Assembly (NCBI RefSeq): GCF_009363655.1
Contig: NZ_CP045393.1
Span: 1,240,001-1,304,000 of the forward strand
Source: Roseovarius sp. THAF27
Lineage (GTDB): Bacteria; Pseudomonadota; Alphaproteobacteria; Rhodobacterales; Rhodobacteraceae
DNA length: 64,000 bases
Reading direction: 5' to 3'
Of the stretch, positions 1 through 64,000 are shown piece by piece. The notes beneath the pieces were generated by a model. That model was not told where the DNA came from and did not search any database. It saw only the letters and a program-made list of their open reading frames with translations. How positions within the stretch are numbered: position 1 is the stretch's first letter; the number at the start of each line of letters is the position of its first letter. A program made the translations under genes and the position numbers.

Positions 1-184
1 CTGCCTTCCTTTATCCGTCCGCGGTCTTGTGCCGCGTGACCCAGGCGCATTCGTCTGCTGCTCTTGCGCCGGTTGTTTCCAACGCGGATACAGAGCCTCC
101 GTGGCCGGAAGGCGGGAGATTTTTGGCGATTTTGAGATAAATTGGGTCTTTTTGCGGGCGTGACCGTCGGGCGGCAGACGAGCG
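1..184. other. Non-coding left edge
   Basis: I see no convincing open reading frame, RNA gene or strong terminator in these 184 bases. They lie downstream of the leftward YjbR-family gene, so they may hold its transcription end or the end of a neighbour outside the window. Confidence 0.4.
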
Positions 185-541
185 TCAGAGACCCAGCTCG
201 GCCCGCTTCTTTTTGGTCAGGCCGGCCACGACCATGTCGTAGGAGGCCCTAAGATGGTCCCTCAGGCTGTCGTCGGAGAGGCCCGGGTCGGCATGCACCT
301 GGAGCCATTTCATGCCGCGGGAGGCGAGATAGGGGGCCGGGCGGATGCCGGGCTGGTCCCGGAGCACGTCAAAGGCGATGTCGGAGGCCTTGAACGTGTA
401 GGCGACGCGCCCCTGGTTCCAGCCGGCGATGGCAAAGACCTTGCCGCCGACCTTCCAGACATCCGCGTTGCCCCATTGCACGACATGGCTGGTGGCGGGC
501 AGCGCCGCGCAGAAGGTCATGAACGCGTCGCGGGGCAGCAT
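185..541 (-). CDS. MmcQ/YjbR family protein
   Basis: This 118-residue protein matches the small single-domain MmcQ/YjbR family (CyaY-like fold). Members are often called DNA-binding, but their molecular function is poorly defined. Visible family traits are the N-terminal helix (PRDAFMTFCAALP), the VWKVGGKVFA strand pair, the hydrophobic core around residues 45-75 and the LRASYDMV helix with a basic C-terminal tail. The chosen ATG gives the usual length for the family. The gene lies 2 nt downstream of the short-chain dehydrogenase on the same strand, so the two are probably cotranscribed. Family assignment is fairly firm; the biological role is unknown. Confidence 0.8.
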   Translation of the reverse strand: MLPRDAFMTFCAALPATSHVVQWGNADVWKVGGKVFAIAGWNQGRVAYTFKASDIAFDVLRDQPGIRPAPYLASRGMKWLQVHADPGLSDDSLRDHLRASYDMVVAGLTKKKRAELGL

Positions 542-543
542 TG

Positions 544-1299
544 TCAGACTTGGCCGCCGGCGATTTCGATGGTCTGGCCGTTGACGCTTTCGGATCCCGG
601 ACCGCAGAGCCACGCGACGGCGGCGGCGACCTCGTCGGGGGCGATCAGGCGCTTGTGGCGGTTGGCGTCGACCATCATGGAACGGGCGGTGTCGGCGTCG
701 ACCCCGGCGCGGGCGCTGATGGCATCGACATTGCGGGTGATGATGTCGGTGTCGACATAGCCCGGGCAGACCGCGTTGAAGGTGAAGGGGCTGCCCATGT
801 AATCCTCGGAAAGGGCGCGGATGAGGCCGATCAGCCCGTGCTTGGAGGCAGAGTAGGCGGCGGCGCCCTTGAGGCCCCTGAGCCCCGCGATGGAGGAGAT
901 CGCCACCACGCGCCCCCAGTCGGTGGTTTTCATGGAGGCCATCGCGCTGCGGATGGTCCAGAACGCACCGTCGAGGTTGGTGGCCATGGTGCGGTGCCAG
1001 AAATCGGTATCGGTCTTCGACAGGCTGCGGCCCTCGGCGATGCCGGCATTGGGCACGCAGATCTGGATCGGGCCGCGTGCGGCGACGGAGGCGGCGATGC
1101 CTTCGACCACGCTGGCCTCGTCGCGCACGTCCATCGGTTGCGGGTGCAGGCCGTGGCCGCTGGCGGCCTTTTCCAGAACCTCGGGGCGGCGGCCGGTGAT
1201 GGTGACGTCGGCGCCGTTGTCTTGCAGCGCGCGGGCGATGGCCAGACCGATGCCGGTGCCGCCGCCGGTGACCAGTGCGTGTTTTCCTGTCAGTGTCAT
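544..1299 (-). CDS. SDR-family NAD(P)-dependent oxidoreductase
   Basis: This is a classical short-chain dehydrogenase of 251 residues. The nucleotide-binding motif TGGGTGIG is at residues 11-18, the NAG motif near 84-86, a catalytic serine in AISSIAG near 136, and the YxxxK pair at Tyr149 and Lys153. The late CPGYVDTDI segment and a C-terminal G-Q-T-I-E-I-A-G-G end are typical of 3-hydroxyacyl/3-oxoacyl dehydrogenases, so 3-hydroxybutyrate-type or 3-hydroxyacyl-CoA-type activity is plausible but not proven. The ATG chosen starts the MTLTGKHALVTGG fold directly. An in-frame ATG two codons upstream is also possible. A longer reading frame runs through the palindromic repeat upstream and is unlikely to be translated. 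Confidence 0.85.
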   Translation of the reverse strand: MTLTGKHALVTGGGTGIGLAIARALQDNGADVTITGRRPEVLEKAASGHGLHPQPMDVRDEASVVEGIAASVAARGPIQICVPNAGIAEGRSLSKTDTDFWHRTMATNLDGAFWTIRSAMASMKTTDWGRVVAISSIAGLRGLKGAAAYSASKHGLIGLIRALSEDYMGSPFTFNAVCPGYVDTDIITRNVDAISARAGVDADTARSMMVDANRHKRLIAPDEVAAAVAWLCGPGSESVNGQTIEIAGGQV

Positions 1300-1341
1300 G
1301 CGCATGACTGTGCCGCAGGCCGGACGGCTTGCCAAGGGCGC

Positions 1342-1408
1342 GATTTCTGCGGCAGAAATCGGGATGGAAAATGCGTATTTTCCATTCCAAAATTTGCACA
1401 AATTTTGG
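1342..1408. repeat. Triple-palindrome intergenic repeat, copy 1
   Basis: Three consecutive inverted repeats sit end to end between the divergent dehydrogenase and methyltransferase genes. They are 1342-1360 (9-nt arms around one base), 1364-1385 (9-nt arms around GCGT) and 1387-1408 (9-nt arms around GCAC). The arms are AT-rich in a GC-rich neighbourhood. A very similar triple array with the same order of arm sequences occurs at 16080-16147. Each can form a short hairpin in DNA or RNA. The function is unknown. Confidence 0.85.
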
Positions 1409-1430
1409 ACCCGCCCAGAAGGAGACCGGC

Positions 1431-1883
1431 GTGCTGAAATGGATCGACATACCGCCCGTGTGGCTGGCCGGGGCGGCGGCGCTGGCGTGGGTGCAGGCGT
1501 CGCACTATCCGGCAGCGCTGAGCTTTGGCGGGGCCTGGGCGGATTTCGCGGGCGGGCTGCTGGTGGGAGCGGGGCTGGTGCTGATGGCGCTGGCGCTGAT
1601 CGAGCTGAGGCGCCACCGGACCACGCCGATTCCGCATCTGGAGGCAGAGCGGCTGGTGACCTCGGGTATCTACAAGCGCAGCCGCAACCCGATCTACCTG
1701 GGCGACGCGCTGATCCTTGCGGGGCTGATCCTGCGCTGGGACGCGGTGCTGAGCCTGCCGCTGGTACCGATTTTCCTCTGGGTGATCGAGCGGCGCTTCA
1801 TCCTGCCCGAGGAGGACCGACTGCGACGAAAGTTTCGAATGAATTTCGCGCAATACTGTCATAAGACCCGACGTTGGGTTTGA
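1431..1883 (+). CDS. Isoprenylcysteine carboxyl methyltransferase-family membrane protein
   Basis: This 150-residue integral membrane protein belongs to the ICMT/PEMT-like methyltransferase superfamily. It has about four hydrophobic segments (near 8-20, 33-52, 87-102 and 108-124). The diagnostic block V-T-S-G-I-Y-K-R-S-R-N-P-I-Y-L-G sits near 75-90 and a C-terminal E-E-x-x-L-R-R-K-F block follows. These contribute the SAM-binding pocket in the family. The GTG start is chosen because AAGGAG lies 6 nt upstream; longer in-frame starts would translate the palindromic repeat. The substrate is unknown, since bacterial members are not known to act on prenylated proteins. Confidence 0.8.
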   Translation: MLKWIDIPPVWLAGAAALAWVQASHYPAALSFGGAWADFAGGLLVGAGLVLMALALIELRRHRTTPIPHLEAERLVTSGIYKRSRNPIYLGDALILAGLILRWDAVLSLPLVPIFLWVIERRFILPEEDRLRRKFRMNFAQYCHKTRRWV

Positions 1884-2015
1884 CACCCTGCGACAATCGC
1901 TACATTCCAAGGTGATAAATTTTGTGTGATAAGGCGTACCCGACCTTTAGGGTGCGGAAAGCGACAGGCCGAGGGGCCGCCACAAGTGACCGTCAGAAAA
2001 CGGGGGGAGTGAAAG

Positions 2016-3590
2016 TTGAAGATCGGAACACCAAAAGAGGTGATGGAAGGCGAAGCGCGGGTGGCGATGACGCCGGACTCGGCGCTGCAACTTCAGAAGC
2101 TGGGCCATGATTGTGCCATCGAGGCCGGAGCGGGCGAGGCCGCCGGTTTTTCGGATGCCGATTACAAGGAGGCCGGTGTCGAGATCATCAAGTCGGCCGC
2201 GGCGCTGTGGAAGGCCAGCGACATCGTCGTCAAGGTGCGCGTGCCCACCGACACCGAGGTCAAGCGCCTGACCAAGGGCCAGACCCTTATTTCCTTCTTC
2301 AACCCCGGTGGCAACGAAGAGCAGATGAAGATCGCCGCCGAGAAGGGCGCGACCGTCATCGCGATGGAATCGGTGCCGCGGATCAGCCGCGCGCAGAAGA
2401 TGGACGCGTTGTCGTCCATGGCCAATATCGCCGGCTATCGCGCGGTGATCGAGGCGGGCAGCAATTTCGGCCGTTTCTTCACCGGGCAGGTCACTGCTGC
2501 GGGCAAGGTGCCGCCGGCCAAGGTGCTGGTGGTCGGTGCCGGTGTGGCGGGGCTTGCCGCGATCGGCACCTCGACCAGCCTGGGCGCGATCACATACGCC
2601 TTCGACGTGCGGCCCGAAGTGGCCGAGCAGATCGAATCGATGGGGGCCGAGTTCGTGTTCCTCGATTTCGAGGAGGAGCAGAAGGACGGGTCGTCGACCG
2701 GCGGCTATGCCGCGCCCTCGAGCCCCGAGTTCCAGGAAAAGCAGCTTGAGAAATTCCGCGAGCTGGCGCCGGACATCGACATCGTCATCACCACGGCCCT
2801 GATCCCGAACCGGCCCGCGCCGGTGCTGTGGACCAAGGACATGGTCGAGATGATGAAGCCGGGGTCGGTGATCGTGGACCTGGCCGCCGAGCGCGGCGGC
2901 AACTGCGAGTTGACCGAGAAGGACAAGAAGATCGTCACCGACAACAAGGTGACCATCGTGGGCTATACCGACTTTCCCAGCCGGATGGCGACGCAATCCT
3001 CGACGCTTTATGCCACCAACATCCGTCACATGATGACCGACCTGACGCCCGAAAAGGACGGCAAGGTCGATCACAACATGGAAGACGACGTGATCCGGGG
3101 CGCGACGGTCACCCACAAGGGCGAGGTCACCTATCCGCCGCCACCGCCCAAGGTGTCGGCCATCGCCGCGGCCCCGAAGAAGGAAAAGCCCAAGGAACTG
3201 ACGCCGGAAGAGAAGAAGGCGCAGGAAGTGGCGGCCTTCAAGAAGCAGACGATGAACCAGGTGGGCCTGCTGGGCGTTGGCGCGTTCCTGGTGCTGCTGG
3301 TCGGCACCGTGGCGCCGGCGAGCTTCATGCAGCATTTCATCGTCTTCGTGTTGTCGGTCTTCATCGGGTTCCAGGTGATCTGGGGCGTGGCGCACAGCCT
3401 GCACACGCCGCTGATGGCGGTGACGAACGCGATCTCCTCGATCATCATCCTGGGGGCGCTGACACAGATCGGCTCGACCTCCTACCTCATCACGCTGCTG
3501 GCCGGTCTCGGCATCTTCATGGCGGCGATCAACATTTTCGGCGGCTTCCTGGTGACACGGCGCATGCTCGCCATGTTCCAGAAATCGTAA
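2016..3590 (+). CDS. pntA: NAD(P) transhydrogenase subunit alpha (PntA)
   Basis: PntA is the NAD(H)-binding part of the proton-translocating transhydrogenase, which makes NADPH from NADH using the membrane proton gradient. The 524-residue protein has the full E. coli-like architecture. An alanine dehydrogenase/PNT N-terminal domain begins KIGTPKEV, a Rossmann domain contains VLVVGAGVAGLAAIG near 170-184, and an Ala/Pro/Lys linker near 370-400 is followed by about four transmembrane helices. The start is a TTG preceded by GGGGGAG at suitable spacing; no better ATG or GTG lies in frame. A TTGACA hexamer overlaps the stop of the upstream gene and may be the -35 box. pntB follows after 14 nt. Confidence 0.95.
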   Translation: MKIGTPKEVMEGEARVAMTPDSALQLQKLGHDCAIEAGAGEAAGFSDADYKEAGVEIIKSAAALWKASDIVVKVRVPTDTEVKRLTKGQTLISFFNPGGNEEQMKIAAEKGATVIAMESVPRISRAQKMDALSSMANIAGYRAVIEAGSNFGRFFTGQVTAAGKVPPAKVLVVGAGVAGLAAIGTSTSLGAITYAFDVRPEVAEQIESMGAEFVFLDFEEEQKDGSSTGGYAAPSSPEFQEKQLEKFRELAPDIDIVITTALIPNRPAPVLWTKDMVEMMKPGSVIVDLAAERGGNCELTEKDKKIVTDNKVTIVGYTDFPSRMATQSSTLYATNIRHMMTDLTPEKDGKVDHNMEDDVIRGATVTHKGEVTYPPPPPKVSAIAAAPKKEKPKELTPEEKKAQEVAAFKKQTMNQVGLLGVGAFLVLLVGTVAPASFMQHFIVFVLSVFIGFQVIWGVAHSLHTPLMAVTNAISSIIILGALTQIGSTSYLITLLAGLGIFMAAINIFGGFLVTRRMLAMFQKS

Positions 3591-3604
3591 GGGGGTAAGG
3601 GACG

Positions 3605-5089
3605 ATGGATTTCGGATTTACCATTGCGGCCTATGCGGTCGCGGCAGTTCTCTTCATCCTCAGCCTGGGTGGTCTGTCGGGGCAGGAAAGCGCGAAACGC
3701 GCGGTGTGGTACGGCATTGCCGGCATGGCGATTGCGGTTCTGGCGACGCTGATCGGCCCCGGTGCGGGCCTCTGGCTGGTGTCACTGATCATGATCGCGG
3801 GCGGCGCGGTGGTGGGCTATCAGCTGGCCACCAAGGTGCAGATGACGCAGATGCCCGAGCTGGTGGCGATCATGCACTCGCTCGTCGGTCTGGCCGCGGT
3901 CTTCGTGGGCTTCAACGCGGATATCGAGCTGGGGCGCGTGGCGGCGCAGTTCGCCGATGCGGGCCTGCCCTTCCCGCGGCCCGAGGAAGTGACGGCGGAA
4001 GGCGTGGCCTTTGCCAAGCAGTTCACCGGATTCGCCGCGATCGTCGCCAAGAAGACGGCGGTGGAAGTGTCGATCCTCAAGGTCGAGCTGGTGCTGGGCA
4101 TCTGGATCGGTGCGGTGACCTTCACCGGGTCGGTGATTGCCTATGGCAAGCTGGCGGGCAAGGTCGACTCGGCCGCCACGAAGCTGCCGGGCGGGCATAT
4201 CCTGAACGCGGCGGCGGCAGCCTTGTCGCTGGTGCTGGCGATCATGTACCTGAGCGGGTCGGGCAGCTGGACGCTGGTCGTTCTGACGCTGCTGGCGCTT
4301 TTCATCGGCTATCACCTGATCATGGGGATCGGCGGTGCGGACATGCCCGTGGTGGTCTCGATGCTGAACAGCTATTCCGGCTGGGCGGCGGCGGCCATCG
4401 GCTTCAGCCTCGGCAATGACCTCTTGATCGTTGTGGGTGCGCTTGTGGGCTCGTCGGGTGCGATCCTGAGCTACATCATGTGCAAGGCCATGAACCGGTC
4501 CTTTGTCAGCGTGATTCTGGGCGGCTTTGGCGGGTCCAGCGGTCCGGCGGCGGAAGTCGAGGGCGAGCAGGTGCCGATCGACGCCGACGGCGTGGCCAAT
4601 GCCCTGAACGAAGCCGACAGCGTTATCATCGTGCCGGGCTACGGAATGGCGGTGGCGCAGGCACAGCAGGCGGTCAGCGAGCTGACCAACAAGCTGCGGG
4701 CTCAAGGCAAGGAAGTGCGGTTCGCGATTCACCCCGTCGCGGGGCGTCTGCCGGGGCACATGAACGTGCTGCTGGCAGAGGCCAAGGTGCCGTATGACAT
4801 CGTGCTGGAGATGGAGGAGATCAACGACGATTTCCCCGATACGGACGTGGTGATCGTGATCGGCTCGAACGACATCGTGAACCCCGCCGCGCAGGACGAT
4901 CCCAACAGCCCCATCGCCGGGATGCCGGTGCTGGAGGTCTGGAAGGCCAAGAACGTGTTCGTGTCCAAGCGCGGGCAGGGCACGGGGTATTCCGGCATCG
5001 AGAACCCGCTGTTCTTCAAGGACAACACGCGGATGTTCTATGGCGATGCCAAGGACAGCGTGACGGCGCTGTTGTCGAAGATCGGGTAA
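3605..5089 (+). CDS. pntB: NAD(P) transhydrogenase subunit beta (PntB)
   Basis: PntB carries most of the membrane domain and the NADP(H)-binding domain III of transhydrogenase. The 494-residue protein starts with about nine hydrophobic helices up to near residue 310. A soluble domain follows with the family fingerprint [13 protein letters not shown], then [18 protein letters not shown] and the late [16 protein letters not shown] segment that closes over NADP. Length and order match the family. A strong hairpin terminator lies 25 nt after the stop, so pntA-pntB form one transcription unit. Confidence 0.96.
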
Positions 5090-5113
5090 GGCCCGGCCTT
5101 ATGGAATTGGAAA

Positions 5114-5139
5114 GGGCCCGCCGGCTGGCGGGCCTTTTT
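5114..5139 (+). terminator. Intrinsic terminator after pntB
   Basis: An 8-bp GC-only stem (GGCCCGCC / GGCGGGCC) with a 4-nt loop is followed directly by five T residues. It sits 25 nt downstream of the pntB stop codon on the same strand and is a textbook rho-independent terminator. Confidence 0.9.
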
Positions 5140-5157
5140 CGTTGGGGCGCGGCGGAG

Positions 5158-5178
5158 GTCCCGGATCAGGTCCGGGAC
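5158..5178. repeat. GC-rich inverted repeat (CCGGATCAGGTCCGG family)
   Basis: Perfect 8-nt arms GTCCCGGA / TCCGGGAC surround TCAGG. Close relatives in this window lie at 13098-13120, 35625-35645, 49540-49560 and 49581-49601, all between genes. No T-tract follows, so it is not a standard terminator. Confidence 0.75.
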
Positions 5179-5201
5179 GTCTGGGCGGGTGCCGTTGCGG
5201 G

Positions 5202-5230
5202 TTGCAAAACGTATATACAATGAATATAGA
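5202..5230 (+). promoter_or_regulatory. Putative sigma-70-type promoter for the lysine-rich small protein
   Basis: TTGCAA and TATAGA are separated by exactly 17 nt in a markedly AT-rich patch, about 60 nt before the 39-codon reading frame. Spacing and base composition fit a housekeeping promoter. It is a prediction from the sequence only. Confidence 0.55.
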
Positions 5231-5292
5231 TTTAATATGCGCTCGTCGTAGGTACGGCAGGAGGCGCAGGACATATCTGAAAGGAAGACACG

Positions 5293-5412
5293 ATGGCGAA
5301 GAAAGCCAAGATCAAATCGCTGAAACAGGAAGTGGCAGACCGCAAGAAGAAGGTCGCCAAGCAGGAGGCCAAGCTGAAGAAGGCCAAGAAGGCGCTGAAG
5401 AAAGCGGCCTGA
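5293..5412 (+). CDS. Small lysine-rich coiled-coil protein (39 aa)
   Basis: This short reading frame has a promoter-like element upstream, AAGGAAG about 7 nt before the ATG and a hairpin terminator after it, so it is framed as an independent gene. Of 39 residues 16 are lysine, with alanines and spaced aliphatic residues, which predicts one amphipathic, strongly basic helix. Such a peptide could bind nucleic acid or an acidic partner, but no family can be assigned by eye. It is short enough to be missed by automatic annotation. The gene stands alone between pntB and the DUF3422 gene. Expression is unproven. Confidence 0.6.
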   Translation: MAKKAKIKSLKQEVADRKKKVAKQEAKLKKAKKALKKAA

Positions 5413-5436
5413 GCAATAAGCGGGCAGGATTGGAAA

Positions 5437-5468
5437 GGGGCGTCGGGCGTGGGTTCGGCGCCCTTTTT
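5437..5468 (+). terminator. Probable terminator after the lysine-rich small gene
   Basis: GGGCG (5438-5442) can pair with CGCCC (5459-5463) across a 16-nt loop, followed by TTTTT. The stem is short but position and T-tract, 25 nt after the stop codon, support termination. Confidence 0.55.
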
Positions 5469-5482
5469 CGTGTGGTGCGCGC

Positions 5483-5503
5483 GTGGGTTTTCACCCACCC
5501 TAC
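5483..5503. repeat. GTGGGTTTTCACCCAC palindromic repeat, copy 1
   Basis: Inverted repeat GTGGGT / ACCCAC with a TTTC centre, followed by CCTAC. It belongs to a family seen also at 6962-7005, 13063-13085, 47138-47163 and 49628-49654. It lies in the intergenic gap upstream of the DUF3422 gene. Confidence 0.8.
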
Positions 5504-5661
5504 CGAGCGGTGGATGGAGAACGTGCGTTCAGGGCCGAAACCGGCTAAATTTGCGCCAGTATACAGTTGCATTCCGCTAAGTTATTGAAAGTGCGCTTCA
5601 ATCTATTTTCATCTCCGGGCCGTGTCGCTAGGGTGCCGGGACATGTCAGGACGCGAGAGCC

Positions 5662-6942
5662 ATGCCGCCCATTGAAGATCATCCGCTGCGATACGAGCTG
5701 TCGAACGAGCTGCACGCGCGGCCCTTTCCCAACCTGAGCGCACCGGCGACCGGAGTCTTCCTGGCGATCAAGCGGGTCGAGGGGGCGGCGGCGCGGGACC
5801 GGGGCGATGACCTGGCGCATCTGACGGCGCTACTGGACCGCTATGGCGCGGTGCATCCCAAGCCGGGTGCCTCGCATTATTCCGGCGATATCGGCAAGCA
5901 CCATCTGAAATGGGAGCGGCACACCGAGTTCGTCACCTATACCGCGTTCCGTGACGGGGTCAGCGACCGGCCCTTCGATCCGGCGGAGTTCGAGGTCTTT
6001 CCGGGCGACTGGCTGAGCGAGGCGCCGGGGCACCGGATGACCTCGGCCATGGTTCGGATCGAGACGCAGAAGGACGAGGACACGGTGCGCCGGAACATCC
6101 ACGACTGGTTCGTGGCCGACAGCGTGGCCGTGGCACGGGTGCTGGACGACAGCGCCATCATCGCGGGCGATTTCCGCATCGACCCGGCGGGGCATCTGCG
6201 GTTCATGGTCAATGCGTCGGCCGATATCGGCACGCGGCGCATGGGGCGCGTGGTGCAGCGCCTGTTCGAGATCGAGACCTACAAGACCATGTCGATGCTG
6301 GGCTTTGCCAGGGTGGGCGAGATGCGGCCCGACATGGGCGCGCTGGAAGAGCGGCTGACGCATCTGATCAGCAACATGCCGGGCGGGTCGGTGGCCGCGG
6401 AGGACACGCTGGACGATCTGCTGGAGATCTCGGCCAAGCTGGAGGGGATGGTGGCGCGGTCGTCCTATCGCTTTGGCGCCACTTCGGCCTATGAGCAGAT
6501 CGTGAAGCAGCGGATCACGGTGCTGCGCGAGGAGCGGTTCAACGGGCGGCAGACCTTTGGTGAATTCATGATGCGCCGCTATGATCCGGCGATGCGCACG
6601 GTGCTGTCGACCAAAGAACGGCTGGACGCGATGTCGGATCGGGCGATGCGGGCCGGTGAGTTGCTTCGGACTCGGGTGGATGTGGAGCGGAGCGCGCAGA
6701 ACCAGGATTTGCTGGAGAGCATGAACAAGCGCGCGGATTTGCAGCTTCGCCTGCAACGCACGGTCGAGGGGCTGTCGGTGGTGGCGATCAGTTACTACGC
6801 GGTGTCGCTGGCGGGGTATCTTCTCTACCCGCTGACCGAGCCGACGGGGATGTCGAAGGAGATGCTGACGGCGATCGTGGCGCTGCCGGTGGTGGCGGCG
6901 GTGTGGTGGATGATCAAGCGGGTGCGCGACAAGTTGGATTAG
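5662..6942 (+). CDS. DUF3422 family membrane-anchored protein
   Basis: The 426-residue protein matches the DUF3422 family, which is widespread in alphaproteobacteria and has no established function. The N-terminus has the family signature D-H-P-L-R-Y-E-L-S-N-E-L-H-A-R-P-F (residues 5-21). The middle is a long predicted helical region, and the C-terminus has two hydrophobic segments (near 367-387 and 398-416) ending in a basic tail. That topology places the bulk of the protein in the cytoplasm, anchored by its C-terminus. The gene is monocistronic, with repeats on both sides. Confidence 0.85.
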   Translation: MPPIEDHPLRYELSNELHARPFPNLSAPATGVFLAIKRVEGAAARDRGDDLAHLTALLDRYGAVHPKPGASHYSGDIGKHHLKWERHTEFVTYTAFRDGVSDRPFDPAEFEVFPGDWLSEAPGHRMTSAMVRIETQKDEDTVRRNIHDWFVADSVAVARVLDDSAIIAGDFRIDPAGHLRFMVNASADIGTRRMGRVVQRLFEIETYKTMSMLGFARVGEMRPDMGALEERLTHLISNMPGGSVAAEDTLDDLLEISAKLEGMVARSSYRFGATSAYEQIVKQRITVLREERFNGRQTFGEFMMRRYDPAMRTVLSTKERLDAMSDRAMRAGELLRTRVDVERSAQNQDLLESMNKRADLQLRLQRTVEGLSVVAISYYAVSLAGYLLYPLTEPTGMSKEMLTAIVALPVVAAVWWMIKRVRDKLD

Positions 6943-6961
6943 GGGCGGCGTACCCGCCATA

Positions 6962-7005
6962 GGTGGGTTTTCACCCACCAAAGGTGGGTTTTCACCCACC
7001 CTACG
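6962..7005. repeat. Tandem GTGGGTTTTCACCCAC palindromes, copies 2 and 3
   Basis: Two identical 18-nt palindromes (6962-6979 and 6983-7000) are separated by three A residues. The second is followed by CTACG, the same tail seen at other copies. They lie between the DUF3422 gene and the MFS gene. Confidence 0.85.
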
Positions 7006-7149
7006 TAGCGGCGCGGCGTGGGTTGTCGTCCAATTTAGGCGGTGTCGCGGGGGGACGCCAAAGCGGCGTCGGTGGGACGACGGCGGTGGGGGACGCTGGC
7101 AGGAGTGACGGCAGGGCATAGGGGCTGCCGAATCGAAAAGGGGCACGCG

Positions 7150-8403
7150 ATGTTTCAGGCTTTTGCGGGGATCTGGGCGCTGCTGATCGGGATCGTGCTG
7201 ATCATGCTGGGCAACGGGATGCATTTCACGCTGATCGGTCTGCGCGGGGATATCGAGGGGTTTTCCTCGGGCGAACTGGCGGTGGTGACATCGGGCTATT
7301 TCGTGGGCTTTCTGCTGGGCGCGCGCTATGCGCCGCGGCTGATCCGGCGGGTCGGGCACGTGCGGGTCTTCGCCGCCCTGGGCAGCTTCATGTCGGCGGG
7401 GCTCATTGCCTTTCCGCTGCTGGCCGAGCCCTGGGCCTGGACCTGCCTGCGGATCCTGATCGGGTTTGCCATGTCGGGCATTTACGTGACTGCGGAAAGC
7501 TGGCTGAACAACGCGGCGACGAACGAGACGCGGGGCAAGGTTCTGTCGGCCTACATGATCGCGCAGACGCTGGGCATCATCGGGGCGCAGGGGCTGTTGA
7601 ACCTGGGCGAGACGGCGGGGGCGTCGCTGTTCATCGGGGCGTCGATCCTGGTGTCGGTGTCCTTTGCGCCGATCCTGCTGTCGGTGACGCCGGTACCGGC
7701 GGCGGAGGTGATCCGTGCGATGCCGTTGCGGGAGCTCTTCACCGGCTCGCCGCTGGGCACGGTGGGGATCTTCCTGCTGGGCAGTCTTTATGCGACTCAG
7801 TCCGGGATGGGCGCGGTTTACGGCGCGCAGATCGGCATGGGAAAGGGCGAGATCGCGCTGTTCATCGCGATGCTGTTCGGGGGCGCGTTGGTGCTGCAAT
7901 ACCCCATCGGCTGGCTGTCGGACCGGATCGACCGGCGCAAGGTGATCTTCGGTGCGGCGGCGCTGGGGGCTGCGTTCTGCCTGCTGGGCTGGGCCATGGG
8001 CGGGACGTTCTGGCCGCTGATGGCGGCGGCCTTCCTGACCGGGGGCGTGACGACGCCGCTGTATTCGCTGCTCTTGGCCTATACCAACGATTTCCTGCCG
8101 GTTGAGGACATGGCGGCGGCGTCGGGCGGGCTGGTGCTGACCTTCGGGATCGGGGCCATCCTGGGCCCGCTGGCGGCGGGCTGGGTGATGGACGTATCAG
8201 GGCCGGCGGCGTTCTGGCTGGTGCTGGCGGCGGCGTTCGCGGCGATTGCGGCCTATGCCGCCTACCGGATGACGAAACGGGCCGCGACGCCGGTGGACGA
8301 GACCGAGAGCTACCTGGGCGTGCTGCCGGCCTCGTCGGCCTTCGTGGTCGAGGCGGCGGGCACGTGGTCGGCGGAGCAGGGGGAAGACGACGCCGACGCC
8401 TGA
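7150..8403 (+). CDS. MFS transporter
   Basis: The 417-residue protein has twelve evenly spaced hydrophobic helices and major facilitator signatures: a G-A-R-Y-A-P-R-L-I-R-R-V-G loop between helices 2 and 3, and G-W-L-S-D-R-I-D-R-R-K in the equivalent loop of the second half. The chosen ATG gives the first helix directly at the N-terminus and has an AAAAGGGG ribosome-binding stretch just upstream. The ORF can be extended 36 codons, but that part is Arg/Gly-rich and not membrane-like. The closest match by eye is the YcaD-like group of MFS proteins. The substrate cannot be named from sequence. Confidence 0.85.
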   Translation: MFQAFAGIWALLIGIVLIMLGNGMHFTLIGLRGDIEGFSSGELAVVTSGYFVGFLLGARYAPRLIRRVGHVRVFAALGSFMSAGLIAFPLLAEPWAWTCLRILIGFAMSGIYVTAESWLNNAATNETRGKVLSAYMIAQTLGIIGAQGLLNLGETAGASLFIGASILVSVSFAPILLSVTPVPAAEVIRAMPLRELFTGSPLGTVGIFLLGSLYATQSGMGAVYGAQIGMGKGEIALFIAMLFGGALVLQYPIGWLSDRIDRRKVIFGAAALGAAFCLLGWAMGGTFWPLMAAAFLTGGVTTPLYSLLLAYTNDFLPVEDMAAASGGLVLTFGIGAILGPLAAGWVMDVSGPAAFWLVLAAAFAAIAAYAAYRMTKRAATPVDETESYLGVLPASSAFVVEAAGTWSAEQGEDDADA

Positions 8404-8530
8404 CGCGCGGGGCCGATGCCCTGCTTTTTGCTTTACAGGTTGCGCATACTCGCCTTAGGTCGAGGGATTGGTTCTCGTACCCGTCTTTTTTAGTACCTGC
8501 AAATTCGGAACTCGCACCGGGGACATTGAA

Positions 8531-8938
8531 ATGGCTGCAAATTCAGAGTCGGCGCACGCGAACCCGTCGTGGTTCGTGGGGCCCGGGGAAACCGATTACC
8601 TGGCATGGTTCGTGGTGGTCCTGCTGTGCCTGGCAATCTACGGGATGGTCGTGCTTTATGCCGCGTTCGACAGGTGGGCCGAGCATCAGTCGCAAGGCAC
8701 GCCGCTGGCGAAGACCATTCCGACGATGCTGACCATCGCGCTGCTGTACGAGATCTTTCCGCTGGACCATTTCAACATCCTGCTGCCGCTGAGCGCCATC
8801 CTGATCGCGCTGATGGCGGATTGGGCGCGGTTCAACCTGGGGCATGTCGAGGTGGGGCTCGAGGGCACGGCGAGACGGCGCGGGAAACGGCACATGCGGA
8901 GAGACCGGCGCAGCCCGGGGGGGACGGCGCATGATTGA
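8531..8938 (+). CDS. Small inner-membrane protein paired with HlyD-family gene
   Basis: This 135-residue protein has two to three hydrophobic segments (about 22-44, 66-80 and 83-97) and a strongly basic, Arg-rich C-terminal tail. Its stop overlaps the start of the HlyD-type gene by 8 nt, so translation is coupled. The arrangement of a small membrane protein immediately before a membrane-fusion protein recalls the E. coli YiaW-YiaV and YibI-YibH pairs (DUF3302 plus HlyD). The sequence resemblance is only in layout, so homology to DUF3302 is inference. The ATG was chosen over an upstream GTG because the longer version adds no membrane-like or conserved sequence. Confidence 0.7.
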   Translation: MAANSESAHANPSWFVGPGETDYLAWFVVVLLCLAIYGMVVLYAAFDRWAEHQSQGTPLAKTIPTMLTIALLYEIFPLDHFNILLPLSAILIALMADWARFNLGHVEVGLEGTARRRGKRHMRRDRRSPGGTAHD

Positions 8939-10127
8939 GCTTCTTCTGACATCGTTTCCGGTGATCATCCGGTATTTCCAGCTGAAGTGGCGGGGCGAGG
9001 CGCTGAGCGTGTGGAACATGAAGACGGCGGTGGTGATGTGGGCCGTCATGGCCTTTGCGCTGTTCCTGGTGATCTTCTATTTCCATCCCAAGAGCTATTC
9101 CGGGCTGGTGCCATTCCGCACCGTGTCGGTCGTGGCCCAGACCAGCGGGCCGGTGACAGGGGTGAACGTGGTGAACGGGCAGCGGGTCGCGGCGGGCGAC
9201 GTGCTGTTCCGGATCGAAGACGCGTCGCAGAAGGCCGCCGTGGCCGAGGCCGAGGCGCAGTTCGAACAGATCGCGGCGTCCGAGACCAAAGCGCAGGATG
9301 CGCTGCGGGTTGCGGAATCGCAGGTGCGCCAGGTCGAGGCGAACCTGGCCAAGCTTTCGGTGGACTTGCAGAATGCGCAGACCCTGGTGGAGCGCAACGT
9401 TGGGCGCGAGGACGACGTGCGCACGGCGCAGGCGGCGCTGGACGCAGCGCAGGCCGAGTTGGCGGCGGCGCAGGCGCAACTGGACGCGGCCACCTCGGAC
9501 CTGGAAGAGGGTATCCCGGCGCAGCGGCGCGCGGCGGAGACCAGGCTGGAAAGCGCCAAGGTGGCACTGGAGCGCACCGTGGTGCGCAGCTTTGCCGCCG
9601 GTACGGTCACGCAGCTGGCGATGAGCGAGGGCAGCCCGGCCTCGACCCTGATCCTGAGCCCGGCGATGGTGATCATCCCGGAACGGAGCGCGGACACGCC
9701 GGTGCGGATCGTGGCCGGGTTCTCGCAGGTGGCGATGGCCAACCTGCACGAGGGGATGCCGGCCGAGATCGCCTGTGACGCCAATGCCAACCTGTCGTTC
9801 CGCAACGCGGTCCTGCCGGCGCGGGTGGTGGCGATTCAACCGGCCATCGCGACCGGGCAGGTGACGCCGGGAGCGAAGCTGCTAGATCCCAACAGCGTGC
9901 GGCAGCGCGGGTCGGTTCTGGTCTACATGGAACTGGTCCATCCCGAGCACGAGGAGATCGTCCTGGATGGGTCGGGTTGCATCGTTCAGACCTACCGCAC
10001 CGACCTGCCGGGAATGGGCGGGCACCTGGTGGCCGCGACGGGCGTCGTGAAGGCGGCGGGGCTGCGGCTGAAGGTCTGGGGGTCGATCATCTCGGGCGTG
10101 GGGCTGGCCGGGGGCGGCGGGCACTGA
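8931..10127 (+). CDS. HlyD family secretion/efflux periplasmic adaptor
   Basis: A 398-residue membrane-fusion protein. One transmembrane helix (about 32-51) anchors it in the inner membrane. It is followed by a lipoyl-type half-motif (V-N-G-Q-R-V-A-A-G-D-V-L-F-R-I-E-D), a long Ala/Gln/Glu-rich coiled-coil hairpin (about 100-205), the second lipoyl half and a beta-barrel region. No TolC-like or ABC/RND pump gene is adjacent. It most resembles the YibH/YiaV type of stand-alone adaptors rather than a tripartite pump component. The small membrane gene upstream overlaps it by 8 nt and is probably its partner. Confidence 0.85.
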   Translation: MIELLLTSFPVIIRYFQLKWRGEALSVWNMKTAVVMWAVMAFALFLVIFYFHPKSYSGLVPFRTVSVVAQTSGPVTGVNVVNGQRVAAGDVLFRIEDASQKAAVAEAEAQFEQIAASETKAQDALRVAESQVRQVEANLAKLSVDLQNAQTLVERNVGREDDVRTAQAALDAAQAELAAAQAQLDAATSDLEEGIPAQRRAAETRLESAKVALERTVVRSFAAGTVTQLAMSEGSPASTLILSPAMVIIPERSADTPVRIVAGFSQVAMANLHEGMPAEIACDANANLSFRNAVLPARVVAIQPAIATGQVTPGAKLLDPNSVRQRGSVLVYMELVHPEHEEIVLDGSGCIVQTYRTDLPGMGGHLVAATGVVKAAGLRLKVWGSIISGVGLAGGGGH

Positions 10128-10271
10128 AGCGCCTTCCGGTAAACCCGGATCACGGCTGACCCGCCAAAGACCGCGGCGCACACAAGCGTCGTACGTGTTT
10201 TGCCTTTGGTTGATGCCTTTGGTGAAAGGCGAACCGGTTTAGGGTCCGGCCAACCGGCCCCCCCCCGTCTC

Positions 10272-10745
10272 TCAGAACGCCTCGGGTTTCGCCTCGCGGG
10301 CCATGTGGTCGAGCACGGCGTTGACGAAGCTGCCTTCCTTGCCCTCGGGATAGAAGCTCTTGGCGACATCGACGAATTCGCTGATCACGACCTTGACCGG
10401 CGCTTCGCCTTCGAGGAATTCGGCCCCGGCGGCGCGGAAGACGGCCCGCAAGGTGGGGTCGATGCGGGCGATGGGCCACTTGGCCACCAGCGCGCGGTCG
10501 GTCATCTGGTCGATCTTCGATTGCCAGTTCACCGCCTGTTCGACCAGCTTGCGGAAGAGGTCGATATCGCCGTCGGCCATGTCGATACCCTCTTCGACTT
10601 CCTGGCCGAAGCGGAAATCGAGGAACTCGCGGATGATCGTCTCGTAGGACTGGCTGGAATGTTCCATCTGAAAGAGCGCCTGCACGGCGTAGAGCCGCGC
10701 GGCGGAGCGCATCTTGCGTTTCTGGTTGCCGGAGAGTTCGGTCAT
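10272..10745 (-). CDS. nusB: Transcription antitermination factor NusB
   Basis: NusB binds BoxA RNA with NusE/S10 to prevent premature termination on rRNA operons. The 157-residue protein has the all-helical NusB features: an N-terminal R-S-A-A-R-L-Y-A-V-Q-A-L-F-Q-M-E helix, the P-I-A-R-I-D-P-T-L-R-A-V-F-R-A-A segment, and V-V-I-S-E-F-V-D-V-A-K-S-F near the end. It overlaps the ribH stop by 4 nt (ATGA), giving the ribB-ribH-nusB order common in alphaproteobacteria. Confidence 0.95.
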   Translation of the reverse strand: MTELSGNQKRKMRSAARLYAVQALFQMEHSSQSYETIIREFLDFRFGQEVEEGIDMADGDIDLFRKLVEQAVNWQSKIDQMTDRALVAKWPIARIDPTLRAVFRAAGAEFLEGEAPVKVVISEFVDVAKSFYPEGKEGSFVNAVLDHMAREAKPEAF

Positions 10746-11284
10746 GCGGTGGGCGTATCCTTGGGCGTGCCTGCGAGCCTGTATTCTTCCGCGTCCGGCA
10801 TGAAGCCGACGCCCTTGCGGGTGCCCCATTTGCGGGTGAGCGCAATGAGGTGCAGGGCGGCGGCGGCGGCGCCTGCGCCCTTGTTCATCTGCTCGGGGTC
10901 GGCGCGTTCCACGGCCTGATCGCGGTTTTCGACCGTAAGGATGCCGTTGCCGATGCAGAGGCCCTGAAGGCCCAGAAGGGTGATGCCGCGGCTGGAATCG
11001 TTGCAGACCGTCTCGTAATGGGTGGTGGCACCGCGGATGACGCAGCCAAGCGCCACGTAGCCGTCGAAGTTCGACAGGCGCTCGGCAATGCCGATGGAGG
11101 TGGGGATTTCCAGCGCGCCGGGGACTTCGATGAGGTCGTAGGTCGCGCCGGAGGCTTCGATCTCGGCGCGGGCGCCTTCGATCATCATGTCGGCGATGTC
11201 GCGGTAGAAGGGGGCCACGACGATCAGCAGTTTCACGGGCTTGTCGAACGTGGCGCGGGGCAGGGTGTATTCGGTTCCGGCCAT
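10742..11284 (-). CDS. ribH: 6,7-dimethyl-8-ribityllumazine synthase
   Basis: RibH condenses 5-amino-6-ribitylamino-uracil with dihydroxybutanone phosphate, the penultimate riboflavin step. Signatures in the 180-residue protein are V-P-G-A-L-E-I-P, A-L-G-C-V-I-R-G-A-T-T-H-Y-E (with the catalytic His) and G-I-T-L-L-G-L-Q-G-L. It is slightly longer than the typical 155 residues because of C-terminal and N-terminal extensions. The start MAGTEYTLP lies 4 nt after the ribB stop. It shares an operon with ribB and nusB. Confidence 0.95.
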   Translation of the reverse strand: MAGTEYTLPRATFDKPVKLLIVVAPFYRDIADMMIEGARAEIEASGATYDLIEVPGALEIPTSIGIAERLSNFDGYVALGCVIRGATTHYETVCNDSSRGITLLGLQGLCIGNGILTVENRDQAVERADPEQMNKGAGAAAAALHLIALTRKWGTRKGVGFMPDAEEYRLAGTPKDTPTA

Positions 11285-11288
11285 GGCG

Positions 11289-12440
11289 TTATCCTTCGCT
11301 GAGAGGGTGCGTGCCGACGATGCTGATGCCATAGGCGTCAAGCCCGAGATAGCGGGTCTTGGGGCTGTCGGTGACGAGGATCAGTTCGTGCAGGCCCATC
11401 GTCGACATGATCTGAGCGCCGAGGCCCGTCTGCTTGATTGTCCGGGGCGTGTCGTCCTCTTCCATTTCCGAGGCGAGGCTGGGCCGGGGCTGGCGGAAGA
11501 GGAACACGGCACCGCGGCCTTCGCGGGCGATGATGTTCATGGCGCGGGGCAGTTTGCCGGTGGGGCCGTCGGATTTGGCATCAAGGCCGATGCCGAGCAC
11601 ATCCTCGAGCGCGTTGAGGGCGTGGGTGCGGGCCAGCACGGGCTTGCCGTCGGTGATGTCGCCCTTGGACAGCACCACGTGTTCGGTATCGGTGATCTGG
11701 TCGGCGAAGATGCGCATCTCCCACTCGCCGCCATGGGACGAGGTGACGGTCTCGCGCCGGACCTCGCGCACGAGGTTGTCGTGCTTGTGGCGATAGGCGA
11801 TGAGGTCGGAGATGGTGCCGATCTTCATGCCGTGAGTCTTGGCGAAGTCCACCAGGTCGGGCAGGCGTGCCATGGTGCCGTCGTCCTTCATGATCTCGCA
11901 GATCACGCCGGAGGGGTTGAGACCGGCGAGGCGCGAGATGTCCACGGCGGCCTCGGTGTGGCCGGCACGCACCAGCACGCCCCCGTTGCGGGCGCGCAGG
12001 GGAAAGACGTGGCCCGGCGTGGCGATATGCGCCTGGGTGTTCTGTTCGTTGATCGCGGTCGAGATGGTCAGCGCACGGTCGGCGGCCGAGATGCCGGTGC
12101 TGACGCCCTCGCGGGCCTCGATGCTGACGGTGAAGGCGGTCTCATGGCGTGACGAGTTGTTCACGGCCATCATGGGCAAGCCAAGGCGGTCGATGCGCTC
12201 GGATGTCATGGGCAAGCAGATGAGACCCTTGCCGTGGGTGGCCATGAAGTTGATCACCTCTGGCGTGGCGAATTCGGCGGGGATCACCAGGTCGCCCTCG
12301 TTTTCTCGGTCTTCGTGGTCGACGAGGATGAATATGCGGCCGGCCCGCGCCTCGGCGATGATTTCCTCGGTGGGAGAGATCGCGGAGCGCAGTTCGGCCT
12401 CGACGGGACCGGGTTTTTCGAAAGCTTGGGTTTCGGACAT
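11289..12440 (-). CDS. ribB: 3,4-dihydroxy-2-butanone-4-phosphate synthase with degenerate RibA-like domain
   Basis: The N-terminal half (about 20-215) is a complete DHBP synthase: D-H-E-D-R-E-N-E-G-D-L, the substrate loop around N-N-S-S-R-H-E-T-A-F-T-V-S-I-E-A and a later T-P-G-H-V-F-P-L-R segment. It makes the four-carbon unit for riboflavin from ribulose 5-phosphate. The C-terminal half (about 225-383) aligns with GTP cyclohydrolase II but lacks the zinc cysteine cluster: where the family has C-x-x-x-D-x-F-G-S-x-R-C-x-C, this protein reads A-L-N-A-L-E-D-V-L-G with no cysteine. It therefore fits the RibBX type, with an inactive second domain. No FMN riboswitch is evident upstream. Confidence 0.92.
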   Translation of the reverse strand: MSETQAFEKPGPVEAELRSAISPTEEIIAEARAGRIFILVDHEDRENEGDLVIPAEFATPEVINFMATHGKGLICLPMTSERIDRLGLPMMAVNNSSRHETAFTVSIEAREGVSTGISAADRALTISTAINEQNTQAHIATPGHVFPLRARNGGVLVRAGHTEAAVDISRLAGLNPSGVICEIMKDDGTMARLPDLVDFAKTHGMKIGTISDLIAYRHKHDNLVREVRRETVTSSHGGEWEMRIFADQITDTEHVVLSKGDITDGKPVLARTHALNALEDVLGIGLDAKSDGPTGKLPRAMNIIAREGRGAVFLFRQPRPSLASEMEEDDTPRTIKQTGLGAQIMSTMGLHELILVTDSPKTRYLGLDAYGISIVGTHPLSEG

Positions 12441-12659
12441 CTGGCGCCTCTGGGGTTACAGGCCCGCCAGATAGCGCAGGGGTTTGCGGAAGGCCAGAGG
12501 GGATGTCGGGTTAAGGCCCCCGGCTGACGGGTTCGGAGGTGTCCGTCGGACGACATGTCGCGGCGGAACGGCACCGATCAGCCGGTGGCGCGGGTGCTTT
12601 TCCTTGAGGAGCGGGAACGTTGTGCTACACTTATGTGCAACGCGCAAAGGAGTCGTCCA

Positions 12660-12995
12660 ATGCCCAAGCTCATCCGCATGTATATCATGAACGTCGCCAT
12701 CGGCTTTGGCCTTGCGGCGGTCTTCGTGGGGATGCTCTTGTGGTTCGATATCGCCAACCTGTGGCACCTGGTCAGCCATTCCGACAAGGGCTGGCTGGCG
12801 GTCCTGCTGCTGTGGGTGTCGAACGGGATCGTCTTTGCGGGCGTGCAGTTCGGCATCACGGTGATGCGGATGAAGGACGATGACGACGATGACGGCCCCG
12901 GTGGCGGGCTGCGCCAGCACGTGATGCGGCGGGACCATGCGACCATCCCGGTGCGGGTGGATCAGGGCGAGCGTCCGTTCTGGAGCAAGCGGTAG
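12660..12995 (+). CDS. Hypothetical two-helix membrane protein
   Basis: This 111-residue protein has two hydrophobic helices (about 10-30 and 42-66), a run of six aspartates after the second helix and a basic C-terminal tail ending F-W-S-K-R. The ATG is preceded by AAAGGAG at 7 nt, a strong ribosome-binding site. I do not recognise a named family, although compact proteins of this shape are common in Rhodobacterales. It is divergent from the riboflavin operon and probably has its own promoter in the 219-nt gap. Confidence 0.7.
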   Translation: MPKLIRMYIMNVAIGFGLAAVFVGMLLWFDIANLWHLVSHSDKGWLAVLLLWVSNGIVFAGVQFGITVMRMKDDDDDDGPGGGLRQHVMRRDHATIPVRVDQGERPFWSKR

Positions 12996-13062
12996 GCTTT
13001 TTCGAATTGAATTTGTGAGACACGCTGTTCGGATTGCGTCGGGGTTGCGCAAGCGTCGCGCG

Positions 13063-13085
13063 CGTGGGTTTTCACCCACCCTACG
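13063..13085. repeat. GTGGGTTTTCACCCAC palindromic repeat, copy 4
   Basis: Same core and CCTACG tail as the copies at 5483 and 6983. It is followed 13 nt later by a member of the second palindrome family (13098-13120), so the two repeat types occur as a composite here. Confidence 0.8.
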
Positions 13086-13097
13086 GTCATCCACGTC

Positions 13098-13120
13098 ATC
13101 CTCGGGCTTGACCCGAGGAT
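13098..13120. repeat. GC-rich inverted repeat (ATCCTCGGG / CCCGAGGAT)
   Basis: Perfect 9-nt arms around CTTGA. It is related in structure to 5158-5178 and 35625-35645 although the arm sequence differs slightly. Confidence 0.7.
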
Positions 13121-13391
13121 CTCTGGCGTCGGGCCATCCGGGATAAGGGTATGATTCCAAGCCACGGCGCGGCGCACTGTGCGGAAGGTGTGACGGGCCC
13201 GCACGCAACCGTTTGGTTCTCTCATTCCCGAGGACCTGTATATACAGGTGGGCGCCGGGTAACCGGACCAGGGCCCGGACAGAGCCAGCTCCCTCGGAAT
13301 TGCTTAAGGCCACCGGAATGCAACCGTTCACGAGAAGGGCAGCACCCGTCACCCCATTGAGGTAAGGCGTCGGAGGCGGTGCGGCAAGGGG

Positions 13392-14174
13392 CTATTCCGC
13401 GGCATCCGAAATAAATCCGTAGTCCCGCAACTGCTCGGGGAGCAGGACGTAGATCTCATCGGGCGGTGTGGCGAGCGCGTGGGTCATGACCATCGGATCG
13501 ATGCCCATCTCGTCGAGATAGCTCATGACTTCGCCCTGGCCCGCCTGGATATCCTCGACCGCGAAGGAAGCGGGGAGGATCGTGCTTTCGCCGAAATAGT
13601 GCTGGTGGACGCCGACCTGGGCGGCTTCGTCGATCTCGCGCGTGGCGCCGCCGGCGAGCATGTAGGGGCAGGCGGAGAAGCAATATTCCCCCGAGAGCAT
13701 TTGTGTCGTCAGTCCCGTGTCGCGGAAGTGCCGGCCGAGGGCCAGCGCCTCGGTCACGGTGCCGCCGGGGGATTGCAGGATGAGGGTCTCGGGGGCGGGT
13801 TCGCTTTCGTCGAGCCGCTTGATGATGCGGGCGGCGTCGCCCTCGGCAATGCCGCCCTCGAGCCGGTAGGTAGTGCCGTCTTCCTGCGTCAGCACCAGGC
13901 GCTCGGGCAGCTCGCCGGGGTCGCGGGCGGGGCGCGTGGCGGGGCGGTCGCGGTCGGGGCGGAAGAGGCGGCGCTGGTCGCCGGGGCGCACGGGTTCGGT
14001 CAGGCGGGGGGCGTCGGGGGCCATGCCCGGCAGGCGCAGGCCCGAGACGCTGACATCGCCCAGCACCAGCAGGGCGCCGATGCCGATCTGGAAGATCAGC
14101 GCGCCGGTGAGGATGCGTGCGACGGGGGGGCCGTGCTTGCTCTTGGTTTTTTCGTCCCGGTCGGCGTCGCTCAT
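13392..14174 (-). CDS. Membrane-anchored ClpP/crotonase-fold protein (COG3904-like)
   Basis: The 260-residue protein has one N-terminal transmembrane helix (about 20-44), a low-complexity Arg/Pro/Asp linker to about 90, and a periplasmic domain. That domain has ClpP-like motifs: L-Q-S-P-G-G-T-V near 134-141 (oxyanion-type loop), a candidate nucleophile in S-G-E-Y-C-F-S-A-C-P-Y-M-L, and a His in G-V-H-Q-H-Y-F-G. These match the group often called periplasmic protein COG3904 or ClpP-like. Two cysteines in the motif could form a disulfide. Catalysis is not shown. It overlaps the upstream coiled-coil membrane gene by 4 nt, so the two products probably work together. Confidence 0.75.
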   Translation of the reverse strand: MSDADRDEKTKSKHGPPVARILTGALIFQIGIGALLVLGDVSVSGLRLPGMAPDAPRLTEPVRPGDQRRLFRPDRDRPATRPARDPGELPERLVLTQEDGTTYRLEGGIAEGDAARIIKRLDESEPAPETLILQSPGGTVTEALALGRHFRDTGLTTQMLSGEYCFSACPYMLAGGATREIDEAAQVGVHQHYFGESTILPASFAVEDIQAGQGEVMSYLDEMGIDPMVMTHALATPPDEIYVLLPEQLRDYGFISDAAE

Positions 14175-15466
14175 GGCGTGGTTCCGGTGATGCGCTTGAC
14201 CTTGTGGCCATCCTCCCGCGTGTCCTCCTGCCCGGGTTTGCGCGGGGCGGGCGTGTCCTCGATCTCGTGGGCCACGGCGATGGCGGCGCGCAGTTCGGCG
14301 ACGGTCATGGTGTCCTCGATATCGGTGCCGTCGCGCATCGAGCGGATCATGCCGTGGGTGATCGACAGGATCAGCACCAGGACGGCGGGCAGAAGGTCGA
14401 TGGCGATTGCACCGGCCCAGGAAGGGACGAAGTTGCGGGCATAGAGGATGACCGCGTCGGCCGACGAGATGGGCGTGTAGGTGACCTCCGGTGCGGGTTC
14501 GAGTGCTGCGACCTCCTGTGCGGCGCGTTCCAGTGTGGCGGCGCGCTGGCCCAGGACCTCGAGCACCGAGGTGATGGTGGCGGCCTGGTCGCCGCGGCCC
14601 TCGGCGGTGCGGCTGTCAAGCTCGGGTAGCACGACAGAGGCCGAAAGATCCTGCGCGGCGCGTTCCACGAGGGGGGCGACGGTCAGCTGGCGCATCTGGG
14701 TGATAAGGCCCTGCAGGCGCACGGCGGCCTCGGAGAACTCGACCGAGCGGGCCTCGACCGGCCCCGGTTCGACCGTGAGGGAGCGCATCCGGCTGAGGAT
14801 GGTGTTGCCTTCGGCGAAGGCGGTGTCGACGAGCGGGGTCTGTTCTGCGATCTGTTGTTCGAGGGCGGCAAGTTCGGCGGATTTCTGGCGCAAGACCCGG
14901 AAGACGGCGCCGCGGCCGGCAAGGCCCGAGAGGTTGCCGGTGGCTTCCTGTTCGCTGAGATCCTCGAAGGATTGGCGCACGCGGGCGACGTCGCGGCCCA
15001 GGGCCTGGCCGGTGAGGGCAATCTCGTGCGCGCGTTCGAGGCTTTGCTGGTAGTCCTGCACGGTTTCCGCGAGGTGTTGTTCGACCGCCGCCGAGCCGGC
15101 GAGGGCGGCGGCGTTGAGCCAGCTGGACATGGCGATGATGGCGACCGAGCCGAGGCCCATCGCGCCCAAGAGGCCGACGCGGGCGCGGGCGGAGGTGACG
15201 GCGGGAAAGAGGCGCAGAAGGTAGGACCAGAAGACGAAAATGCCAACCGAGACGGCGACGGAATAGGCCAGCGCCGCGAAGGTCGACATGGCGCCGGTGT
15301 CGTCCAGCAGGGACGAGACGCCGAGATAGGTGTAGATGCCCGACGCCACGGCAAGAACGCCCAAGGCCGTGCCCGAGAAGGTTTCCAGCCAGTCGATATG
15401 GCCTTCGAGATCGCGGGCATAGCGGGCGCCGCGTGTGCGGGAGGAGTCTGTTTTCGGATCGGGCAT
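14171..15466 (-). CDS. Coiled-coil integral membrane protein, unknown function
   Basis: This 431-residue protein has three N-terminal hydrophobic segments (about 33-52, 60-84 and 96-116), a long Glu/Gln/Ala-rich predicted coiled coil (about 120-320), one more transmembrane helix (about 350-374) and a charged C-terminal tail. The coiled coil would lie on one side of the membrane between the helices. I do not recognise a family. Its stop overlaps the start of the ClpP-like gene by 4 nt (ATGA), which implies a translationally coupled two-gene operon. Confidence 0.75.
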   Translation of the reverse strand: MPDPKTDSSRTRGARYARDLEGHIDWLETFSGTALGVLAVASGIYTYLGVSSLLDDTGAMSTFAALAYSVAVSVGIFVFWSYLLRLFPAVTSARARVGLLGAMGLGSVAIIAMSSWLNAAALAGSAAVEQHLAETVQDYQQSLERAHEIALTGQALGRDVARVRQSFEDLSEQEATGNLSGLAGRGAVFRVLRQKSAELAALEQQIAEQTPLVDTAFAEGNTILSRMRSLTVEPGPVEARSVEFSEAAVRLQGLITQMRQLTVAPLVERAAQDLSASVVLPELDSRTAEGRGDQAATITSVLEVLGQRAATLERAAQEVAALEPAPEVTYTPISSADAVILYARNFVPSWAGAIAIDLLPAVLVLILSITHGMIRSMRDGTDIEDTMTVAELRAAIAVAHEIEDTPAPRKPGQEDTREDGHKVKRITGTTP

Positions 15467-15595
15467 GGCGGACCTTTTTACAGCGAAAGAGGGGCGCGAC
15501 CGTGCCTGACCCCGGGGACATCACTATGAAATGGTTAATTAATCACACAAGACAAGCCTGCGTGATCAGCAATTCCCGTGTAGGGGCTTGCCAAT

Positions 15596-15610
15596 GTTCA
15601 CGTATTGTTC
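15596..15610 (+). promoter_or_regulatory. LexA (SOS) box upstream of mmcB
   Basis: GTTC-ACGTATT-GTTC is an exact match to the alphaproteobacterial LexA operator GTTC-N7-GTTC. It ends 13 nt before the mmcB start codon, inside the expected promoter or leader. MmcB homologues are LexA-controlled in other alphaproteobacteria, so regulation by DNA damage is likely. Confidence 0.8.
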
Positions 15611-15623
15611 GTAAATTGGCGTC

Positions 15624-16073
15624 ATGCAGGACCAAGCCAGCGACATAATTGCGATGCAGCCCGGCCAGCTTTTGGCGCGGGGCGTGTGCCGGCATTTGCT
15701 GGGATATGATTTCGCCACTGTCGAGGAGTTTTCGCCCGAGCGGGGCAAGCGCGTGGACGTGATGGCGCTGGGGCCGAAGGGCGAGATCTGGGTTGTGGAG
15801 TGCAAGTCGAGCCGGGCCGATTTCACTTCGGACCTGAAATGGGACGGATATCTTGAGTGGTGCGATCGGTATTTCTGGGCGGTGGACGAAGCGTTCCCGA
15901 CGGACCTGTTGCCGGACGGCACAGGGTTGATCATCGCGGATGCCTATGATGCGCAGATCATCCGGATGGCGCCGGAGCACAAGCTGGCGGGCGCGCGGCG
16001 CACGGCATTGACACGGCGGTTTGCGCGGCAGGCGGCGCTGCGGTTGCAGGGCGCGCGCGATCCGGGGCTGTAG
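15624..16073 (+). CDS. mmcB: MmcB family DNA repair protein
   Basis: A 149-residue protein of the MmcB family, which has a PD-(D/E)XK nuclease-like fold and was linked to mitomycin C tolerance in Caulobacter. The putative nuclease core is visible: E-E-F around residue 35, R-V-D-V-M-A-L then I-W-V-V-E-C-K-S-S near 56-64 (the E-x-K element), and a following S-D-L-K-W-D-G-Y segment. A LexA box sits just upstream. The gene is not in an operon; the triple-palindrome repeat follows and may act as a transcription end. Confidence 0.88.
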   Translation: MQDQASDIIAMQPGQLLARGVCRHLLGYDFATVEEFSPERGKRVDVMALGPKGEIWVVECKSSRADFTSDLKWDGYLEWCDRYFWAVDEAFPTDLLPDGTGLIIADAYDAQIIRMAPEHKLAGARRTALTRRFARQAALRLQGARDPGL

Positions 16074-16079
16074 TGGGGG

Positions 16080-16147
16080 CGTTTTCTGCGCAGAAAACGG
16101 GATAGAAAATGCGTATTTTCTATCCCAAAATTTGCGTAAATTTTGGG
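16080..16147. repeat. Triple-palindrome intergenic repeat, copy 2
   Basis: Three adjacent palindromes are present: 16080-16099 (perfect 20-mer), 16100-16125 (11-nt arms around GCGT) and 16124-16147 (10-nt arms around GCGT). Arm sequences AGAAAAT/ATTTTCT and CCAAAATTT/AAATTTTGG match those of the copy at 1342-1408 in the same order. It lies between the convergent mmcB and the 61-residue gene. Confidence 0.88.
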
Positions 16148-16156
16148 TGCGGCCGG

Positions 16157-16342
16157 CTAGCGTTTCGTCTCGGCGGCCTTGGCGGCGGCGAGGATCTCCT
16201 CGGCGATCTCGCGGGCCTCGTCGGGCTCGAAATCCATGGGAATCTCGGTAGAGCCCGCCATGATGAACAGGCGCACCATGCCCTGGTCGGTGGGACCGAT
16301 CTGCAGATTCGCCTCGATGTCGCGTTCGTCGTTGATGCCCAC
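16157..16342 (-). CDS. Small conserved acidic protein (DUF6324-like)
   Basis: A 61-residue acidic protein beginning M-G-I-N-D-E-R-D-I-E-A-N-L-Q-I-G and ending in an alanine-rich helix with a basic tip. The sequence pattern (two short beta segments, then a helix) matches a small protein conserved across Rhodobacterales that I believe is catalogued as DUF6324; the number is from memory. Function is unknown. It is convergent with mmcB and sits about 130 nt before tRNA-His on the opposite strand. Confidence 0.7.
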   Translation of the reverse strand: MGINDERDIEANLQIGPTDQGMVRLFIMAGSTEIPMDFEPDEAREIAEEILAAAKAAETKR

Positions 16343-16469
16343 GGCCGCCTCCTGGATAATTGGAATGGCCTACCGCCTTGGCCGCGTGAAGGCAAGCGGG
16401 TTGGAATGGGCGGGGAAGTGTCAAAGAGGCTTGCAATCGCGGACCGGGAAAGTTAAATCCGTGCCGCGT

Positions 16470-16546
16470 GCCGCCTTAGCTCAGTTGGTTAGAGCGCCTG
16501 ATTGTGGATCAGGAGGTCCCCCGTTCGAGCCGGGGAGGTGGTACCA
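16470..16546 (+). tRNA. tRNA-His (GTG)
   Basis: A 77-nt cloverleaf with encoded CCA. The anticodon loop has GTG. Acceptor arms are GCCGCCT and AGGTGGT, giving a G1:U72 pair, with A73. The base before position 1 is T, so no G-1 is encoded. This matches the known alphaproteobacterial deviation from the usual tRNA-His, which has G-1 and C73. Confidence 0.95.
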
Positions 16547-16580
16547 TCCCCCTTTCTTGCAGATCGAACCCGTTGCGCGG

Positions 16581-16889
16581 CTAGTCGGCGGTGACGTCGA
16601 TGGTCTGGCGCAACTCGCCCGTGGTTTCGTCGAAGATCAGGATCGTGTCGGCGTCGGTGACGATCGCGTACCAGCCATCGGCGCGGGTGAAGGCGGTGGG
16701 CGTGGTGCCGTCGGGCAGGGTGATCTCTTCGGGCAGTGCCGGGCCGGACGCGCCGGAGAACTTGGTGACAAAGAGCGCGACGATGACTAGAAATCCCAGA
16801 ATCATCACGCCCGTCAGGACGGTCACGAGGGTGCGCAGGTAGCGCACCATCTTGGGGTCGACCGACGGCGGCTGAGGAGTGTCGTTCAT
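16581..16889 (-). CDS. Single-helix membrane protein (DUF6476-like)
   Basis: A 102-residue protein with one transmembrane helix (about 20-44) and a small C-terminal domain rich in beta segments (I-T-L-P-D-G, G-W-Y-A-I-V-T, T-I-L-I-F-D). This is a conserved Rhodobacterales protein that I recall as DUF6476; the number is from memory. The domain would face the periplasm if the N-terminus is cytoplasmic. Its start codon shares two bases with the divergent rluD-type start, so its translation signals lie inside the other gene. Confidence 0.72.
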   Translation of the reverse strand: MNDTPQPPSVDPKMVRYLRTLVTVLTGVMILGFLVIVALFVTKFSGASGPALPEEITLPDGTTPTAFTRADGWYAIVTDADTILIFDETTGELRQTIDVTAD

Positions 16890-17931
16890 GGGCGCAGCCC
16901 CCCTGGAATCCAGTGTCACCGTGCGGATCGGGGCCGATCCGCCGCCGCGCCTTGATAAGGCGCTTGCGCGCGATGTGCCAGAGGCAGCGTCGCTGTCGCG
17001 CACGCGGCTGGCGCGGCTGATCGCCGAGGGCGCGGTGCGCGTGGGTGGTGTGGTGGTCGACGATCCCAAGGCGAAAGTGGCCGAAGGCGACATCGTCGAG
17101 ATCACCGTGCCGGTGGCCGCCGAGGTGGACGTGGTGGCGCAGGAGATCGCGCTGGACGTGGTGTTCGAGGATGACGACCTGATTGTGATCGACAAGCCCG
17201 CGGGCATGGTGGTGCATCCCGCGCCGGGCAGCCCGGATGGCACGCTGGTCAATGCGCTGTTGCACCATTTCGGCGGCAGCCTGTCCGGCGTGGGCGGCGA
17301 GAAACGGCCCGGCATCGTCCACCGGATCGACAAGGATACCAGCGGTCTGTTGGTGGTGGCGAAGTCGGACCGGGCGCATCACGGGCTGGCCGCGCAGTTC
17401 GAGTCGCATAGCGTCGAGCGCAAGTACCTGGCCGTAGTGCACGGGGTGCCGGATGCCGCAGATCCGCGGCTGCGCGGCGTGCGTGGGGCCAGTTTCGAGG
17501 CGGGCAATATTCTGAAGCTGACGACGCAGCTGGCGCGGCACAAGACCGACCGGCAGCGGCAGGCGGTGCTGTTCGAAGGCGGGCGGCACGCGGTGACACG
17601 GGCGCGCGTTGTAAAACCGTTCGGGGTGCCGCCGCAGGTGGCGCTGATCGAGTGCTGGCTGGAGACGGGGCGGACGCACCAGATCCGGGTGCACATGGCG
17701 CATGCGGGGCATGGCCTGATCGGCGACCCCGTTTATGGTGGGCGGCGCAAGCTGAATGCGAAGGCGTTGTCGCCGGGCGCGCTGGACGCCGCGCAAAGTT
17801 TCCCACGGCAGGCGTTGCATGCGGCGCTGCTGGGGTTCGAGCATCCGGGTACGGGGGAGATGCTGCGCTTTGAGGCGGCGCTGCCGGAGGACATGGCAAA
17901 CCTGCTGCAGGAACTGGGCACCGCAGCCTGA
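16888..17931 (+). CDS. rluD: RluA-family 23S rRNA pseudouridine synthase (RluD-like)
   Basis: The 347-residue protein converts uridines to pseudouridine in 23S rRNA; the S4 domain and similarity favour the RluD type (positions 1911/1915/1917 in E. coli). An S4 RNA-binding domain spans about 15-85. The catalytic core follows with D-D-D-L-I-V-I-D-K-P-A-G-M-V-V-H-P, the active-site G-I-V-H-R-I-D-K-D-T-S-G-L-L (catalytic Asp) and R-T-H-Q-I-R-V-H. The ATG is favoured over an upstream in-frame GTG because GAGGAG lies 8 nt before it. The start overlaps the divergent gene. Confidence 0.92.
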   Translation: MGAAPLESSVTVRIGADPPPRLDKALARDVPEAASLSRTRLARLIAEGAVRVGGVVVDDPKAKVAEGDIVEITVPVAAEVDVVAQEIALDVVFEDDDLIVIDKPAGMVVHPAPGSPDGTLVNALLHHFGGSLSGVGGEKRPGIVHRIDKDTSGLLVVAKSDRAHHGLAAQFESHSVERKYLAVVHGVPDAADPRLRGVRGASFEAGNILKLTTQLARHKTDRQRQAVLFEGGRHAVTRARVVKPFGVPPQVALIECWLETGRTHQIRVHMAHAGHGLIGDPVYGGRRKLNAKALSPGALDAAQSFPRQALHAALLGFEHPGTGEMLRFEAALPEDMANLLQELGTAA

Positions 17932-18033
17932 CGTTAATATGACAGCACAGCACGTGTGCGTGAGCAAACGTCACATCACTGGAAAAAAGGTCTGGTTTGA
18001 TTCATAAATAATTAAACCATTCGGTTCACCTGT

Positions 18034-18061
18034 CTTGAATCCGGGCTGATGGCTGCCCATA
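18034..18061 (+). promoter_or_regulatory. Putative RpoH-type (heat shock) promoter of rpoH
   Basis: CTTGAA (18034-18039) is followed after 15 nt by GCCCATAT, close to the sigma-32 consensus CTTGAA-N13-15-CCCCATNT. It lies about 40 nt before the rpoH start codon. It suggests that rpoH transcription is boosted by RpoH-type holoenzyme itself. Confidence 0.6.
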
Positions 18062-18098
18062 TGGATGTTAAGACAATAAACATTGGAGGGTCACAGGG

Positions 18099-18995
18099 TT
18101 GAGCAATTATGCAAATCTTCCTGCGCCGTCGCCCGAAGCCGGGCTAAACCGCTATTTGCAGGAAATCCGGAAATTCCCGCTGTTGGAGCCGGAAGAGGAA
18201 TACATGCTGGCCAAGCGCTGGGTCGAGGAACAGGACACCGAGGCCGCGCACCAGATGGTCACCAGCCACCTGCGCCTGGCGGCGAAGATCGCCATGGGCT
18301 ATCGCGGCTATGGCCTGCCGCAGGCCGAGGTCATTTCCGAGGCCAATGTGGGCCTGATGCAGGCGGTCAAGCGGTTCGACCCCGAGAAGGGGTTCCGGCT
18401 GGCCACTTATGCCATGTGGTGGATCCGGGCGAGCATCCAGGAATACATCCTGCGCAGCTGGTCGATGGTAAAGCTGGGCACAACGAGTGCGCAGAAGAAG
18501 CTTTTCTTCAACCTGCGCAAGGCCAAGGCCCGCATCGGCGCGCTGGAAGAGGGTGACCTGCATCCCGACAAGGTGAAGCAGATCGCGACCGACCTTGGCG
18601 TGACCGAGGACGAGGTGATCAGCATGAACCGCCGGATGTCCGGGGGCGACGCGTCGCTGAACGCCACGGTGGGTGCCGAGGGTGAAGGCACGATGCAGTG
18701 GCAGGACTGGCTGGAGGACGAGGATGCCGACCAGGCCGGCGACTATGAGAAGCGCGACGAGCTGGAGGCGCGGCGCGAATTGCTGGCCGAGGCGATGGAC
18801 GTTCTGAACGACCGCGAGAAGGATATCCTGACCCAGCGCCGGCTGAGCGAAAAGGCTGTGACGCTGGAGGATCTGAGCGGCCAGTACGACGTGAGCCGGG
18901 AACGGATCCGGCAGATCGAGGTGCGTGCCTTTGAAAAGCTGCAGAAGCGCATGCGGTCGCTGGCCGCGGAGAAGGGCATGATGGCGACCGCCTGA
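18099..18995 (+). CDS. rpoH: RNA polymerase heat-shock sigma factor RpoH
   Basis: A 298-residue group 3 sigma factor. Region 2 contains the RpoH-box type stretch from near residue 125 (Q-K-K-L-F-F-N-L-R) and the core-binding/-10 melting segment with Y-A-M-W-W-I-R-A-S-I-Q-E-Y. Region 4 near 235-285 has the helix-turn-helix L-E-D-L-S-G-Q-Y-D-V-S-R-E-R-I-R-Q-I-E. The sequence looks like the classical alphaproteobacterial RpoH (RpoHI type in Rhodobacter). The start is a TTG with GGAGGG 8 nt upstream; no in-frame ATG or GTG gives a better fit. A perfect hairpin terminator follows. Confidence 0.94.
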   Translation: MSNYANLPAPSPEAGLNRYLQEIRKFPLLEPEEEYMLAKRWVEEQDTEAAHQMVTSHLRLAAKIAMGYRGYGLPQAEVISEANVGLMQAVKRFDPEKGFRLATYAMWWIRASIQEYILRSWSMVKLGTTSAQKKLFFNLRKAKARIGALEEGDLHPDKVKQIATDLGVTEDEVISMNRRMSGGDASLNATVGAEGEGTMQWQDWLEDEDADQAGDYEKRDELEARRELLAEAMDVLNDREKDILTQRRLSEKAVTLEDLSGQYDVSRERIRQIEVRAFEKLQKRMRSLAAEKGMMATA

Positions 18996-19037
18996 TCCCG
19001 GGCAGCGCACGCAACTCACGCGACGGCACCGAAAATT

Positions 19038-19070
19038 GGCCCCTTCCGCATTGCGGGAGGGGCCTTATTG
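19038..19070 (+). terminator. Intrinsic terminator after rpoH
   Basis: A 12-bp stem (19038-19049 with 19053-19064, one G:U pair) has a 3-nt loop and is followed by a T-rich TTATTGTT stretch. It lies 43 nt after the rpoH stop and separates it from the lipoprotein hydrolase gene. Confidence 0.85.
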
Positions 19071-19104
19071 TTGCCAGGTGAGTCGGAACCGAAGGAGGCG
19101 TCCG

Positions 19105-20130
19105 TTGCGCGCGCTGTCTGTTTTATGCCTGTTCGTGATGGCGTCCTGCGCGCCGCGTCCCGCGGCGCATTATGCGCCGAGCGTGCCCGAGGCGCATCTG
19201 CAGACGCTTTATGTCGCGACGCAGAAGGCGCTGGACCGTACCGGGCAGACCTTTGGCGCGAAGCGCTCGGGCGAGGTGCGATATTTCCGGGCCGATATCT
19301 CGATCCCCCCGACACATAAGGCCGGTCACGTCCAGTGGCCCGACGGGCCGCCTGATGCGGCGACCGATTTCGTCGTGGCGGCGACGGATGTCTATCCGTC
19401 CGCCGCGGCATTCCTTGGCGATGTGAAGGGCGCGCGGCCGGGGCGCGAGACGCAGGTCTTCGTGCATGGCTACAACACGACGCTGTCCGACAGTCTTTAC
19501 CGGCTGGCGCAGATGCGCGAGGATTTCGAGGTGGCGGCACCGTCGGTGCTGTTCGCCTGGGCCTCGGCCGGGGATCCGCGGGGCTATGTCTATGACCGCG
19601 ACAGCGTGCTATATGCCCGCGATGACCTGGAGGATCTGCTGAACGCCTTGACCAGCGGGCCGCGGGACCGGGTGACGCTGCTGGCGCATTCCATGGGTGC
19701 GCAGCTGGTGATGGAGGTGATGCGGCAGGCGGCGCTGAAAGGCGACCGGCATCTTCTGGACCGGATCAGCGGCGTGGTGCTGATGTCGCCCGACATCGAC
19801 CCCGATGTGTTTCGCCGGCAGGCCGAGGCGATCGGCGAGCTGCCGCAGCCGTTCCTGATATTCGTCACGCAACAGGACCGGGCGCTGAGCCTTGCCAGCC
19901 TGATCACCGGGCGCAAGAAGCGGCTTGGGGTGATCGACGGGCCGGAGGCGGTGGCGGGGCTGCCGGTGAAGGTGATCGACTTCACCGCGCTGGCGGATGG
20001 CGAGGGGCTGGACCACGCGGTGGCGATCACCTCGCCCTCGGCGATTTCGGTGCTGAACGGGATGCTGGAGCAGGCGTCACTGGGGCGGGATGCGTTCGAG
20101 GATTACATGGTGCTGGAGGCGCAACCGTGA
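19105..20130 (+). CDS. DUF900-type alpha/beta hydrolase lipoprotein
   Basis: A 341-residue alpha/beta hydrolase-fold protein of the DUF900 group. The fold markers are V-F-V-H-G-Y-N-T-T near 115-122 (oxyanion region), the nucleophile elbow L-L-A-H-S-M-G-A near 192-199 and a late D-H-A-V catalytic-His candidate. The N-terminus (L-C-L-F-V-M-A-S-C-A) is a short lipoprotein signal ending at a lipobox cysteine, so the protein is probably anchored in the cell envelope. The start is a TTG with AAGGAGG 7 nt upstream. A longer frame would read through the rpoH terminator. The substrate is unknown. Confidence 0.8.
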   Translation: MRALSVLCLFVMASCAPRPAAHYAPSVPEAHLQTLYVATQKALDRTGQTFGAKRSGEVRYFRADISIPPTHKAGHVQWPDGPPDAATDFVVAATDVYPSAAAFLGDVKGARPGRETQVFVHGYNTTLSDSLYRLAQMREDFEVAAPSVLFAWASAGDPRGYVYDRDSVLYARDDLEDLLNALTSGPRDRVTLLAHSMGAQLVMEVMRQAALKGDRHLLDRISGVVLMSPDIDPDVFRRQAEAIGELPQPFLIFVTQQDRALSLASLITGRKKRLGVIDGPEAVAGLPVKVIDFTALADGEGLDHAVAITSPSAISVLNGMLEQASLGRDAFEDYMVLEAQP

Positions 20131-20178
20131 CATGGGCCCCGCGGCATCCTATATGTGCCGTTCAGGAGGAATTTTGAC

Positions 20179-20448
20179 ATGGCCGGTGGATGGGCGCGCG
20201 ACGGCGCGGTTTCCGAACAGATCGAAGCCTCGATCGAGGACGAATTGGCGCGAATGAAGGCCGCGAAACGCCCGGTGGGCGAGAGCCTGACTCATTGCGC
20301 CGAATGCGAGGAGGAGATCCCGCAGGCGCGGCGCGAGGCGTTGCCGGGCGTGAAGCTGTGCATCGATTGCAGCCAGGAGCGTGACGGCGCGCAGCAGGCG
20401 CGGGGCGGGATCAACCGGCGGGGCTCAAAAGACAGCCAGCTGAAATAG
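20179..20448 (+). CDS. DksA/TraR-type zinc-finger protein
   Basis: An 89-residue protein of the short TraR/DksA C4-type group. The zinc site is C-A-E-C and C-I-D-C separated by 17 residues, with the family's E-E-I-P-Q-A-R-R-E-A-L-P-G-V between them. The N-terminal helix (about 10-32) is acidic and basic but much shorter than the DksA coiled coil, so it resembles YbiI/TraR rather than full DksA. These small proteins can bind in the RNA polymerase secondary channel, though many are uncharacterised. AGGAGGA 8 nt before the ATG supports the start. Confidence 0.85.
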   Translation: MAGGWARDGAVSEQIEASIEDELARMKAAKRPVGESLTHCAECEEEIPQARREALPGVKLCIDCSQERDGAQQARGGINRRGSKDSQLK

Positions 20449-20459
20449 GCGGCTGTCGC

Positions 20460-20530
20460 GGGGGGCTCTGCCCCCCACGGCGAAACTGCGTTTCGCCGCT
20501 CCCCCCGGGATATTTTTGGCCAGAGGAAGA
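20460..20530. repeat. Composite hairpin repeat with GGATATTTTTGGCCAGA tail
   Basis: A G6/C6 hairpin (20460-20476) is followed by a second hairpin (20478-20498, CGGCGAAAC / GTTTCGCCG), then C6-GGGATATTTTTGGCCAGAGG-AAGA. Elements with this C-run/ATATTTTTGGCCAGA motif are, from general knowledge, frequent between Roseobacter genes. Here it separates the convergent zinc-finger and small membrane genes and could end transcription in both directions. Confidence 0.7.
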
Positions 20531-20537
20531 GATGGGC

Positions 20538-20723
20538 TCAGCGCCTGGGCGCACGGCCGGTGAGGCGGCGCCAGACCGGGACCACGTCGAGCGAGGCCAC
20601 GGCAACGCCCAGCGGGATCATCCAGAAGCCCAGCACCGGCAGGAAGCCGAAGATCCCGCCGATGATGAGCAGAATGCCAAGCACCAGCCGCAGCCCCGGG
20701 GGCACGCGCGACCGGATGCGCAC
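20538..20723 (-). CDS. Small membrane protein (61 aa)
   Basis: A 61-residue protein with two adjacent hydrophobic stretches (about 12-28 and 30-45) separated by a G-F-L-P-V-L-G-F-W turn, flanked by arginines. Such hairpin-membrane proteins with a Pro-Val-Leu-Gly turn are common and unassigned. The start is a GTG about 57 nt downstream of the oligoendopeptidase stop on the same strand, so it may be the last gene of that unit. A longer start (CTG) cannot be excluded. Confidence 0.55.
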   Translation of the reverse strand: MRIRSRVPPGLRLVLGILLIIGGIFGFLPVLGFWMIPLGVAVASLDVVPVWRRLTGRAPRR

Positions 20724-20780
20724 GAGGGCGCGTCTGAAACGGGTGCGCAGACTGTGGGGGCCGCGTGGGCGGGGCAGGGT

Positions 20781-22601
20781 TCAGTCCTCCATCGCCTCCA
20801 GTTCGTCGATGAAGCCGGAGATCATGCTGAGGCCCTTGTCCCAGAAGGCCGGGTCCGAGGCGTCGAGGCCGAAGGGGGCCAGAAGTTCCTTGTGGTGCAT
20901 CGAGCCGCCTGCCTTGAGCATGTCGAAATACTTGTCCTGGAAGCCTGCGGGATTTTCCTCGTAGACGGCATAGAGCGCGTTCACCAGCCCGTCGCCGAAG
21001 GCGTAGGCGTAGACGTAGAAGGGCGAGTGGACGAAGTGGGGGATGTAGGCCCAGAAGGTCTCGTAGCCGTCCATGAAGTCGAAGGCGGGGCCGAGGGATT
21101 CGCCCTGCACGGACATCCAGAGGGCGCCGATGTCCTCGGCGGTCAGCTCGCCGCCGCGGCGGGCGTCGTGCAGCTTGCATTCGAAATCGTAGAAGGCGAT
21201 CTGGCGGACAACGGTGTTGATCATGTCCTCGACCTTGCCGGCCAGCAGCACCTTGCGCTCGGCATTGTCCTTGGCGGCATCCAGCAGTTTGCGGAAGGTA
21301 AGCATCTCGCCGAAGACGGATGCGGTTTCGGCAAGGGTGAGGGGGGTGGACGACAGAAGCTCGCCCTGTTCGGCGGCCAACACCTGGTGCACGCCGTGGC
21401 CGAGTTCATGCGCCAGCGTCATGACGTCGCGCGGTTTGCCGAGGTAGTTCAACATGACGTAGGGGTGCACGTCGGTCACGGTGGGGTGGGCGAAGGCGCC
21501 GGGGGCCTTGCCGGGTTTGACGGCGGCGTCGATCCAGCCCTTGTCAAAGAACGGCTCGGCCAGGTCGCCCATGCGCGGGTCGAAATCGGAATAGGCGTCC
21601 ATGACCATGCCGCGGGCGGCCGGCCAGTCGATCTTGCGCGGCGCCTCCATCGGCAAGGGGGCGTTGCGGTCCCAGACCTGCATCCGGTCGAGGCCGAGCC
21701 ACTTGCGTTTCAATTCGTAGTAGCGGTGGCTGAGCTTGGGATAGGCGTCGACCACGGCGTTGCGCAGGGCTTCGACCACCTCGGCCTCGACATCGTTGGA
21801 AAGGTGCCGCCCGGTCTGGGGTGTGGGCATACCGCGCCAGCGGTCGATGACCTCTTTTTCCTTGGCGGTGGTGTTGTGGACGCGGGCGAAGGTACGGATA
21901 TTGGCCTGGAAGGTGCGGGCAAGTTCGCGGGCGGCGGATTCGCGTTTGGCGCGGTCCTGTTCGGTGAGCAGGTTGAGGGTGGATTCGATGCCCAGGTCCT
22001 CGCCGTCGACGTCGAAGGTGAGGCCGGCGATGGTCTCGTCGAAGAGGCGTTCCCAGGCGTCGCCGACGACGCCGAGGTCGTGCAGGAACTTTTCCAGCTC
22101 GTCGGAGAGCTGGTAGGGCTTCATCGCCTGGATGCGGCGGATGACCGGGGCGTAGCGGGCCAGATCCGCGTTTTCAGCATACATCGCCAAAAGGGTGTCG
22201 GTGTCGAGCCGGTTGAGTTCGAGGGTGAAAAAGACCAGCGGCGTTGTGTAATTGGTGATCTTTTCCTGGCAGTCGGAGAGGAACTTGGCGCGCTCGCCAT
22301 CGGTGGTCAGCTGGTAATAGCGCAGGCCGGCGAAGGACATGATGCGGCCCGCAATGGACGAGATCTTTTCGTTCCGCTGGATGCATTCGAGGAGGCCCGC
22401 CGCGTCGAGGTCGGCCAGCTTGCCCTCGTAGTCGGCGGCGAAGTCGGCGCAGGCTTGTTCCAGCCAGTCGAGATCGCGCTTGAGTTCGGGCGCGTCCTGC
22501 CCGGTGTAGAGGTCGTCGAGGTTCCATTCCGGCAGGTCGCCCAGATTGCCGGAGCCGGAGCCGGCGTTGACGTCGAAGGCGGGGGTGGGAAGCTGGAACA
22601 T
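20781..22601 (-). CDS. pepF: M3-family oligoendopeptidase F
   Basis: A 606-residue cytoplasmic zinc peptidase of family M3B that cleaves short peptides. The active-site helix H-E-L-G-H-G-V-H-Q is visible near residue 390, with the third zinc ligand in the downstream T-L-A-E-T-A-S-V-F-G-E region. The C-terminal F-Y-V-Y-A-Y-A-F-G-D tyrosine-rich segment is also characteristic. The ATG at M-F-Q-L-P-T-P is chosen because GAGGAG lies 6-7 nt upstream. Length agrees with the pepF/M3 family. The 61-residue membrane gene follows on the same strand. Confidence 0.92.
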   Translation of the reverse strand: MFQLPTPAFDVNAGSGSGNLGDLPEWNLDDLYTGQDAPELKRDLDWLEQACADFAADYEGKLADLDAAGLLECIQRNEKISSIAGRIMSFAGLRYYQLTTDGERAKFLSDCQEKITNYTTPLVFFTLELNRLDTDTLLAMYAENADLARYAPVIRRIQAMKPYQLSDELEKFLHDLGVVGDAWERLFDETIAGLTFDVDGEDLGIESTLNLLTEQDRAKRESAARELARTFQANIRTFARVHNTTAKEKEVIDRWRGMPTPQTGRHLSNDVEAEVVEALRNAVVDAYPKLSHRYYELKRKWLGLDRMQVWDRNAPLPMEAPRKIDWPAARGMVMDAYSDFDPRMGDLAEPFFDKGWIDAAVKPGKAPGAFAHPTVTDVHPYVMLNYLGKPRDVMTLAHELGHGVHQVLAAEQGELLSSTPLTLAETASVFGEMLTFRKLLDAAKDNAERKVLLAGKVEDMINTVVRQIAFYDFECKLHDARRGGELTAEDIGALWMSVQGESLGPAFDFMDGYETFWAYIPHFVHSPFYVYAYAFGDGLVNALYAVYEENPAGFQDKYFDMLKAGGSMHHKELLAPFGLDASDPAFWDKGLSMISGFIDELEAMED

Positions 22602-22705
22602 GCGGGTCTCCTCAAATGCGTGGCTGGCCAAGACATAGGGGCGGGGCGGGCAGGCTCAAGCGGTGGATTGGACGCGGGGCCGATTGGCAAGGGCCGCGGC
22701 GCGCC

Positions 22706-23590
22706 TCAGACGGTGTCGGGACCCGCAAGGGCACGGTGCAGGAGCAGGGCATTGGGCGAGAGCGGCGCGGTCACACGGTGGTTCAGCCAGTAGCGGCGGG
22801 TGGTGGTCAGGGTGTCGTCGCCAACCGGGACCAACTGGCCGCTGCTGACGAGGGTGTCGAGCATAGGCAGGCTGGCCAGGGCGATGCCATCGCCGGTCAG
22901 GGCGCGGCCGATGCTATGGCCATAGCTGCGGCAGGTCTCGACGGGGCGCGCGGAGAGGGGAGAGCCGGGCTTGCGGTCGTGCCAGATACGCCAGTTGATC
23001 CAGTCGGGTGCGAGACGGGGATAGTCCAGCAGGGGCAGATCGGGCCGGTCGGAAAAGGTGGCGGCGATGGCGGGCGTGGCGGCGGGGGTGATCGTTTCGT
23101 TGAAAAGGGGTGTGCCGGTCCAGCCGGGCGGCGGTGCGTCGCCGTAGTGGATGGCGAGGTCGAGCGTGTCGGCGGTGAGGGCACTGGGGTCGTCGGCGGT
23201 GAGCACGCTGACATTGCAGGCATCCGGGCTGGTGGCGAAGGCCTGGAGGCGCGGGTAGAGCCAGAACATCGAGACCGCGCCGTTGGCGGCGATCTGGAGG
23301 GTGCGGGTGTCGGTGACACGGGCCGTATCGAGGGATGCCGTCAGGTAGTCGAGCGCGAGGCGCACGGGCTCTTCCAGGCGGCGGGCGGTGTCGGTGGGCA
23401 CCGCGTGGCGCGCGCCGCGGTCGAAGAGCGGCGTGCCGAGCCAGTCTTCGAGTTGGCGGATGCGTTTGCTGACGGCGGCCTGGGAGACCATGAGCTCGGG
23501 CGCGGCGGCGGAGAAGCCGCCGCGTTTCATCACGGTGGTGAAGAAGATGAGAGTTTCCAGCGGGGGAAGGTCTCGGCGGTCCTGATTCAT
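22706..23590 (-). CDS. LysR-type transcriptional regulator
   Basis: A 294-residue LysR regulator. The N-terminal winged helix-turn-helix (about 9-68) has the typical F-F-T-T-V-M-K-R-G-G-F-S-A-A-A and V-S-Q-A-A-V-S-K-R-I-R-Q-L-E-D-W-L-G-T-P-L-F segments. The rest is a periplasmic-binding-like effector domain with GcvA-like features. It is divergent from the DddP-like M24 gene with a 96-nt shared promoter region, the usual layout for a LysR protein that controls its neighbour. The inducer is unknown; a substrate or product of the M24 enzyme is a reasonable guess. Confidence 0.88.
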   Translation of the reverse strand: MNQDRRDLPPLETLIFFTTVMKRGGFSAAAPELMVSQAAVSKRIRQLEDWLGTPLFDRGARHAVPTDTARRLEEPVRLALDYLTASLDTARVTDTRTLQIAANGAVSMFWLYPRLQAFATSPDACNVSVLTADDPSALTADTLDLAIHYGDAPPPGWTGTPLFNETITPAATPAIAATFSDRPDLPLLDYPRLAPDWINWRIWHDRKPGSPLSARPVETCRSYGHSIGRALTGDGIALASLPMLDTLVSSGQLVPVGDDTLTTTRRYWLNHRVTAPLSPNALLLHRALAGPDTV

Positions 23591-23686
23591 TCCTCCAGGT
23601 TATCCATGAGCGTGAGAATTTCCAGCGTTTTCGAGGTGCGCTTGGTCGGATATGGAATGACAAAACGTGACCCCGAGGAGGATGAC

Positions 23687-24943
23687 ATGGCGGAACTGGA
23701 CTGGCACGCGGAACGCGCGGACCTTGCGGAGCTGGCTCTGCTGGACCGAGCGCCGGAGGATGAGGGGATCGACCTTGTGGCGGTGCGCGGCTACCGGCTG
23801 GGCCGGGTGCGGGCGGAGATGCGCAAGCGGGATATCGCGGCGGTTCTTTTGTCCGATCCGGTCAACATCCGCTATGCCACGGGGGCGCGAAACATGCAGG
23901 TGTTCAGCCAGCGGAACGCGCCGTCGCGGTACCTGCTGCTGACTGAAAGCCGCTCGATCCTGTTCGAGTTCACCGGCTGCGCGCATCTGGCTGACGGGCT
24001 GGAGACGATCGACGAGGTGCGCGCCGCGCGCACGGCGAGTTTCGTGGCGGCGGGGCCGGATATTGCCAGGCGGGAACGGGCCTGGGCCGCCGAGATGGCG
24101 GACCTGGTGACCTCGCTGGTGGGCAAGGGGGCGACGCTGGGGATCGAGCGGCTGAATGCCGGGAGTGCCATTGCGCTGCGCGATGCGGGGCTGAGGATCG
24201 TGGATGCGCAGGAACCAGTCGAAATGGCGCGGGCAATCAAGTCGGCGGAAGAGATGAAATGCGTCAATGCCTCGCTGCGGGCGACCGAGATCGGCGTGTC
24301 CAAGCTGCGCGCGGCGATCCGGCCGGGGATGACCGAGGCGGAATTGTGGTCGGTGCTGCACCAGTCGATCATCGCGCAGAACGGGGATTACGTGGAGACC
24401 CGCCTGCTGAATGCCGGGGAGCGGACGAACCCGTGGTTCCAGGAGACGAGCGAGAACGTGATTGGGGTGAATGAACTGATTGCGCTGGATACGGACGTGG
24501 TGGGGTGCCACGGCTATTATTCGGATTTCTCGCGCACCTTCCATTCGGGGCCTGGCAAGCCGAACGCCACACAGCGCGAGCTGTACAAGGTGGCGTATGA
24601 GCAGGTGCATCACAACATGGGCATCCTGCGGCCCGGCATGACGTTCCGCGACTATGCCGACGCGGCCTGGGACATCCCGGAAGAGTATTACGCCAACCGC
24701 TATTACCTGTCGGCGCATGGCTGCGGAATGACGGGGGAGTATCCGTACCTCTATCACCACGGGGATTTCCCGGATGCGGGCTATGACGGCGTGATCGCGC
24801 CCGGCATGACGCTGTGCGTGGAGAGCTATATCGGTGCCGAGGGCGGCACGGAGGGCGTGAAACTGGAGCAGCAGGTGCTGATCACCGAGACGGGCGTGGA
24901 GCTGCTTTCGCGCTTTCCGTTCGAGGATGATTTGTTGCGGTGA
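23687..24943 (+). CDS. M24-superfamily enzyme, DddP-like (candidate DMSP lyase or Xaa-Pro peptidase relative)
   Basis: A 418-residue pita-bread-fold protein. Its N-terminal creatinase-like domain has V-L-L-S-D-P-V-N-I-R-Y-A-T-G. Its C-terminal M24 domain shows E-T-R-L-L-N-A-G-E-R-T-N-P-W-F-Q-E, then L-D-T-D and Y-S-D-F-S-R-T-F (metal-binding aspartates), H-G-C-G-M (histidine), C-V-E-S-Y (glutamate) and K-L-E-Q-Q (glutamate). The same block order and wording (ETRLL.SG.RTNPWFQE, DTD..G) occurs in DddP, the metalloenzyme that cleaves DMSP to DMS and acrylate in Roseobacters. Whether this is DddP itself or a paralogue cannot be settled by eye. GAGGAGG precedes the ATG. LysR gene divergent. Confidence 0.75.
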   Translation: MAELDWHAERADLAELALLDRAPEDEGIDLVAVRGYRLGRVRAEMRKRDIAAVLLSDPVNIRYATGARNMQVFSQRNAPSRYLLLTESRSILFEFTGCAHLADGLETIDEVRAARTASFVAAGPDIARRERAWAAEMADLVTSLVGKGATLGIERLNAGSAIALRDAGLRIVDAQEPVEMARAIKSAEEMKCVNASLRATEIGVSKLRAAIRPGMTEAELWSVLHQSIIAQNGDYVETRLLNAGERTNPWFQETSENVIGVNELIALDTDVVGCHGYYSDFSRTFHSGPGKPNATQRELYKVAYEQVHHNMGILRPGMTFRDYADAAWDIPEEYYANRYYLSAHGCGMTGEYPYLYHHGDFPDAGYDGVIAPGMTLCVESYIGAEGGTEGVKLEQQVLITETGVELLSRFPFEDDLLR

Positions 24944-24950
24944 GCGGGGT

Positions 24951-25000
24951 AGATTATTCGTACGAATAATCTTGGGGGAGAAAATTCGTACGAATTTTCT
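24951..25000. repeat. Twin 22-nt perfect palindromes with ATTCGTACGAAT core
   Basis: Two perfect 22-nt palindromes, at 24951-24972 and 24979-25000, share the core ATTCGTACGAAT and are separated by 6 nt. They fill the whole gap between the convergent M24 and DNA ligase genes. As RNA each forms a loopless-centre stem with T-rich 3' arm, so they could end transcription from both sides. Confidence 0.8.
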
Positions 25001-26596
25001 TTAGCCGTAGTGGGTTAGCATGTCGCGGAGGTCTTCGATCGTGTTGGCCTCCTGCACCGGTTTGTCGTGGCGCCAGCGTTTCATGCGGGGGAAGCGCAGC
25101 GAGACGCCGGATTTGTGGCGGGTGGATTCCATGATGCCCTCGAAGGCGATCTCGAAAACGTGCTCTGCCTTCACCTGCCGAACGGGGCCGAAGCGTTGCA
25201 GGGTGTTCTTGCGCACCCAGGCGGTGATCTTGCGAAATTCGGTGTCGGTGAGGCCGGAATAGGCCTTGGTGAAGGGCACGAGGTCGTTGCCGTCGCGCAC
25301 GGCGAAGGTGAAATCGGTGAAAAGGTTGGCGCGCCGGCCGCTGCCCTGTTGGGCGTAGATCATCACGGCGTCGATGGTCAGGGGATCGAGTTTCCATTTC
25401 CACCAGTCGCCTTTCTTGCGGCCCGAATGGTACGGCGACCCCTTGCGCTTGAGCATTAAGCCTTCAGCGCGCGCGTCCCTGGCTTTTGCGCGGATCTCGC
25501 GTAGATCGTCCCACGACTGGAAACGTATTAGCGGGGATTGGCGAATGGGGGCCTCGGGCGGAAGGTCTTGCAGCAGGGTTTCGAGCCGGGCGCGACGTTC
25601 GGCAAAGGGTGTTCCGCGCAGGTCGGTGCCGTTTTTCTCTAGCAAATCGTAGGCGTAGATTATGACAGGGGCGTCTTTCAGCAGTTTTTTCGGCACGGTC
25701 TTGCGCCCGATGCGCTTTTGCAGAGCGTTGAAGGACATCGGGCACTCGTCCTGCCAGGCCAGGATTTCACCGTCGAGCACGGTGCCGGGCGGCAGGTACT
25801 CGCGGGCGCGGGCCAGTTCGGGGAAGCGGTCGGTCATCAGTTCTTCGCCGCGGGACCATGTGAAATGCTCGCCCCCTCGCAGGATCAGCTGGCCGCGGAT
25901 GCCGTCCCATTTCCACTCGGCCAGCCAGTCGGAGGGATCGCCCAGCGACTCGGGTTCTTCGTCGTCGAGGCCATAGGCGAGGCAGAACGGATAAGGTCGG
26001 GAGAGGTCAGCGGTGGCGTCATGCGCCTCGATCAGCGCGTGCCAGGAGGTGCTGTCGGGCGTCCAGTCGCCCATGAGACGGTGGGCAAGCTCGGCCTCGT
26101 CGCGGTCGGTGGCTTGTGCCAGGGCACGGGTCATCAGCTTGCGCGAGATGCCGATGCGGAAGCCCCCCGTCAGAAGCTTGTTGAACACCAGCCGTTCATG
26201 GGGCTGCATCTGGTCCCAGGCATCGAGAATGGCCGCCTTGCGGGCCTCTTCGGTCTCGACGTCGAGGGCGCGGAGGCGGGCGATCCAGGTGGCGAGGCTG
26301 TCGTCATGGTCGCGGGCGGGAGGCGGCAGGACGAGGGCGATGGTTTCCGACAGGTCTCCGACGATGGGGTAGCTTTCCTCGAAGAGCCAGAGCGGGATGC
26401 CGGCGCGTTCGGCGGCCCATTCGCGCAGTTTCGTCGTGGTGATGGCGCGGCGGGGGCGGCGGCCGGAAAAGAGCGCGACGGTCCAGAGCTTGTCGGCGTC
26501 GGGCGCGGTGGCGAAATACTCGGCCAGCGCGGCGACCTTGGTGTTCGTCTTGGTGGTCTGGTCGAGCGTGGTGAAAAGAGCGGTGAAGCGTTTCAC
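25001..26596 (-). CDS. ATP-dependent DNA ligase (cisplatin-response type)
   Basis: A 531-residue ATP-dependent DNA ligase. An N-terminal helical DNA-binding domain (about 1-200) precedes the adenylation domain with nucleotidyl-lysine motif W-K-W-D-G-I-R-G near 229-236. Motif E-x-L-x-W (D-G-E-I-L-A-W) is near 273, followed by E-G-L-M-L-K-R and W-W-K-W-K-L, then an OB-fold. This is the ligase type found beside the metallo-beta-lactamase exonuclease in the bacterial 'ligase-associated' DNA damage cluster. The start overlaps the stop of the signal peptidase gene by 4 nt. The helicase and phosphoesterase of that cluster are not in this window. Confidence 0.92.
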   Translation of the reverse strand: MKRFTALFTTLDQTTKTNTKVAALAEYFATAPDADKLWTVALFSGRRPRRAITTTKLREWAAERAGIPLWLFEESYPIVGDLSETIALVLPPPARDHDDSLATWIARLRALDVETEEARKAAILDAWDQMQPHERLVFNKLLTGGFRIGISRKLMTRALAQATDRDEAELAHRLMGDWTPDSTSWHALIEAHDATADLSRPYPFCLAYGLDDEEPESLGDPSDWLAEWKWDGIRGQLILRGGEHFTWSRGEELMTDRFPELARAREYLPPGTVLDGEILAWQDECPMSFNALQKRIGRKTVPKKLLKDAPVIIYAYDLLEKNGTDLRGTPFAERRARLETLLQDLPPEAPIRQSPLIRFQSWDDLREIRAKARDARAEGLMLKRKGSPYHSGRKKGDWWKWKLDPLTIDAVMIYAQQGSGRRANLFTDFTFAVRDGNDLVPFTKAYSGLTDTEFRKITAWVRKNTLQRFGPVRQVKAEHVFEIAFEGIMESTRHKSGVSLRFPRMKRWRHDKPVQEANTIEDLRDMLTHYG

Positions 26597-27243
26597 GGGC
26601 GCACCTCTTCGAGGATGCCTGTGACGTTTTCGACCGGGATGAAGCCGAGGCCCCCAACGGCTTGCGGCACGCGGCTGTCGATGGAGTTGTCCCGATTGTC
26701 GCCGAGCACGAAGAGATGGCCGGCCGGCACGGTGAAGACCTGTGTGTCGTCAAGGCGGCCCGGGCCGATGTCGAGAATGTAATGGGCCGTACCGCCCAGC
26801 GTTTCGGTGCGCATGTTCTTGAGGCAGTCTGCACCGTCCGCCACCGGGGCGTTGGAACATCGCGGACGGGCGCCGCCGGGGCCTTGCGGTATGTTCGGTT
26901 CGGTGAAGGGACCGGACTCCTCAGTTAGGACGGGCGCGTCATTGATGAAGAGACGGCCCGAACGCATTTGGACAGTCTGGCCTGCGGTGGCGACGATGCG
27001 CTTGAAAAAGGCCTTGCCGGTGACCGGGTGCCGAAAAGTGATTACGGCGCCCGGGACAAGGTCTGCGGGTGTGACATCGGTTCGGCTGATGAAGCACTGG
27101 CCGGGCAGGATAGTGGGCTTCATGGAGCCGGCGGGCGCCCAGTAGCTGTCAAAGGGGCCTGTGAGGCATTTGAGGCAGACGCAGACAGGCTGGGCGGCGG
27201 CAGGAACGGCCAGCAGAATGAGCAGGGCAGCAAGTCGGATCAT
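26593..27243 (-). CDS. Signal peptidase I-like serine protease (S26)
   Basis: A 216-residue S26-family peptidase. Ser40 sits in W-A-P-A-G-S-M-K-P-T, Lys81 in A-F-F-K-R-I-V-A-T-A-G, and the family box G-D-N-R-D-N-S-I-D-S-R comes near the C-terminus, so the catalytic dyad is intact. The N-terminus looks like a cleavable signal peptide (L-L-I-L-L-A-V-P-A-A-A-Q) rather than the usual two membrane anchors, and there are seven cysteines overall, so it may be periplasmic and disulfide-stabilised. Its start and stop overlap both flanking DNA-repair genes by 4 nt, an odd placement for a secretion enzyme. Confidence 0.85.
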   Translation of the reverse strand: MIRLAALLILLAVPAAAQPVCVCLKCLTGPFDSYWAPAGSMKPTILPGQCFISRTDVTPADLVPGAVITFRHPVTGKAFFKRIVATAGQTVQMRSGRLFINDAPVLTEESGPFTEPNIPQGPGGARPRCSNAPVADGADCLKNMRTETLGGTAHYILDIGPGRLDDTQVFTVPAGHLFVLGDNRDNSIDSRVPQAVGGLGFIPVENVTGILEEVRP

Positions 27244-28262
27244 GCCGCTGAGTCTCCTGCCTGATCGTCATCGGCTGAGTCGAGGGACTCGCCGGTAAAC
27301 TCTGTGGGGACAACTTGGGCGTTCCAGCCTTCCTCATTCAGGTATCGCGCGAAGATATCGGTGTAACCATGTGTGGCGTATATGTTTTCCGCGCCGGTCG
27401 CCTTGATGGCAGAGATCAGACCGGGCCAGTCGGCATGGTCCGACATGACGAAGCCGCGATCCACGGCACGGCGGCGGCGCACTCCGCGCAGGCGCATCCA
27501 ACCAGAGGCGAAGCCGGTGGAGGCCGGGCGGAAGCGGCGGGCCCATGTGCTGCCCAGGGCGGAGGGTGGCGCGAGCACGAGCGCGCCGGGATGGCCCTTG
27601 GCCTTGAGGTCGGGCGTGACGTGAAGCGTGTCGGGCAGGGCGAGGCCCTGGTCGCGCAGGACGGCGTTGGTGTTTTCCACCGCACCGTGGGTCAGGATGG
27701 GGCCGATGGCGGGATCGAGCAGCGACAGGACGCGCTGCGCCTTGCCCAGCGAGTAGGCGCCGAGCAGGGAAAACGTGCCGGCGGCGGCGTTGGCGGCCCA
27801 CCAGTCGTTGATTTGACGCGCCGCATCTTCTTCGGGCGTCCAGGTAAAGACCGGCAGGCCGAAGGTGCATTCGGTGATGAAGCTGTGGCAGCGCACCGGC
27901 TCGAACGGCTCGGACAGGCGGTCGGCCTCGGTCTTGTAGTCGCCGGAGACGACCCAGACCTCGCCTTCGACCTCGACCCGGATCTGGGCGGAGCCGGGAA
28001 CGTGGCCTGCGGGGTGGAACGAGACGCGTGCATCGCCGATCCGGCGTGTCTCGCCATAGTCGACCGTGTCGAGGGTGATCTCGCCCAGGCGGTGGCGCAT
28101 GACGGGCGCCGCGGCGGCGGTGGAGAGATAGCGGGCGTGGCCGGGCCGGGCGTGGTCGGCATGGCCGTGGGTGATCAGCGCCCGGTCCACGGGGCGCCAC
28201 GGGTCGATGAAGAAATCGCCGGCGGGGCAGTAGATGCCCTGGGGTTTGAATTGCAGAACCAT
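27240..28262 (-). CDS. Ligase-associated metallo-beta-lactamase-fold DNA exonuclease
   Basis: A 340-residue beta-CASP/SNM1-like nuclease that acts with the DNA ligase encoded two genes downstream. The metal-binding motif T-H-G-H-A-D-H-A-R-P is at about 31-40, F-H-P-A-G-H-V-P-G-S follows near 83, V-S-G-D-Y-K-T near 104, and later H motifs around V-M-S-D-H-A-D-W and Y-A-T-H-G-Y-T match the family. It heads the operon exonuclease-signal peptidase-ligase on the minus strand. Related clusters in other bacteria respond to crosslinking and double-strand damage. Confidence 0.9.
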   Translation of the reverse strand: MVLQFKPQGIYCPAGDFFIDPWRPVDRALITHGHADHARPGHARYLSTAAAAPVMRHRLGEITLDTVDYGETRRIGDARVSFHPAGHVPGSAQIRVEVEGEVWVVSGDYKTEADRLSEPFEPVRCHSFITECTFGLPVFTWTPEEDAARQINDWWAANAAAGTFSLLGAYSLGKAQRVLSLLDPAIGPILTHGAVENTNAVLRDQGLALPDTLHVTPDLKAKGHPGALVLAPPSALGSTWARRFRPASTGFASGWMRLRGVRRRRAVDRGFVMSDHADWPGLISAIKATGAENIYATHGYTDIFARYLNEEGWNAQVVPTEFTGESLDSADDDQAGDSAA

Positions 28263-28362
28263 GCGGGGGAGTTAGCGTGCCGGCAGGCGGTGGCCAGAGG
28301 ATGAAGGCTTGCCGTCACTTGGAGTCCCGGTATGGTCACGCAAAAGCGACAGGGGGGATGCC

Positions 28363-29193
28363 ATGCGGTTTGTCAGATACGGAGAGCCGGGGCGGGAAAA
28401 GCCGGGAATGCTGGACGCCGAAGGTCGGGTGCGCGACCTGAGCGGCGTGGTGGCGGATATTTCGGGTGCCGTGCTGGGGGCCTTGCCGAAACTGGACCCG
28501 GAAAAGCTGCCGCTGGTGGAGGGCACGCCGCGGCTGGGGCCGCCGGTTGCCGGGATTGGCAAGCTGATCGGGATCGGGCTGAATTACAGCGACCACGCCG
28601 CGGAGATCGGGATCGAGCCGCCCGCAGAGCCGGTTGTTTTCATGAAGGCCACGTCAAGCATCGTCGGTCCGGATGACGACGTGGTCCTGCCGCGCGGGTC
28701 GACCCATGCGGATTGGGAGGTGGAGCTTGGCGTGGTGATCGGGCGCGAGGCGAAATATGTGACCGAGGCCGAGGCGCTGGATCATGTGGCGGGTTACACC
28801 ATCGTCAACGACGTCTCGGAGCGGCATTTCCAGATCGAGCGCAGCGGGCAATGGACCAAGGGCAAGAGCTGCGACACGTTCGGGCCGGTCGGGCCTTGGC
28901 TGGTGACGCCGGAGGCAGTGGGCAACATACAAAGTCTTGATATGTCGGCGGATGTAAGTGGCGAGCGGATGCAAACCGGCAACACGTCGACCATGATCTT
29001 TACCGTCGCGCAGATCATCGCGCATCTGAGCGAGGTCATGCGGCTGGAGCCCGGGGACATCATTGCCACCGGCACGCCGCCGGGGGTGGGCATGGGGCGG
29101 GACCCCAAGCGCTATCTCAAGCCTGGCGACGTGATGGAGCTGGAGATCCAGGGGCTTGGGCGTCAGCGCCAGACGGTGCGCGCCGATCCCTGA
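28363..29193 (+). CDS. Fumarylacetoacetate hydrolase-family protein
   Basis: A 276-residue FAH-family enzyme. The fingerprint includes G-I-G-L-N-Y-S-D-H-A-A-E near 70, F-M-K-A-T-S-S-I-V-G, the metal-binding W-E-V-E-L-G-V-V-I-G near 126-135, N-D-V-S-E-R and I-A-T-G-T-P-P-G-V-G-M-G. The family cleaves C-C bonds in diketo acids; candidates include 2,4-diketo-3-deoxy-fuconate hydrolase or acylpyruvase activity, but the substrate is not readable from sequence. The ATG is preceded by AGGGGGG. The 3' end overlaps the convergent hydrolase by 77 nt. Confidence 0.88.
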   Translation: MRFVRYGEPGREKPGMLDAEGRVRDLSGVVADISGAVLGALPKLDPEKLPLVEGTPRLGPPVAGIGKLIGIGLNYSDHAAEIGIEPPAEPVVFMKATSSIVGPDDDVVLPRGSTHADWEVELGVVIGREAKYVTEAEALDHVAGYTIVNDVSERHFQIERSGQWTKGKSCDTFGPVGPWLVTPEAVGNIQSLDMSADVSGERMQTGNTSTMIFTVAQIIAHLSEVMRLEPGDIIATGTPPGVGMGRDPKRYLKPGDVMELEIQGLGRQRQTVRADP

Positions 29194-30136
29194 CGCTTGC
29201 GTAGAAGTCGATCAGTTTGCCGATCAGGGCGTCGCGGATCCCGGGCGCTTCCTGAAGCACCTCGTGCCGCGCGCCCCGGGCGATTTCCAGTTCGCCGCCG
29301 GGCCAGCGTGACATGCGATCATGCACGCGGGAGACGTCGACGATATCCTCCTCGGACCCCAGAAGGCACAGGCAGGGCAGGTCGGGCGACGGGCGGCGCC
29401 ACATGCGGCGTGTGCCCATCAGCGATTCGTAGAGCCAGCGCAGGGACGGGCCGCCGATGGTCAGTTCCGGGTGCGCGGTGACCTGGGCGATCATGTGCTG
29501 ATAGCTTTCGACGTCGGTGGTCAGGCGGTTTGTCTCGAACGGTTCGGCCAGCACGTAGCTTTGCGGCGAGGTGCCGGGGGCGTAGACGTGATCGAACCCC
29601 ACGCTGCGGCTGCTCCAGCCCAGCGACCAGGCGACGGGGCGGAGCGCGGCGGAGATGCGGATGCCCCACATCGGCGCCGAGAAGGACGCGCCCGCCACCG
29701 GCAGGCCGTCCATCACCGACTTGAGCGCGATGCCGCCGCCCATGGAATGGCCCAGAACGAACCACGGTTTGGGCAGGTCCAACTGCCGCGCGGCGTCGAC
29801 CATGGCTGTGACGTCGTGCTGGTAATCGTCGAAATGCAGGACATGGCCCGACATCTTGTCTTCGATCAGACGGTCGGCCAGGCCCTGGCCGCGCCAGTCG
29901 ACGACCAGCGTGGTCAGGCCCGCGGCGGCGAAGTGACGGACGGTGCGGCCATATTTCTCGATATACTCGGTGCGACCGGGAAAGAGCAGGAGCGTGCCTG
30001 CACTTTCGCCGGCGTCCTGCTGCGGGCGCCAGAGCCCCAGGCGGATGCGCACCCCGTCGGCGGTGTCGCACCAGAAGGCGCGGCCACCGTCGGGGCCATC
30101 GGCAATATCGGCAAAGAAGGGCGCGTCCGTCAGCAT
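29117..30136 (-). CDS. Alpha/beta hydrolase, lysophospholipase-like (PldB type)
   Basis: A 339-residue serine hydrolase. The markers are L-L-F-P-G-R-T-E-Y near 50-58 (oxyanion region), D-W-R-G-Q-G-L-A-D-R near 79-88, the nucleophile elbow V-L-G-H-S-M-G-G near 127-134, the acid region around G-S-E-E-D-I-V-D and the A-R-H-E-V-L-Q-E histidine segment. This wording is typical of the PldB/monoglyceride-lipase group. The last roughly 25 residues are read from DNA that also encodes the end of the FAH gene on the other strand; they are Pro/Arg/Ala-rich and probably not part of the fold. Confidence 0.85.
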   Translation of the reverse strand: MLTDAPFFADIADGPDGGRAFWCDTADGVRIRLGLWRPQQDAGESAGTLLLFPGRTEYIEKYGRTVRHFAAAGLTTLVVDWRGQGLADRLIEDKMSGHVLHFDDYQHDVTAMVDAARQLDLPKPWFVLGHSMGGGIALKSVMDGLPVAGASFSAPMWGIRISAALRPVAWSLGWSSRSVGFDHVYAPGTSPQSYVLAEPFETNRLTTDVESYQHMIAQVTAHPELTIGGPSLRWLYESLMGTRRMWRRPSPDLPCLCLLGSEEDIVDVSRVHDRMSRWPGGELEIARGARHEVLQEAPGIRDALIGKLIDFYASVRDRRAPSGADAQAPGSPAPSRRQA

Positions 30137-30141
30137 AGGTG

Positions 30142-30429
30142 TTACGACAGGACCGAGCCGAGTTTCATCGCGGTGCCCATGTCGCCATCGACGGCCAGTT
30201 TGCCGGACATGAAGGCGGCCGTGGGGTCGAGATCGCCATCGAGGATGGACTGGAACGTGTCGGCGTCGGCGGTCATGGTGACGTCGGTTTCGTCATTGCC
30301 TTCGCGCACGCCGGATTCGTCGATCACGATGGAGCCTTCGTTCTCGATCACGAACTTTGCGCTGCCGTCGAAGCTGCCGTTCATTTTGGCGGACAGGGCC
30401 TCGACCGCGGATTTGGTTACGTCGCTCAT
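30142..30429 (-). CDS. SCP2 sterol-binding domain protein
   Basis: A 95-residue single-domain SCP2-like lipid-binding protein. Visible features are the F-V-I-E-N-E-G-S-I-V-I-D-E-S segment, T-M-T-A-D-A-D-T-F-Q-S-I-L-D-G-D-L-D-P-T-A-A-F-M-S-G-K and D-M-G-T-A-M-K-L at the C-terminus, which close the hydrophobic tunnel in the fold. GGAGGAACT precedes the ATG. It sits 5 nt upstream of the lysophospholipase-like gene on the same strand, so lipid handling may connect the two. Confidence 0.88.
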   Translation of the reverse strand: MSDVTKSAVEALSAKMNGSFDGSAKFVIENEGSIVIDESGVREGNDETDVTMTADADTFQSILDGDLDPTAAFMSGKLAVDGDMGTAMKLGSVLS

Positions 30430-30498
30430 GTCAGTTCCTCCAGATTTGATCGACCGGGGGCTTTGATTCCCGGCCATGCGCGCTAAACTGGGTACGTT

Positions 30499-31059
30499 AT
30501 GGGCGTTATGAACCGACTTTCCAAATATATCGTCGCGGCAGTTTTGCCGTTAGTCATGTTTTCCTTACCCGGCATGGCGCAGGATTCGGCGCTTGATCCG
30601 CTTTTCGAGCAGTTGAAAGAGGCCGAACCGCGCGAGGCGAACCGGATTTCCAAGGAAATCGAGCTGGCCTGGACGCGGTCAGGCTCGGCCACGGCGGACC
30701 TGTTGCTGAAACGTGGGCGCGACGCGCTGGAGGCGGGCGACACGAACGCCGCGATCGAGCATTTCACCGCCCTGACCGATCATGCGCCGGATTTTGCCGA
30801 AGGGTTTCACATGCGGGCGATGGCCTATGCCGATGCCGAGTTGTTCGGCCCCGCGCTGGCGGACATCGAGCGGGCGCTGGCGCTGAATCCGCGCCATTAC
30901 AACGCCATCGCAAGCCTGGGCGGTATCCTCTACCACGTCGAGAATTACGAGAAGGCCAAGCAGGCATTCGACCTTGTGCTGGCGCTGCATCCGCATCATC
31001 AAGACGTGGCGCAGGTGCTGCCGATGGTCGAACGCGAGATCGGCGGCCGGGACCTGTAA
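30499..31059 (+). CDS. Secreted TPR-repeat protein
   Basis: A 186-residue protein with an N-terminal signal peptide (Y-I-V-A-A-V-L-P-L-V-M-F-S-L-P-G-M-A-Q, cleavage after A-Q near 28) and about three tetratricopeptide repeats from near 65 to 170 (G-R-D-A-L-E-A-G-D-T-N-A-A-I-E-H-F, then two degenerate copies). It would lie in the periplasm and mediate protein contacts. The start could be the first ATG or the ATG three codons later. It is divergent from the SCP2 gene and ends 27 nt before the helicase gene. Confidence 0.75.
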   Translation: MGVMNRLSKYIVAAVLPLVMFSLPGMAQDSALDPLFEQLKEAEPREANRISKEIELAWTRSGSATADLLLKRGRDALEAGDTNAAIEHFTALTDHAPDFAEGFHMRAMAYADAELFGPALADIERALALNPRHYNAIASLGGILYHVENYEKAKQAFDLVLALHPHHQDVAQVLPMVEREIGGRDL

Positions 31060-31086
31060 GCACAGCAAAGACAAGGGGCAAGTCCC

Positions 31087-33927
31087 ATGGGCGAGCAGTC
31101 GAGGATCCTGGCGGTCCTGGGCCCGACGAATACCGGGAAGACCCATTTCGCGATCGAACGGATGCTGGGCTATCGCACCGGCGTGATCGGGTTGCCGCTG
31201 CGCCTGCTGGCGCGGGAGGTCTATGACAAGATCGTCGCGGTGCGTGGCCCGTCGGTGGTGGCGCTGGTCACCGGCGAGGAACGGATCGTGCCGCCGCGGA
31301 CGCAATATTGGGTCTGCACGGTCGAGGCGATGCCCGAAGGGATGGGCGCGGATTTCGTGGCGGTGGACGAGATCCAGCTGTGTGCCGACCCCGAGCGGGG
31401 GCACGTGTTCACCGACCGCCTTTTGCGGATGCGGGGCCAGAAGGAGACGCAGTTTCTGGGGGCGCACACCATGCGCGGGGCGATTGCGGCGCTGGTTCCG
31501 GGGGTGGAGTTCGTCGGCCGCGAGCGGATGAGCCAGCTGACCTACACAGGTTCGAAAAAGATAAGCAAGATGCCTGCACGCTCGGCCATCGTGGGGTTTT
31601 CGGTTGAGAATGTGTATGCCTTTGCCGAGCTGCTGCGCCGCCAGAAGGGCGGTGCGGCGGTCGTGATGGGGGCCTTGAGCCCCCGGACGCGCAACGCGCA
31701 GGTGGATCTTTACCAGAATGGCGACGTGGATTACCTGGTGGCCACCGACGCGATCGGCATGGGGTTGAACCTGGACATCAATCACGTCGCGTTCTCGTCC
31801 CTGACGAAGTTCGACGGGCGGCGGATGCGCAACCTTGCGCCCAACGAGCTGGGCCAGATCGCCGGGCGCGCGGGGCGCGGCATGACCAGCGGCACGTTCG
31901 GGGTGACGGGCGAGGCGCCGGAGCTGCCCGACGATATGGCGCAGGCGATCATGGACCATCGCTTTACCCCCATTCGCAAGGTGGAATGGCGCAACGCGGC
32001 GCTGCAATTCGGGACGGTCGACGCGCTGATCGCGTCGCTGGAACAAAAGCCCGAGAACGACTGGCTGGTGCGCGCCCGCGAGGCGGATGACCTCGTCGTG
32101 CTGCGCACGCTGGCCGAAGATGCAGAGATTGCGGCACGGGCCAGCGACGGCGCTTCGGTGCGGCTGCTGTGGGATGTGTGCCGGGTTCCGGACTTTCGCG
32201 GGATCAGCCATGCGGAACATGCGGGGCTGCTGGAGCGTATATTCAGTGACCTGCACGAACATGGCCGGGTCGGCGAGGAGTGGCTGGCCGGGCATGTGGC
32301 GCGGATCGACCGGACGGACGGGGATATCGACACGCTCTCCAAGCGTTTGGCATATATCCGCACATGGACCTATGTTGCCCAGCGAAAGGGCTGGGTCGGG
32401 GACGAAAACCATTGGCGCGAAACGACCCGCGCTGTAGAAGACCGCCTGTCGGACGCGTTGCATGACGCGCTGACGCAAAGATTTGTGGACCGGCGCACCA
32501 GCGTGCTGATGCGGCGGCTCAAGCAGAAGGACGCCATCGTGGCCGAAGTGAATGACAAGGGTGAAGTGACCGTCGAGGGCGAATTCGTCGGTCGGTTGGA
32601 AGGGTTCCGGTTCCGCCAGGACAAGACGTCGGGCGGACAGGAGGCCAAGGCGGTGGCGCAGGCGAGCCTGCAAGCCCTTGCGCCGCATTTCCACCTGCGG
32701 GCGGACAAGTTCTATAACGCGCCCGATACCGAGATCGATTTCACCGAGCAGGGTGGCCTGATGTGGGGCGAAAGTGCTGTCGGCAAGCTGGTGGCCGGTG
32801 CCGATCCGCTGAAACCGCAGGTCGAGGCCTTTGTCGACGACACCGCCGGGCCCGAGGTGATGCAGAAGGTGCAGCGCCGGCTGCAGCATTTCATCGACCG
32901 CAAGGTGGCGACCCTGTTCGAGCCGCTGTTGAACATCCAGCGCGACGAGGAACTGAGCGGGCTGGCGCGGGGCTTCGGCTTTCAGCTGGTCGAGAATTTC
33001 GGGATCATCCCGCGCGGCGAGGTGGCCGACGAGGTCAAGGCGCTGGACCAGGATGCGCGTGGGCAGTTGCGCAAGCATGGTGTGCGCTTCGGCCAGTTTA
33101 CGATTTTCATGCCGCTTTTGCTGAAGCCCGCGCCGACGCGTCTGCGGCTGGTGCTGTGGTCGCTGAAGATGGGGCTGCAAGAGTTCCCCGAGGCGCCACC
33201 GCCGGGTCTGGTGACGGTGCCCGCCGGCACCAGTGCGCCGGCAGGGTATCACTCGATGTCCGGATATCGCGCCGCCGGCGAGCGGGCCATCCGGATCGAC
33301 ATGCTGGAGCGGCTGGCGGATATGTTGCGGTCCGAGGACAGCCGCGGCGGGTTCGAGGCCAACGCTGATATGCTGTCAATCACCGGCATGACGCTGGAAC
33401 AGTTCGCCGACCTGATGCAGGGCCTTGGCTACAAGGCCGAGCAGGGCGAGCGCGAGAAGGTCAAGCCGGTGGATGCGGCGCTGGACGACGCGCCGGAGCC
33501 GTCGGAGACGGGCGCGCCGGACGAGGTTACGACCGCCGAGGAGGCGGTGGAAAAGATCGCCGAAGACGGTCTTGCGCCCGTCACCGAGGTGCCGCCCGAG
33601 GAACCGGAGGTCGCGCCGGATATTCCCGAGATGTCCGAGACCGAGGTGCCGGTCGGTGACGTGCCGGATGCGGCCAAGGACGAGACCGAGATGGAGGTCT
33701 TCTACACGTTCACTTGGGCCGGGCGCGCGGCGAAGGCCCGCAGCGAGGGGCGTGGCAAGCCGCAGGGTGGCAAGCCGAGGCCCAAGGGCGGCAAGCCCAA
33801 AGGCAAGGGCAAGCCGCGCCGCGAGGAGGGCGCCAAGAGCTTCTCCTCGAAGCCTGCCAAGAAAGACAAGATCGACCCTGACAACCCCTTTGCCGCCGCC
33901 CTGATGGGGCTGAAGGACAAGTCGTGA
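31087..33927 (+). CDS. Suv3-type DExH RNA helicase
   Basis: A 946-residue superfamily 2 helicase closely resembling mitochondrial Suv3. Motif I is G-P-T-N-T-G-K-T near 12-19 and motif II is V-D-E-I-Q-L near 94-99 (the DEIQ box of Suv3). Motif VI is I-A-G-R-A-G-R-G near 258. A large C-terminal region follows (450-800), then an acidic Glu/Pro/Val stretch (about 795-860) and a Lys/Gly-rich tail (870-930) likely to bind nucleic acid. In mitochondria Suv3 unwinds RNA for degradation; an RNA role here is inferred by homology. An S4-domain gene follows 1 nt after the stop. Confidence 0.88.
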   Translation: MGEQSRILAVLGPTNTGKTHFAIERMLGYRTGVIGLPLRLLAREVYDKIVAVRGPSVVALVTGEERIVPPRTQYWVCTVEAMPEGMGADFVAVDEIQLCADPERGHVFTDRLLRMRGQKETQFLGAHTMRGAIAALVPGVEFVGRERMSQLTYTGSKKISKMPARSAIVGFSVENVYAFAELLRRQKGGAAVVMGALSPRTRNAQVDLYQNGDVDYLVATDAIGMGLNLDINHVAFSSLTKFDGRRMRNLAPNELGQIAGRAGRGMTSGTFGVTGEAPELPDDMAQAIMDHRFTPIRKVEWRNAALQFGTVDALIASLEQKPENDWLVRAREADDLVVLRTLAEDAEIAARASDGASVRLLWDVCRVPDFRGISHAEHAGLLERIFSDLHEHGRVGEEWLAGHVARIDRTDGDIDTLSKRLAYIRTWTYVAQRKGWVGDENHWRETTRAVEDRLSDALHDALTQRFVDRRTSVLMRRLKQKDAIVAEVNDKGEVTVEGEFVGRLEGFRFRQDKTSGGQEAKAVAQASLQALAPHFHLRADKFYNAPDTEIDFTEQGGLMWGESAVGKLVAGADPLKPQVEAFVDDTAGPEVMQKVQRRLQHFIDRKVATLFEPLLNIQRDEELSGLARGFGFQLVENFGIIPRGEVADEVKALDQDARGQLRKHGVRFGQFTIFMPLLLKPAPTRLRLVLWSLKMGLQEFPEAPPPGLVTVPAGTSAPAGYHSMSGYRAAGERAIRIDMLERLADMLRSEDSRGGFEANADMLSITGMTLEQFADLMQGLGYKAEQGEREKVKPVDAALDDAPEPSETGAPDEVTTAEEAVEKIAEDGLAPVTEVPPEEPEVAPDIPEMSETEVPVGDVPDAAKDETEMEVFYTFTWAGRAAKARSEGRGKPQGGKPRPKGGKPKGKGKPRREEGAKSFSSKPAKKDKIDPDNPFAAALMGLKDKS

Positions 33928-33928
33928 C

Positions 33929-34306
33929 ATGAGTGACGCGGGCCAGCCGAAGATACGGCTGGACAAGTGGCTTTGGCACGCGCGGTTCTTCAAGACGCGC
34001 AGCCTGGCCACGAAATTGGTCACGGGCGGGCATGTGAGGGTCAACTCGCAAAGGGTGTCGAAAGCATCGTCGTCGGTGAAGCCGGGCGATGTACTGACGT
34101 TTCCGAAGGAGCGCGACATCCGGGTGATCCGCATCGTCGCGGTGGGCGAAAGGCGGGGGCCGGCGCCGGAAGCGCGGGCGCTGTACGACGATCTCGATCC
34201 GCCGAAGCCGCGCGACCATGCGACCGAGCCGCTGAACCCGCGTTACGAAGGCAAGGGGCGGCCGACGAAAAAGGATCGCCGCAAGATGGATCAGGAAACG
34301 CGATAG
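33929..34306 (+). CDS. S4-domain RNA-binding protein (HslR-like)
   Basis: A 125-residue protein with an N-terminal S4 domain (I-R-L-D-K-W-L-W-H-A-R-F-F-K-T-R-S-L-A near 9-27, then G-G-H-V-R-V-N and P-G-D-V-L-T-F) and a basic C-terminal tail. It resembles E. coli Hsp15/HslR, which binds the peptidyl-tRNA-bearing 50S subunit after failed translation. It starts one base after the helicase stop, so both are in one operon with an RNA-related role. Confidence 0.88.
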   Translation: MSDAGQPKIRLDKWLWHARFFKTRSLATKLVTGGHVRVNSQRVSKASSSVKPGDVLTFPKERDIRVIRIVAVGERRGPAPEARALYDDLDPPKPRDHATEPLNPRYEGKGRPTKKDRRKMDQETR

Positions 34307-34390
34307 TGCGCCGCGGAAGGGCGTCTGGCGCTTGAATGATCAGCCGGACTGGATTAGGTCAGCGCGAGGAGATCACGACCGGGGCGAAAG

Positions 34391-34729
34391 ATGACCTATA
34401 TCGTCAATGACAATTGCATCGCGTGCAAATACACCGACTGCGTGGAGGTGTGCCCCGTGGATTGTTTCTACGAGGGGGAGAACATGCTTGTGATCCACCC
34501 CGACGAATGCATCGACTGCGGCGTCTGCGAGCCCGAGTGCCCCGCCGACGCGATCCGTCCCGACACCGAGCCGGACATGGAGAAATGGGTCGAGTTCAAC
34601 CGGAAATACTCCGAGATGTGGCCGGTCATCGTCACCAAGAAGGACCCGCTGCCCGAGGCGGACGAACGTGACGGCGAAGACGGCAAGCTGGAGAAGTACT
34701 TCTCGGAAGCGCCGGGCGAAGGCGGCTGA
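34391..34729 (+). CDS. fdxA: Ferredoxin FdxA (7Fe-type)
   Basis: A 112-residue two-cluster ferredoxin. The first cysteine block is [17 protein letters not shown] and the second is [12 protein letters not shown], matching the 3Fe-4S plus 4Fe-4S FdxA group of alphaproteobacteria. The C-terminal extension (about 60-112) is acidic. It is a soluble electron carrier. The gene is preceded by a GGGGCGAAAG region and may be independent of the helicase operon. Confidence 0.94.
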
Positions 34730-35040
34730 CGCAAGGGGCTGCGGGCGTAAACCGATTCGTTTGATCAAACGATCGATGGCTCAGGTTTTGGGACAAGAAC
34801 GCGCGGTAACCACCTGACGCCGCAGGTATAATCAGCCTGACCTGCTGAGTCCGCTTTCAGGGGCCCCTTTTTTGTGATACACTACCGTTACAAATGTAGA
34901 CACCGCCCATATATTATCCATCTGCCCGCGCTGACGCATGGGAGGTGGATTTCTTTGTGCTTGACGCCACGCCCCGATGGCCCGCTGCCGAGGGGATGCT
35001 CCGCCAAGTTTGAACTGGGAAGCTTGTGAGGAAAACCTGA
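34730..35040. other. 311-nt intergenic region upstream of carD
   Basis: The gap between fdxA and carD holds a 14-nt perfect palindrome CGTTTGATCAAACG (34758-34771), flanked by further complementary GAT/ATC. A GGGGCCCC-T6 run (34860-34873) may terminate fdxA weakly, and an AT-rich stretch near 34870-34920 could hold the carD promoter. No reading frame with support and no recognised RNA is seen. Confidence 0.5.
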
Positions 35041-35550
35041 ATGAGCAAATCGAAGAAGTCCGAGTTTCGCCCTGACGATTACGTCGTATACCCTGCGCAC
35101 GGCGTCGGCCAGATCATGTCGATCGAGAAGCAGGATATCGCCGGGATCGAACTGGAACTGTTCGTGATTTCCTTTGAGAAGGACAAGATGACTCTGCGGG
35201 TTCCGACCCATAAGGCGACCGAAATCGGCATGCGCAGCCTGTCGAGCCCGGATGTGGTATCGAAGGCGATGACCACGCTGAAAGGCAAGGCCAAGGTGAA
35301 GAAGGCGATGTGGTCGCGCCGGGCGCAGGAATACGAGCAAAAGATCAACTCGGGTGACCTGATCGCGATTGCCGAGGTGGTGCGCGACCTGCACCGCACT
35401 GACGACCAGCGCGAGCAGAGCTATTCCGAGCGCCAGCTGTATGAGGCGGCGCTGGAGCGTCTGACCCGCGAAGTGGCTGCCGTGAGCGGTGGCGACGAGG
35501 TGCAGGCGGCCAAGGAAGTCGACGAGGTATTGATCTCGCGCGCGGCGTGA
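35041..35550 (+). CDS. carD: CarD/CdnL-family RNA polymerase-binding regulator
   Basis: A 169-residue CarD-type protein. The N-terminal RNA polymerase-interaction domain begins P-D-D-Y-V-V-Y-P-A-H-G-V-G-Q-I and contains the L-E-L-F-V-I-S-F-E strand. The C-terminal helical DNA-binding domain has the T-L-K-G-K-A-K-V-K-K-A-M-W-S-R-R-A-Q-E-Y and A-E-V-V-R-D-L-H-R segments. The family stabilises open promoter complexes, notably at rRNA promoters. A long leader of about 170 nt precedes it. It is monocistronic. Confidence 0.92.
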   Translation: MSKSKKSEFRPDDYVVYPAHGVGQIMSIEKQDIAGIELELFVISFEKDKMTLRVPTHKATEIGMRSLSSPDVVSKAMTTLKGKAKVKKAMWSRRAQEYEQKINSGDLIAIAEVVRDLHRTDDQREQSYSERQLYEAALERLTREVAAVSGGDEVQAAKEVDEVLISRAA

Positions 35551-35624
35551 TGCGAGCCGACATCTGAAACGGAAGGGCCGTGCCGGTGGGCGCGGCTTTT
35601 TCTTTTCGTGTCTTGCGCCGAGAG

Positions 35625-35645
35625 ATCCCGGATCAGGTCCGGGAT
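35625..35645. repeat. GC-rich inverted repeat (ATCCCGGATCAGGTCCGGGAT)
   Basis: Perfect 8-nt arms ATCCCGGA / TCCGGGAT around TCAGG. The centre of 19 bases is identical to the copy at 5158-5178. It lies in the short gap between the convergent carD and the antiporter gene. Confidence 0.8.
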
Positions 35646-35679
35646 GACGTGAGGGTGTTGGGCCGCGCGAATGAGGCGC

Positions 35680-37608
35680 TCACGCCTCCTTGCGGTCGTC
35701 CGAGATGTCCTCTGCGGCCTTTTCCTCCAGCTGAGACAGCAGCATGGTCTGCAATTCCGCCTCCAGTTCCTTGGCGCGCTTGATGTAGGCGCCGTTCTGG
35801 ATGGTGGGAATATTGGGGTCCCACAGGGCCGCCAGGTCGCGGACAGAATCGCGGTCGTGGTGGTAGAAGGTCTTTTGCAGCTCTGCCGCCTCAAACTCGG
35901 TCAGTCCCATGTTTTCAAGCACGTAGCGGCCGGCACGCAGGGAGCTGTCGAAAAGCTCGCGCACGATGTCGTCAGCGCCGGCCTTGTAGAGGCGGAAGAC
36001 GTGGGTGCGGTCGCGGGCGCGGGCGACGATGTGCAGGTCGGGCCGTTCGCGTCGGGCGAAGGCCACGAGCCGGGTCGTGGCGTCGGGATCGTCGAGCGCG
36101 GCCACGAGCACCTTGGCATCGGCGAGGCCCGCCGCGTGCAGGAGGTCGGGCCGGCCGGGATCACCCAGGAAGCCCTTGATGCCGAAACGCCGCATCCGCT
36201 GGATGGCGGCAAGGTCATGATCCAGAACGACGGTTTCGAACCCCGAGGAGCGGACCATGCGGTTGACGATCTGCCCGAAGCGCCCGATGCCGGCGATGAT
36301 CACGGGGCCTTTCGTGTCGATCTCGTCGGCTTCCTGTGCCTCGGACGGGTCGGTCATGCGGTTCGACAGGTAGTCGTAGAGGATGAACAAGAGCGGCGTG
36401 ATCAGCATGGAGATGGCGATGACCAGCAGCAGGGTTTCGCGCAGTTCCGGCGGGATCACGTTGTTCTGGCCGGAAAAGTTGATCAGCACGAAGCCGAATT
36501 CCCCGGCCTGAGCCAGACCCAGCGTGAAGAGCCAGAGGTTGCGGCCCGTAAGGCCGAAGATGCGCCCCAGACCATAGAGGATGCCGCCCTTGATCAGGAT
36601 GACGGCAAAGGCCAGCCCCATGATGGTGAAGAACGAGGCGAAGAGGATCGAGAAGTTGATACCCGCGCCGACGGTGATGAAGAAGAGGCCCAGGAGCAGG
36701 CCCTTGAAGGGTTCGATATCGCTTTCCAGCTCGTGCCGGAATTCCGACGAGGCCAGGACCACGCCCGCGAGGAACGCCCCGAGGGCCGGCGACAGGCCCA
36801 CGAGGCTCATCACGAAGGCGATGCCCACCACGATCAGGAGCGCCAGCGCGGTATACATCTCGCGCAGGCGGGCGTGGTGAATGAAGCGGAAGACGGGTCG
36901 CGTGGCATAGACGCCGAAGATGATGATGCCGGCCACCGCCCCCAGTGTCAGGAGCGTGACACCCCAGCCCGGGAGGCTGTCGATCATGGACTGCGCCACC
37001 TGTGCGGGGGCACCGCCATGGTCGCCCTCGGCGGCGTGGCCTTCGTCGGCCAGCCGTTGCAGGGTCTCGCCCAGGATCATGTCGGGGGTTTTCGGCAGGG
37101 CCAGAAGCGGCAGGAAGGCCAGCATCGGGATGACGGCGATGTCCTGGGTCAACAGCACGGAAAAGGTCGAGCGCCCACCGCCGGTCTGCATCAGGCCCTT
37201 TTCCGACAGGGTTTGCAGGACGATGGCAGTAGAAGACAGGGCGAAGACCATGCCGATGGCCAGCGCCACGGACCACACCACGCCGAGCGCCATGCAGCCC
37301 GCCATGACGGCGGCCGTGGTGAGCGTGATCTGCAAGCCGCCCAGCCCGATCAACTTGTGCCGCATGTCCCAAAGCGCCCTGGGTTCCAGCTCGAGCCCGA
37401 TGATGAAGAGCATCATGACCACGCCGAATTCGGCGAAATGCTGCAATTCCTCGGCGTCGTGGCCGCCCAGCAGGCCCGGAATGTGCCCGATGGCGATACC
37501 GGCGGCGAGATAGCCCAGCACCGATCCCAGCCCCAGACGAGCGGCCAGGGGCACCGCGATCACGGCGGCTGCGAGAAACACGGTGGCCTGAAAGAAAAAT
37601 CCTTCCAT
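35680..37608 (-). CDS. CPA2-family monovalent cation:proton antiporter with TrkA-N domain (KefB-type)
   Basis: A 642-residue protein with twelve or so hydrophobic helices in residues 1-390 and a cytoplasmic Rossmann TrkA-N domain from about 405. The membrane part shows the CPA2 signatures A-A-G-I-A-I-G-H-I-P-G, G-L-E-L-E-P and L-L-T-Q-D-I-A-V-I-P (the functional Asp). The Rossmann part begins V-I-I-A-G-I-G-R-F-G-Q-I. It resembles KefB/KefC, which exchange potassium for protons; glutathione gating is not established. The start M-E-G-F-F-F-Q was chosen over one nine codons upstream because it begins the first helix. Confidence 0.92.
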   Translation of the reverse strand: MEGFFFQATVFLAAAVIAVPLAARLGLGSVLGYLAAGIAIGHIPGLLGGHDAEELQHFAEFGVVMMLFIIGLELEPRALWDMRHKLIGLGGLQITLTTAAVMAGCMALGVVWSVALAIGMVFALSSTAIVLQTLSEKGLMQTGGGRSTFSVLLTQDIAVIPMLAFLPLLALPKTPDMILGETLQRLADEGHAAEGDHGGAPAQVAQSMIDSLPGWGVTLLTLGAVAGIIIFGVYATRPVFRFIHHARLREMYTALALLIVVGIAFVMSLVGLSPALGAFLAGVVLASSEFRHELESDIEPFKGLLLGLFFITVGAGINFSILFASFFTIMGLAFAVILIKGGILYGLGRIFGLTGRNLWLFTLGLAQAGEFGFVLINFSGQNNVIPPELRETLLLVIAISMLITPLLFILYDYLSNRMTDPSEAQEADEIDTKGPVIIAGIGRFGQIVNRMVRSSGFETVVLDHDLAAIQRMRRFGIKGFLGDPGRPDLLHAAGLADAKVLVAALDDPDATTRLVAFARRERPDLHIVARARDRTHVFRLYKAGADDIVRELFDSSLRAGRYVLENMGLTEFEAAELQKTFYHHDRDSVRDLAALWDPNIPTIQNGAYIKRAKELEAELQTMLLSQLEEKAAEDISDDRKEA

Positions 37609-37813
37609 CGGGGTCCTTTGCGGAATTCGGAGCACGGGCGGGGCACCGCCTTGAGGCAGAGTATGCGGCGCAGGTGACGCTTGTGCAAACGACTTGGTGC
37701 GGGCGCGAGGACACGGGAGGTGTTTTTTCGGGCGTTGGTCCGGATTGTCGTCGTCGGAGCCCTCGGCGAGGATTTTTCAGGCCGGAAGGAAACGGCGCGG
37801 GCGCCGCCGAGGC

Positions 37814-40783
37814 TCAGCCGCGCGGCATGGTGAGCGTCACCTGCCGCCCGGATTTGACGTAGCGCAGTTCGCTGGTGCCGATGGCGGCGACGCGCCCGCC
37901 ATCCAGCCGGTCGCCGACCTTGACCTTCTTGTAGCTGCCATTGGCCAGGCGCACGAGCGCGCGGCGGTTGGAATTGCTGCCGTAGACGCCGATGAGATTG
38001 ACCTGGCGCATGCGCAGCGCGTTCTTTTCGGTTGCGGCGCGGGCGACGGTGGTGGGCGTCGGGCCGCTGGGCGAAATGCGCTGGTTGCGAGGCACGGCGA
38101 CGGCGGCGGTGCGGGCTTCCTGCTGTTCGGCCAGGCGCTGGCTGCGCTGGACGATTCGGTTGAAGTTCCGGGGCCGCGCGTTGGGCTTGGCCGAGACCTT
38201 GACCGCCTGGGCCGTCGCCCCGGCGAAGGGATCGGGGGCCGGGACCGCGGCGGCGGCCTGAAGCGCGGCGGTGACCGCATCGGGATCGGGCGAGATGACA
38301 TCGGGCGTCGCGGCAGCAGCTTCGGTGGCCGCTTCCGAGGCCGCGGCGGCCTCTTCGGCCAGTTCCTGCGCGCTTTGCGGGCGCAGGCGGGGCCGCAGGG
38401 TGGCGAGTTCGTTGCGGGTGCGGCCGCCCAGGGTTTCGCGTTCGTTGGTTTCGGACAGGTCGCCGGGCCGGACACGGGGGCGCAACGCGGCGATGCGTTC
38501 GAGCGCCTCGATGCGGGCGGCGGCCTCGGCGGGGTCCTCGCCCGGTTGGGCCAGGGTCTCTGCCGGGCGGTCCGGCGGCACGAGCGCGGGCTGACCGGCA
38601 TAGACCAGAACGCCATCGGGGGTCAGCGCGCCTTCGGGCGTCGGCTGCACCAGGCCGCGCGTGTCCATGGTGAACATGGTGTCGGCGGCGGCGGGATCGG
38701 CCGGCGTGTCGGGGCGCGTGTCGCCGCGCAGGCTTTCGGGCGCGGGCAGGGCAACTGCGTCCTGCTCGACGACCTTGGGGTCGATCGAGGTGAGGTAGAA
38801 ATCGTCGAGGTTTTGGGTGCCGGGATCGGTGGGCGCGTCGGGGGCGCGTTGCCAGATGCCGGTGACGGCATAGCGCGTGCGGGCCTGTTGCTCGGTCAGT
38901 TCGGCCGGGTTCGGCGCGGGCTGCGGGTCGGCGCGGGGCGTCTCGGCGCCATCGGAGGTGACGCCGGGCAGGGCGGCGAGAACGCTTTCGCCCTCGTCCG
39001 TCTGGGCGCTACTCGAGGCGGAGGCGCCGTCGGTATCGCCGGGCGGAACCTCCGCGTCGGGTGTCGCGGCGATCTGTTCCGCGGGGTCGGGACTGCCGCG
39101 CAGGACGCGGGAGATGCCGTCTTCGAGGAAGATCGACGCCCAGGCGGCCACGCCCACGAGGAAGATCAGCAGCACCGCGGTCAGGATCAACCCCAGAAAA
39201 CGCGGCTTGCCCCCGACGGAGGCGGTCTTGCGCGCGCCGAAGACGGTCATGCGCTGGCGCTCCTGCTCGCGTTGGGCCTCGGGCGAGGGGCGAGCGTCGG
39301 TGCGCGCGGGCTGACGTTTGTCGGGCTTGGGCGTTTTGCGGCGCGAGAAGAACGACAGGGCGCCGGAGGACGCGGCGGCCTGGCCTTCGGCGGCAGGCGC
39401 GGCGAGGGGTGCGTTGGGGGTGTCTTCGGGAAGGTCGAACGGCGCGGGCCCGGTGCGGTCGGCCATGAAGGCGGGGGGCGGCGGAATATCGCTGCCGTCG
39501 TCCTCGACATCTGTGTGCGCGCGCCCGGGCGGCCCCTCGGCGGTGGAAGGCTCCGCATCGGGTGGGGTGAGGCGCGTGTCGTCGGAGGCGCGTAGCGTGG
39601 CGCCGATCCGGGCGGCGGCATCGGCAGGCAGCGCGTCTTGCGGTTTGCCTGTCACCTTGGCGGCGGCGCCAGTGCCAGTGCCTGCGCCGGTGACGGACGG
39701 CGTCGCGGCCGTCAGCGTGGGTTCGGCGCGCGGCGTCTCTCGGGACGGGGCCTCGGCGGCAGGCGACGCGCCGTCGCGGGTCGCGCCGCTGAGGCGGCGC
39801 GGGGCGGTCGGCAACGTGTCCCGCTGCGCGCGGATCGAGCTGAAGGCGACAGGCGCTGCGGGCGTGTTTCCGGCAGCGTCGGTGCGCTCGTCTTTCGCGT
39901 CCGGATCCGTGCTGGCATTTGCGACACCGTCACCGTCTTGCACGTCCGTTTCCGCGACCGCGGGGCCGGGCGTCGGGTTCGGCGGAATGTCCGGGTCCGG
40001 TTGCGGCACCGGCTCCGGCGGGATGTCGGGTTGTGGTGTCGGAGGCACCTCCGGCACAGGCTCGGGATCGGGCTGAATCTCCGGTTCGATCTCGGGGTCC
40101 GGCGCGGGCGGCACTTCGGGCGGCAAGTCTGGCTCGGGTGCGGGGGGGCGCGCGGCATCGGCGGCGTCGGTCGCGCCTTCGAGGGCGGCCTCTGGCGCGG
40201 CGCCGGAAGCGGGGGCCGCCGCGCCGTGCAGCGGGGCCGTGCCGATGACCCGGATGGCGGCGGTGTCGCGCTCTATGCGTCCGCCTTCGGGCAGGAGAGA
40301 CGGGGCGCTTTTCGTCTCGCCGAACCACGGCTCGCCCACGAAATCGCGGCCCTCGGGGGCGGCGACGAAACAAAGCGGGTTGAAGCCGTGTTCGGTGGCA
40401 AAGGCCTCGGCCTCGGCCAGGGTTTCGCGGGCGACGGCGGCGATATGCACCTGCCCGGCGGAAATCGACCAGTCATAGGCAAGGTCGTCGACCGCGTAGG
40501 GCGTCGCGCCATCGAGGGCGCGGTGCACGGCCGAGGCGATCTCGTCCGCTTCGAGCCCTTCGGAATCGAACTGCAGGAAGCGAATCTGGTCGTTGGGGAT
40601 GACCAGCTTGGAGCGGATCGGGTTGCTGTCGAGTTGCCCGGCCCGGTTTCGAAGGTCGGACAGCGCACCGGCGAGGTCGCTGCTGTCGAGACTGACCTCG
40701 CCCACCATGTGCCAACCGGGGAAGGCACGATGCAGAAGGCTGATGCCTTCGAAGGACAGGGTCAGGGCAAAATTCGGTTTCAT
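37814..40783 (-). CDS. Large PilM/GspL-like N-domain protein with Pro-rich linker and GspC/PilP-like C-terminus
   Basis: A 989-residue protein. The N-terminal 150 residues (K-P-N-F-A-L-T-L-S-F-E-G-I-S-L-L-H-R onward) look like the actin-like half-domain of PilM/GspL-type proteins. A very long Pro/Ala/Asp/Glu-rich region follows (about 190-510, with P-x-P-E-x repeats). One transmembrane helix (about 526-548) comes next, then another low-complexity acidic stretch. A compact C-terminal domain (about 925-989) has V-N-L-I-G-V-Y-G, K-V-K-V-G-D-R-L-D-G-G-R-V, typical of GspC/PilP inner-membrane clamp domains. No other secretion or pilus genes are nearby. Annotation as initiation factor 2, sometimes seen for such proteins, is not supported. 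Confidence 0.7.
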   Translation of the reverse strand: MKPNFALTLSFEGISLLHRAFPGWHMVGEVSLDSSDLAGALSDLRNRAGQLDSNPIRSKLVIPNDQIRFLQFDSEGLEADEIASAVHRALDGATPYAVDDLAYDWSISAGQVHIAAVARETLAEAEAFATEHGFNPLCFVAAPEGRDFVGEPWFGETKSAPSLLPEGGRIERDTAAIRVIGTAPLHGAAAPASGAAPEAALEGATDAADAARPPAPEPDLPPEVPPAPDPEIEPEIQPDPEPVPEVPPTPQPDIPPEPVPQPDPDIPPNPTPGPAVAETDVQDGDGVANASTDPDAKDERTDAAGNTPAAPVAFSSIRAQRDTLPTAPRRLSGATRDGASPAAEAPSRETPRAEPTLTAATPSVTGAGTGTGAAAKVTGKPQDALPADAAARIGATLRASDDTRLTPPDAEPSTAEGPPGRAHTDVEDDGSDIPPPPAFMADRTGPAPFDLPEDTPNAPLAAPAAEGQAAASSGALSFFSRRKTPKPDKRQPARTDARPSPEAQREQERQRMTVFGARKTASVGGKPRFLGLILTAVLLIFLVGVAAWASIFLEDGISRVLRGSPDPAEQIAATPDAEVPPGDTDGASASSSAQTDEGESVLAALPGVTSDGAETPRADPQPAPNPAELTEQQARTRYAVTGIWQRAPDAPTDPGTQNLDDFYLTSIDPKVVEQDAVALPAPESLRGDTRPDTPADPAAADTMFTMDTRGLVQPTPEGALTPDGVLVYAGQPALVPPDRPAETLAQPGEDPAEAAARIEALERIAALRPRVRPGDLSETNERETLGGRTRNELATLRPRLRPQSAQELAEEAAAASEAATEAAAATPDVISPDPDAVTAALQAAAAVPAPDPFAGATAQAVKVSAKPNARPRNFNRIVQRSQRLAEQQEARTAAVAVPRNQRISPSGPTPTTVARAATEKNALRMRQVNLIGVYGSNSNRRALVRLANGSYKKVKVGDRLDGGRVAAIGTSELRYVKSGRQVTLTMPRG

Positions 40784-40913
40784 TCACAACGCTCTGGCAC
40801 CACGGACCCGGCAGGGGTAGCCCCCTGCCGCACGTGGATTCTACAGCAGCTTACCGCCGAGGGAAAGGCAAACACCGATCACGGTTGCCGCGATCGGCGG
40901 AGACCCCCGACGG

Positions 40914-42215
40914 TCAGGCGCCCGCCTTGGCCAGCGCCTGTTCGAGATCGGCGATGATGTCGTCGGCATCCTCGCAGCCGATGGAAATGCGCACCACGTT
41001 GGGGGCGGCGCCGGCGGCGGTCTGCTGTTCCGGGGTCAGCTGCCGGTGGGTGGTGGAGGCCGAGTGGATGATCAGTGAGCGGGTGTCGCCGAGGTTGGCG
41101 ACGTGGCTGAAGAGTTCGAGACTGTCGACCAGCTTGACGCAGCCTTCGTAGCCCGACTTGAGTGCCACGGTGAACAGGCCGCCCGCGCCCTTGGGGCAGA
41201 CCGTCTTGACGCGCTTGTGGTAGGGCGAGGATTTGAGACCGGCATAGGTGACGCCCTCGACCGCGTCGTGCTTCTCCAGCCAGGCGGCGACGGTTTCGGC
41301 GTTCTCGACGTGTTTCTGCATCCGCAGCGACAGCGTCTCGATCCCCATCAGGGTGTAGTGCGCGGCCTGGGGATTGAGCGTCATGCCGAGGTCGCGCAGG
41401 CCGATGGCGATGCCGTGGAAGGTGAAGGCGAGCGGGCCGAACGTTTCGTGGAACTTCAGGCCGTGATAGGCAGGTTCGGGCTGGCTGAGCGAGGGGAACT
41501 TGTCGGACGCGGACCAGTCGAAGGTGCCCGAATCCACCACGACGCCGCCGGTGACGGTGCCGTTGCCGGTGAGGAACTTGGTCATGGAGTGCACGACCAA
41601 CGTGGCGCCATGTTCGATCGGGCGGCAGAGGTAGGGCGTTGCCGAGGTGTTGTCGACGATGAGCGGCAGGCCGGCGGCATCGGCGACGTCTGCCACCGCG
41701 CGCAGGTCGGCGATGTGGCCGCCGGGGTTGGCGATCGATTCGCAGAAGATGGCGCGGGTGTCGTCGTCGATGGCGGCCTTGATGGCATCCATGTCGTCGA
41801 TATCGACGAACTTGGCCGACCAGCCGAAGCGCTTGATGGTCTGGCTGAACTGGGTGATCGAGCCGCCATAGAGCCGCGTGGAGACCACCACGTTCTTGCC
41901 CGGACCCATCAGCGGGAACAGCGCCATGATCTGGGCCGCGTGCCCCGAGGAGCAGCAGACGGCGCCGGCACCGCCTTCGAGCGTGGCGACGCGTTCCTGA
42001 AGCACCGCGACGGTGGGGTTCGTCAGGCGCGAATAGATGTAGCCCACTTCCTGGAGGTTGAAGAGGGCGGCGGCGTGCTCGGCGTCGCGGAACACGTAGG
42101 CCGTGGACTGGTAGATCGGTGTCTGGCGCGCGCCCGTGGCCGGATCGGGCCGGGCGCCGGCGTGGATTTGCAGCGTGTCGAAGCCGAATTGGTGGATGCG
42201 GTCGTCGTCGGACAT
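40914..42215 (-). CDS. metY: O-acetylhomoserine sulfhydrylase (aminocarboxypropyltransferase)
   Basis: A 433-residue PLP enzyme of the Cys/Met metabolism family that makes homocysteine (or methionine) from O-acetylhomoserine and sulfide. The N-terminus F-D-T-L-Q-I-H-A-G and T-P-I-Y-Q-S-T-A-Y-V-F, S-S-G-H-A-A-Q, I-V-D-N-T-S-A-T-P, and the Schiff-base lysine block H-S-M-T-K-F-L-T-G-N-G all match MetY. The length is typical for MetY, larger than MetB. A GGGAGG ribosome-binding site lies 7 nt upstream. It ends 130 nt from the divergently unrelated 989-residue gene. Confidence 0.95.
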   Translation of the reverse strand: MSDDDRIHQFGFDTLQIHAGARPDPATGARQTPIYQSTAYVFRDAEHAAALFNLQEVGYIYSRLTNPTVAVLQERVATLEGGAGAVCCSSGHAAQIMALFPLMGPGKNVVVSTRLYGGSITQFSQTIKRFGWSAKFVDIDDMDAIKAAIDDDTRAIFCESIANPGGHIADLRAVADVADAAGLPLIVDNTSATPYLCRPIEHGATLVVHSMTKFLTGNGTVTGGVVVDSGTFDWSASDKFPSLSQPEPAYHGLKFHETFGPLAFTFHGIAIGLRDLGMTLNPQAAHYTLMGIETLSLRMQKHVENAETVAAWLEKHDAVEGVTYAGLKSSPYHKRVKTVCPKGAGGLFTVALKSGYEGCVKLVDSLELFSHVANLGDTRSLIIHSASTTHRQLTPEQQTAAGAAPNVVRISIGCEDADDIIADLEQALAKAGA

Positions 42216-42244
42216 GGAAAGCCTCCCTTATGGCGTTTGTCATT

Positions 42245-42273
42245 TGGGTAAGCGATGGCGGGACGCAGGACAA
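42245..42273 (-). promoter_or_regulatory. Possible metY promoter
   Basis: On the minus strand TTGTCC (42273-42268) and TACCCA (42250-42245) are 17 nt apart, ending about 30 nt before the metY start. The -10 box is weak, so this is a tentative call; it implies a short leader. Confidence 0.35.
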
Positions 42274-42316
42274 GCGTATTGAAATGGTCTTGCGCGGACA
42301 AGAGCCGGACCAATGG

Positions 42317-42718
42317 CTATTTTTTCGGGACGCGCCCGTAGCGTCCGCGCAGGGCGGGCGCGGTTCCGGTGAGAAGGTAGAACGCGCTTTCCACGATCCG
42401 GCGCATGAGGCCGCGTGGGCGGGGCGGCGGCAGATCGTCATCGGGAATGCTGTCGAATGCTGAGGGGGAAAGCACCTCGACGTCGGAGGTTTCCAGGGCG
42501 TCGAGAAAGGCCGCGGCCTCGGCCGCGCGGGCGGTTTCGACCATGATCGGTACACCGCCCAGGGCGACCGAAAGGTACTGGGCATTCGAGAGCGTGTGGT
42601 AGCCCGGCACGAAGACGCGAAAGCCTGCGCCTTCGAGGGCGGCGACGGCCAGCATCGCGTCGGACGGGCCGAAGACCTGGGCGATGCGGGTCAGGCCGGG
42701 CACGTCTCGCAAGGCCAT
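42317..42718 (-). CDS. DUF2007-like signal-transducing protein
   Basis: A 133-residue protein whose first 75 residues (F-G-P-S-D-A-M-L-A-V-A-A-L-E-G-A-G-F-R-V-F-V-P-G-Y-H near 16-41) have the beta-alpha-beta pattern and L-x-A-x-G-I/F core of the DUF2007 family of putative signal-transducing proteins. A Pro/Asp-rich linker and an amphipathic C-terminal helix follow. It overlaps the glycosyltransferase-like gene by 1 nt (TGATG) and likely shares its transcript. The function is unknown. Confidence 0.65.
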   Translation of the reverse strand: MALRDVPGLTRIAQVFGPSDAMLAVAALEGAGFRVFVPGYHTLSNAQYLSVALGGVPIMVETARAAEAAAFLDALETSDVEVLSPSAFDSIPDDDLPPPRPRGLMRRIVESAFYLLTGTAPALRGRYGRVPKK

Positions 42719-43719
42719 CAGCGCATCCAGAAGCCGTTGCGGCGAATGGTGTTGCGGATCGCCTGCTCCTTGCGCGGCATGTTCTCGCGGTCGAAGAGGT
42801 CGCGCACCTTGTGGCCGCGGCCGTGGTAGATCATGAACTTGATGGCGTCGTAGTTCTTGAGCAGTTTCTTGACCGGGTTGGGGGCGCTGATGTCTTCCAG
42901 CAGTGCGACCACGTCGTCATTTTCGCGGGCGTATAGCAGCGGGAACATGCGGTAATGGCACGTGACCTCGCCGTCGAGGAGACCGTCGGGCAGCGTGTCG
43001 CGCCCGCCGCCCAGCGAATGAATGACGAGCGGAAGCGCCACCTGGTCGAGCCAGGGGTCGAGCGACTGGCAAACCAGTTCCGGCGGCGGGTCGTCGCGGA
43101 TCGCCAGCGCATAGTCGAGGAAACGCTGGCCGAAGACATGCGGGCACTTGTAGAAGAAGAACCCGGCGTTGAAGTAGAGGTAGCGGCGCCAGTATTCGTC
43201 GGGCAGGGACGGGTCGAGCGAGGACTCGAAATCCAGCCCGAACTTGTCGTAGAGCGACTTCCATGTGGCCGTGTAACCCGGGCCGTAGAGTTCTATTTCG
43301 GGCCAGGTGCCTTCGCGCTTGAGCGAGGCGGTGGGGCGGTCGAAATCGAAGGGGACCTGTGTCAGGTCGCCGGTGACCAGGGTGTCGGTGTCGAAGAACA
43401 CGAACGGCTCGCCCTCGGGCAGGGCCATCAGGCATTCGATCTTGTTGCCATAGGGGTAGGCCTGCCCGAAATGCCGGGATTCGAAAGGCAGGATCTCGGC
43501 ACCGTAGCTTTCCAGGAGGGCGCGGATGTCGCCGCGCATGGTCGGGTCGTTCTTCCATAGCGGGCCGGGGTGGGGTTCGGCCACGAAAAGGCGGCCTTTG
43601 AAGTCGGGGCTGCGGGCGCGCAGGGAGGCGGCGAACAGCACCGCCTCGAACTGAAGCCGGCCGGCGTGGCCGACCACCACGATATTGAACGCTTGGTTTT
43701 TTGCCTTTTTCGCGGCCAT
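42718..43719 (-). CDS. Glycosyltransferase-like (GT-A fold) protein
   Basis: A 333-residue protein with features of nucleotide-sugar transferases: a Rossmann-like start (N-I-V-V-V-G-H-A-G), the segment G-N-K-I-E-C-L-M-A-L and the metal-binding D-x-D in V-F-F-D-T-D-T-L near 105-112. A later Y-F-N-A-G-F-F-F-Y motif near 197 resembles the GT8 acceptor region. The C-terminus is basic. It is not a full match to a named family by eye. No cell-surface polysaccharide operon is adjacent. The DUF2007-like gene follows, overlapping by 1 nt. Confidence 0.65.
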   Translation of the reverse strand: MAAKKAKNQAFNIVVVGHAGRLQFEAVLFAASLRARSPDFKGRLFVAEPHPGPLWKNDPTMRGDIRALLESYGAEILPFESRHFGQAYPYGNKIECLMALPEGEPFVFFDTDTLVTGDLTQVPFDFDRPTASLKREGTWPEIELYGPGYTATWKSLYDKFGLDFESSLDPSLPDEYWRRYLYFNAGFFFYKCPHVFGQRFLDYALAIRDDPPPELVCQSLDPWLDQVALPLVIHSLGGGRDTLPDGLLDGEVTCHYRMFPLLYARENDDVVALLEDISAPNPVKKLLKNYDAIKFMIYHGRGHKVRDLFDRENMPRKEQAIRNTIRRNGFWMR

Positions 43720-43826
43720 AATCCGGTCACGCCTGCCTGAACTGCCCTTTGGCGCCAGTATAGGCCGTGTGCTGCGATTGCGCGAGAGGCAGTTGCGCAG
43801 ATTTTTGAAACGAAAGGTATTTTCGG

Positions 43827-44318
43827 ATGATCGAGTGGATTTTCGTTGGCCTTGCCGTGGCCTTGGGCGGCGGAACGGGGAGCCCGGACGGGGCCGCCGT
43901 GGCGCAATCGGCAGGGGACGGGGGCCAACCGCCCGCCGGGTTCGAGGCCGAGGACCAGACGCCCGCCGGCAAGTTCACCACCGCCGCCGAGATCAGGCCG
44001 ATCATCGAGGCCACGCGCGGCAACTGGGTGGCGGTGCGCGAATATGATGGGCAGGACCTGCTGTACCTGACGCATCTGCTGAGTTGGCGTTGCGGAATGC
44101 ACCAGGTCAGTGTCGGCGTGAATGGCGGGGCGATGGAGGTTTGGGACATGCCGGCCTGCCAGACCGAGACCGCGGCCCCCAATGCTTTCCCGGACGACGC
44201 AATCATCTACAAGAGCTTCGGTCTGGGGGAGATCGAGAGCATCGCGGTCGAGATCCTGTATGACGACCTTGGCACGGCGGAGGGGGTGTTCGGGCGGAAA
44301 GAGGTTTTGATTCCCTGA
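43827..44318 (+). CDS. Secreted hypothetical protein
   Basis: A 163-residue protein with a probable signal peptide (W-I-F-V-G-L-A-V-A-L-G near 4-14, though with an unusual G-rich boundary). A Gly/Pro/Ala linker to about 48 precedes a compact acidic domain. That domain has two cysteines (W-R-C-G-M and P-A-C-Q) that could form a disulfide. I do not recognise the family. It is divergent from the glycosyltransferase-like gene with a 107-nt gap and lies 130 nt upstream of the nine-gene cluster. Confidence 0.6.
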   Translation: MIEWIFVGLAVALGGGTGSPDGAAVAQSAGDGGQPPAGFEAEDQTPAGKFTTAAEIRPIIEATRGNWVAVREYDGQDLLYLTHLLSWRCGMHQVSVGVNGGAMEVWDMPACQTETAAPNAFPDDAIIYKSFGLGEIESIAVEILYDDLGTAEGVFGRKEVLIP

Positions 44319-44412
44319 ACGCGCACGTCTTTCTTGCCCCGCGCCAAAGGTTTTGCGAAAACCCCAAAGAGCGGGCGCGCCTTCAAATCAGCCGTGGCGT
44401 ACCTATATTGAT

Positions 44413-44427
44413 GTTAAGGTAATTAAC
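44413..44427. promoter_or_regulatory. Inverted repeat upstream of the nine-gene cluster
   Basis: GTTAA-GGTAA-TTAAC (44413-44427) is a 5-nt inverted repeat in an AT-rich patch that begins 36 nt before the first gene. Its place and symmetry suit an operator or promoter region, but no regulator can be named. Confidence 0.35.
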
Positions 44428-44448
44428 TTTACGCGAAAGGGAACGGTG

Positions 44449-45525
44449 ATGGCGAATTTGGATGCGCAGGTGCGCGAAAGTCAGGAGCAGGTCGCATCGG
44501 CGCAGGCGAAGATTGCCGAGCTGACCGGCAAGATCGAAAGCGCGCGGTCCAAGATCAAGGGCGGCGAGGATGCGAGCCTCGATATCGAGAACGCGACGCT
44601 GGACGAAGTGCACGCGCATACTGAGACGATGAATGCCAACATCGCCGAGCTGATCATGGGGCTGGACGATGTGACCGCGGGCTTCTCGCGCGATTTCGAC
44701 GAGATGCGTACCAAGACGGGCTGGGAAAGCTTCGTCGGTATCTTCAACCGCCATAAGGCCGACAGCATGCGGCAAGAGCGGATCCGCACCGCCAGCATCG
44801 ACGACAAGTTGCAGGACCTGATTTCCAAGTCCGACATCATCGTGCAATTGCTGGAAGGTCAGTTGCGCACGCTGGAAGAGCACAAGGTGAAGGTCGAGAC
44901 GAACCTTACCGAGACGCTGGACGAGCGCGAGGCGACGGTGGGCGAACTGGAAACGCTGCGCGCGGACATCCAGGGGATGGACCCCAAGATCATCGAACTG
45001 GAAAACAAGATCGCCAACGAGACCGACGCGGCCGCCCGCACCAAGCTGGAAAGCGAACTGGCGGAGATGAACGCCAAGTATAACGAGATGGTCCAGCAGG
45101 AGCAGGTCAAGCTGGCCAAATCGCAGACGCTGGAGCGCTATATCGAGAAGGGCAAGACCTGGGTCGATTCGCTGCAGAACCAGGCGGCGACGCAGATGGT
45201 GCTGATCAACAAGCTGCAGACGGACACCAAGCAGCGGGTCGTGCTCTATGATGCGCTGACCAAGTCGTTGAAGACCGCGCAGCAGCAGGACGTGGCGCAC
45301 CGGATCAACGAGATCGGAGTCAAGACCGACCAGGAGGCGCAGAGCGCCATGGCCGGCATCGGCGCGGCCACCAACCAGAAGATGGCCGACATGCTGGAGG
45401 CGCACGAGGATCACATGGTCTTTGCCCGCGAAGTGCTGGAGGCCAAGGCCAAGGCCGACGAGCGGTTCGCGCGGCGGTTCTCCAAGATCATCGAGAAGCA
45501 TGACGCCAACGCGTATGGCGGCTAA
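44449..45525 (+). CDS. Coiled-coil protein, first gene of the AAA+ cluster (distant TelA resemblance)
   Basis: A 358-residue soluble protein that is almost entirely helical, with long heptad-rich stretches (about 5-45 and 130-300) and no membrane segment. The middle G-W-E-S-F-V-G-I-F-N-R-H-K-A-D-S (about 98-113) interrupts the coil. The layout, a helical domain with paired coiled-coil arms, distantly recalls TelA/toxic-anion resistance proteins, but this is an impression, not a match. The next gene begins 3 nt after the stop. It is the first member of the tightly packed cluster at 44449-52022. Confidence 0.7.
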   Translation: MANLDAQVRESQEQVASAQAKIAELTGKIESARSKIKGGEDASLDIENATLDEVHAHTETMNANIAELIMGLDDVTAGFSRDFDEMRTKTGWESFVGIFNRHKADSMRQERIRTASIDDKLQDLISKSDIIVQLLEGQLRTLEEHKVKVETNLTETLDEREATVGELETLRADIQGMDPKIIELENKIANETDAAARTKLESELAEMNAKYNEMVQQEQVKLAKSQTLERYIEKGKTWVDSLQNQAATQMVLINKLQTDTKQRVVLYDALTKSLKTAQQQDVAHRINEIGVKTDQEAQSAMAGIGAATNQKMADMLEAHEDHMVFAREVLEAKAKADERFARRFSKIIEKHDANAYGG

Positions 45526-45528
45526 GGC

Positions 45529-45690
45529 ATGGGGCTTGGAACGCTTGCCATTGGTCTGTCTGTCGTCTGCCTGGTGGTGTCGTTCGTCTTTACCGTGCCG
45601 GCCTGGATGAACCTTGTCGGGGTGGGGTTCGGCATTGCAGGGTTGATCCTGATCGGGTTGTCGCGCCGGCGTGGCGGAGGCGGGACGTGA
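45529..45690 (+). CDS. Tiny two-helix membrane protein (53 aa)
   Basis: A 53-residue protein with two hydrophobic helices (about 4-24 and 28-44) joined by a T-V-P-A-W-M-N-L turn and a basic R-R-R-G-G-G-G-T tail. It starts 3 nt after the coiled-coil gene's stop and ends 36 nt before the next start. It has the codon use and spacing of a true gene and is too small for most gene finders. No family is recognised. Confidence 0.7.
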   Translation: MGLGTLAIGLSVVCLVVSFVFTVPAWMNLVGVGFGIAGLILIGLSRRRGGGGT

Positions 45691-45726
45691 GTGCGTCTGT
45701 CCCAAACAGCTGAGAAAGGCGTCGCG

Positions 45727-45978
45727 ATGGCCGAAAAAGAGACGTTTCCAATCGAGGTCGTGGTTATCTGCGGTGCGTTCCTTGGTATGATGCTGGCGGG
45801 CTGGCTGGGGCATTTCAGCCTGGCGCTGGTATTGCTGGGTGTCTGCCTCATCGCGATCCTGTGGTCGGTGATCGCCAGCCGGGGTGCGTCCGGCAATGGA
45901 GCCGAGGGCGGTTTCAGCGGCGGCGCCGATGCGGGTAGCGGAGGCGGTGGCGGCGCCTGTGGCGGGGGTGGCGAATGA
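45727..45978 (+). CDS. Small membrane protein with Gly/Ser/Cys-rich tail (83 aa)
   Basis: An 83-residue protein with two hydrophobic helices (about 9-26 and 28-48) and a disordered C-terminus made of Ala, Gly, Ser and one Cys (G-G-G-G-G-A-C-G-G-G-G-E). Such Gly/Cys tails occur on several unrelated bacterial membrane proteins. The chosen ATG has AGAAAGG just upstream; an in-frame GTG at 45691 would add 12 residues. The stop overlaps the start of the next gene (ATGA) by 4 nt. Confidence 0.7.
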   Translation: MAEKETFPIEVVVICGAFLGMMLAGWLGHFSLALVLLGVCLIAILWSVIASRGASGNGAEGGFSGGADAGSGGGGGACGGGGE

Positions 45979-47099
45979 TCGCGGATGCTCCGACATCTGA
46001 CCGGGCCGCCCTGACCGAGCTTTTCGCGTCACGCCGGTACTTCGCCAAGTTCGAGCGGATCACGGGGCATCTGAATCGCGTGGCCGCCGTGATGCAGGCC
46101 GAGGGCAACCTGGGCAAGCAGGAGGTCGAGATTCTGACCACCTATGTTCAGGGCATCGCCTATACGTTCAAGGCGCTGAGCATGAAATACCTGCTGGTCG
46201 GACGCGACACCGGGCAGTTTTTCGGCTCGCTGGCGATGGATGTGCGGGAAAGCGGTTTTCCGATGTTCTCGGAGCTGATGGTGATGGCCAATGATGCCGC
46301 ACAGGCGCGGCGGCACCTGGACGGGATGCCGGATACCGAAACGCTGAAGCGCGAGATGGTCGAGCAGATCATTTCCGAGCGGACCATTCCGACGCGCCTT
46401 CAGTTCGCGCTGTCGCAACGGCTTTACTACGAGGAGATGCTGCGCGGGCATCTTTTCTGGGCGCAGAACGATCCACAGATCCAATGGGTGAGCGGGCTGG
46501 ACGAGCGGCGGCGCTACCTGCTGCACTGGGCGGTCTATGACAGCCAGGTGAACCTGCCGACGATCTACCTGATGGAGGTCGAGGATACGGGCCGCGCGCC
46601 GCTGGGCAAGGACGAGCGGCGCTGGCCGGAATGCCAGGCGCACCTGATGGCGCAATCCCTGGGCGGATTGAAGTTGCTGACCATCGCCAAGGGGTTCGAC
46701 GAGAGCTTCGACGACCTGCATCCCAAGCGGCTGCGTCGGTTTCACGTCGGTCCGATGTACAGCCATGCCTTCACGCGGCAGACCGGGCCGCTGAGCGAGG
46801 TGCTGGCGCAGGCCGATGCGCCGGTGGGGCAGGACTGGGCACTGGCCTGGACCGACGAGGTGCTGGAAAGCGAACGGGTGATCGAGGAGCGCGCGGGCTG
46901 GTTCGGCACCGTGGAGCGCGAGGTTTTCGCGCTGGACCCCTTCTCGGGGAAAGGGGCCGAGACCGGGGCGACGCGGATGGAGCGCAGTATCATCCTGCCG
47001 GAGCGGCCCTATCAGGTTCTGGCCGAGAAGACCCCGCCGGGGTTTTCGTCGGTCACCAAGTACGTGGTCAGCCCGGGCGGCCGGGTGTTGAGATATTGA
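45975..47099 (+). CDS. Unknown cluster protein D (374 aa)
   Basis: A 374-residue soluble protein with no signal peptide or membrane helix. It has a helical N-terminal half (about 1-145) and a mixed C-terminal half including L-S-Q-R-L-Y-Y-E-E-M-L-R-G-H-L-F-W-A-Q-N and a C-terminal F-S-S-V-T-K-Y-V-V-S-P-G-G-R-V-L-R-Y beta-like end. I do not recognise the family. It is translationally coupled to the small Gly-rich membrane protein. It is followed by a palindromic repeat and then the AAA+ ATPase gene. Confidence 0.75.
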   Translation: MIADAPTSDRAALTELFASRRYFAKFERITGHLNRVAAVMQAEGNLGKQEVEILTTYVQGIAYTFKALSMKYLLVGRDTGQFFGSLAMDVRESGFPMFSELMVMANDAAQARRHLDGMPDTETLKREMVEQIISERTIPTRLQFALSQRLYYEEMLRGHLFWAQNDPQIQWVSGLDERRRYLLHWAVYDSQVNLPTIYLMEVEDTGRAPLGKDERRWPECQAHLMAQSLGGLKLLTIAKGFDESFDDLHPKRLRRFHVGPMYSHAFTRQTGPLSEVLAQADAPVGQDWALAWTDEVLESERVIEERAGWFGTVEREVFALDPFSGKGAETGATRMERSIILPERPYQVLAEKTPPGFSSVTKYVVSPGGRVLRY

Positions 47100-47104
47100 A
47101 CGCG

Positions 47105-47163
47105 AGGTGGGGTGAGACCCCACCCTGCGCCAGTTTGGTAGGGTGGGTTTCAAACCCACCACC
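47105..47163. repeat. Two palindromes between cluster genes D and the ATPase
   Basis: GTGGGG-TGA-GACCCCAC type inverted repeat (47107-47123) is followed by the GTAGGGTGGGTTTCAAACCC-ACC element (47138-47163). The second belongs to the GTGGGTTTTCACCCAC family in inverse orientation. They occupy the 76-nt gap inside what is otherwise one same-strand gene run. Confidence 0.75.
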
Positions 47164-47175
47164 GGGGAGAAGAAG

Positions 47176-49119
47176 ATGAGTTTGACGGCCGACACAATGG
47201 AATTGCGGGAAGAGGATATCGCCAAGCATTACGATGCTGCCGCAGCGATGCTGGCGGGGTTCGATCATACGCCGCGCATCGCCAAGCCGGGCGACGCGCC
47301 GCAGGAGGAGAAGTCGGCCGGGTTGGGCACGCGGCGGCGGTTTCGGACGACGACGCCTGGGCTGGTGACACGCTCGACCGCGCGACCCGAGGGCGTGCAT
47401 CTGGTGGAGCGGATCGAGGCTGCCGATGGCGACGACCCGCTGGTCAGCCCGATGCAGGCGACGGTATTGCATGGCCTGCGGCGGGCGATTGCGATCGCGC
47501 TGGCGGTGGGAGAGCAGTTTTCCGACGCCACGGGCCTGGCGGATCTGCGGCGGGCGAACCTGGCCGGGTCGCTGGGCGCGGATCGCAAGACCGAGTTCAC
47601 CGAGCTTCTGGGGGCCGAGGCTCTGGCGGTGGGGCATGTCTTTGCCAACGCGACGGCCTTCCTGCTGGCGCCGCACGGCTCGGAGGTGAGCGTCGAGGTG
47701 GGCGAGGTCGAGGAGGTTCTGACCGACAATTCGCAACTTGCCCTGCATGGCGCGTTGTGGGAACTGGACCAGGATATCGCGGCCCATGCGGGCGACGATG
47801 CGCGGCTGGTGGCGACGGTCAGCGCCTTTGCCGAGCAGTTGATGGAGAAGATCGCGCTGCGCGCCCAGAATGCCGGGCGGTTGAGTGCCTTCACCGGCGC
47901 AAGCTGGCGCGTCGAGGCGGATGATTTCACCATTCGCGGCTTTGACGCGGCATCGAAGGGCAAGTCCAGCACCCTGACCATGACCTTCAAGCAGCCGCAC
48001 GAGGTGGTGGGCAACCATATCGCCAAGTACCAGGCGCTGAAGCTCAGCAAGATGCTGATGGCCTATGATTTCGAGCGAAAGCTGAACCCGTTCGCGGAAC
48101 TGGGCGGGTTCATCTTTACCTTCATGGGCGACGGCAAGCCGGGGACGGGCAAGACGACGCTGATCCAGATGATGGCGGGGCTGATCAAGGGCTATTGCGA
48201 CAACGCAGGCTATCCGTTCAGGTATCAGAACCTCAGCACCGAGAGCATCGACAGCTACCAGGGCAAGTCGGCGCAGAACGCCAAGGCGTTCATCAACACC
48301 GTGATCGATCCCGGCGTGATCGGGTTCGGCACGATCGACGATATCGACCAGCTGGCGGGCAAGCGCGGCGACCGGCAATCGAGCGCGGGACAGCTGGAGA
48401 TCACCGCCGTGCTGATGGAGAGCTTTGCCGGGGCCAACACGGTGGTGCGGGGAAATTGCACCTTCGGCATGTTCTCGAACTATCCCGAGAACGTGGACGA
48501 CGCGCTGCGCCAGCGGGCAGGGGCGCGGTTCCTGGTGGACGGGCCGCAGACGCGGGAGGATTATATCGATATCCTTTACCTGCTGATGGGCAAGAACCAT
48601 GACATTCCGCTGGGCCAGCACGAGGTCTATGCCGCGCAGGAGATCAAGAAGGCCGTGGCGGCCTCGTTCGAGAGCCACGCGCGGCCCCATGAGGAGGGGC
48701 TGATCCGGGTCTATGAGCGAGTAGAGAAGGATATCGGCAGGCTCGACACGATTGCCAAGCTGGGAACCTATCTGAAAGGCATCCAGGAGGCGGACGAAGG
48801 CTTTACGGGCCGGGCGATCAAGAACATCACCGACGCGGTGAAGGTGCGGGCGATGGATTTCGAACTGCCGGACGAGTGGATGGAAAAGCCCGACCTGTTC
48901 CTGTTCAAATCCTATGACGAGAAGAAGGGGATGATCGAGGAGTTGCGTCAGCCGATCACGGTGGAAATGGTGATCCAGGAGATCAACCGCTACGCGGACA
49001 GCGAGTTCCGCTATGCGGACAAGTCCGACGAGGTGGCGATCGAGGCCATGGTGCGCGATTTCGGTCGGACGGAAGAGGCCAAGCGGCGGTACATGGCGGA
49101 GAAGGAGAGCGGTGCGTGA
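47176..49119 (+). CDS. AAA+ ATPase of the unknown nine-gene cluster
   Basis: A 647-residue cytoplasmic ATPase. The Walker A motif G-D-G-K-P-G-T-G-K-T-T-L is at 318-329 (Lys326), Walker B-like G-F-G-T-I-D-D-I-D-Q near 384-392, and an arginine-finger type R-Q-R-A-G-A-R follows near 442. The first 300 residues form a separate, mostly helical domain of no recognised family, and a helical C-terminal region (from about 540) precedes the stop. It is not a typical FtsH, Clp, MoxR or Lon protein by overall layout. The start has GGGGAGAAGA upstream. It is the likely motor of the cluster. Confidence 0.8.
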   Translation: MSLTADTMELREEDIAKHYDAAAAMLAGFDHTPRIAKPGDAPQEEKSAGLGTRRRFRTTTPGLVTRSTARPEGVHLVERIEAADGDDPLVSPMQATVLHGLRRAIAIALAVGEQFSDATGLADLRRANLAGSLGADRKTEFTELLGAEALAVGHVFANATAFLLAPHGSEVSVEVGEVEEVLTDNSQLALHGALWELDQDIAAHAGDDARLVATVSAFAEQLMEKIALRAQNAGRLSAFTGASWRVEADDFTIRGFDAASKGKSSTLTMTFKQPHEVVGNHIAKYQALKLSKMLMAYDFERKLNPFAELGGFIFTFMGDGKPGTGKTTLIQMMAGLIKGYCDNAGYPFRYQNLSTESIDSYQGKSAQNAKAFINTVIDPGVIGFGTIDDIDQLAGKRGDRQSSAGQLEITAVLMESFAGANTVVRGNCTFGMFSNYPENVDDALRQRAGARFLVDGPQTREDYIDILYLLMGKNHDIPLGQHEVYAAQEIKKAVAASFESHARPHEEGLIRVYERVEKDIGRLDTIAKLGTYLKGIQEADEGFTGRAIKNITDAVKVRAMDFELPDEWMEKPDLFLFKSYDEKKGMIEELRQPITVEMVIQEINRYADSEFRYADKSDEVAIEAMVRDFGRTEEAKRRYMAEKESGA

Positions 49120-49140
49120 GAGCACTTGCGCCAAGCGGCA

Positions 49141-49509
49141 ATGAACGACACGAGCGTGACATTGGTGAACACCGGCTTGCCGCTGGCTATCATCGGCGGG
49201 TTGGCGGCGTTGCTGCCGTGGCTTTTGACGCCGCGGGGGACGCGGTCGCATGGCCGGGTTCTGGTGTCGGTGGTGCTGTCGGTGCTTCTGCTGCTGGCGG
49301 CGAGCGCGTGTGTGTTTGCGCTGTTCGACAAGCGCAGCCTTCTGGGCGGGCAGACGCTTGCCGGGCAGGGGATCATCGCGTGGATGTACTTGCGCAGTTC
49401 GTTGGGGGCGGTGGCGGTATGGGGTCCGGTGCTGGCCTTCGTCTGGCTGGGGCTGGCGCAGCGGGTGGAGCGGTTGAAGGAGAAGGATGTTGTGAGGGGG
49501 CAGCCGTGA
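49141..49509 (+). CDS. Membrane protein of the AAA+ cluster (122 aa)
   Basis: A 122-residue protein with three hydrophobic helices (about 10-28, 38-58 and 81-104) and a charged C-terminus. The ATG is 21 nt after the ATPase stop. An in-frame TTG at 49126 would add five residues and is also possible, as no strong ribosome-binding site distinguishes the two. No family is recognised. Its position between the ATPase and protein G suggests a membrane subunit of the same system. Confidence 0.7.
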   Translation: MNDTSVTLVNTGLPLAIIGGLAALLPWLLTPRGTRSHGRVLVSVVLSVLLLLAASACVFALFDKRSLLGGQTLAGQGIIAWMYLRSSLGAVAVWGPVLAFVWLGLAQRVERLKEKDVVRGQP

Positions 49510-49539
49510 CAGGCGCGTGTGCAATCATGGCACCTGGCC

Positions 49540-49601
49540 GTCCCGGGCGCGACCCGGGACCTCAGCTTCGGAAAAGAGGGGCCCCGGATCGGGTCCGGGG
49601 C
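49540..49601. repeat. Two GC-rich inverted repeats within the cluster
   Basis: GTCCCGGG-CGCGA-CCCGGGAC (49540-49560) and GCCCCGGA-TCGGG-TCCGGGGC (49581-49601). Both belong to the structural family at 5158 and 35625. Confidence 0.75.
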
Positions 49602-49627
49602 GCGGTGGCGCTTGGGGCAGGCCGGGG

Positions 49628-49654
49628 GTGGTGGGTTGAAAACCCACCCTACGG
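49628..49654. repeat. GGTGGGTTGAAAACCCACCCTACGG repeat
   Basis: A palindrome GTGGGTT / AACCCAC around GAA with the CCTACGG tail of the GTGGGTTTTCACCCAC family. It ends 9 nt before the start of protein G, so it may overlap its ribosome-binding region (ACGGAGGGG). Confidence 0.8.
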
Positions 49655-49663
49655 AGGGGATGC

Positions 49664-51076
49664 ATGGAACGTCTGATCAGATCCGGCCTGATGTTCGGCA
49701 ACCTGGTGCATGTGGCCAGCCCGGCGCTGGTGGAGCGATACAATCGCGCGCTGAAGCACCTGACGGGCAAGACCACGAGCCTGACGGATTTCTACGTCGA
49801 TATCTCTGGCTTTTCGCCGGAGGTGGGGCATGAGCTGGGTGATGACCTTTACCTCAACCATGCAGGCGTGAACCGGCAGTTCATCCTATTGACCACGGAG
49901 CAGAAGCGCGCGCCGCTCTTGAATGCGCAGTTCTCGACCAGTCGGGGCATCCTGAAGCAGTTCATCGAGGAAAACGAGCCGGCGCTGTTTGCTCTGACGG
50001 CGCGGGACGCGGTGGCGGGCGAGTTGGTCAATTCGGTCTATGACATGTCGAGCCCCGCGCGCCTGTTCGATATCCGCCGTATCACCATCGAGGCGGACAC
50101 CACCAACGGGGCGCTTCGGCAGGCCGAGAAGCTGGACGAAAAGGTCGAGCGGTTCATGTCGGAAGAGGACGCCTGGTTCGACGACGTGCTGATCGCCGAG
50201 ATGATCGAGTTGGCCGGGCAGACCGGGGACGTGCTGCGCAATCCCATCGACCTGAAGGAAATGAGTTTCGAGCAGCGCAATTACTGGACCGATCATTTCG
50301 GCGGCGTGTACCTGTTTCAGGACCTCGAACTGCCGGGTGTGATCTGCGTCTCGGACAAGACCCCCTTCGAGAGCGAGCGGATCGAGTATGTCTTTGGCAT
50401 CGACGAGCGGAACCGGATTGCCAGTTTCCTCGATCTCAACGGGCTGGTGGAGCCGATCGTCAAGGCACGCGGCATAGATGCGTCGGCGATCCTGCGGCAG
50501 AAGATGGATTTCATGCTGGTCGATGCGCTGGCGGATGAAGGCGTGGAGTTCGCGGGCCGCAGCCGCGCCGAGATGCGCCGGCTGGCGCGGCGGCACTCGG
50601 ACCTTTTGCCGGAGGAGTTTCACACGCTCAACGCGCTGCTGAACTGGGCCGAGAATGGCGGCCCCTGGCCGGTGATAAGCTCGGACAATCCGGCGTACTT
50701 CTACACGCTGCGGGCCGCGGCGAACAAGGATGCGGACCTGGTCAACATGCTTCTGGCGGAGCTGGCGCCGAAGGACGTGAGGCAGCTGTTCATTTGCCAC
50801 AAGAGCCTTTTCTACCGCCGTTACGAGACATGGGCGGATACCAAGAGGGCCTATGTGGTGGACCTGTTGCTGAACGAATACCAGGTGGACAAGATGGGCA
50901 CGCGCGCGGCGCTTTTCGGGCACGAGGCCCCAATGGAAGAGCCGGCGCCGCCGAGACCGCCCGAGCCCGAGCCGGAGTTCGAGGCGGTTGTGCGGCGGGT
51001 CGGCCCCTGGGGGCCTGTGACGCGCCGGGCTGGCAAGGGCACGCCCTATTCGGCGGACAGGAAGACGAGGAGATAG
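49664..51076 (+). CDS. Unknown cluster protein G (470 aa)
   Basis: A 470-residue soluble protein without signal peptide. Its first half (G-L-M-F-G-N-L-V-H-V-A-S-P-A-L-V-E-R-Y-N, then D-F-Y-V-D-I-S-G-F-S-P-E-V-G) and helical second half belong to no family I can name. The C-terminus is Pro/Glu-rich (P-R-P-P-E-P-E-P-E-F-E near 430), then basic. Proteins of this type occur in Rhodobacterales. GGAGGGG 7 nt before the ATG is a strong ribosome-binding site. The next gene begins 3 nt after the stop. Confidence 0.75.
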   Translation: MERLIRSGLMFGNLVHVASPALVERYNRALKHLTGKTTSLTDFYVDISGFSPEVGHELGDDLYLNHAGVNRQFILLTTEQKRAPLLNAQFSTSRGILKQFIEENEPALFALTARDAVAGELVNSVYDMSSPARLFDIRRITIEADTTNGALRQAEKLDEKVERFMSEEDAWFDDVLIAEMIELAGQTGDVLRNPIDLKEMSFEQRNYWTDHFGGVYLFQDLELPGVICVSDKTPFESERIEYVFGIDERNRIASFLDLNGLVEPIVKARGIDASAILRQKMDFMLVDALADEGVEFAGRSRAEMRRLARRHSDLLPEEFHTLNALLNWAENGGPWPVISSDNPAYFYTLRAAANKDADLVNMLLAELAPKDVRQLFICHKSLFYRRYETWADTKRAYVVDLLLNEYQVDKMGTRAALFGHEAPMEEPAPPRPPEPEPEFEAVVRRVGPWGPVTRRAGKGTPYSADRKTRR

Positions 51077-51079
51077 GAC

Positions 51080-51346
51080 ATGGCGGCACTGGCGAGACTT
51101 CTGATCATCGGGTTCATCGTCTGCACGATCCTGTATGTCGTCCTGTCGATCTATTCCCGGAGCGTGCGAAAAGGCAAGCTGCGCGAATGGTGGGAGGAGG
51201 AAGGCCGGCCCGGCGACCTGGACGCCTACATCGAAAAGGGGCTGGAGGCGTATGACGGATCGCTCCGGCGCAAGCTGATCCTCGGGGTCTATGTCGTGCC
51301 GTTCAGCATCGTGGCGGCGATCATCTACTTCACGAATTTTCACTGA
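51080..51346 (+). CDS. Small membrane protein of the cluster (88 aa)
   Basis: An 88-residue protein with two hydrophobic segments (about 5-26 and 65-85) and a charged middle (K-L-R-E-W-W-E-E-E near 33-41) that would face the cytoplasm or periplasm as a loop. The start is 3 nt after protein G's stop, which indicates coupled translation. It ends 13 nt before the DUF1523 gene. No named family is recognised. Confidence 0.72.
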   Translation: MAALARLLIIGFIVCTILYVVLSIYSRSVRKGKLREWWEEEGRPGDLDAYIEKGLEAYDGSLRRKLILGVYVVPFSIVAAIIYFTNFH

Positions 51347-51359
51347 AGGGGGTGGGACG

Positions 51360-52022
51360 TTGGTTTACTTGAAATGGCTGTTCTGGAGTGTTTTCTGGGT
51401 GCTGGTGGCCGCTTTTTTCCACTACACCCTGCCACAGACCGATATCGTGCGGGTGACGGACACCTATGAAAAGCGCATAGATTTCGGCGAGAACAGCCTG
51501 TTCTGGGCCAGTCCGGATGCCGGCAACGACATGACGCCGATCAACCGCGACGTCTTTTTCATCCAGACGGTGCGGGCGAATGGCAGCACGATGGTCTATC
51601 GCAACGAGGATACCGGGTGGGGCTGGCCGCCTTACTTCAAGTTCGACACGTCCAACCTGCAGGCCGAGGCGGCCGATCTGAAATCCACCGCCGAGGCGCC
51701 GCGATGGGCGGCGCTGAAACATTACGGCTGGCGCAACGAGTTCCTGTCTATCTTTCCCAACGGTGTGAGCATCTGGCCGGTTGCGGGGCCGGATGCGGGC
51801 AAGCCCTTCCCGTGGCTGAACCTGCTGATCCTGACGGGTTTTGCCATCGTGGTTTTCGGCACCTGGCGGGTCTGGCGCGGGTTCCGGGCCAGGCGGCTCG
51901 ACCCGGTCTGGGACGGGGTCGAGGCCCGTTTCGACGCTGCCGGGAATGCGATAGAGGACCGACGCGGGCGCGTCCGGCGCTGGCTGGATACCTGGCGGCC
52001 GAAGGACAAGCGCCGGGACTGA
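51360..52022 (+). CDS. DUF1523 family membrane protein
   Basis: A 220-residue protein with one N-terminal transmembrane helix (about 6-22), a periplasmic domain (about 24-150, with R-V-T-D-T-Y-E-K-R and W-G-W-P-P-Y-F-K-F-D), a second membrane helix (about 157-177) and a basic cytoplasmic tail. This layout and the D-T-Y-E-K-R / Y-F-K-F-D wording match DUF1523, a family of unknown function. The start is a TTG with GAAGGGGG upstream. It is the last gene of the same-strand run and is convergent with the sulfotransferase-like gene, 22 nt away. Confidence 0.8.
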   Translation: MVYLKWLFWSVFWVLVAAFFHYTLPQTDIVRVTDTYEKRIDFGENSLFWASPDAGNDMTPINRDVFFIQTVRANGSTMVYRNEDTGWGWPPYFKFDTSNLQAEAADLKSTAEAPRWAALKHYGWRNEFLSIFPNGVSIWPVAGPDAGKPFPWLNLLILTGFAIVVFGTWRVWRGFRARRLDPVWDGVEARFDAAGNAIEDRRGRVRRWLDTWRPKDKRRD

Positions 52023-52044
52023 CGCCCCCTGGATGAGACCCCGG

Positions 52045-52947
52045 TCAGGCGCTTCTTGCCTCGGGGGCGTCGAGGACACGGCCTTGGTCTGTCACGCGCA
52101 TGGAGTCCGTCACCCAAGCCGGCAGGACCAGCGGAGCCAGCGGGTTGGGAGCGCCATTCAGAACCTGGTCGCGCAAGGCGGAGATCATTTCGCCGCGCTT
52201 CGACTGACGTCCGGACATGATGTGCAAAAGGGCCTCGACCTGCATCGCGTCAAGCTGCGGCCGCGGCGCGGCGGGATGCAGGACGAACGGCTTGGGGTCG
52301 AGCCCGATGTCGCGCAGGAAGCTGCGCAGATAGGTTTCCGGACCGAGTTTGATGCGCTCGAACTGGCGCGATTTGACCTGGAGCCCGGGGTGAAGCGCGC
52401 AAAGCGTCTGCTCCAGCGCGGAGAAGTCGATGGAATTAAAGTTCACGCTGCGACAGAACTGTTCCAGCGTCAGCGTCGTGTGGTTCTGACGAATGGCGTC
52501 GGAATACAGGCTGACGAGATAGCTTTCGGCGTTGCGCGTATAGAGCAGCAGCCGGGTATCCTCCAGCGGCAGACCAGCCTGGGCATATCGCAGATTGGTC
52601 GCAGCCTGCGGATAGAACGCGGGGTTCGTCTCGTTCCAGAGCAGGGATTGCGTCATCGTGGGGCCAAGCCGGTTTTCGTCGGAAATTAGAACGGTTTCCG
52701 CGCCGGCCTTCGAGGCAGCGCTGGTGATGGCGGCGTTCAATTCGGCGAAAGCGCCATAGTCCTGCGGCGTGGAGCCGGGCTTGTGCCGTCGGCGGATCAT
52801 GCGGACCTGCCTTTGCACGGCCTTGGGCATTTCGGCATTCACGTAGAAGACCCGTTGCGCCCGCAATTGCTCACGATTGAAGGAAAGATTTTGCTGCAAC
52901 AGCAGGGACGCCGTCCTGTGGACGCCCAGATGGATCACGTATTTCAT
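52045..52947 (-). CDS. Sulfotransferase-like protein
   Basis: A 300-residue protein. The N-terminus Y-V-I-H-L-G-V-H-R-T-A-S-L-L-L-Q-Q-N-L has the pattern of the PAPS 5'-phosphosulfate loop of bacterial sulfotransferase-fold proteins, but the usual G-T-T/S-S-L is replaced by A-S-L-L-L. A later L-L-L-Y-T-R-N-A-E-S-Y-L-V-S-L-Y-S segment matches the 3'-phosphate-binding R-N-P-x-x-x-x-x-S region. Activity is uncertain because of these changes. The gene is isolated between the AAA+ cluster and the chemosensory genes. Confidence 0.65.
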   Translation of the reverse strand: MKYVIHLGVHRTASLLLQQNLSFNREQLRAQRVFYVNAEMPKAVQRQVRMIRRRHKPGSTPQDYGAFAELNAAITSAASKAGAETVLISDENRLGPTMTQSLLWNETNPAFYPQAATNLRYAQAGLPLEDTRLLLYTRNAESYLVSLYSDAIRQNHTTLTLEQFCRSVNFNSIDFSALEQTLCALHPGLQVKSRQFERIKLGPETYLRSFLRDIGLDPKPFVLHPAAPRPQLDAMQVEALLHIMSGRQSKRGEMISALRDQVLNGAPNPLAPLVLPAWVTDSMRVTDQGRVLDAPEARSA

Positions 52948-53115
52948 GGACCTGCCCGGTGCCTGTTTTGTTTTTATGCAATAATCCTACCGCATTCGGT
53001 GCAGCCGCGCAAGATTCCGCTGATTCGCCGGGTACGAAGACCCGCATCCGTGCGCGGGCGCGCGTGCACGGATCGTTGTGACAGGGGCCGTGACCGAACA
53101 GGCCGGAGACGCCGG

Positions 53116-54753
53116 TCAGGTTTCCGTTGCGACGTCGGGTGCTGCCGCTTCGAATCTCGCGTCGGCGATGCAGCGGCGGACAACCGATGCTTGATCCAGC
53201 ACGAGGACCGGGTTGCTGTGTGACGGGCGTGAGGGAACCCGCAGGCATCCCGCGAGGTCGCCTGACACGAGCCGGGCCGCTTCCGGATCGCGGATCGTGG
53301 GCACCTCGAAAAGGTCCTCGGGGCCGGTCGTCACGATTTCGTCGATGGAGTCGACGGTGATGCCGTATTTCCGCCCGCCATTTTCGAAGATCAGCACCTT
53401 GTGCGCCTGCGCTCCGGTCTCGGGAAAACCGTAGAGGACACGCAGGTTGATGAGGGTGATCAACTCGCCCCTGAGGTTGAGAATACCGTCGACGAAGGCG
53501 AGCGCGTAGGGCGGTTTCAAAAGCGACGAGGGGCGGTCGATGACCTCGTTGACGCCGGAGATGTCGAAGCCCATCTCGATATCCACGGAGAACAGGATAA
53601 AGGTCGAACGGCCGCGTTCCGTCCTGAAGTTCTTTGGCTTGGTCTCGACATCCGTCGAGGGATAGATTTCCTGGCAGGAGCGCGCGGCGAGCGCCAGCAT
53701 CTCGTCCTTCAGCAGGCTGTGATGGTCGAGCAGGATGACGATCGTTTCGTCCTGGCGCACGAGGCAGCCGGACACGACGTCGTGCCGCGGCAGGCCCACG
53801 TTCGCGAAGGGCAGGATGTCCTTTTCATAGAACGTCATGATGCTGTCGATCGAGTAGACCAGCAGGCCGATCCGGCCTGCGGGCAGGTCGAGGACAAGGA
53901 GCTTTCGCTTCTCCAGCATGCCGGCCTTGAATTTGTAGGGCGTCTCGTTGCCGATCATCCCGCGAAAATCGACCACCGGCAGGGTGCGTCCGCGCAATTC
54001 CACGTTTCCGATGACGTAGCCGTGGGCGAGCTGGGAGGTCTGCAGCGGCGGCATATCGGTGATTTCTTGTACGAAACGCAGGTCCAGGGCGCAGGTCGTG
54101 TGACCGAGTTGAAAGGAAATGCAGTTGAAGCGCTGGCCCAGATGGGTCTTGCGTTGCTGAGCGTGATCGATCCGGGCGACGCGCGGGATCTTCTCGATCT
54201 GCAGGATCTCGTAGGGGTCGAGAAGCTGCACCATGCGGGCGCCGTCGTCCAGCTTCAGCACCCCTTCGACAATGATGTCCTTCAATCCCTGGGCGTCACG
54301 CAGGAAATTGACCCGCGTGGCATTCATGCCCTGAATGATGGCCCCGGTATCGTCGAACAGAAGCCCCACGCAGAGGTCCCCGTTCTCGATGATGGCCACC
54401 TTGCGCACGGAGGTTTCGGATGCGGGCGCAATTCCCAGGATGTGACGCAGGTCGATCACCGGGACGATCGTGTTGCGCAGGCAGAAGAGCCCGACCATGT
54501 GCGGCGCGGCCAGGGGGACCTCGGAATAGCTGTCGGGGGCGTTCACGACCTCCTGGATGACATCGACGGGCAACGCGAACTCTGTCTCGTCAAGCCAGAA
54601 GGAGCCATAGACGACGTTGCGCGCGGCATGCACGCCGGGCGCCGTTTCCATGGCCGCGGCCGGCGCGTCGGCCTTGCAGGACGCGCCGGGTATGGGGGCC
54701 GGACCACCCCGCGCGGTCGCGTTGGGGGGCGTTTCAGGCGGGTGCGACATCAT
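53116..54753 (-). CDS. Triple-CheW chemotaxis scaffold
   Basis: A 545-residue protein made of three tandem CheW domains (about 45-190, 205-345 and 383-525). Each has the paired beta-barrel pattern with V-G-x-x-x-L-R-x-x-x-x-P-V-I-D-L-R type segments (G-L-F-C-L-R-N-T-I-V-P-V-I-D-L-R, G-N-V-E-L-R-G-R-T-L-P-V-V-D-F-R, G-I-L-N-L-R-G-E-L-I-T-L-I-N-L-R). It couples receptors to CheA in arrays. A second ATG three bases later is an equally likely start given GGAGAGG upstream. It is the last of four genes and the start overlaps cheD. Confidence 0.9.
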   Translation of the reverse strand: MMSHPPETPPNATARGGPAPIPGASCKADAPAAAMETAPGVHAARNVVYGSFWLDETEFALPVDVIQEVVNAPDSYSEVPLAAPHMVGLFCLRNTIVPVIDLRHILGIAPASETSVRKVAIIENGDLCVGLLFDDTGAIIQGMNATRVNFLRDAQGLKDIIVEGVLKLDDGARMVQLLDPYEILQIEKIPRVARIDHAQQRKTHLGQRFNCISFQLGHTTCALDLRFVQEITDMPPLQTSQLAHGYVIGNVELRGRTLPVVDFRGMIGNETPYKFKAGMLEKRKLLVLDLPAGRIGLLVYSIDSIMTFYEKDILPFANVGLPRHDVVSGCLVRQDETIVILLDHHSLLKDEMLALAARSCQEIYPSTDVETKPKNFRTERGRSTFILFSVDIEMGFDISGVNEVIDRPSSLLKPPYALAFVDGILNLRGELITLINLRVLYGFPETGAQAHKVLIFENGGRKYGITVDSIDEIVTTGPEDLFEVPTIRDPEAARLVSGDLAGCLRVPSRPSHSNPVLVLDQASVVRRCIADARFEAAAPDVATET

Positions 54754-55235
54754 CCCTCTCCAAGGCGCGGAATGGGCGTGATCGTGAAGTCGCCGGTCGT
54801 GCAGTCGATCGCCACGCGACGACCGTGTGTGCCCCCGGTATCGTCATGCACGATGCGAAGCCCGGCGTCGCGCAGTGCGGCGCGTGCGAAATCGGCGTTG
54901 ACCTGGCCGACCAGTCGTTCGGGCTCGGTCTCGTGGGGCAGGGTCATGTTTGCGCCGCCGGCGATGAAAACGCGCATCTTGCGGCGCTCGGTGTCGGCGA
55001 CGTTCATCTGGCGCAGAAGCGCCTCGATCGCGTGATCGACATGGCGCCCGCTGCCCTTGGCTTTGGGAGGGCCTTCGGACTTGGCCAGCAAGGCATGGGC
55101 GAGACCGCAGATGCCGTTTTTCTTGTCCACAAAACCAAGGCCCATGCAGGAGCCGAGTATGGCGTTCAGTGTCTGTCCCGGGCGACCGATCTTGACCTGG
55201 CCGATCTGGACATGGAGCTGATCTTCACCAATCAT
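54750..55235 (-). CDS. cheD: Chemoreceptor glutamine deamidase CheD
   Basis: A 161-residue CheD protein that deamidates or demethylates receptor glutamine/glutamate residues. The catalytic Cys-His pair is visible in A-I-L-G-S-C-M-G-L-G-F and G-L-A-H-A-L-L, and the F-I-A-G-G-A-N-M segment is typical. It overlaps cheR upstream and the triple-CheW gene downstream by 4 nt each, so all are in one coupled operon with the receptor. Confidence 0.92.
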   Translation of the reverse strand: MIGEDQLHVQIGQVKIGRPGQTLNAILGSCMGLGFVDKKNGICGLAHALLAKSEGPPKAKGSGRHVDHAIEALLRQMNVADTERRKMRVFIAGGANMTLPHETEPERLVGQVNADFARAALRDAGLRIVHDDTGGTHGRRVAIDCTTGDFTITPIPRLGEG

Positions 55236-56083
55236 GTCAGCGGCTTTCCACGCTTGGGCGCGGGGCGATAGATCATGGGTTCGATGATCGCGAAATCGGT
55301 CCGAAGCCGGGCGATGCTTTCGCTTTCGCCGATATAGAGAAAGGCATCGGGTGCCATCGCGGCGTGCACGTTTCGCAGGATGGCCTCCTGATCCTCGGGG
55401 GTGAAGTAAATCAGCACGTTGCGCAGGAAAACGGCGTCGAAACTGGCACCGCCCGGCAAGGGTTTCAGCAGGTTGTGCAGCTTGAACGTGGTGCGCCCCC
55501 TTATCTGGGTGTCGACCTTGTACCCGGCAGTATCGTCGCCGCCCATGAATCGATCAAAGAGGTCCGTGCCATCCGCGCGCAGTTGGGTGAGGGCCGGCAC
55601 GGCGTAAAGACCGGCCTCGGCCTGTTTCAGGACCTTCGACGAGATGTCGGTGCCCGTGCACCTGTAGTCGAACCCCTCCTGCGTGCTGCGCGTGTGCTCA
55701 AGGATCATGCCCGCGGTATAGGCCTCTTCGCCGGTCGAGGCGGCCGCGGACCAGATGCGCATCGGGCGTCTTGTGTTGCGTTCCATGAAGGCCGGGATGG
55801 CGACATCGCGGAAATGTTGCCAGATGCGGGGCGTTCGATAGAAAAACGTCTTGTTCGTCGTGACCCGGTTGATCAGTTCCTGAAGCTCGGCCTTGTCGGA
55901 GGTCACGCGCGCGATATACGCCTTGAAGTCCTCGTCTCTGGTTTCACGCAAGCGGCTGCGCAGCCGGCTGAGCAGGAGAGACGTGCGATTGTCCCCGATC
56001 GTGATGCCGGTGCTGTCGTGGATGATGCCCCTGATCTTGTTGAATTGCGACTCGCTGAGCGAAAGCTCTTTTTCTGCTGTCAT
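55232..56083 (-). CDS. cheR: Chemotaxis methyltransferase CheR
   Basis: A 283-residue CheR that methylates receptor glutamates with SAM. The N-terminal helical domain contains L-L-L-S-R-L-R-S-R-L-R and T-N-K-T-F-F-Y-R. The SAM domain shows I-W-S-A-A-A-S-T-G-E-E-A-Y near 108-120 and A-V-F-L-R-N-V-L-I-Y-F near 218. It follows the receptor gene by 20 nt and overlaps cheD by 4 nt. Confidence 0.94.
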   Translation of the reverse strand: MTAEKELSLSESQFNKIRGIIHDSTGITIGDNRTSLLLSRLRSRLRETRDEDFKAYIARVTSDKAELQELINRVTTNKTFFYRTPRIWQHFRDVAIPAFMERNTRRPMRIWSAAASTGEEAYTAGMILEHTRSTQEGFDYRCTGTDISSKVLKQAEAGLYAVPALTQLRADGTDLFDRFMGGDDTAGYKVDTQIRGRTTFKLHNLLKPLPGGASFDAVFLRNVLIYFTPEDQEAILRNVHAAMAPDAFLYIGESESIARLRTDFAIIEPMIYRPAPKRGKPLT

Positions 56084-56103
56084 GGTGTATCACCTGTCCT
56101 TGA

Positions 56104-57657
56104 TCACACGCCCAGTTTGGAAACTTCGGTCTTGAGGTCTTCCGCGCCGGTGCTGAGTTCGTTGGTGGCGGCCGCGATGTTGTCGGAGGCGATGACGGCC
56201 TCCTCGGAGGCTTCGACGATCTGCTGAACCGAGTCCGCCACATCGCGTGCGGCGGTTTGCTGTTCGGTGACGGCCACGGTGATCTGGGAAATGGAGTCGG
56301 TGGTTTCGCCGATGCCTTCGAGGATCTTCTTGAAGGCCGCTCCGGCCTCGCGTGAGACGTCGCTTCCTTGCGAGACCCGCTTGACCGTTTCGTTGATCAG
56401 CTTGGTGATTTCCTTCGTCGCCTGGGAGGACCGCTCGGCCAGCTTGCGCACCTCGTCGGCCACGACCGAGAAGCCGAGCCCGTGTTCACCGGCGCGCGCG
56501 GCCTCGATGGCGGCGTTGAAGGCCAGCATGTTGGTCTGGCCCGCGATCTCGCTGATCACCTTCACGATTTCGTTGATCTGCTCGGACGAGGCGTTGATCA
56601 GGTCCATGGACTCGATCGAGCGGTCGATGGCGCCGGCGCCGACATCGGCCTCCTGCTTGGTGCGTTGGGCGATGTCGTCGGACAGGCGGCTGTTCTGGGC
56701 GATGGAATCGATCGAGGCGCTGAGTTCCTCGACCGAGGCGCTGATTTCCTCTGTGGTGCATCCCAGCGTCTGAGCGCCTGCCGCCACTTTCTGAGCCTGT
56801 TCGGTGATGCTTGCGGATTTCTCGGCGAACTGGCCCGAGATGCGCGTCACGTTCTGTTCCAGCACGACCTCGGGCGTGATGTCGAAGGCGAACTTGACCA
56901 CCTTCAGGACTTTGTCGTCGTCGTCGATAATGGGCGTGTAGGTGGCGCGCAGGAACAGGTCCTTGCCGTCGCGGTCGATGCGGCGGTACTTGCCTTCATC
57001 GTGTTCGCCCGACGCAAGCTTTTCCCAGAAACGCGTGTACTCTTTCGAGGCGCTGTATGCATCGTCGCAGAAGATCCGGTGATGCTTGCCGCGGATTTCG
57101 TTCAGGGTGTAGCCGGTCGCGGCGCAGAAATTCTCGTTCGCGTCCAGTATTTTGCCATCGGGCGTGAACTCGATCATGGCCTGTACGCGGCTGACGGCTG
57201 CCAGCTTGGCGTTCTTTTCCAGCGCATCTAGCTTACTTTTCGTAATTTCGGTGGCGAACTTGACGACCTTGATCGGTTTGCCGGTGGAGTCGAAGATCGG
57301 ATTGTAGGAGGCGTTGATCCAGATCTCGCCGCCGTCCTTCGTGATGCGTTTGAATTCGCCCGCCTCGAACTTGCCCATGGCAAGGTTCATCCAGAAATCG
57401 CGATAGGCATCGGTGCGCACGTAGTCGCTGTTGCAGAACATGCGGTGGTGCTTGCCCACGATCTCGTCCAGCGAATAGCCGAGCGTGGAGAGGAAATTGT
57501 CGTTGGCCGTCAGGATCGTGCCGTCAAGCTCGAACTCGATCACCGCCTGCACGCGGTGCAGGGCGTCGGCGAGGCCTTCGAGCTGCGTCAGGTGGTTTCG
57601 GTCAGCCTGAACGTCGCCTGAAGCGTCGTCTTTCACGGTGGTACTGGTCTTGGTCAC
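56104..57657 (-). CDS. Soluble double-PAS methyl-accepting chemotaxis protein
   Basis: A 517-residue receptor with two PAS domains (about 30-140 and 150-262), each ending with the PAC-type Y-x-P-I-x-D-x-x-G/D-K-x-x-K-V-V-K-F-A pattern. A methyl-accepting signalling domain (about 275-515) has the hairpin tip E-I-A-G-Q-T-N-M-L-A-F-N-A-A-I-E-A-A-R-A-G-E. No transmembrane helix is seen, so it senses a cytoplasmic signal such as redox state, gas or a small ligand; PAS cofactor cannot be told by eye. It leads the cheR-cheD-cheW3 operon. Confidence 0.9.
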   Translation of the reverse strand: MTKTSTTVKDDASGDVQADRNHLTQLEGLADALHRVQAVIEFELDGTILTANDNFLSTLGYSLDEIVGKHHRMFCNSDYVRTDAYRDFWMNLAMGKFEAGEFKRITKDGGEIWINASYNPIFDSTGKPIKVVKFATEITKSKLDALEKNAKLAAVSRVQAMIEFTPDGKILDANENFCAATGYTLNEIRGKHHRIFCDDAYSASKEYTRFWEKLASGEHDEGKYRRIDRDGKDLFLRATYTPIIDDDDKVLKVVKFAFDITPEVVLEQNVTRISGQFAEKSASITEQAQKVAAGAQTLGCTTEEISASVEELSASIDSIAQNSRLSDDIAQRTKQEADVGAGAIDRSIESMDLINASSEQINEIVKVISEIAGQTNMLAFNAAIEAARAGEHGLGFSVVADEVRKLAERSSQATKEITKLINETVKRVSQGSDVSREAGAAFKKILEGIGETTDSISQITVAVTEQQTAARDVADSVQQIVEASEEAVIASDNIAAATNELSTGAEDLKTEVSKLGV

Positions 57658-57873
57658 GGCATATCCTCACACGCAATGGTCCCTTCACTCGGGTAAGGTC
57701 GTACGCGCTGGAGATTAATGTTTTCCTTTCCGCAACAGGCAGATTGCGGTGGATTTGCCTTAAATACCGTCGATCCAGGCGCGGGGATGAGGGGCGGGCA
57801 CAGGTGGAGCGGACCCGTGGGGATCTCCAGTGCAACCGCGACGTTCGAAAGTTTGGTGTTGCGTCCTGAAAAA

Positions 57874-57957
57874 TGGTGGGCGACCTAGGAATCGAACCTA
57901 GCGTGCGTCTCCGCGAGGGAGTTACAGTCCCCTGCCACACCTTGCGGCCTGTCGCCC
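57874..57957 (-). tRNA. tRNA-Tyr (GTA)
   Basis: An 84-nt class II tRNA on the minus strand with encoded CCA. Acceptor arms GGGCGAC / GTCGCCC pair perfectly, A73 precedes CCA, the anticodon is GTA, and there is a long variable arm (CGCGGAGACGCACG region) as expected for bacterial tRNA-Tyr. It is divergent from rlmB. Confidence 0.95.
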
Positions 57958-58064
57958 ACTGAGGCGCGTGTTTAGAAGCGGGCCGTTGCCCCGTCAACCG
58001 GAAAATCGCTTGCGATTGCGGTGGTGCGGGGCCATTGTCCGGCGCCTGTGAAGGAGGCCCCCGG

Positions 58065-58856
58065 ATGGCGATGAAGAAACCCAAGTGGGTGGTGGAAAAG
58101 GAACAGGCCAAGAAGGCCGCCGCGTCGGAAACGGTATGGTTGTTCGGCTTGCACGCGGTGCGCGATGCGCTGGAGAATCCACGGCGCCACAAGCTGCGGC
58201 TGGTGGTGACGAAAAACGCCGCCGACAAACTGGCGGACGCCATCGCAACGTCGGGCATGACGGCAGAGATGGCCGATCCGCGCAAGTTCAGCGCGCCGCT
58301 GGATCCGCAATCGGTGCACCAGGGCGCCGCGCTGGAGGTTAAGCCGCTGGACTGGGGAACGCTGGAGGATGTCTGCCTGGGCGACGGAACCCGGCCGCCG
58401 CGCGTGATGATGCTGGACCGGGTGACGGACCCGCATAACGTGGGCGCCATCCTGCGTTCGGCGGAAGTCTTCGGCGCCTCGGCCGTGATCGCGCCGCGCC
58501 ACCATTCCGCGCCCGAGACCGGGGCGCTGGCCAAGACGGCGAGCGGGGCATTGGAGCGGCAGCCCTACCTGCGCGTGCGCAACCTGTCGGACGCCATCGC
58601 GGCGCTTCAGGGCATGGGGTACATCGTGCTTGGGCTTGACGGCACGGCCGGGGAAACGATCGAAGAGGCGCTGGTCGGCGTACAGGACCGTCCCGTGGCG
58701 CTGGTGCTGGGGGCGGAAGGGCCCGGGTTGCGGCAGAAGACTCGCGAGACCTGCGACAAATTGGTGCGGATCGGCTTTTCCGGCGCGTTCGGGTCGCTCA
58801 ATGTCTCAAATGCGGCTGCCGTGGCCCTATATGCATCCAGAGGACAAACCGACTGA
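58065..58856 (+). CDS. rlmB: 23S rRNA 2'-O-ribose methyltransferase RlmB-type (TrmH/SpoU)
   Basis: A 263-residue SPOUT methyltransferase. A substrate-binding domain (about 25-95, with L-F-G-L-H-A-V-R-D-A-L-E-N-P) precedes the knotted catalytic domain. That domain has L-D-R-V-T-D-P-H-N-V-G-A-I-L-R-S-A near 127-143, L-V-L-G-A-E-G-P-G-L near 216-225 and L-N-V-S-N-A-A-A-V-A-L-Y at the end. RlmB modifies G2251 in E. coli 23S rRNA. AAGGAGG precedes the ATG; the first 20 residues are basic. The zinc-ribbon gene follows 18 nt later. Confidence 0.93.
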   Translation: MAMKKPKWVVEKEQAKKAAASETVWLFGLHAVRDALENPRRHKLRLVVTKNAADKLADAIATSGMTAEMADPRKFSAPLDPQSVHQGAALEVKPLDWGTLEDVCLGDGTRPPRVMMLDRVTDPHNVGAILRSAEVFGASAVIAPRHHSAPETGALAKTASGALERQPYLRVRNLSDAIAALQGMGYIVLGLDGTAGETIEEALVGVQDRPVALVLGAEGPGLRQKTRETCDKLVRIGFSGAFGSLNVSNAAAVALYASRGQTD

Positions 58857-58874
58857 CCAACCGACGGGGGGCTG

Positions 58875-59201
58875 ATGGGCCGGAAGATCGCCACGTGCTG
58901 TTACTGCGGAACGCGGGCTGTTCTGGTGTTCGACGAAACGCTGCATGAACTGACCTGCCGGGCATGCGGTGCACCGTTGCACGACATGAAGATGATGCCG
59001 CGATCCCCCCGGGCGCAGGATGTCCGACAGAAGAAGGCGCCGGTGGATCGCCGCAAGGGACGGCCCGTGGCCGAAAAGCCCGAGTGGCATGGTGGAGCCG
59101 ACCCGAGGCGGCGCAAGAAGAAATCGAAAAAGCGGCGCAAGCCGATGTTCGGACGGCTGCTGGAGGAGGTCTGGGACGTGGTGGAAGACATCATCGACTG
59201 A
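58875..59201 (+). CDS. C4 zinc-ribbon protein with basic middle
   Basis: A 108-residue protein with an N-terminal zinc ribbon (C-C-Y-C-G and C-R-A-C-G, residues 8-31) and a strongly basic stretch (R-R-R-K-K-K-S-K-K-R-R-K near 78-89). It ends in an acidic helix (E-E-V-W-D-V-V-E-D-I-I-D). The layout suggests nucleic-acid or ribosome contact. I do not recognise a family. It is in the same operon as rlmB, which fits an RNA-related role. Confidence 0.7.
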   Translation: MGRKIATCCYCGTRAVLVFDETLHELTCRACGAPLHDMKMMPRSPRAQDVRQKKAPVDRRKGRPVAEKPEWHGGADPRRRKKKSKKRRKPMFGRLLEEVWDVVEDIID

Positions 59202-59283
59202 GATCCGGCGGATTCTTACCGATTCTTCACACGTATTTTACAACCTCTTTTTATCTAAAAATCAGTACCTATCTCACATGTCA

Positions 59284-59312
59284 GAAGCGCCGAACTGGAA
59301 CTCCGGCGTTTC
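59284..59312 (+). ncRNA. Candidate small RNA or leader hairpin
   Basis: GAAGCGCCG (59284-59292) pairs with CGGCGTTTC (59304-59312) in a 9-bp stem with an 11-nt loop. A strong terminator follows at 59340. An AT-rich stretch (59222-59275) lies upstream with no reading frame. This could be a small RNA, or only the tail of the rlmB transcript; no clear promoter supports it. Confidence 0.25.
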
Positions 59313-59339
59313 TCTTCACTGTCCCTCGTTCCGCGACTG

Positions 59340-59367
59340 GCGCCCGGGTTATCCCGGGCGCTTTTTT
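59340..59367 (+). terminator. Intrinsic terminator before the CoA-binding gene
   Basis: A perfect 9-bp GC stem (GCGCCCGGG / CCCGGGCGC) with a TTAT loop is followed by six T residues. It ends the rlmB transcript or a small RNA, 30 nt before the next start codon. Confidence 0.9.
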
Positions 59368-59396
59368 CTTTTTCGCGAGCGCTCTAGGGTGGTGCC

Positions 59397-59870
59397 ATGA
59401 ACGAACGGTACACAGAGTCCCATCTGCGAAATATCCTGAAGCGCACCAAGCGCATCGCGGTCGTCGGCGTGTCGATGAACGAGGTGCGCCCGAGCTTCTA
59501 CGTGGCGCGCTATCTGAAGCTGAAGGGCTACGAAGTGGTTCCGATCAACCCCGGCCACGCTGGCAAGACCGCGTTCGGGGCAATGGTGCTGGGATCGCTG
59601 AGCGACATCGAGGGCGAGGTCGACATGATCGACATCTTTCGCCAGCCCGAGCATGTGCCCGCGATCGTGGACGAGGCGCTGGAGCGGTTCCCGGCGCTGC
59701 AGACGATCTGGATGCAGATCGGCGTATCGCACGAAGAGGCCGCGGAAAAGGCGCGGGCACGGGGCGTCGACGTGGTGATGAACCGTTGTCCGAAGATCGA
59801 ATACCAGCGCCTGTTCGGCGAGTTGCGGATGGGCGGGTTCAATACCGGCGTGATTTCATCGAAATTGTAG
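59397..59870 (+). CDS. CoA-binding Rossmann protein (YccU family)
   Basis: A 157-residue single-domain CoA-binding protein. The family marks are I-A-V-V-G-V-S near 20-26, G-Y-E-V-V-P-I-N-P near 45-53, E-V-D-M-I-D-I-F-R near 75 and the C-terminal V-V-M-N-R-C-P-K-I-E. Members bind CoA but their role is unclear. The gene is convergent with the hisF-hisE-Dabb operon and 16 nt from its end. Confidence 0.88.
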   Translation: MNERYTESHLRNILKRTKRIAVVGVSMNEVRPSFYVARYLKLKGYEVVPINPGHAGKTAFGAMVLGSLSDIEGEVDMIDIFRQPEHVPAIVDEALERFPALQTIWMQIGVSHEEAAEKARARGVDVVMNRCPKIEYQRLFGELRMGGFNTGVISSKL

Positions 59871-59885
59871 GAGCCATGACGGCGC

Positions 59886-60176
59886 TCAGGCGGCGGGGAT
59901 ATCCGCGGCGATGCGCATTTCGCGCAGCGGTTTGACGCGGGCGATGGCGCGGGAATAGATCGGGTGGGCCTTGTAGGCCGCGAGCGCGGCCTCGTCGGGG
60001 AATTCCACATAGACCACGAGATCGACTTCCGCGCCGGTCAGGGTGTCGGCATGTATATTCTGTCCGACCTCGAAATGGGTGCTGTGGGGGATCTGGCCAA
60101 GCATTTCCAGACCGGCGCGAATTTCGGGCAGGTCGGCGGGATCCTTGGCGGTGAAGAAAACGATGTGGCGAATCAT
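59886..60176 (-). CDS. Dabb (stress-response A/B barrel) domain protein
   Basis: A 96-residue ferredoxin-like alpha/beta barrel protein. It starts [12 protein letters not shown] and has D-L-V-V-Y-V-E-F-P-D-E-A-A-L-A-A-Y-K-A-H-P near 52-72, the usual Dabb pattern. Its start overlaps the hisE stop by 4 nt, so it is the last gene of the hisF-hisE operon, although no histidine role is known. Confidence 0.88.
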   Translation of the reverse strand: MIRHIVFFTAKDPADLPEIRAGLEMLGQIPHSTHFEVGQNIHADTLTGAEVDLVVYVEFPDEAALAAYKAHPIYSRAIARVKPLREMRIAADIPAA

Positions 60177-60484
60177 TCGGACCTGGCGGCTTTCTCGGCG
60201 AGGCCGGACTGCGATTGGCGGGCGGCGAGTTCCGTCATGACGTCATCCACGGAGACACCGCGGCTGTGCAGCATGACGAGCAGGTGAAAGAGCACGTCGG
60301 CGGCCTCTGACGTCAAGCGCGGTTTGTCGTCCCTGACCGCTTCGATCAGCGCCTCGATGGCTTCCTCGCCGAACTTCTCGGCGACCTTCTCGGGGCCCTT
60401 GGCCAGCAGCTTGGCGGTCCAGCTGTCCTCGGGCGAGGCGCTGGCGCGGGTGGCGACGATCTGTTCCAGCTCTTCGAGGGTCAT
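60173..60484 (-). CDS. hisE: Phosphoribosyl-ATP pyrophosphatase
   Basis: A 103-residue single-domain HisE, which hydrolyses PR-ATP to PR-AMP. The all-alpha MazG-like metal site is [10 protein letters not shown] and [11 protein letters not shown]. The start overlaps the hisF stop (ATGA). HisI is not in this window, so the two activities are on separate proteins. Confidence 0.94.
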
Positions 60485-61245
60485 GCGCCGATCCTCATCG
60501 GGATGCCGGCCGCGGCCATGTGAGCCTTGGCCTCGGCGATGGTGTGATCTCCGAAATGGAAGATGGAGGCGGCCAGCACGGCGGAGGCGCCGCCCTTGGT
60601 GACGCCGTCGACGAGGTGGTCGAGAGTGCCGACGCCGCCCGAGGCGATGACCGGGATCGAGACCGCGTCCGCGATGGCGCGGGTGAGGGGCAGGTTGAAG
60701 CCCGAACGGGTGCCGTCGCGGTCCATCGAAGTCAGCAGGATTTCCCCGGCGCCCTTGTCCTCGACCAGCTTGGCGAACTCGATGGCGTCGATGCCGGTGG
60801 GCTTGCGCCCGCCATGCGTGAAGATCTCCCACTTGCCGGGGCTGACCGTCTTGGCGTCGATGGCCACCACGATGCACTGGCTGCCGAACTGGTCGGCGGC
60901 AAGGCGAACCACGTCGGGGTCGGCCACGGCGGCGGAGTTGAACGAGACCTTGTCGGCCCCCGCCAGCAGCAGTGCACGCACATCCGCGACGGTACGGACA
61001 CCGCCGCCCACGGTGAGCGGGATGTAGCATTGCTCGGCGGTGCGGGTGACCACGTCGAGCATCACCCCGCGGTTTTCGTGGGTGGCGTGGATGTCCAGAA
61101 AGCACAGCTCGTCGGCACCGGCGGCGTCATAGGCGCGGGCGGCATCCACGGGGTCGCCCGCGTCGCGCAGGTTGACGAAGTTCACACCCTTGACCACGCG
61201 GCCATCGGCCACGTCGAGGCAGGGAATGATGCGGATCTTGAGCAT
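60481..61245 (-). CDS. hisF: Imidazole glycerol phosphate synthase subunit HisF
   Basis: A 254-residue TIM barrel that makes IGP and AICAR. Family motifs include [14 protein letters not shown] (catalytic Asp), [15 protein letters not shown] (second Asp) and I-A-S-G-G-V-G near the end. HisH, HisA and HisB lie outside the window. Operon: hisF-hisE-Dabb. Confidence 0.96.
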
Positions 61246-61416
61246 GGGCCGTCCTTTCGCGCCTGCCTTCTAGCGCGGGCGGCGGGCGGTGCCAATGGGG
61301 CTTTGGGCGCGCGCATCTCCAGGCGGCGATTTTTGAACCCCGCCGGGGGGATGGGCGACGGACAGGTGTCGGCGCGGTTCTGCGCCTAAACCCAATGCTT
61401 CCGAAAGGACCAAGCC

Positions 61417-62109
61417 ATGATGTCTTTCAAATCCACACTTGCCATGCTGTCGCTGGCCATGACCGCCGCCGTCGCCGCGCCGGCCGCACCGGCGCAGGCC
61501 GAGACCATCACCTGCCCGCACAGCCAGATCCGGCGCGAGGTGACCACGGGCCTTCCGGGAGGCTGGTGGAACACGCCGATCGTCAACTCGCTGACCGAGG
61601 CGCGGGTCACCAATATCGGCGGGCGCGCGGCGCTGCAGTGCATCTACGGACCCGCAGGGTCGATCCAGCGCTATGCGCCGGACGGAGCGACCTGCCGGGT
61701 GCGCGGTCGGCAGTTCGAGTGCAGCCGCGGGTCGGCCTCGGGCGCAGGGGCGCGGACCTTCTCGACCGGACCGCTGGAGATCCCGCAGACCTGGACCGCG
61801 GATCTTGACCGTGGGGCGGTGGGCCGCGGCAGTGGCGTGGACATCTGGTTCCAGGCCGAGACGGCGGAACTGCTGTACGTGGCGCCGCGCAATGGTGCGC
61901 AGCTGGGTGTGGGCGACCGGCGCAACCGGGGCTTTGACGGCTGTCGAGCTGCGCGGTACAGCGCGAACCGGGTGTCGCTGCGGGATATTCCGGTGGGGTC
62001 CTACATCTGCGCCAAGACCAACGAAGGGCGGATCAGCCAGTTTCGCGTGAACGCCGTGTCGGGCGGATCGCCCAAGACGCTGTCGCTTGGCTATACGACC
62101 TGGCAGTAG
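61417..62109 (+). CDS. Secreted Cys-containing hypothetical protein
   Basis: A 230-residue exported protein. The signal peptide spans 1-29 (L-A-M-L-S-L-A-M-T-A-A-V-A-A-P-A-A-P-A-Q-A, cleavage after A-Q-A). The mature part has about six cysteines and begins with I-T-C-P-H-S-Q-I. The C-terminus ends Y-T-T-W-Q. No family is recognised. It follows an AAAGGACC ribosome-binding stretch. Confidence 0.7.
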   Translation: MMSFKSTLAMLSLAMTAAVAAPAAPAQAETITCPHSQIRREVTTGLPGGWWNTPIVNSLTEARVTNIGGRAALQCIYGPAGSIQRYAPDGATCRVRGRQFECSRGSASGAGARTFSTGPLEIPQTWTADLDRGAVGRGSGVDIWFQAETAELLYVAPRNGAQLGVGDRRNRGFDGCRAARYSANRVSLRDIPVGSYICAKTNEGRISQFRVNAVSGGSPKTLSLGYTTWQ

Positions 62110-62136
62110 GCCCGCCTTCAATGGCCCGCCTTCAAT
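62109..62136 (+). repeat. 14-nt tandem duplication after the secreted gene
   Basis: The unit GGCCCGCCTTCAAT occurs twice in direct tandem (62109-62122 and 62123-62136), starting at the last base of the stop codon. It is a simple local duplication. Confidence 0.8.
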
Positions 62137-62146
62137 GGAAAGTCAG

Positions 62147-62167
62147 CACCCGGTCCTCGGCCGGGTG
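62147..62167 (+). terminator. Possible weak terminator hairpin
   Basis: CACCCGG pairs with CCGGGTG around a 7-nt loop, 38 nt after the secreted gene's stop. Only TT follows, so termination would be weak or rho-assisted. Confidence 0.35.
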
Positions 62168-62286
62168 TTGGCGTGCGTGAAGGCGGGGCCCGGCGGGATC
62201 GAGCCGATTCCGCGAATACCTGTTTCCACGCGGTGCGGTCGGCTTAGCTATAAGGGTGGACGGACCCCTTGCAGGAGATATTCGAG

Positions 62287-62739
62287 ATGAAACGATTTCT
62301 GACACTTGCCGCCGTGACCGCGCTGGCCGGCCCCGCATTCGCAGATGACGATCTGATGAAGGTGCAGTCCAGCAGCGACGTGGCCAGCACGATGGACGCG
62401 CTGGAAGCGGCGGTGGAAGGTGCCGGTGCCACGGTCTTTGCCCGCGTCGATCATGCCGGCGGGGCCGAACGTGTCGGGATGCAACTGGCCCCCTCGGAGG
62501 TTCTGATCTTCGGCAACCCCAAGCTGGGCACGCCGGCAATGCAGGCCGACCCGCTGGCGGGGCTGTTCCTGCCGATGAAGGTGCTGGTGTACGAAGATGC
62601 GGATGGGCAGGTCTGGCTGGCCTACGAGGACCCCGAGGAAATGTTCGACGAACTGGACAGGATCGACGACGACGCGGAGTATATCCAGCAGATGACCGGC
62701 GCGCTCGGCAAGCTGACCGAGAAGGCGGCGGGCGGCTAA
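62287..62739 (+). CDS. Secreted DUF302 protein
   Basis: A 150-residue exported protein with a signal peptide (L-T-L-A-A-V-T-A-L-A-G-P-A-F-A, cleavage near 19) and one DUF302 domain (about 25-125). The domain shows T-M-D-A-L-E-A-A-V-E-G-A-G-A-T-V-F-A-R-V-D-H and E-V-L-I-F-G-N-P-K-L-G-T-P. DUF302 domains occur in proteins of unknown, possibly redox or metal-related function. AGGAGA precedes the ATG. Confidence 0.85.
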   Translation: MKRFLTLAAVTALAGPAFADDDLMKVQSSSDVASTMDALEAAVEGAGATVFARVDHAGGAERVGMQLAPSEVLIFGNPKLGTPAMQADPLAGLFLPMKVLVYEDADGQVWLAYEDPEEMFDELDRIDDDAEYIQQMTGALGKLTEKAAGG

Positions 62740-62765
62740 ACCGGCGTTCGAATTGCAATGACAAG

Positions 62766-62785
62766 GGCCGCTTCGTGCGGCCTTT
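62766..62785 (+). terminator. Terminator after the DUF302 gene
   Basis: A 6-bp stem GGCCGC / GCGGCC with loop TTCGT is followed by TTT. It lies 27 nt after the stop codon, so termination here is likely but modest in strength. Confidence 0.6.
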
Positions 62786-62902
62786 GCTGATTCGGCCGGG
62801 TGGCGGAGTGAATACCCGCTCACGCGGCAAGACCCGGATTGGCGGTCGCGGGAAAGCCGGGTACTGACGGGCGGCAACAGTATCGAGGCAGTGAGTGAGA
62901 AA

Positions 62903-64000
62903 ATGATGAAAAAACTGATGGGGGCGTTTGTCGCCGTTTTGGCTTGCGGTGCGGCAGTGGCCGAGGAGTCCGACATCGATGCCCTGGCGACTCGGCATTT
63001 CGGCCCGCTGATGGAGACGCACGACATTCCGGGTATTGCCCTGGGCATAACCCATGGCGGGGACAGCCAGTTCTTTACGATCGGGCTTGCGGCGCGGGAC
63101 GACGGCGTGGCGGTGACGCCGGATACCCTGTTCGAGTTGGGATCAATCAGCAAGCTCTTCACGGCAACCCAGGCGGCGTTGATGGAGGTGCGGGGCGAAC
63201 TTGACCTGGATGATCCGGTGTCAGCCTACATTGAACCGCTGAAGGGAAGCGCGTTCGGCGCTCTGTCGCTCGCTGACCTTGCGACGCACCATTCCGGTGG
63301 CTTGCCCCTTCAGGTGCCGGACGGGGTAAGTGACATCGATGCACTGATTTCCTGGCTGAAAGACTGGGCCCCGTCGATGAAGGGCGCGCGCAGTTATTCG
63401 AACATAAGTATCGGTTTGCTGGGTCATATCGAATCGCGGATCGCCGACAGGAGCTATGCCGAACTGATGGAGCAGGGCCTGTTTGCCGAGATGGGGTTGC
63501 GCGACACGTTTGTGGACGTGCCAGAGGCGGTGATGCCGCGCTACGCGTATGGAGTGGATCGCGATACGGGAGAGGCGATCCGCGTCGGTCCCGGTGTCCT
63601 GGATGACGAGGCTTACGGGGTCAAGTCCTCGGCTCGGGATCTGGTGCGGCTGCTGGACCTCTACCTGGGACATGCTCAGGCGGGTGATGATCTGACGCAA
63701 GCCTTGGCGCGGACGCGTGAAGGGTTCGGGACGACCAAAGCTTATGTCCAGAACCTGATCTGGGAAGAGTATCCTTGGCCGGTCGATGCGGACCGGATGG
63801 TCCGAGGCAACAGCTATGACTTCATACTGGAGCCGCAGCCGATGGAGCGCATCGCTCCGGCCCGGGCGCCGGGACAGGACGTGATCCTGAACAAGACGGG
63901 GGCGACTTTCGGCTTCGGGGCCTATGTCGTGTTGCTGCCGGGGCAGGATCTTGGCGTGGTCTACCTGGCCAATCGCAACATCCCGAACGAGGCGCGTGTG
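62903..64000 (+). CDS. Class C (AmpC-type) serine beta-lactamase, 3' end cut by window
   Basis: The reading frame is open to the window edge (366 residues present; AmpC is about 380, so little is missing). A signal peptide spans 1-20. The class C motifs are all present: S-I-S-K with Ser81 and Lys84, Y-S-N in A-R-S-Y-S-N-I-S, and K-T-G in L-N-K-T-G-A-T-F-G-F-G. It would hydrolyse beta-lactams in the periplasm; it could also be a penicillin-binding esterase relative. No AmpR-type regulator is seen in the 163-nt upstream gap. The start may be the first or second of two adjacent ATGs. Confidence 0.88.
   Translation, partial: MMKKLMGAFVAVLACGAAVAEESDIDALATRHFGPLMETHDIPGIALGITHGGDSQFFTIGLAARDDGVAVTPDTLFELGSISKLFTATQAALMEVRGELDLDDPVSAYIEPLKGSAFGALSLADLATHHSGGLPLQVPDGVSDIDALISWLKDWAPSMKGARSYSNISIGLLGHIESRIADRSYAELMEQGLFAEMGLRDTFVDVPEAVMPRYAYGVDRDTGEAIRVGPGVLDDEAYGVKSSARDLVRLLDLYLGHAQAGDDLTQALARTREGFGTTKAYVQNLIWEEYPWPVDADRMVRGNSYDFILEPQPMERIAPARAPGQDVILNKTGATFGFGAYVVLLPGQDLGVVYLANRNIPNEARV

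Follow-up and report, generated by a model that had tools for sequence, protein, structure and literature searches.

Organization of the gene cluster

Do the nine adjacent genes at positions 44449 to 52022 of a 64,000-nucleotide stretch of Roseovarius sp. THAF27 DNA (contig NZ_CP045393.1; hereafter the window) form a single system, and if so, of what kind? A sequence-only reading of this DNA had counted nine genes on one strand, and all nine open reading frames (ORFs) were indeed located on the plus strand at 44449-52022, as listed below with the associated sequence elements.

44410..44427, plus strand: GATGTTAAGGTAATTAAC, possible degenerate look-alike of the palindrome described below, picked by eye; putative, off-pattern and closer to A
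44449..45525, plus strand: gene A, 358-aa coiled-coil protein
45529..45690, plus strand: gene B, 53-aa protein with two transmembrane (TM) segments; variable slot 1, family f2 with 10 ORFs
45727..45978, plus strand: gene C, 83-aa two-TM protein with a Gly-rich tail; variable slot 1
45975..47099, plus strand: gene D, 374-aa core protein without known family
47142..47160, strand unassigned: inverted repeat GGTGGGTTTCAAACCCACC, within the D-E gap
47176..49119, plus strand: gene E, AAA+ ATPase, core
49141..49509, plus strand: gene F, 122-aa multi-TM protein; slot 2, commonest family (f0) with 29 ORFs
49630..49648, strand unassigned: inverted repeat GGTGGGTTGAAAACCCACC, within the F-G gap
49664..51076, plus strand: gene G, DUF6638 core protein
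51080..51346, plus strand: gene H, 88-aa protein whose two ends carry hydrophobic segments; next after G in Rhodobacteraceae loci
about 51360..52022, plus strand: gene I, DUF1523 membrane protein; TTG start picked by eye

Many junctions had been described as 3 to 4 nt or overlapping. This holds for A-B and G-H (3 nt each) and for C-D (4-nt overlap), whereas D-E and F-G are separated by 76 and 154 nt, respectively; thus, the cluster is only partly tight.

Protein E belongs to the AAA family (PF00004; 5.6e-12, 46.7 bits versus the curated Pfam cut-off of 21.2). It carries Walker A (GKPGTGKT, of which PGTGKT is unchanged among eight aligned alpha- and gammaproteobacterial sequences), the Walker B acidic pair (IGFGTIDDID, with D388-D389 invariant in the same alignment), and an arginine-finger region (RQR, with R445-Q-R447 invariant in the eight sequences). 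A Y-Q-G-K-S stretch resembles an AAA+ pore loop and presumably sits at the Vps4 pore-loop position. The usual second acidic residue of Walker B is glutamate; it is aspartate in E, so that ATP hydrolysis is not assured.

G matches DUF6638 over profile positions 1-439 of 439 (PF20343; 1.5e-222, 739.7 bits) and I matches DUF1523 (PF07509; 6.5e-69, 231.2 bits versus a cut-off of 23). Both are clear members of families without described function; an incomplete literature search returned nothing on DUF6638 and, judged by title, only unrelated mentions of DUF1523. No Pfam match was reported for D at E values up to 1, and profile searches against the PDB gave nothing useful for A, D, E, or G. A is the most conserved core member within the family (82% mean column identity), its C-terminal part being nearly invariant, and 68 of its residues are invariant across the eight-sequence alignment of alpha- and gammaproteobacteria.

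A conserved four-gene core

Among 149 genomes (one per genus) from the family to which the window belongs, we found A in 65, D in 63, E in 63, and G (DUF6638) in 69, largely in the same genomes and at neighbouring places, a distribution well removed from chance. The core A-D-E-G is also present in rhizobia and on large replicons of Vibrio, where it stands alone with no slot-2 gene. Among 141 loci, 116 were complete operons, that is, loci with A, D, E, G, H, and I (five duplicate loci included), and the core gene order was identical in 116 of 116. Seven further loci have A, D, E, and G with the H or I match missing, and H-I thus accompany the core in 116 of the 123 loci with A, D, E, and G, as well as in 39 of 39 Rhodobacteraceae loci in one set.

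The shared genomes and constant order of A, D, E, and G bear out the earlier proposal of one co-inherited system comprising an ATPase, a coiled coil, and membrane proteins. Regular separation of the ATPase, D, and G had been named as the observation that would speak against it; when looked for, such separation was mostly not seen, the exceptions noted being one case of G-H-I without A-D-E (genome G210) and three genomes with a diverged A only. The idea of a nine-gene machine, on the other hand, has to be replaced: on comparison of the sequences, the gene set is built of three layers, namely the core A-D-E-G, an H-I tail after G, and the small genes B, C, and F in two variable exchange slots (B/C and F). 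The sampled flanks of the operon look metabolic and not like defence islands. E was not found in a phage collection and A was not found in IMG/VR, and we rejected a phage-borne system.

Gene exchange between E and G

Across the 116 complete operons, the occupants of slot 2 are either F-like membrane proteins or members of 36 other families, and in 26 operons no slot-2 gene was recognised. The other families comprise 68 ORFs in 64 of the 116 loci, after exclusion of F-like ORFs (among them f69, f106, and f142, which are of F type with over-long starts) and one broken locus (L118). Slot ORFs were defined by longest-ORF tiling, which occasionally takes a wrong frame (as for F in the window) or an over-long start; codon-usage gene calling was unusable for the slots since it misses AT-rich genes. 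Many slot-2 families are indeed AT-rich, the median GC content being 0.120 below that of the core for slot-2 genes, compared with 0.044 for H and 0.014 for I.

Recurrent slot families change on the E tree nearly once per locus (11 changes in 11 loci for f1, 5 in 6 for f5, and 5 in 5 for both f7 and f8). Among the pairs listed, one duplicate pair excepted, slot proteins of the same family are 22 to 56% identical versus 69 to 84% for E. Besides, homology within eight congener pairs ends near the E stop and returns near the start of the next gene, with the breaks at or near gene boundaries. These comparisons indicate that the E-G slot swaps unrelated genes gene-for-gene inside a conserved operon. 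Since 26 of 116 operons lack a recognised slot-2 gene and the Vibrio loci consist of A-D-E-G alone, the slot genes are dispensable.

It is possible, though we would not expect it, that this pattern is passive: the core would be a housekeeping machine for the envelope or for protein quality with no bearing on phage, and solitary mobile abi-like genes would land at E-G simply because the site tolerates them and offers a promoter. The metabolic flanks, the strong conservation of A, and the dispensability of slot-2 genes accord with this. Furthermore, AT-rich f1 and f5 genes are also found singly outside the operon, where by eye the neighbours look like housekeeping genes or the region looks like a prophage, and exclusivity of these two families to the slot was rejected. 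However, gaps longer than 250 nt are concentrated at E-G (97/116) and A-D (51/116), against 14/116 at D-E and none at G-H or H-I, where the maximum gaps are 57 and 75 nt, respectively. The slot genes are also fitted to the operon: among 46 loci with a single non-F slot gene, the gene starts within 20 nt of the E stop in 37, ends within 20 nt of the G start in 34, and does both in 28. Gap concentration and two-sided fit together are not readily given by random insertion.

Slot occupants and known defence systems

The slot proteins were scanned with Pfam and PADLOC, leaving out the window, the five duplicate loci, and ORFs shorter than 110 aa; the 68 proteins scanned still include f69, f106, f142, and the protein of L118. 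Pfam matches were putAbiC in four, AbiJ_NTD4 in two, HNH in one, and DUF2971 in one, and about 58 of the 68 had no match at 1e-4. RX4-6H (HEPN) motifs were present in every member of f5, f13, and f27. With PADLOC, up to 7 slot proteins of 68 were recognised, against a maximum of 5 in 68 random flanking genes, and enrichment of defence genes by these counts was unconvincing. The few Pfam matches and a PADLOC count barely above its control mean that the defence label rests on a minority of occupants; the exchangeable slot genes are best read as probably anti-phage.

Chromosomal defence hotspots, and genes nested in BREX or restriction-modification operons, are variable defence genes flanked by conserved neighbours. 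Here, in contrast, exchange is gene-for-gene inside an operon whose conserved genes lack defence annotation. CBASS with TRIP13 pairs an AAA+ regulator with swappable effectors, and Zorya has a membrane-linked core with interchangeable partners, both of which resemble the present operon. E matches the TRIP13 model at only 3.1e-05, however, and PADLOC found no cyclase or HORMA protein among the nine. Nor did the nine window proteins match ZorA, ZorB, or any other Zor model in PADLOC at E values up to 1 (for Zorya, see PMC11890865).

A dedicated modular anti-phage system, in which infection is detected by the core, which then activates the slot protein directly, as with CBASS or Zorya effectors, would account for a fixed core with a swappable gene, for the Abi, HEPN-motif, and HNH occupants, and for their foreign GC content. 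We nevertheless consider it doubtful, as no known defence core protein was recognised among the nine, the match of E to TRIP13 is marginal, the sampled flanks are not defence islands, and the occupants are not exclusive to the slot. With CBASS and Zorya not recognised among the nine, and nothing found on this operon in an incomplete literature search, we provisionally regard the operon as new.

Upstream palindrome, possible envelope link, and proposed model

Upstream of A, 61 of 116 loci carry a palindrome, TGTAA-N7-T[TA]AC, which occurs 0 times elsewhere in 2.25 Mb of those loci; other spacer lengths give at most one upstream locus and 0 to 5 sites elsewhere. It is missing upstream of A in the other 55 loci, including the window (where GATGTTAAGGTAATTAAC is the putative look-alike), its nearest relatives, and L124 to L128. 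CtrA sites upstream of A, a separate candidate, were rejected (1/110). The sequence-only reading had missed both this palindrome in relatives and the E-G exchange, some of it abortive-infection-like.

Seven loci, six of which come from a single genus, have PspA-like genes close to the operon, and a paralogue of I in the window's genome adjoins TetR and PspA genes. The PspA neighbours in the seven loci lend some support to the envelope link suggested earlier. In PMC11237479, AAA+ ATPases and PspA are proposed to act jointly at the membrane under envelope stress; the PspA-like neighbours are the likeness between such systems and this operon. Neither DUF1523 nor any name beginning with Rhodobac- is mentioned in its main text. 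ESCRT-III/Vps4 (see also PMC11237479) would be alike if E disassembles a putative helical polymer of A.

The operon is thus a conserved unit with slot exchange, operon-fitted junctions, a palindrome in about half of the relatives, and PspA nearby in some genomes. We tentatively favour, with a little less than even confidence, a reading from sequence and gene order in which A-D-E-G acts as an AAA+ remodelling machine associated with the membrane, next to the PspA envelope-stress response, and in which the operon additionally provides a regulated site for docking exchangeable accessory genes. A would be the substrate or scaffold at the membrane, and D and G would act as adaptors; E would form a classic AAA+ ring, bearing an aromatic residue like that of a pore loop, and may pull A or its partners apart using ATP; and H-I, with the small slot-1 proteins, would anchor the machine in the envelope. 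The slot-2 gene would supply a lineage-specific output, either F, a membrane protein, or a gene of the abortive-infection type (putAbiC, AbiJ-like, HEPN-motif, or HNH), and an output of the latter type might limit phage spread once the envelope is breached. That A-D-E-G is a modular immune chassis, whose AAA+/coiled-coil envelope surveillance, tied to PspA and its own palindromic operator, fires the effector installed at E-G, with effectors traded gene-for-gene between related bacteria, seems to us rather unlikely.

Two further explanations fit less well. By analogy with the use of MoxR-like AAA+ proteins, the operon might encode a chaperone that assembles or matures an envelope complex and has the slot proteins as varied clients. 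An AAA+ protein adjoining many small membrane proteins would suit this, but soluble nuclease-like occupants would be poor clients and no constant partner enzyme is present, which makes it improbable. That the operon is a divergent TelA/Ter or PspA/ESCRT-III system in which A is homologous to TelA or PspA is very improbable in spite of the long, apparently helical A, its AAA+ partner, and PspA near some loci, as hhalign gave A probabilities of 0.3 for TelA (PF05816) and 4.0 for PspA/IM30 (PF04012) versus 100 for each control (the TelA set and the PspA set each split in two and the halves compared), and A had no Pfam match to either family.

Implications

If the remodelling-machine reading is true, these bacteria would possess a membrane-stress machine into which anti-phage genes can be plugged, a link between the fields of phage shock and abortive infection. 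The E-G slot would then be a simple place to mine new effectors, given that about 58 of the 68 scanned slot proteins are without a Pfam match. Even with a non-defensive core, gene-precise exchange inside a conserved operon is a striking evolutionary pattern with a testable cause.

Gene organization in the window

Nine plus-strand genes, proposed by the sequence-only reading at 44449 to 52022 and here called A to I, were confirmed at these coordinates. The same reading had described many of the junctions as close, and this held for A-B (3 nt), C-D (4-nt overlap), and G-H (3 nt) and failed for D-E (76 nt) and F-G (154 nt). On the basis of profile matches, E is an AAA ATPase, G is a DUF6638 protein, and I is a DUF1523 protein; profile searches gave no convincing family for A, B, C, D, F, or H, the weak matches of A being disregarded as of the kind typical for coiled coils. 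In a literature search of partial coverage, no paper on DUF6638 was found, and the papers found for DUF1523 were all unrelated by title. The closest named relatives of the window are from Roseovarius, and its E is 98% identical to that of locus L124. Inverted repeats of the form GGTGGG...CCCACC lie in the D-E gap (47106 and 47142), in the F-G gap (49630), and near 6.96 kb of the window (6962 and 6983); short translated stretches recurring in the slot gaps of relatives resemble them.

Distribution and minimal core

In a draw of 149 genomes, one per genus, assigned to the family of the window by the labels of the search tool, E and D were each found in 63 genomes, A in 65, and DUF6638 in 69, mostly in the same genomes and at neighboring coordinates. 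Among the genomes beyond this shared set, the operon is present as degraded remnants in G182 and G262, and contig boundaries lie close by in four others (G at the contig end in G222 and G261, A near the contig end in G260, and G near the contig start in G158). A true exception to the A-D-E-G unit is G210, in which an intact G-H-I without A, D, and E lies downstream of a polA-like gene (L119:233-5588). In two degraded operons (L103:8823-10291 and L102:3427-6780), H and I are still open reading frames, which suggests an independent use for H-I.

A class-wide draw of 115 genomes gave E in two, one being that of the window itself, and a phylum-wide draw of 398 genomes gave A in 29 and D in 26, all of the latter within the 29. 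Three genomes (L283 to L285) carry a diverged A alone after a thymidine kinase-like gene, with no match to D, E, or G, and share the family code of rhizobia-like carriers of the operon; a thymidine kinase gene also precedes A-D-E-G in Sinorhizobium pSymB. Among GTDB genomes, at least 593 stretches matched the search pattern and at least 576 of them encode a relative of A, the comparison retaining the best 80 of the A-relative stretches listed. Besides, A and D of one operon outside the class of the window (L275 in G313) score like those of Rhodobacteraceae, which points to horizontal transfer.

Beyond the family, A-D-E-G occurs with no H, I, or slot genes in records of about 0.9 Mb from Vibrio parahaemolyticus and V. 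vulnificus (three records, L230 to L232, two of which were searched with profiles). These are large replicons listed as plasmids, in which A-D-E-G is followed by mfd (transcription-repair coupling factor), with SIMPL, DUF3592, and A24 peptidase genes nearby. The order in Sinorhizobium pSymB is A-D-E, a DUF559-type gene and an IS4 element, G, and DUF2333. An alignment of eight sequences (the window, three distant family members, three rhizobia, and one Vibrio) retained 68 invariant residues in A, 34 in D, 143 in E, and 32 in G. From the Vibrio and Sinorhizobium gene content and this conservation, we infer that A-D-E-G is the core, H and I being additions seen in Rhodobacteraceae loci, and B, C, and F slot occupants.

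Exchange of genes in the slots

All of A, D, E, G, H, and I were present in 116 of the 141 loci examined (111 distinct E sequences), in the same order in every one. Gaps longer than 250 nt were concentrated at two junctions: A-D (51/116) and E-G (97/116), with 14 at D-E and none at G-H or H-I. Slot gene calls are longest open reading frames (ORFs) and hence approximate. On these calls, the E-G slot holds only membrane proteins like F of the window (families f0, f3, and f6) in 26 loci, at least one other family in 64, and no recognized gene in 26. The 68 ORFs of the other families fall into 36 sequence families, 22 of which (50 ORFs) hold ORFs with a GC content more than 0.08 below that of the core; the median for non-F-like ORFs lay 0.120 below the core, against differences of 0.014 for I and 0.044 for H as controls.

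On a FastTree phylogeny of E, the number of changes equaled the number of loci for f1 (11), f7 (5), f8 (5), f11 (3), and f13, f19, and f27 (2 each), and f5 required five changes for six loci, two of which are duplicates. Among the pairs shown (for f1 the first 15; L154/L082 omitted as duplicates), slot proteins of one family were 22 to 56% identical, whereas their E proteins were 69 to 84% identical. Thus, the members of recurrent slot families were most likely acquired separately, as judged from sequence comparison.

The fit of these genes is close: in 46 loci with a single non-F-like slot gene, it starts within 20 nt of the E stop in 37, ends within 20 nt of the G start in 34, and does both in 28, the respective figures for 20 single F-like genes being 13, 8, and 5. 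Eight congener pairs show DNA identity of about 84 to 93% up to or just past the E stop, or through a shared f0; this identity then breaks and returns at the following gene or G, or close to it. One such pair is L148 with f27 and L149 with f8; in another, L173 and L186 share f3 and f6 and differ in the first slot gene.

Nature of the slot proteins

A Pfam scan of the 68 slot proteins, including three of F type and one doubtful ORF, matched putAbiC (four), AbiJ_NTD4 (two), and HNH, DUF3825, DUF2971, and a thioredoxin-like family (one each); the families found for 68 random flanking genes were of the ordinary metabolic kind, as judged from the first 25 of 71 entries. RX4-6H motifs, which are carried by HEPN RNases, occur in all six f5 loci and in both members of f13 and of f27, and f11 has no convincing one. 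The f117 protein looks GIY-YIG-like by eye and has no Pfam match. Family f1 is loose, a common membrane segment being joined to differing tails; its slot proteins (alignment A7) share an invariant GDTLAG motif in that segment, with putAbiC in only some C-terminal parts.

PADLOC alone did not show defense enrichment of the slots: at most 7 of 68 slot proteins matched (AbiP, 3; mREase_IV, 2; PDC-S31, 1; DrmA, 1) versus at most 5 of 68 flanking controls, via general domains; both are upper figures from tallies silent on which members coincide. Exclusivity of f1 and f5 to the slot was ruled out: in the 149 genomes, five of nine f1 matches lie outside it, and of six f5 matches two lie outside and a third lies in the degraded locus of G182. 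The models were built from the four f1 and three f5 in-slot matches, which biases the ratios in favor of the slot. By eye, the outside copies are solitary AT-rich genes amid housekeeping-looking genes, one near phage-looking genes.

Upstream palindrome and PspA neighborhood

The palindrome TGTAA-N7-T[TA]AC lies upstream of A in 61 of the 116 loci and nowhere else in them (2.25 Mb, both strands). With spacers of 4, 5, 6, 8, 9, or 10, no more than one locus had it upstream of A, and it occurred at zero to five sites elsewhere. It is a candidate regulatory site. The window and L124 to L128 are not among the 61 loci, and the window has a mere look-alike at 44410 to 44427.

Six Tateyamaria loci have a PspA-like gene about 0.9 kb ahead of A, with a TetR-like gene in between in one (L145), and in L276 a PspA-like gene lies near I. 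In the genome of the window itself, a second DUF1523 gene, a TetR-like gene, and a PspA-like gene adjoin (L223:7829-9976), and DUF1523 and PspA are near one another in L219 and L225. According to a published survey, PspA is occasionally partnered by AAA+ ATPases; DUF1523 is absent from the main text of that survey (PMC11237479).

Possible function

In E, PGTGKT, arginine fingers, and Y-Q-G-K-S are invariant in the eight aligned sequences, and the Walker B pair is D-D. Judged against Vps4, Y-Q-G-K-S would occupy the position of an AAA+ pore loop. This motif set would suit a ring that engages a protein and remodels it. The C-terminal part of A is its most conserved region and would be a natural docking site for E, D, or G. 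Slot proteins are membrane proteins, except for a minority that resembles abortive-infection proteins; encoded between E and G, slot proteins of both kinds would be produced together with the machine.

A close rival is a passive hotspot, in which the core merely hosts the slot output; the data fit this as well as a core that drives the output, and either may apply. Considering the motifs of E, the conserved end of A, and the position of the slot, we favor an envelope-stress-linked AAA+ machine, the operon of which would serve as a socket for exchangeable outputs.
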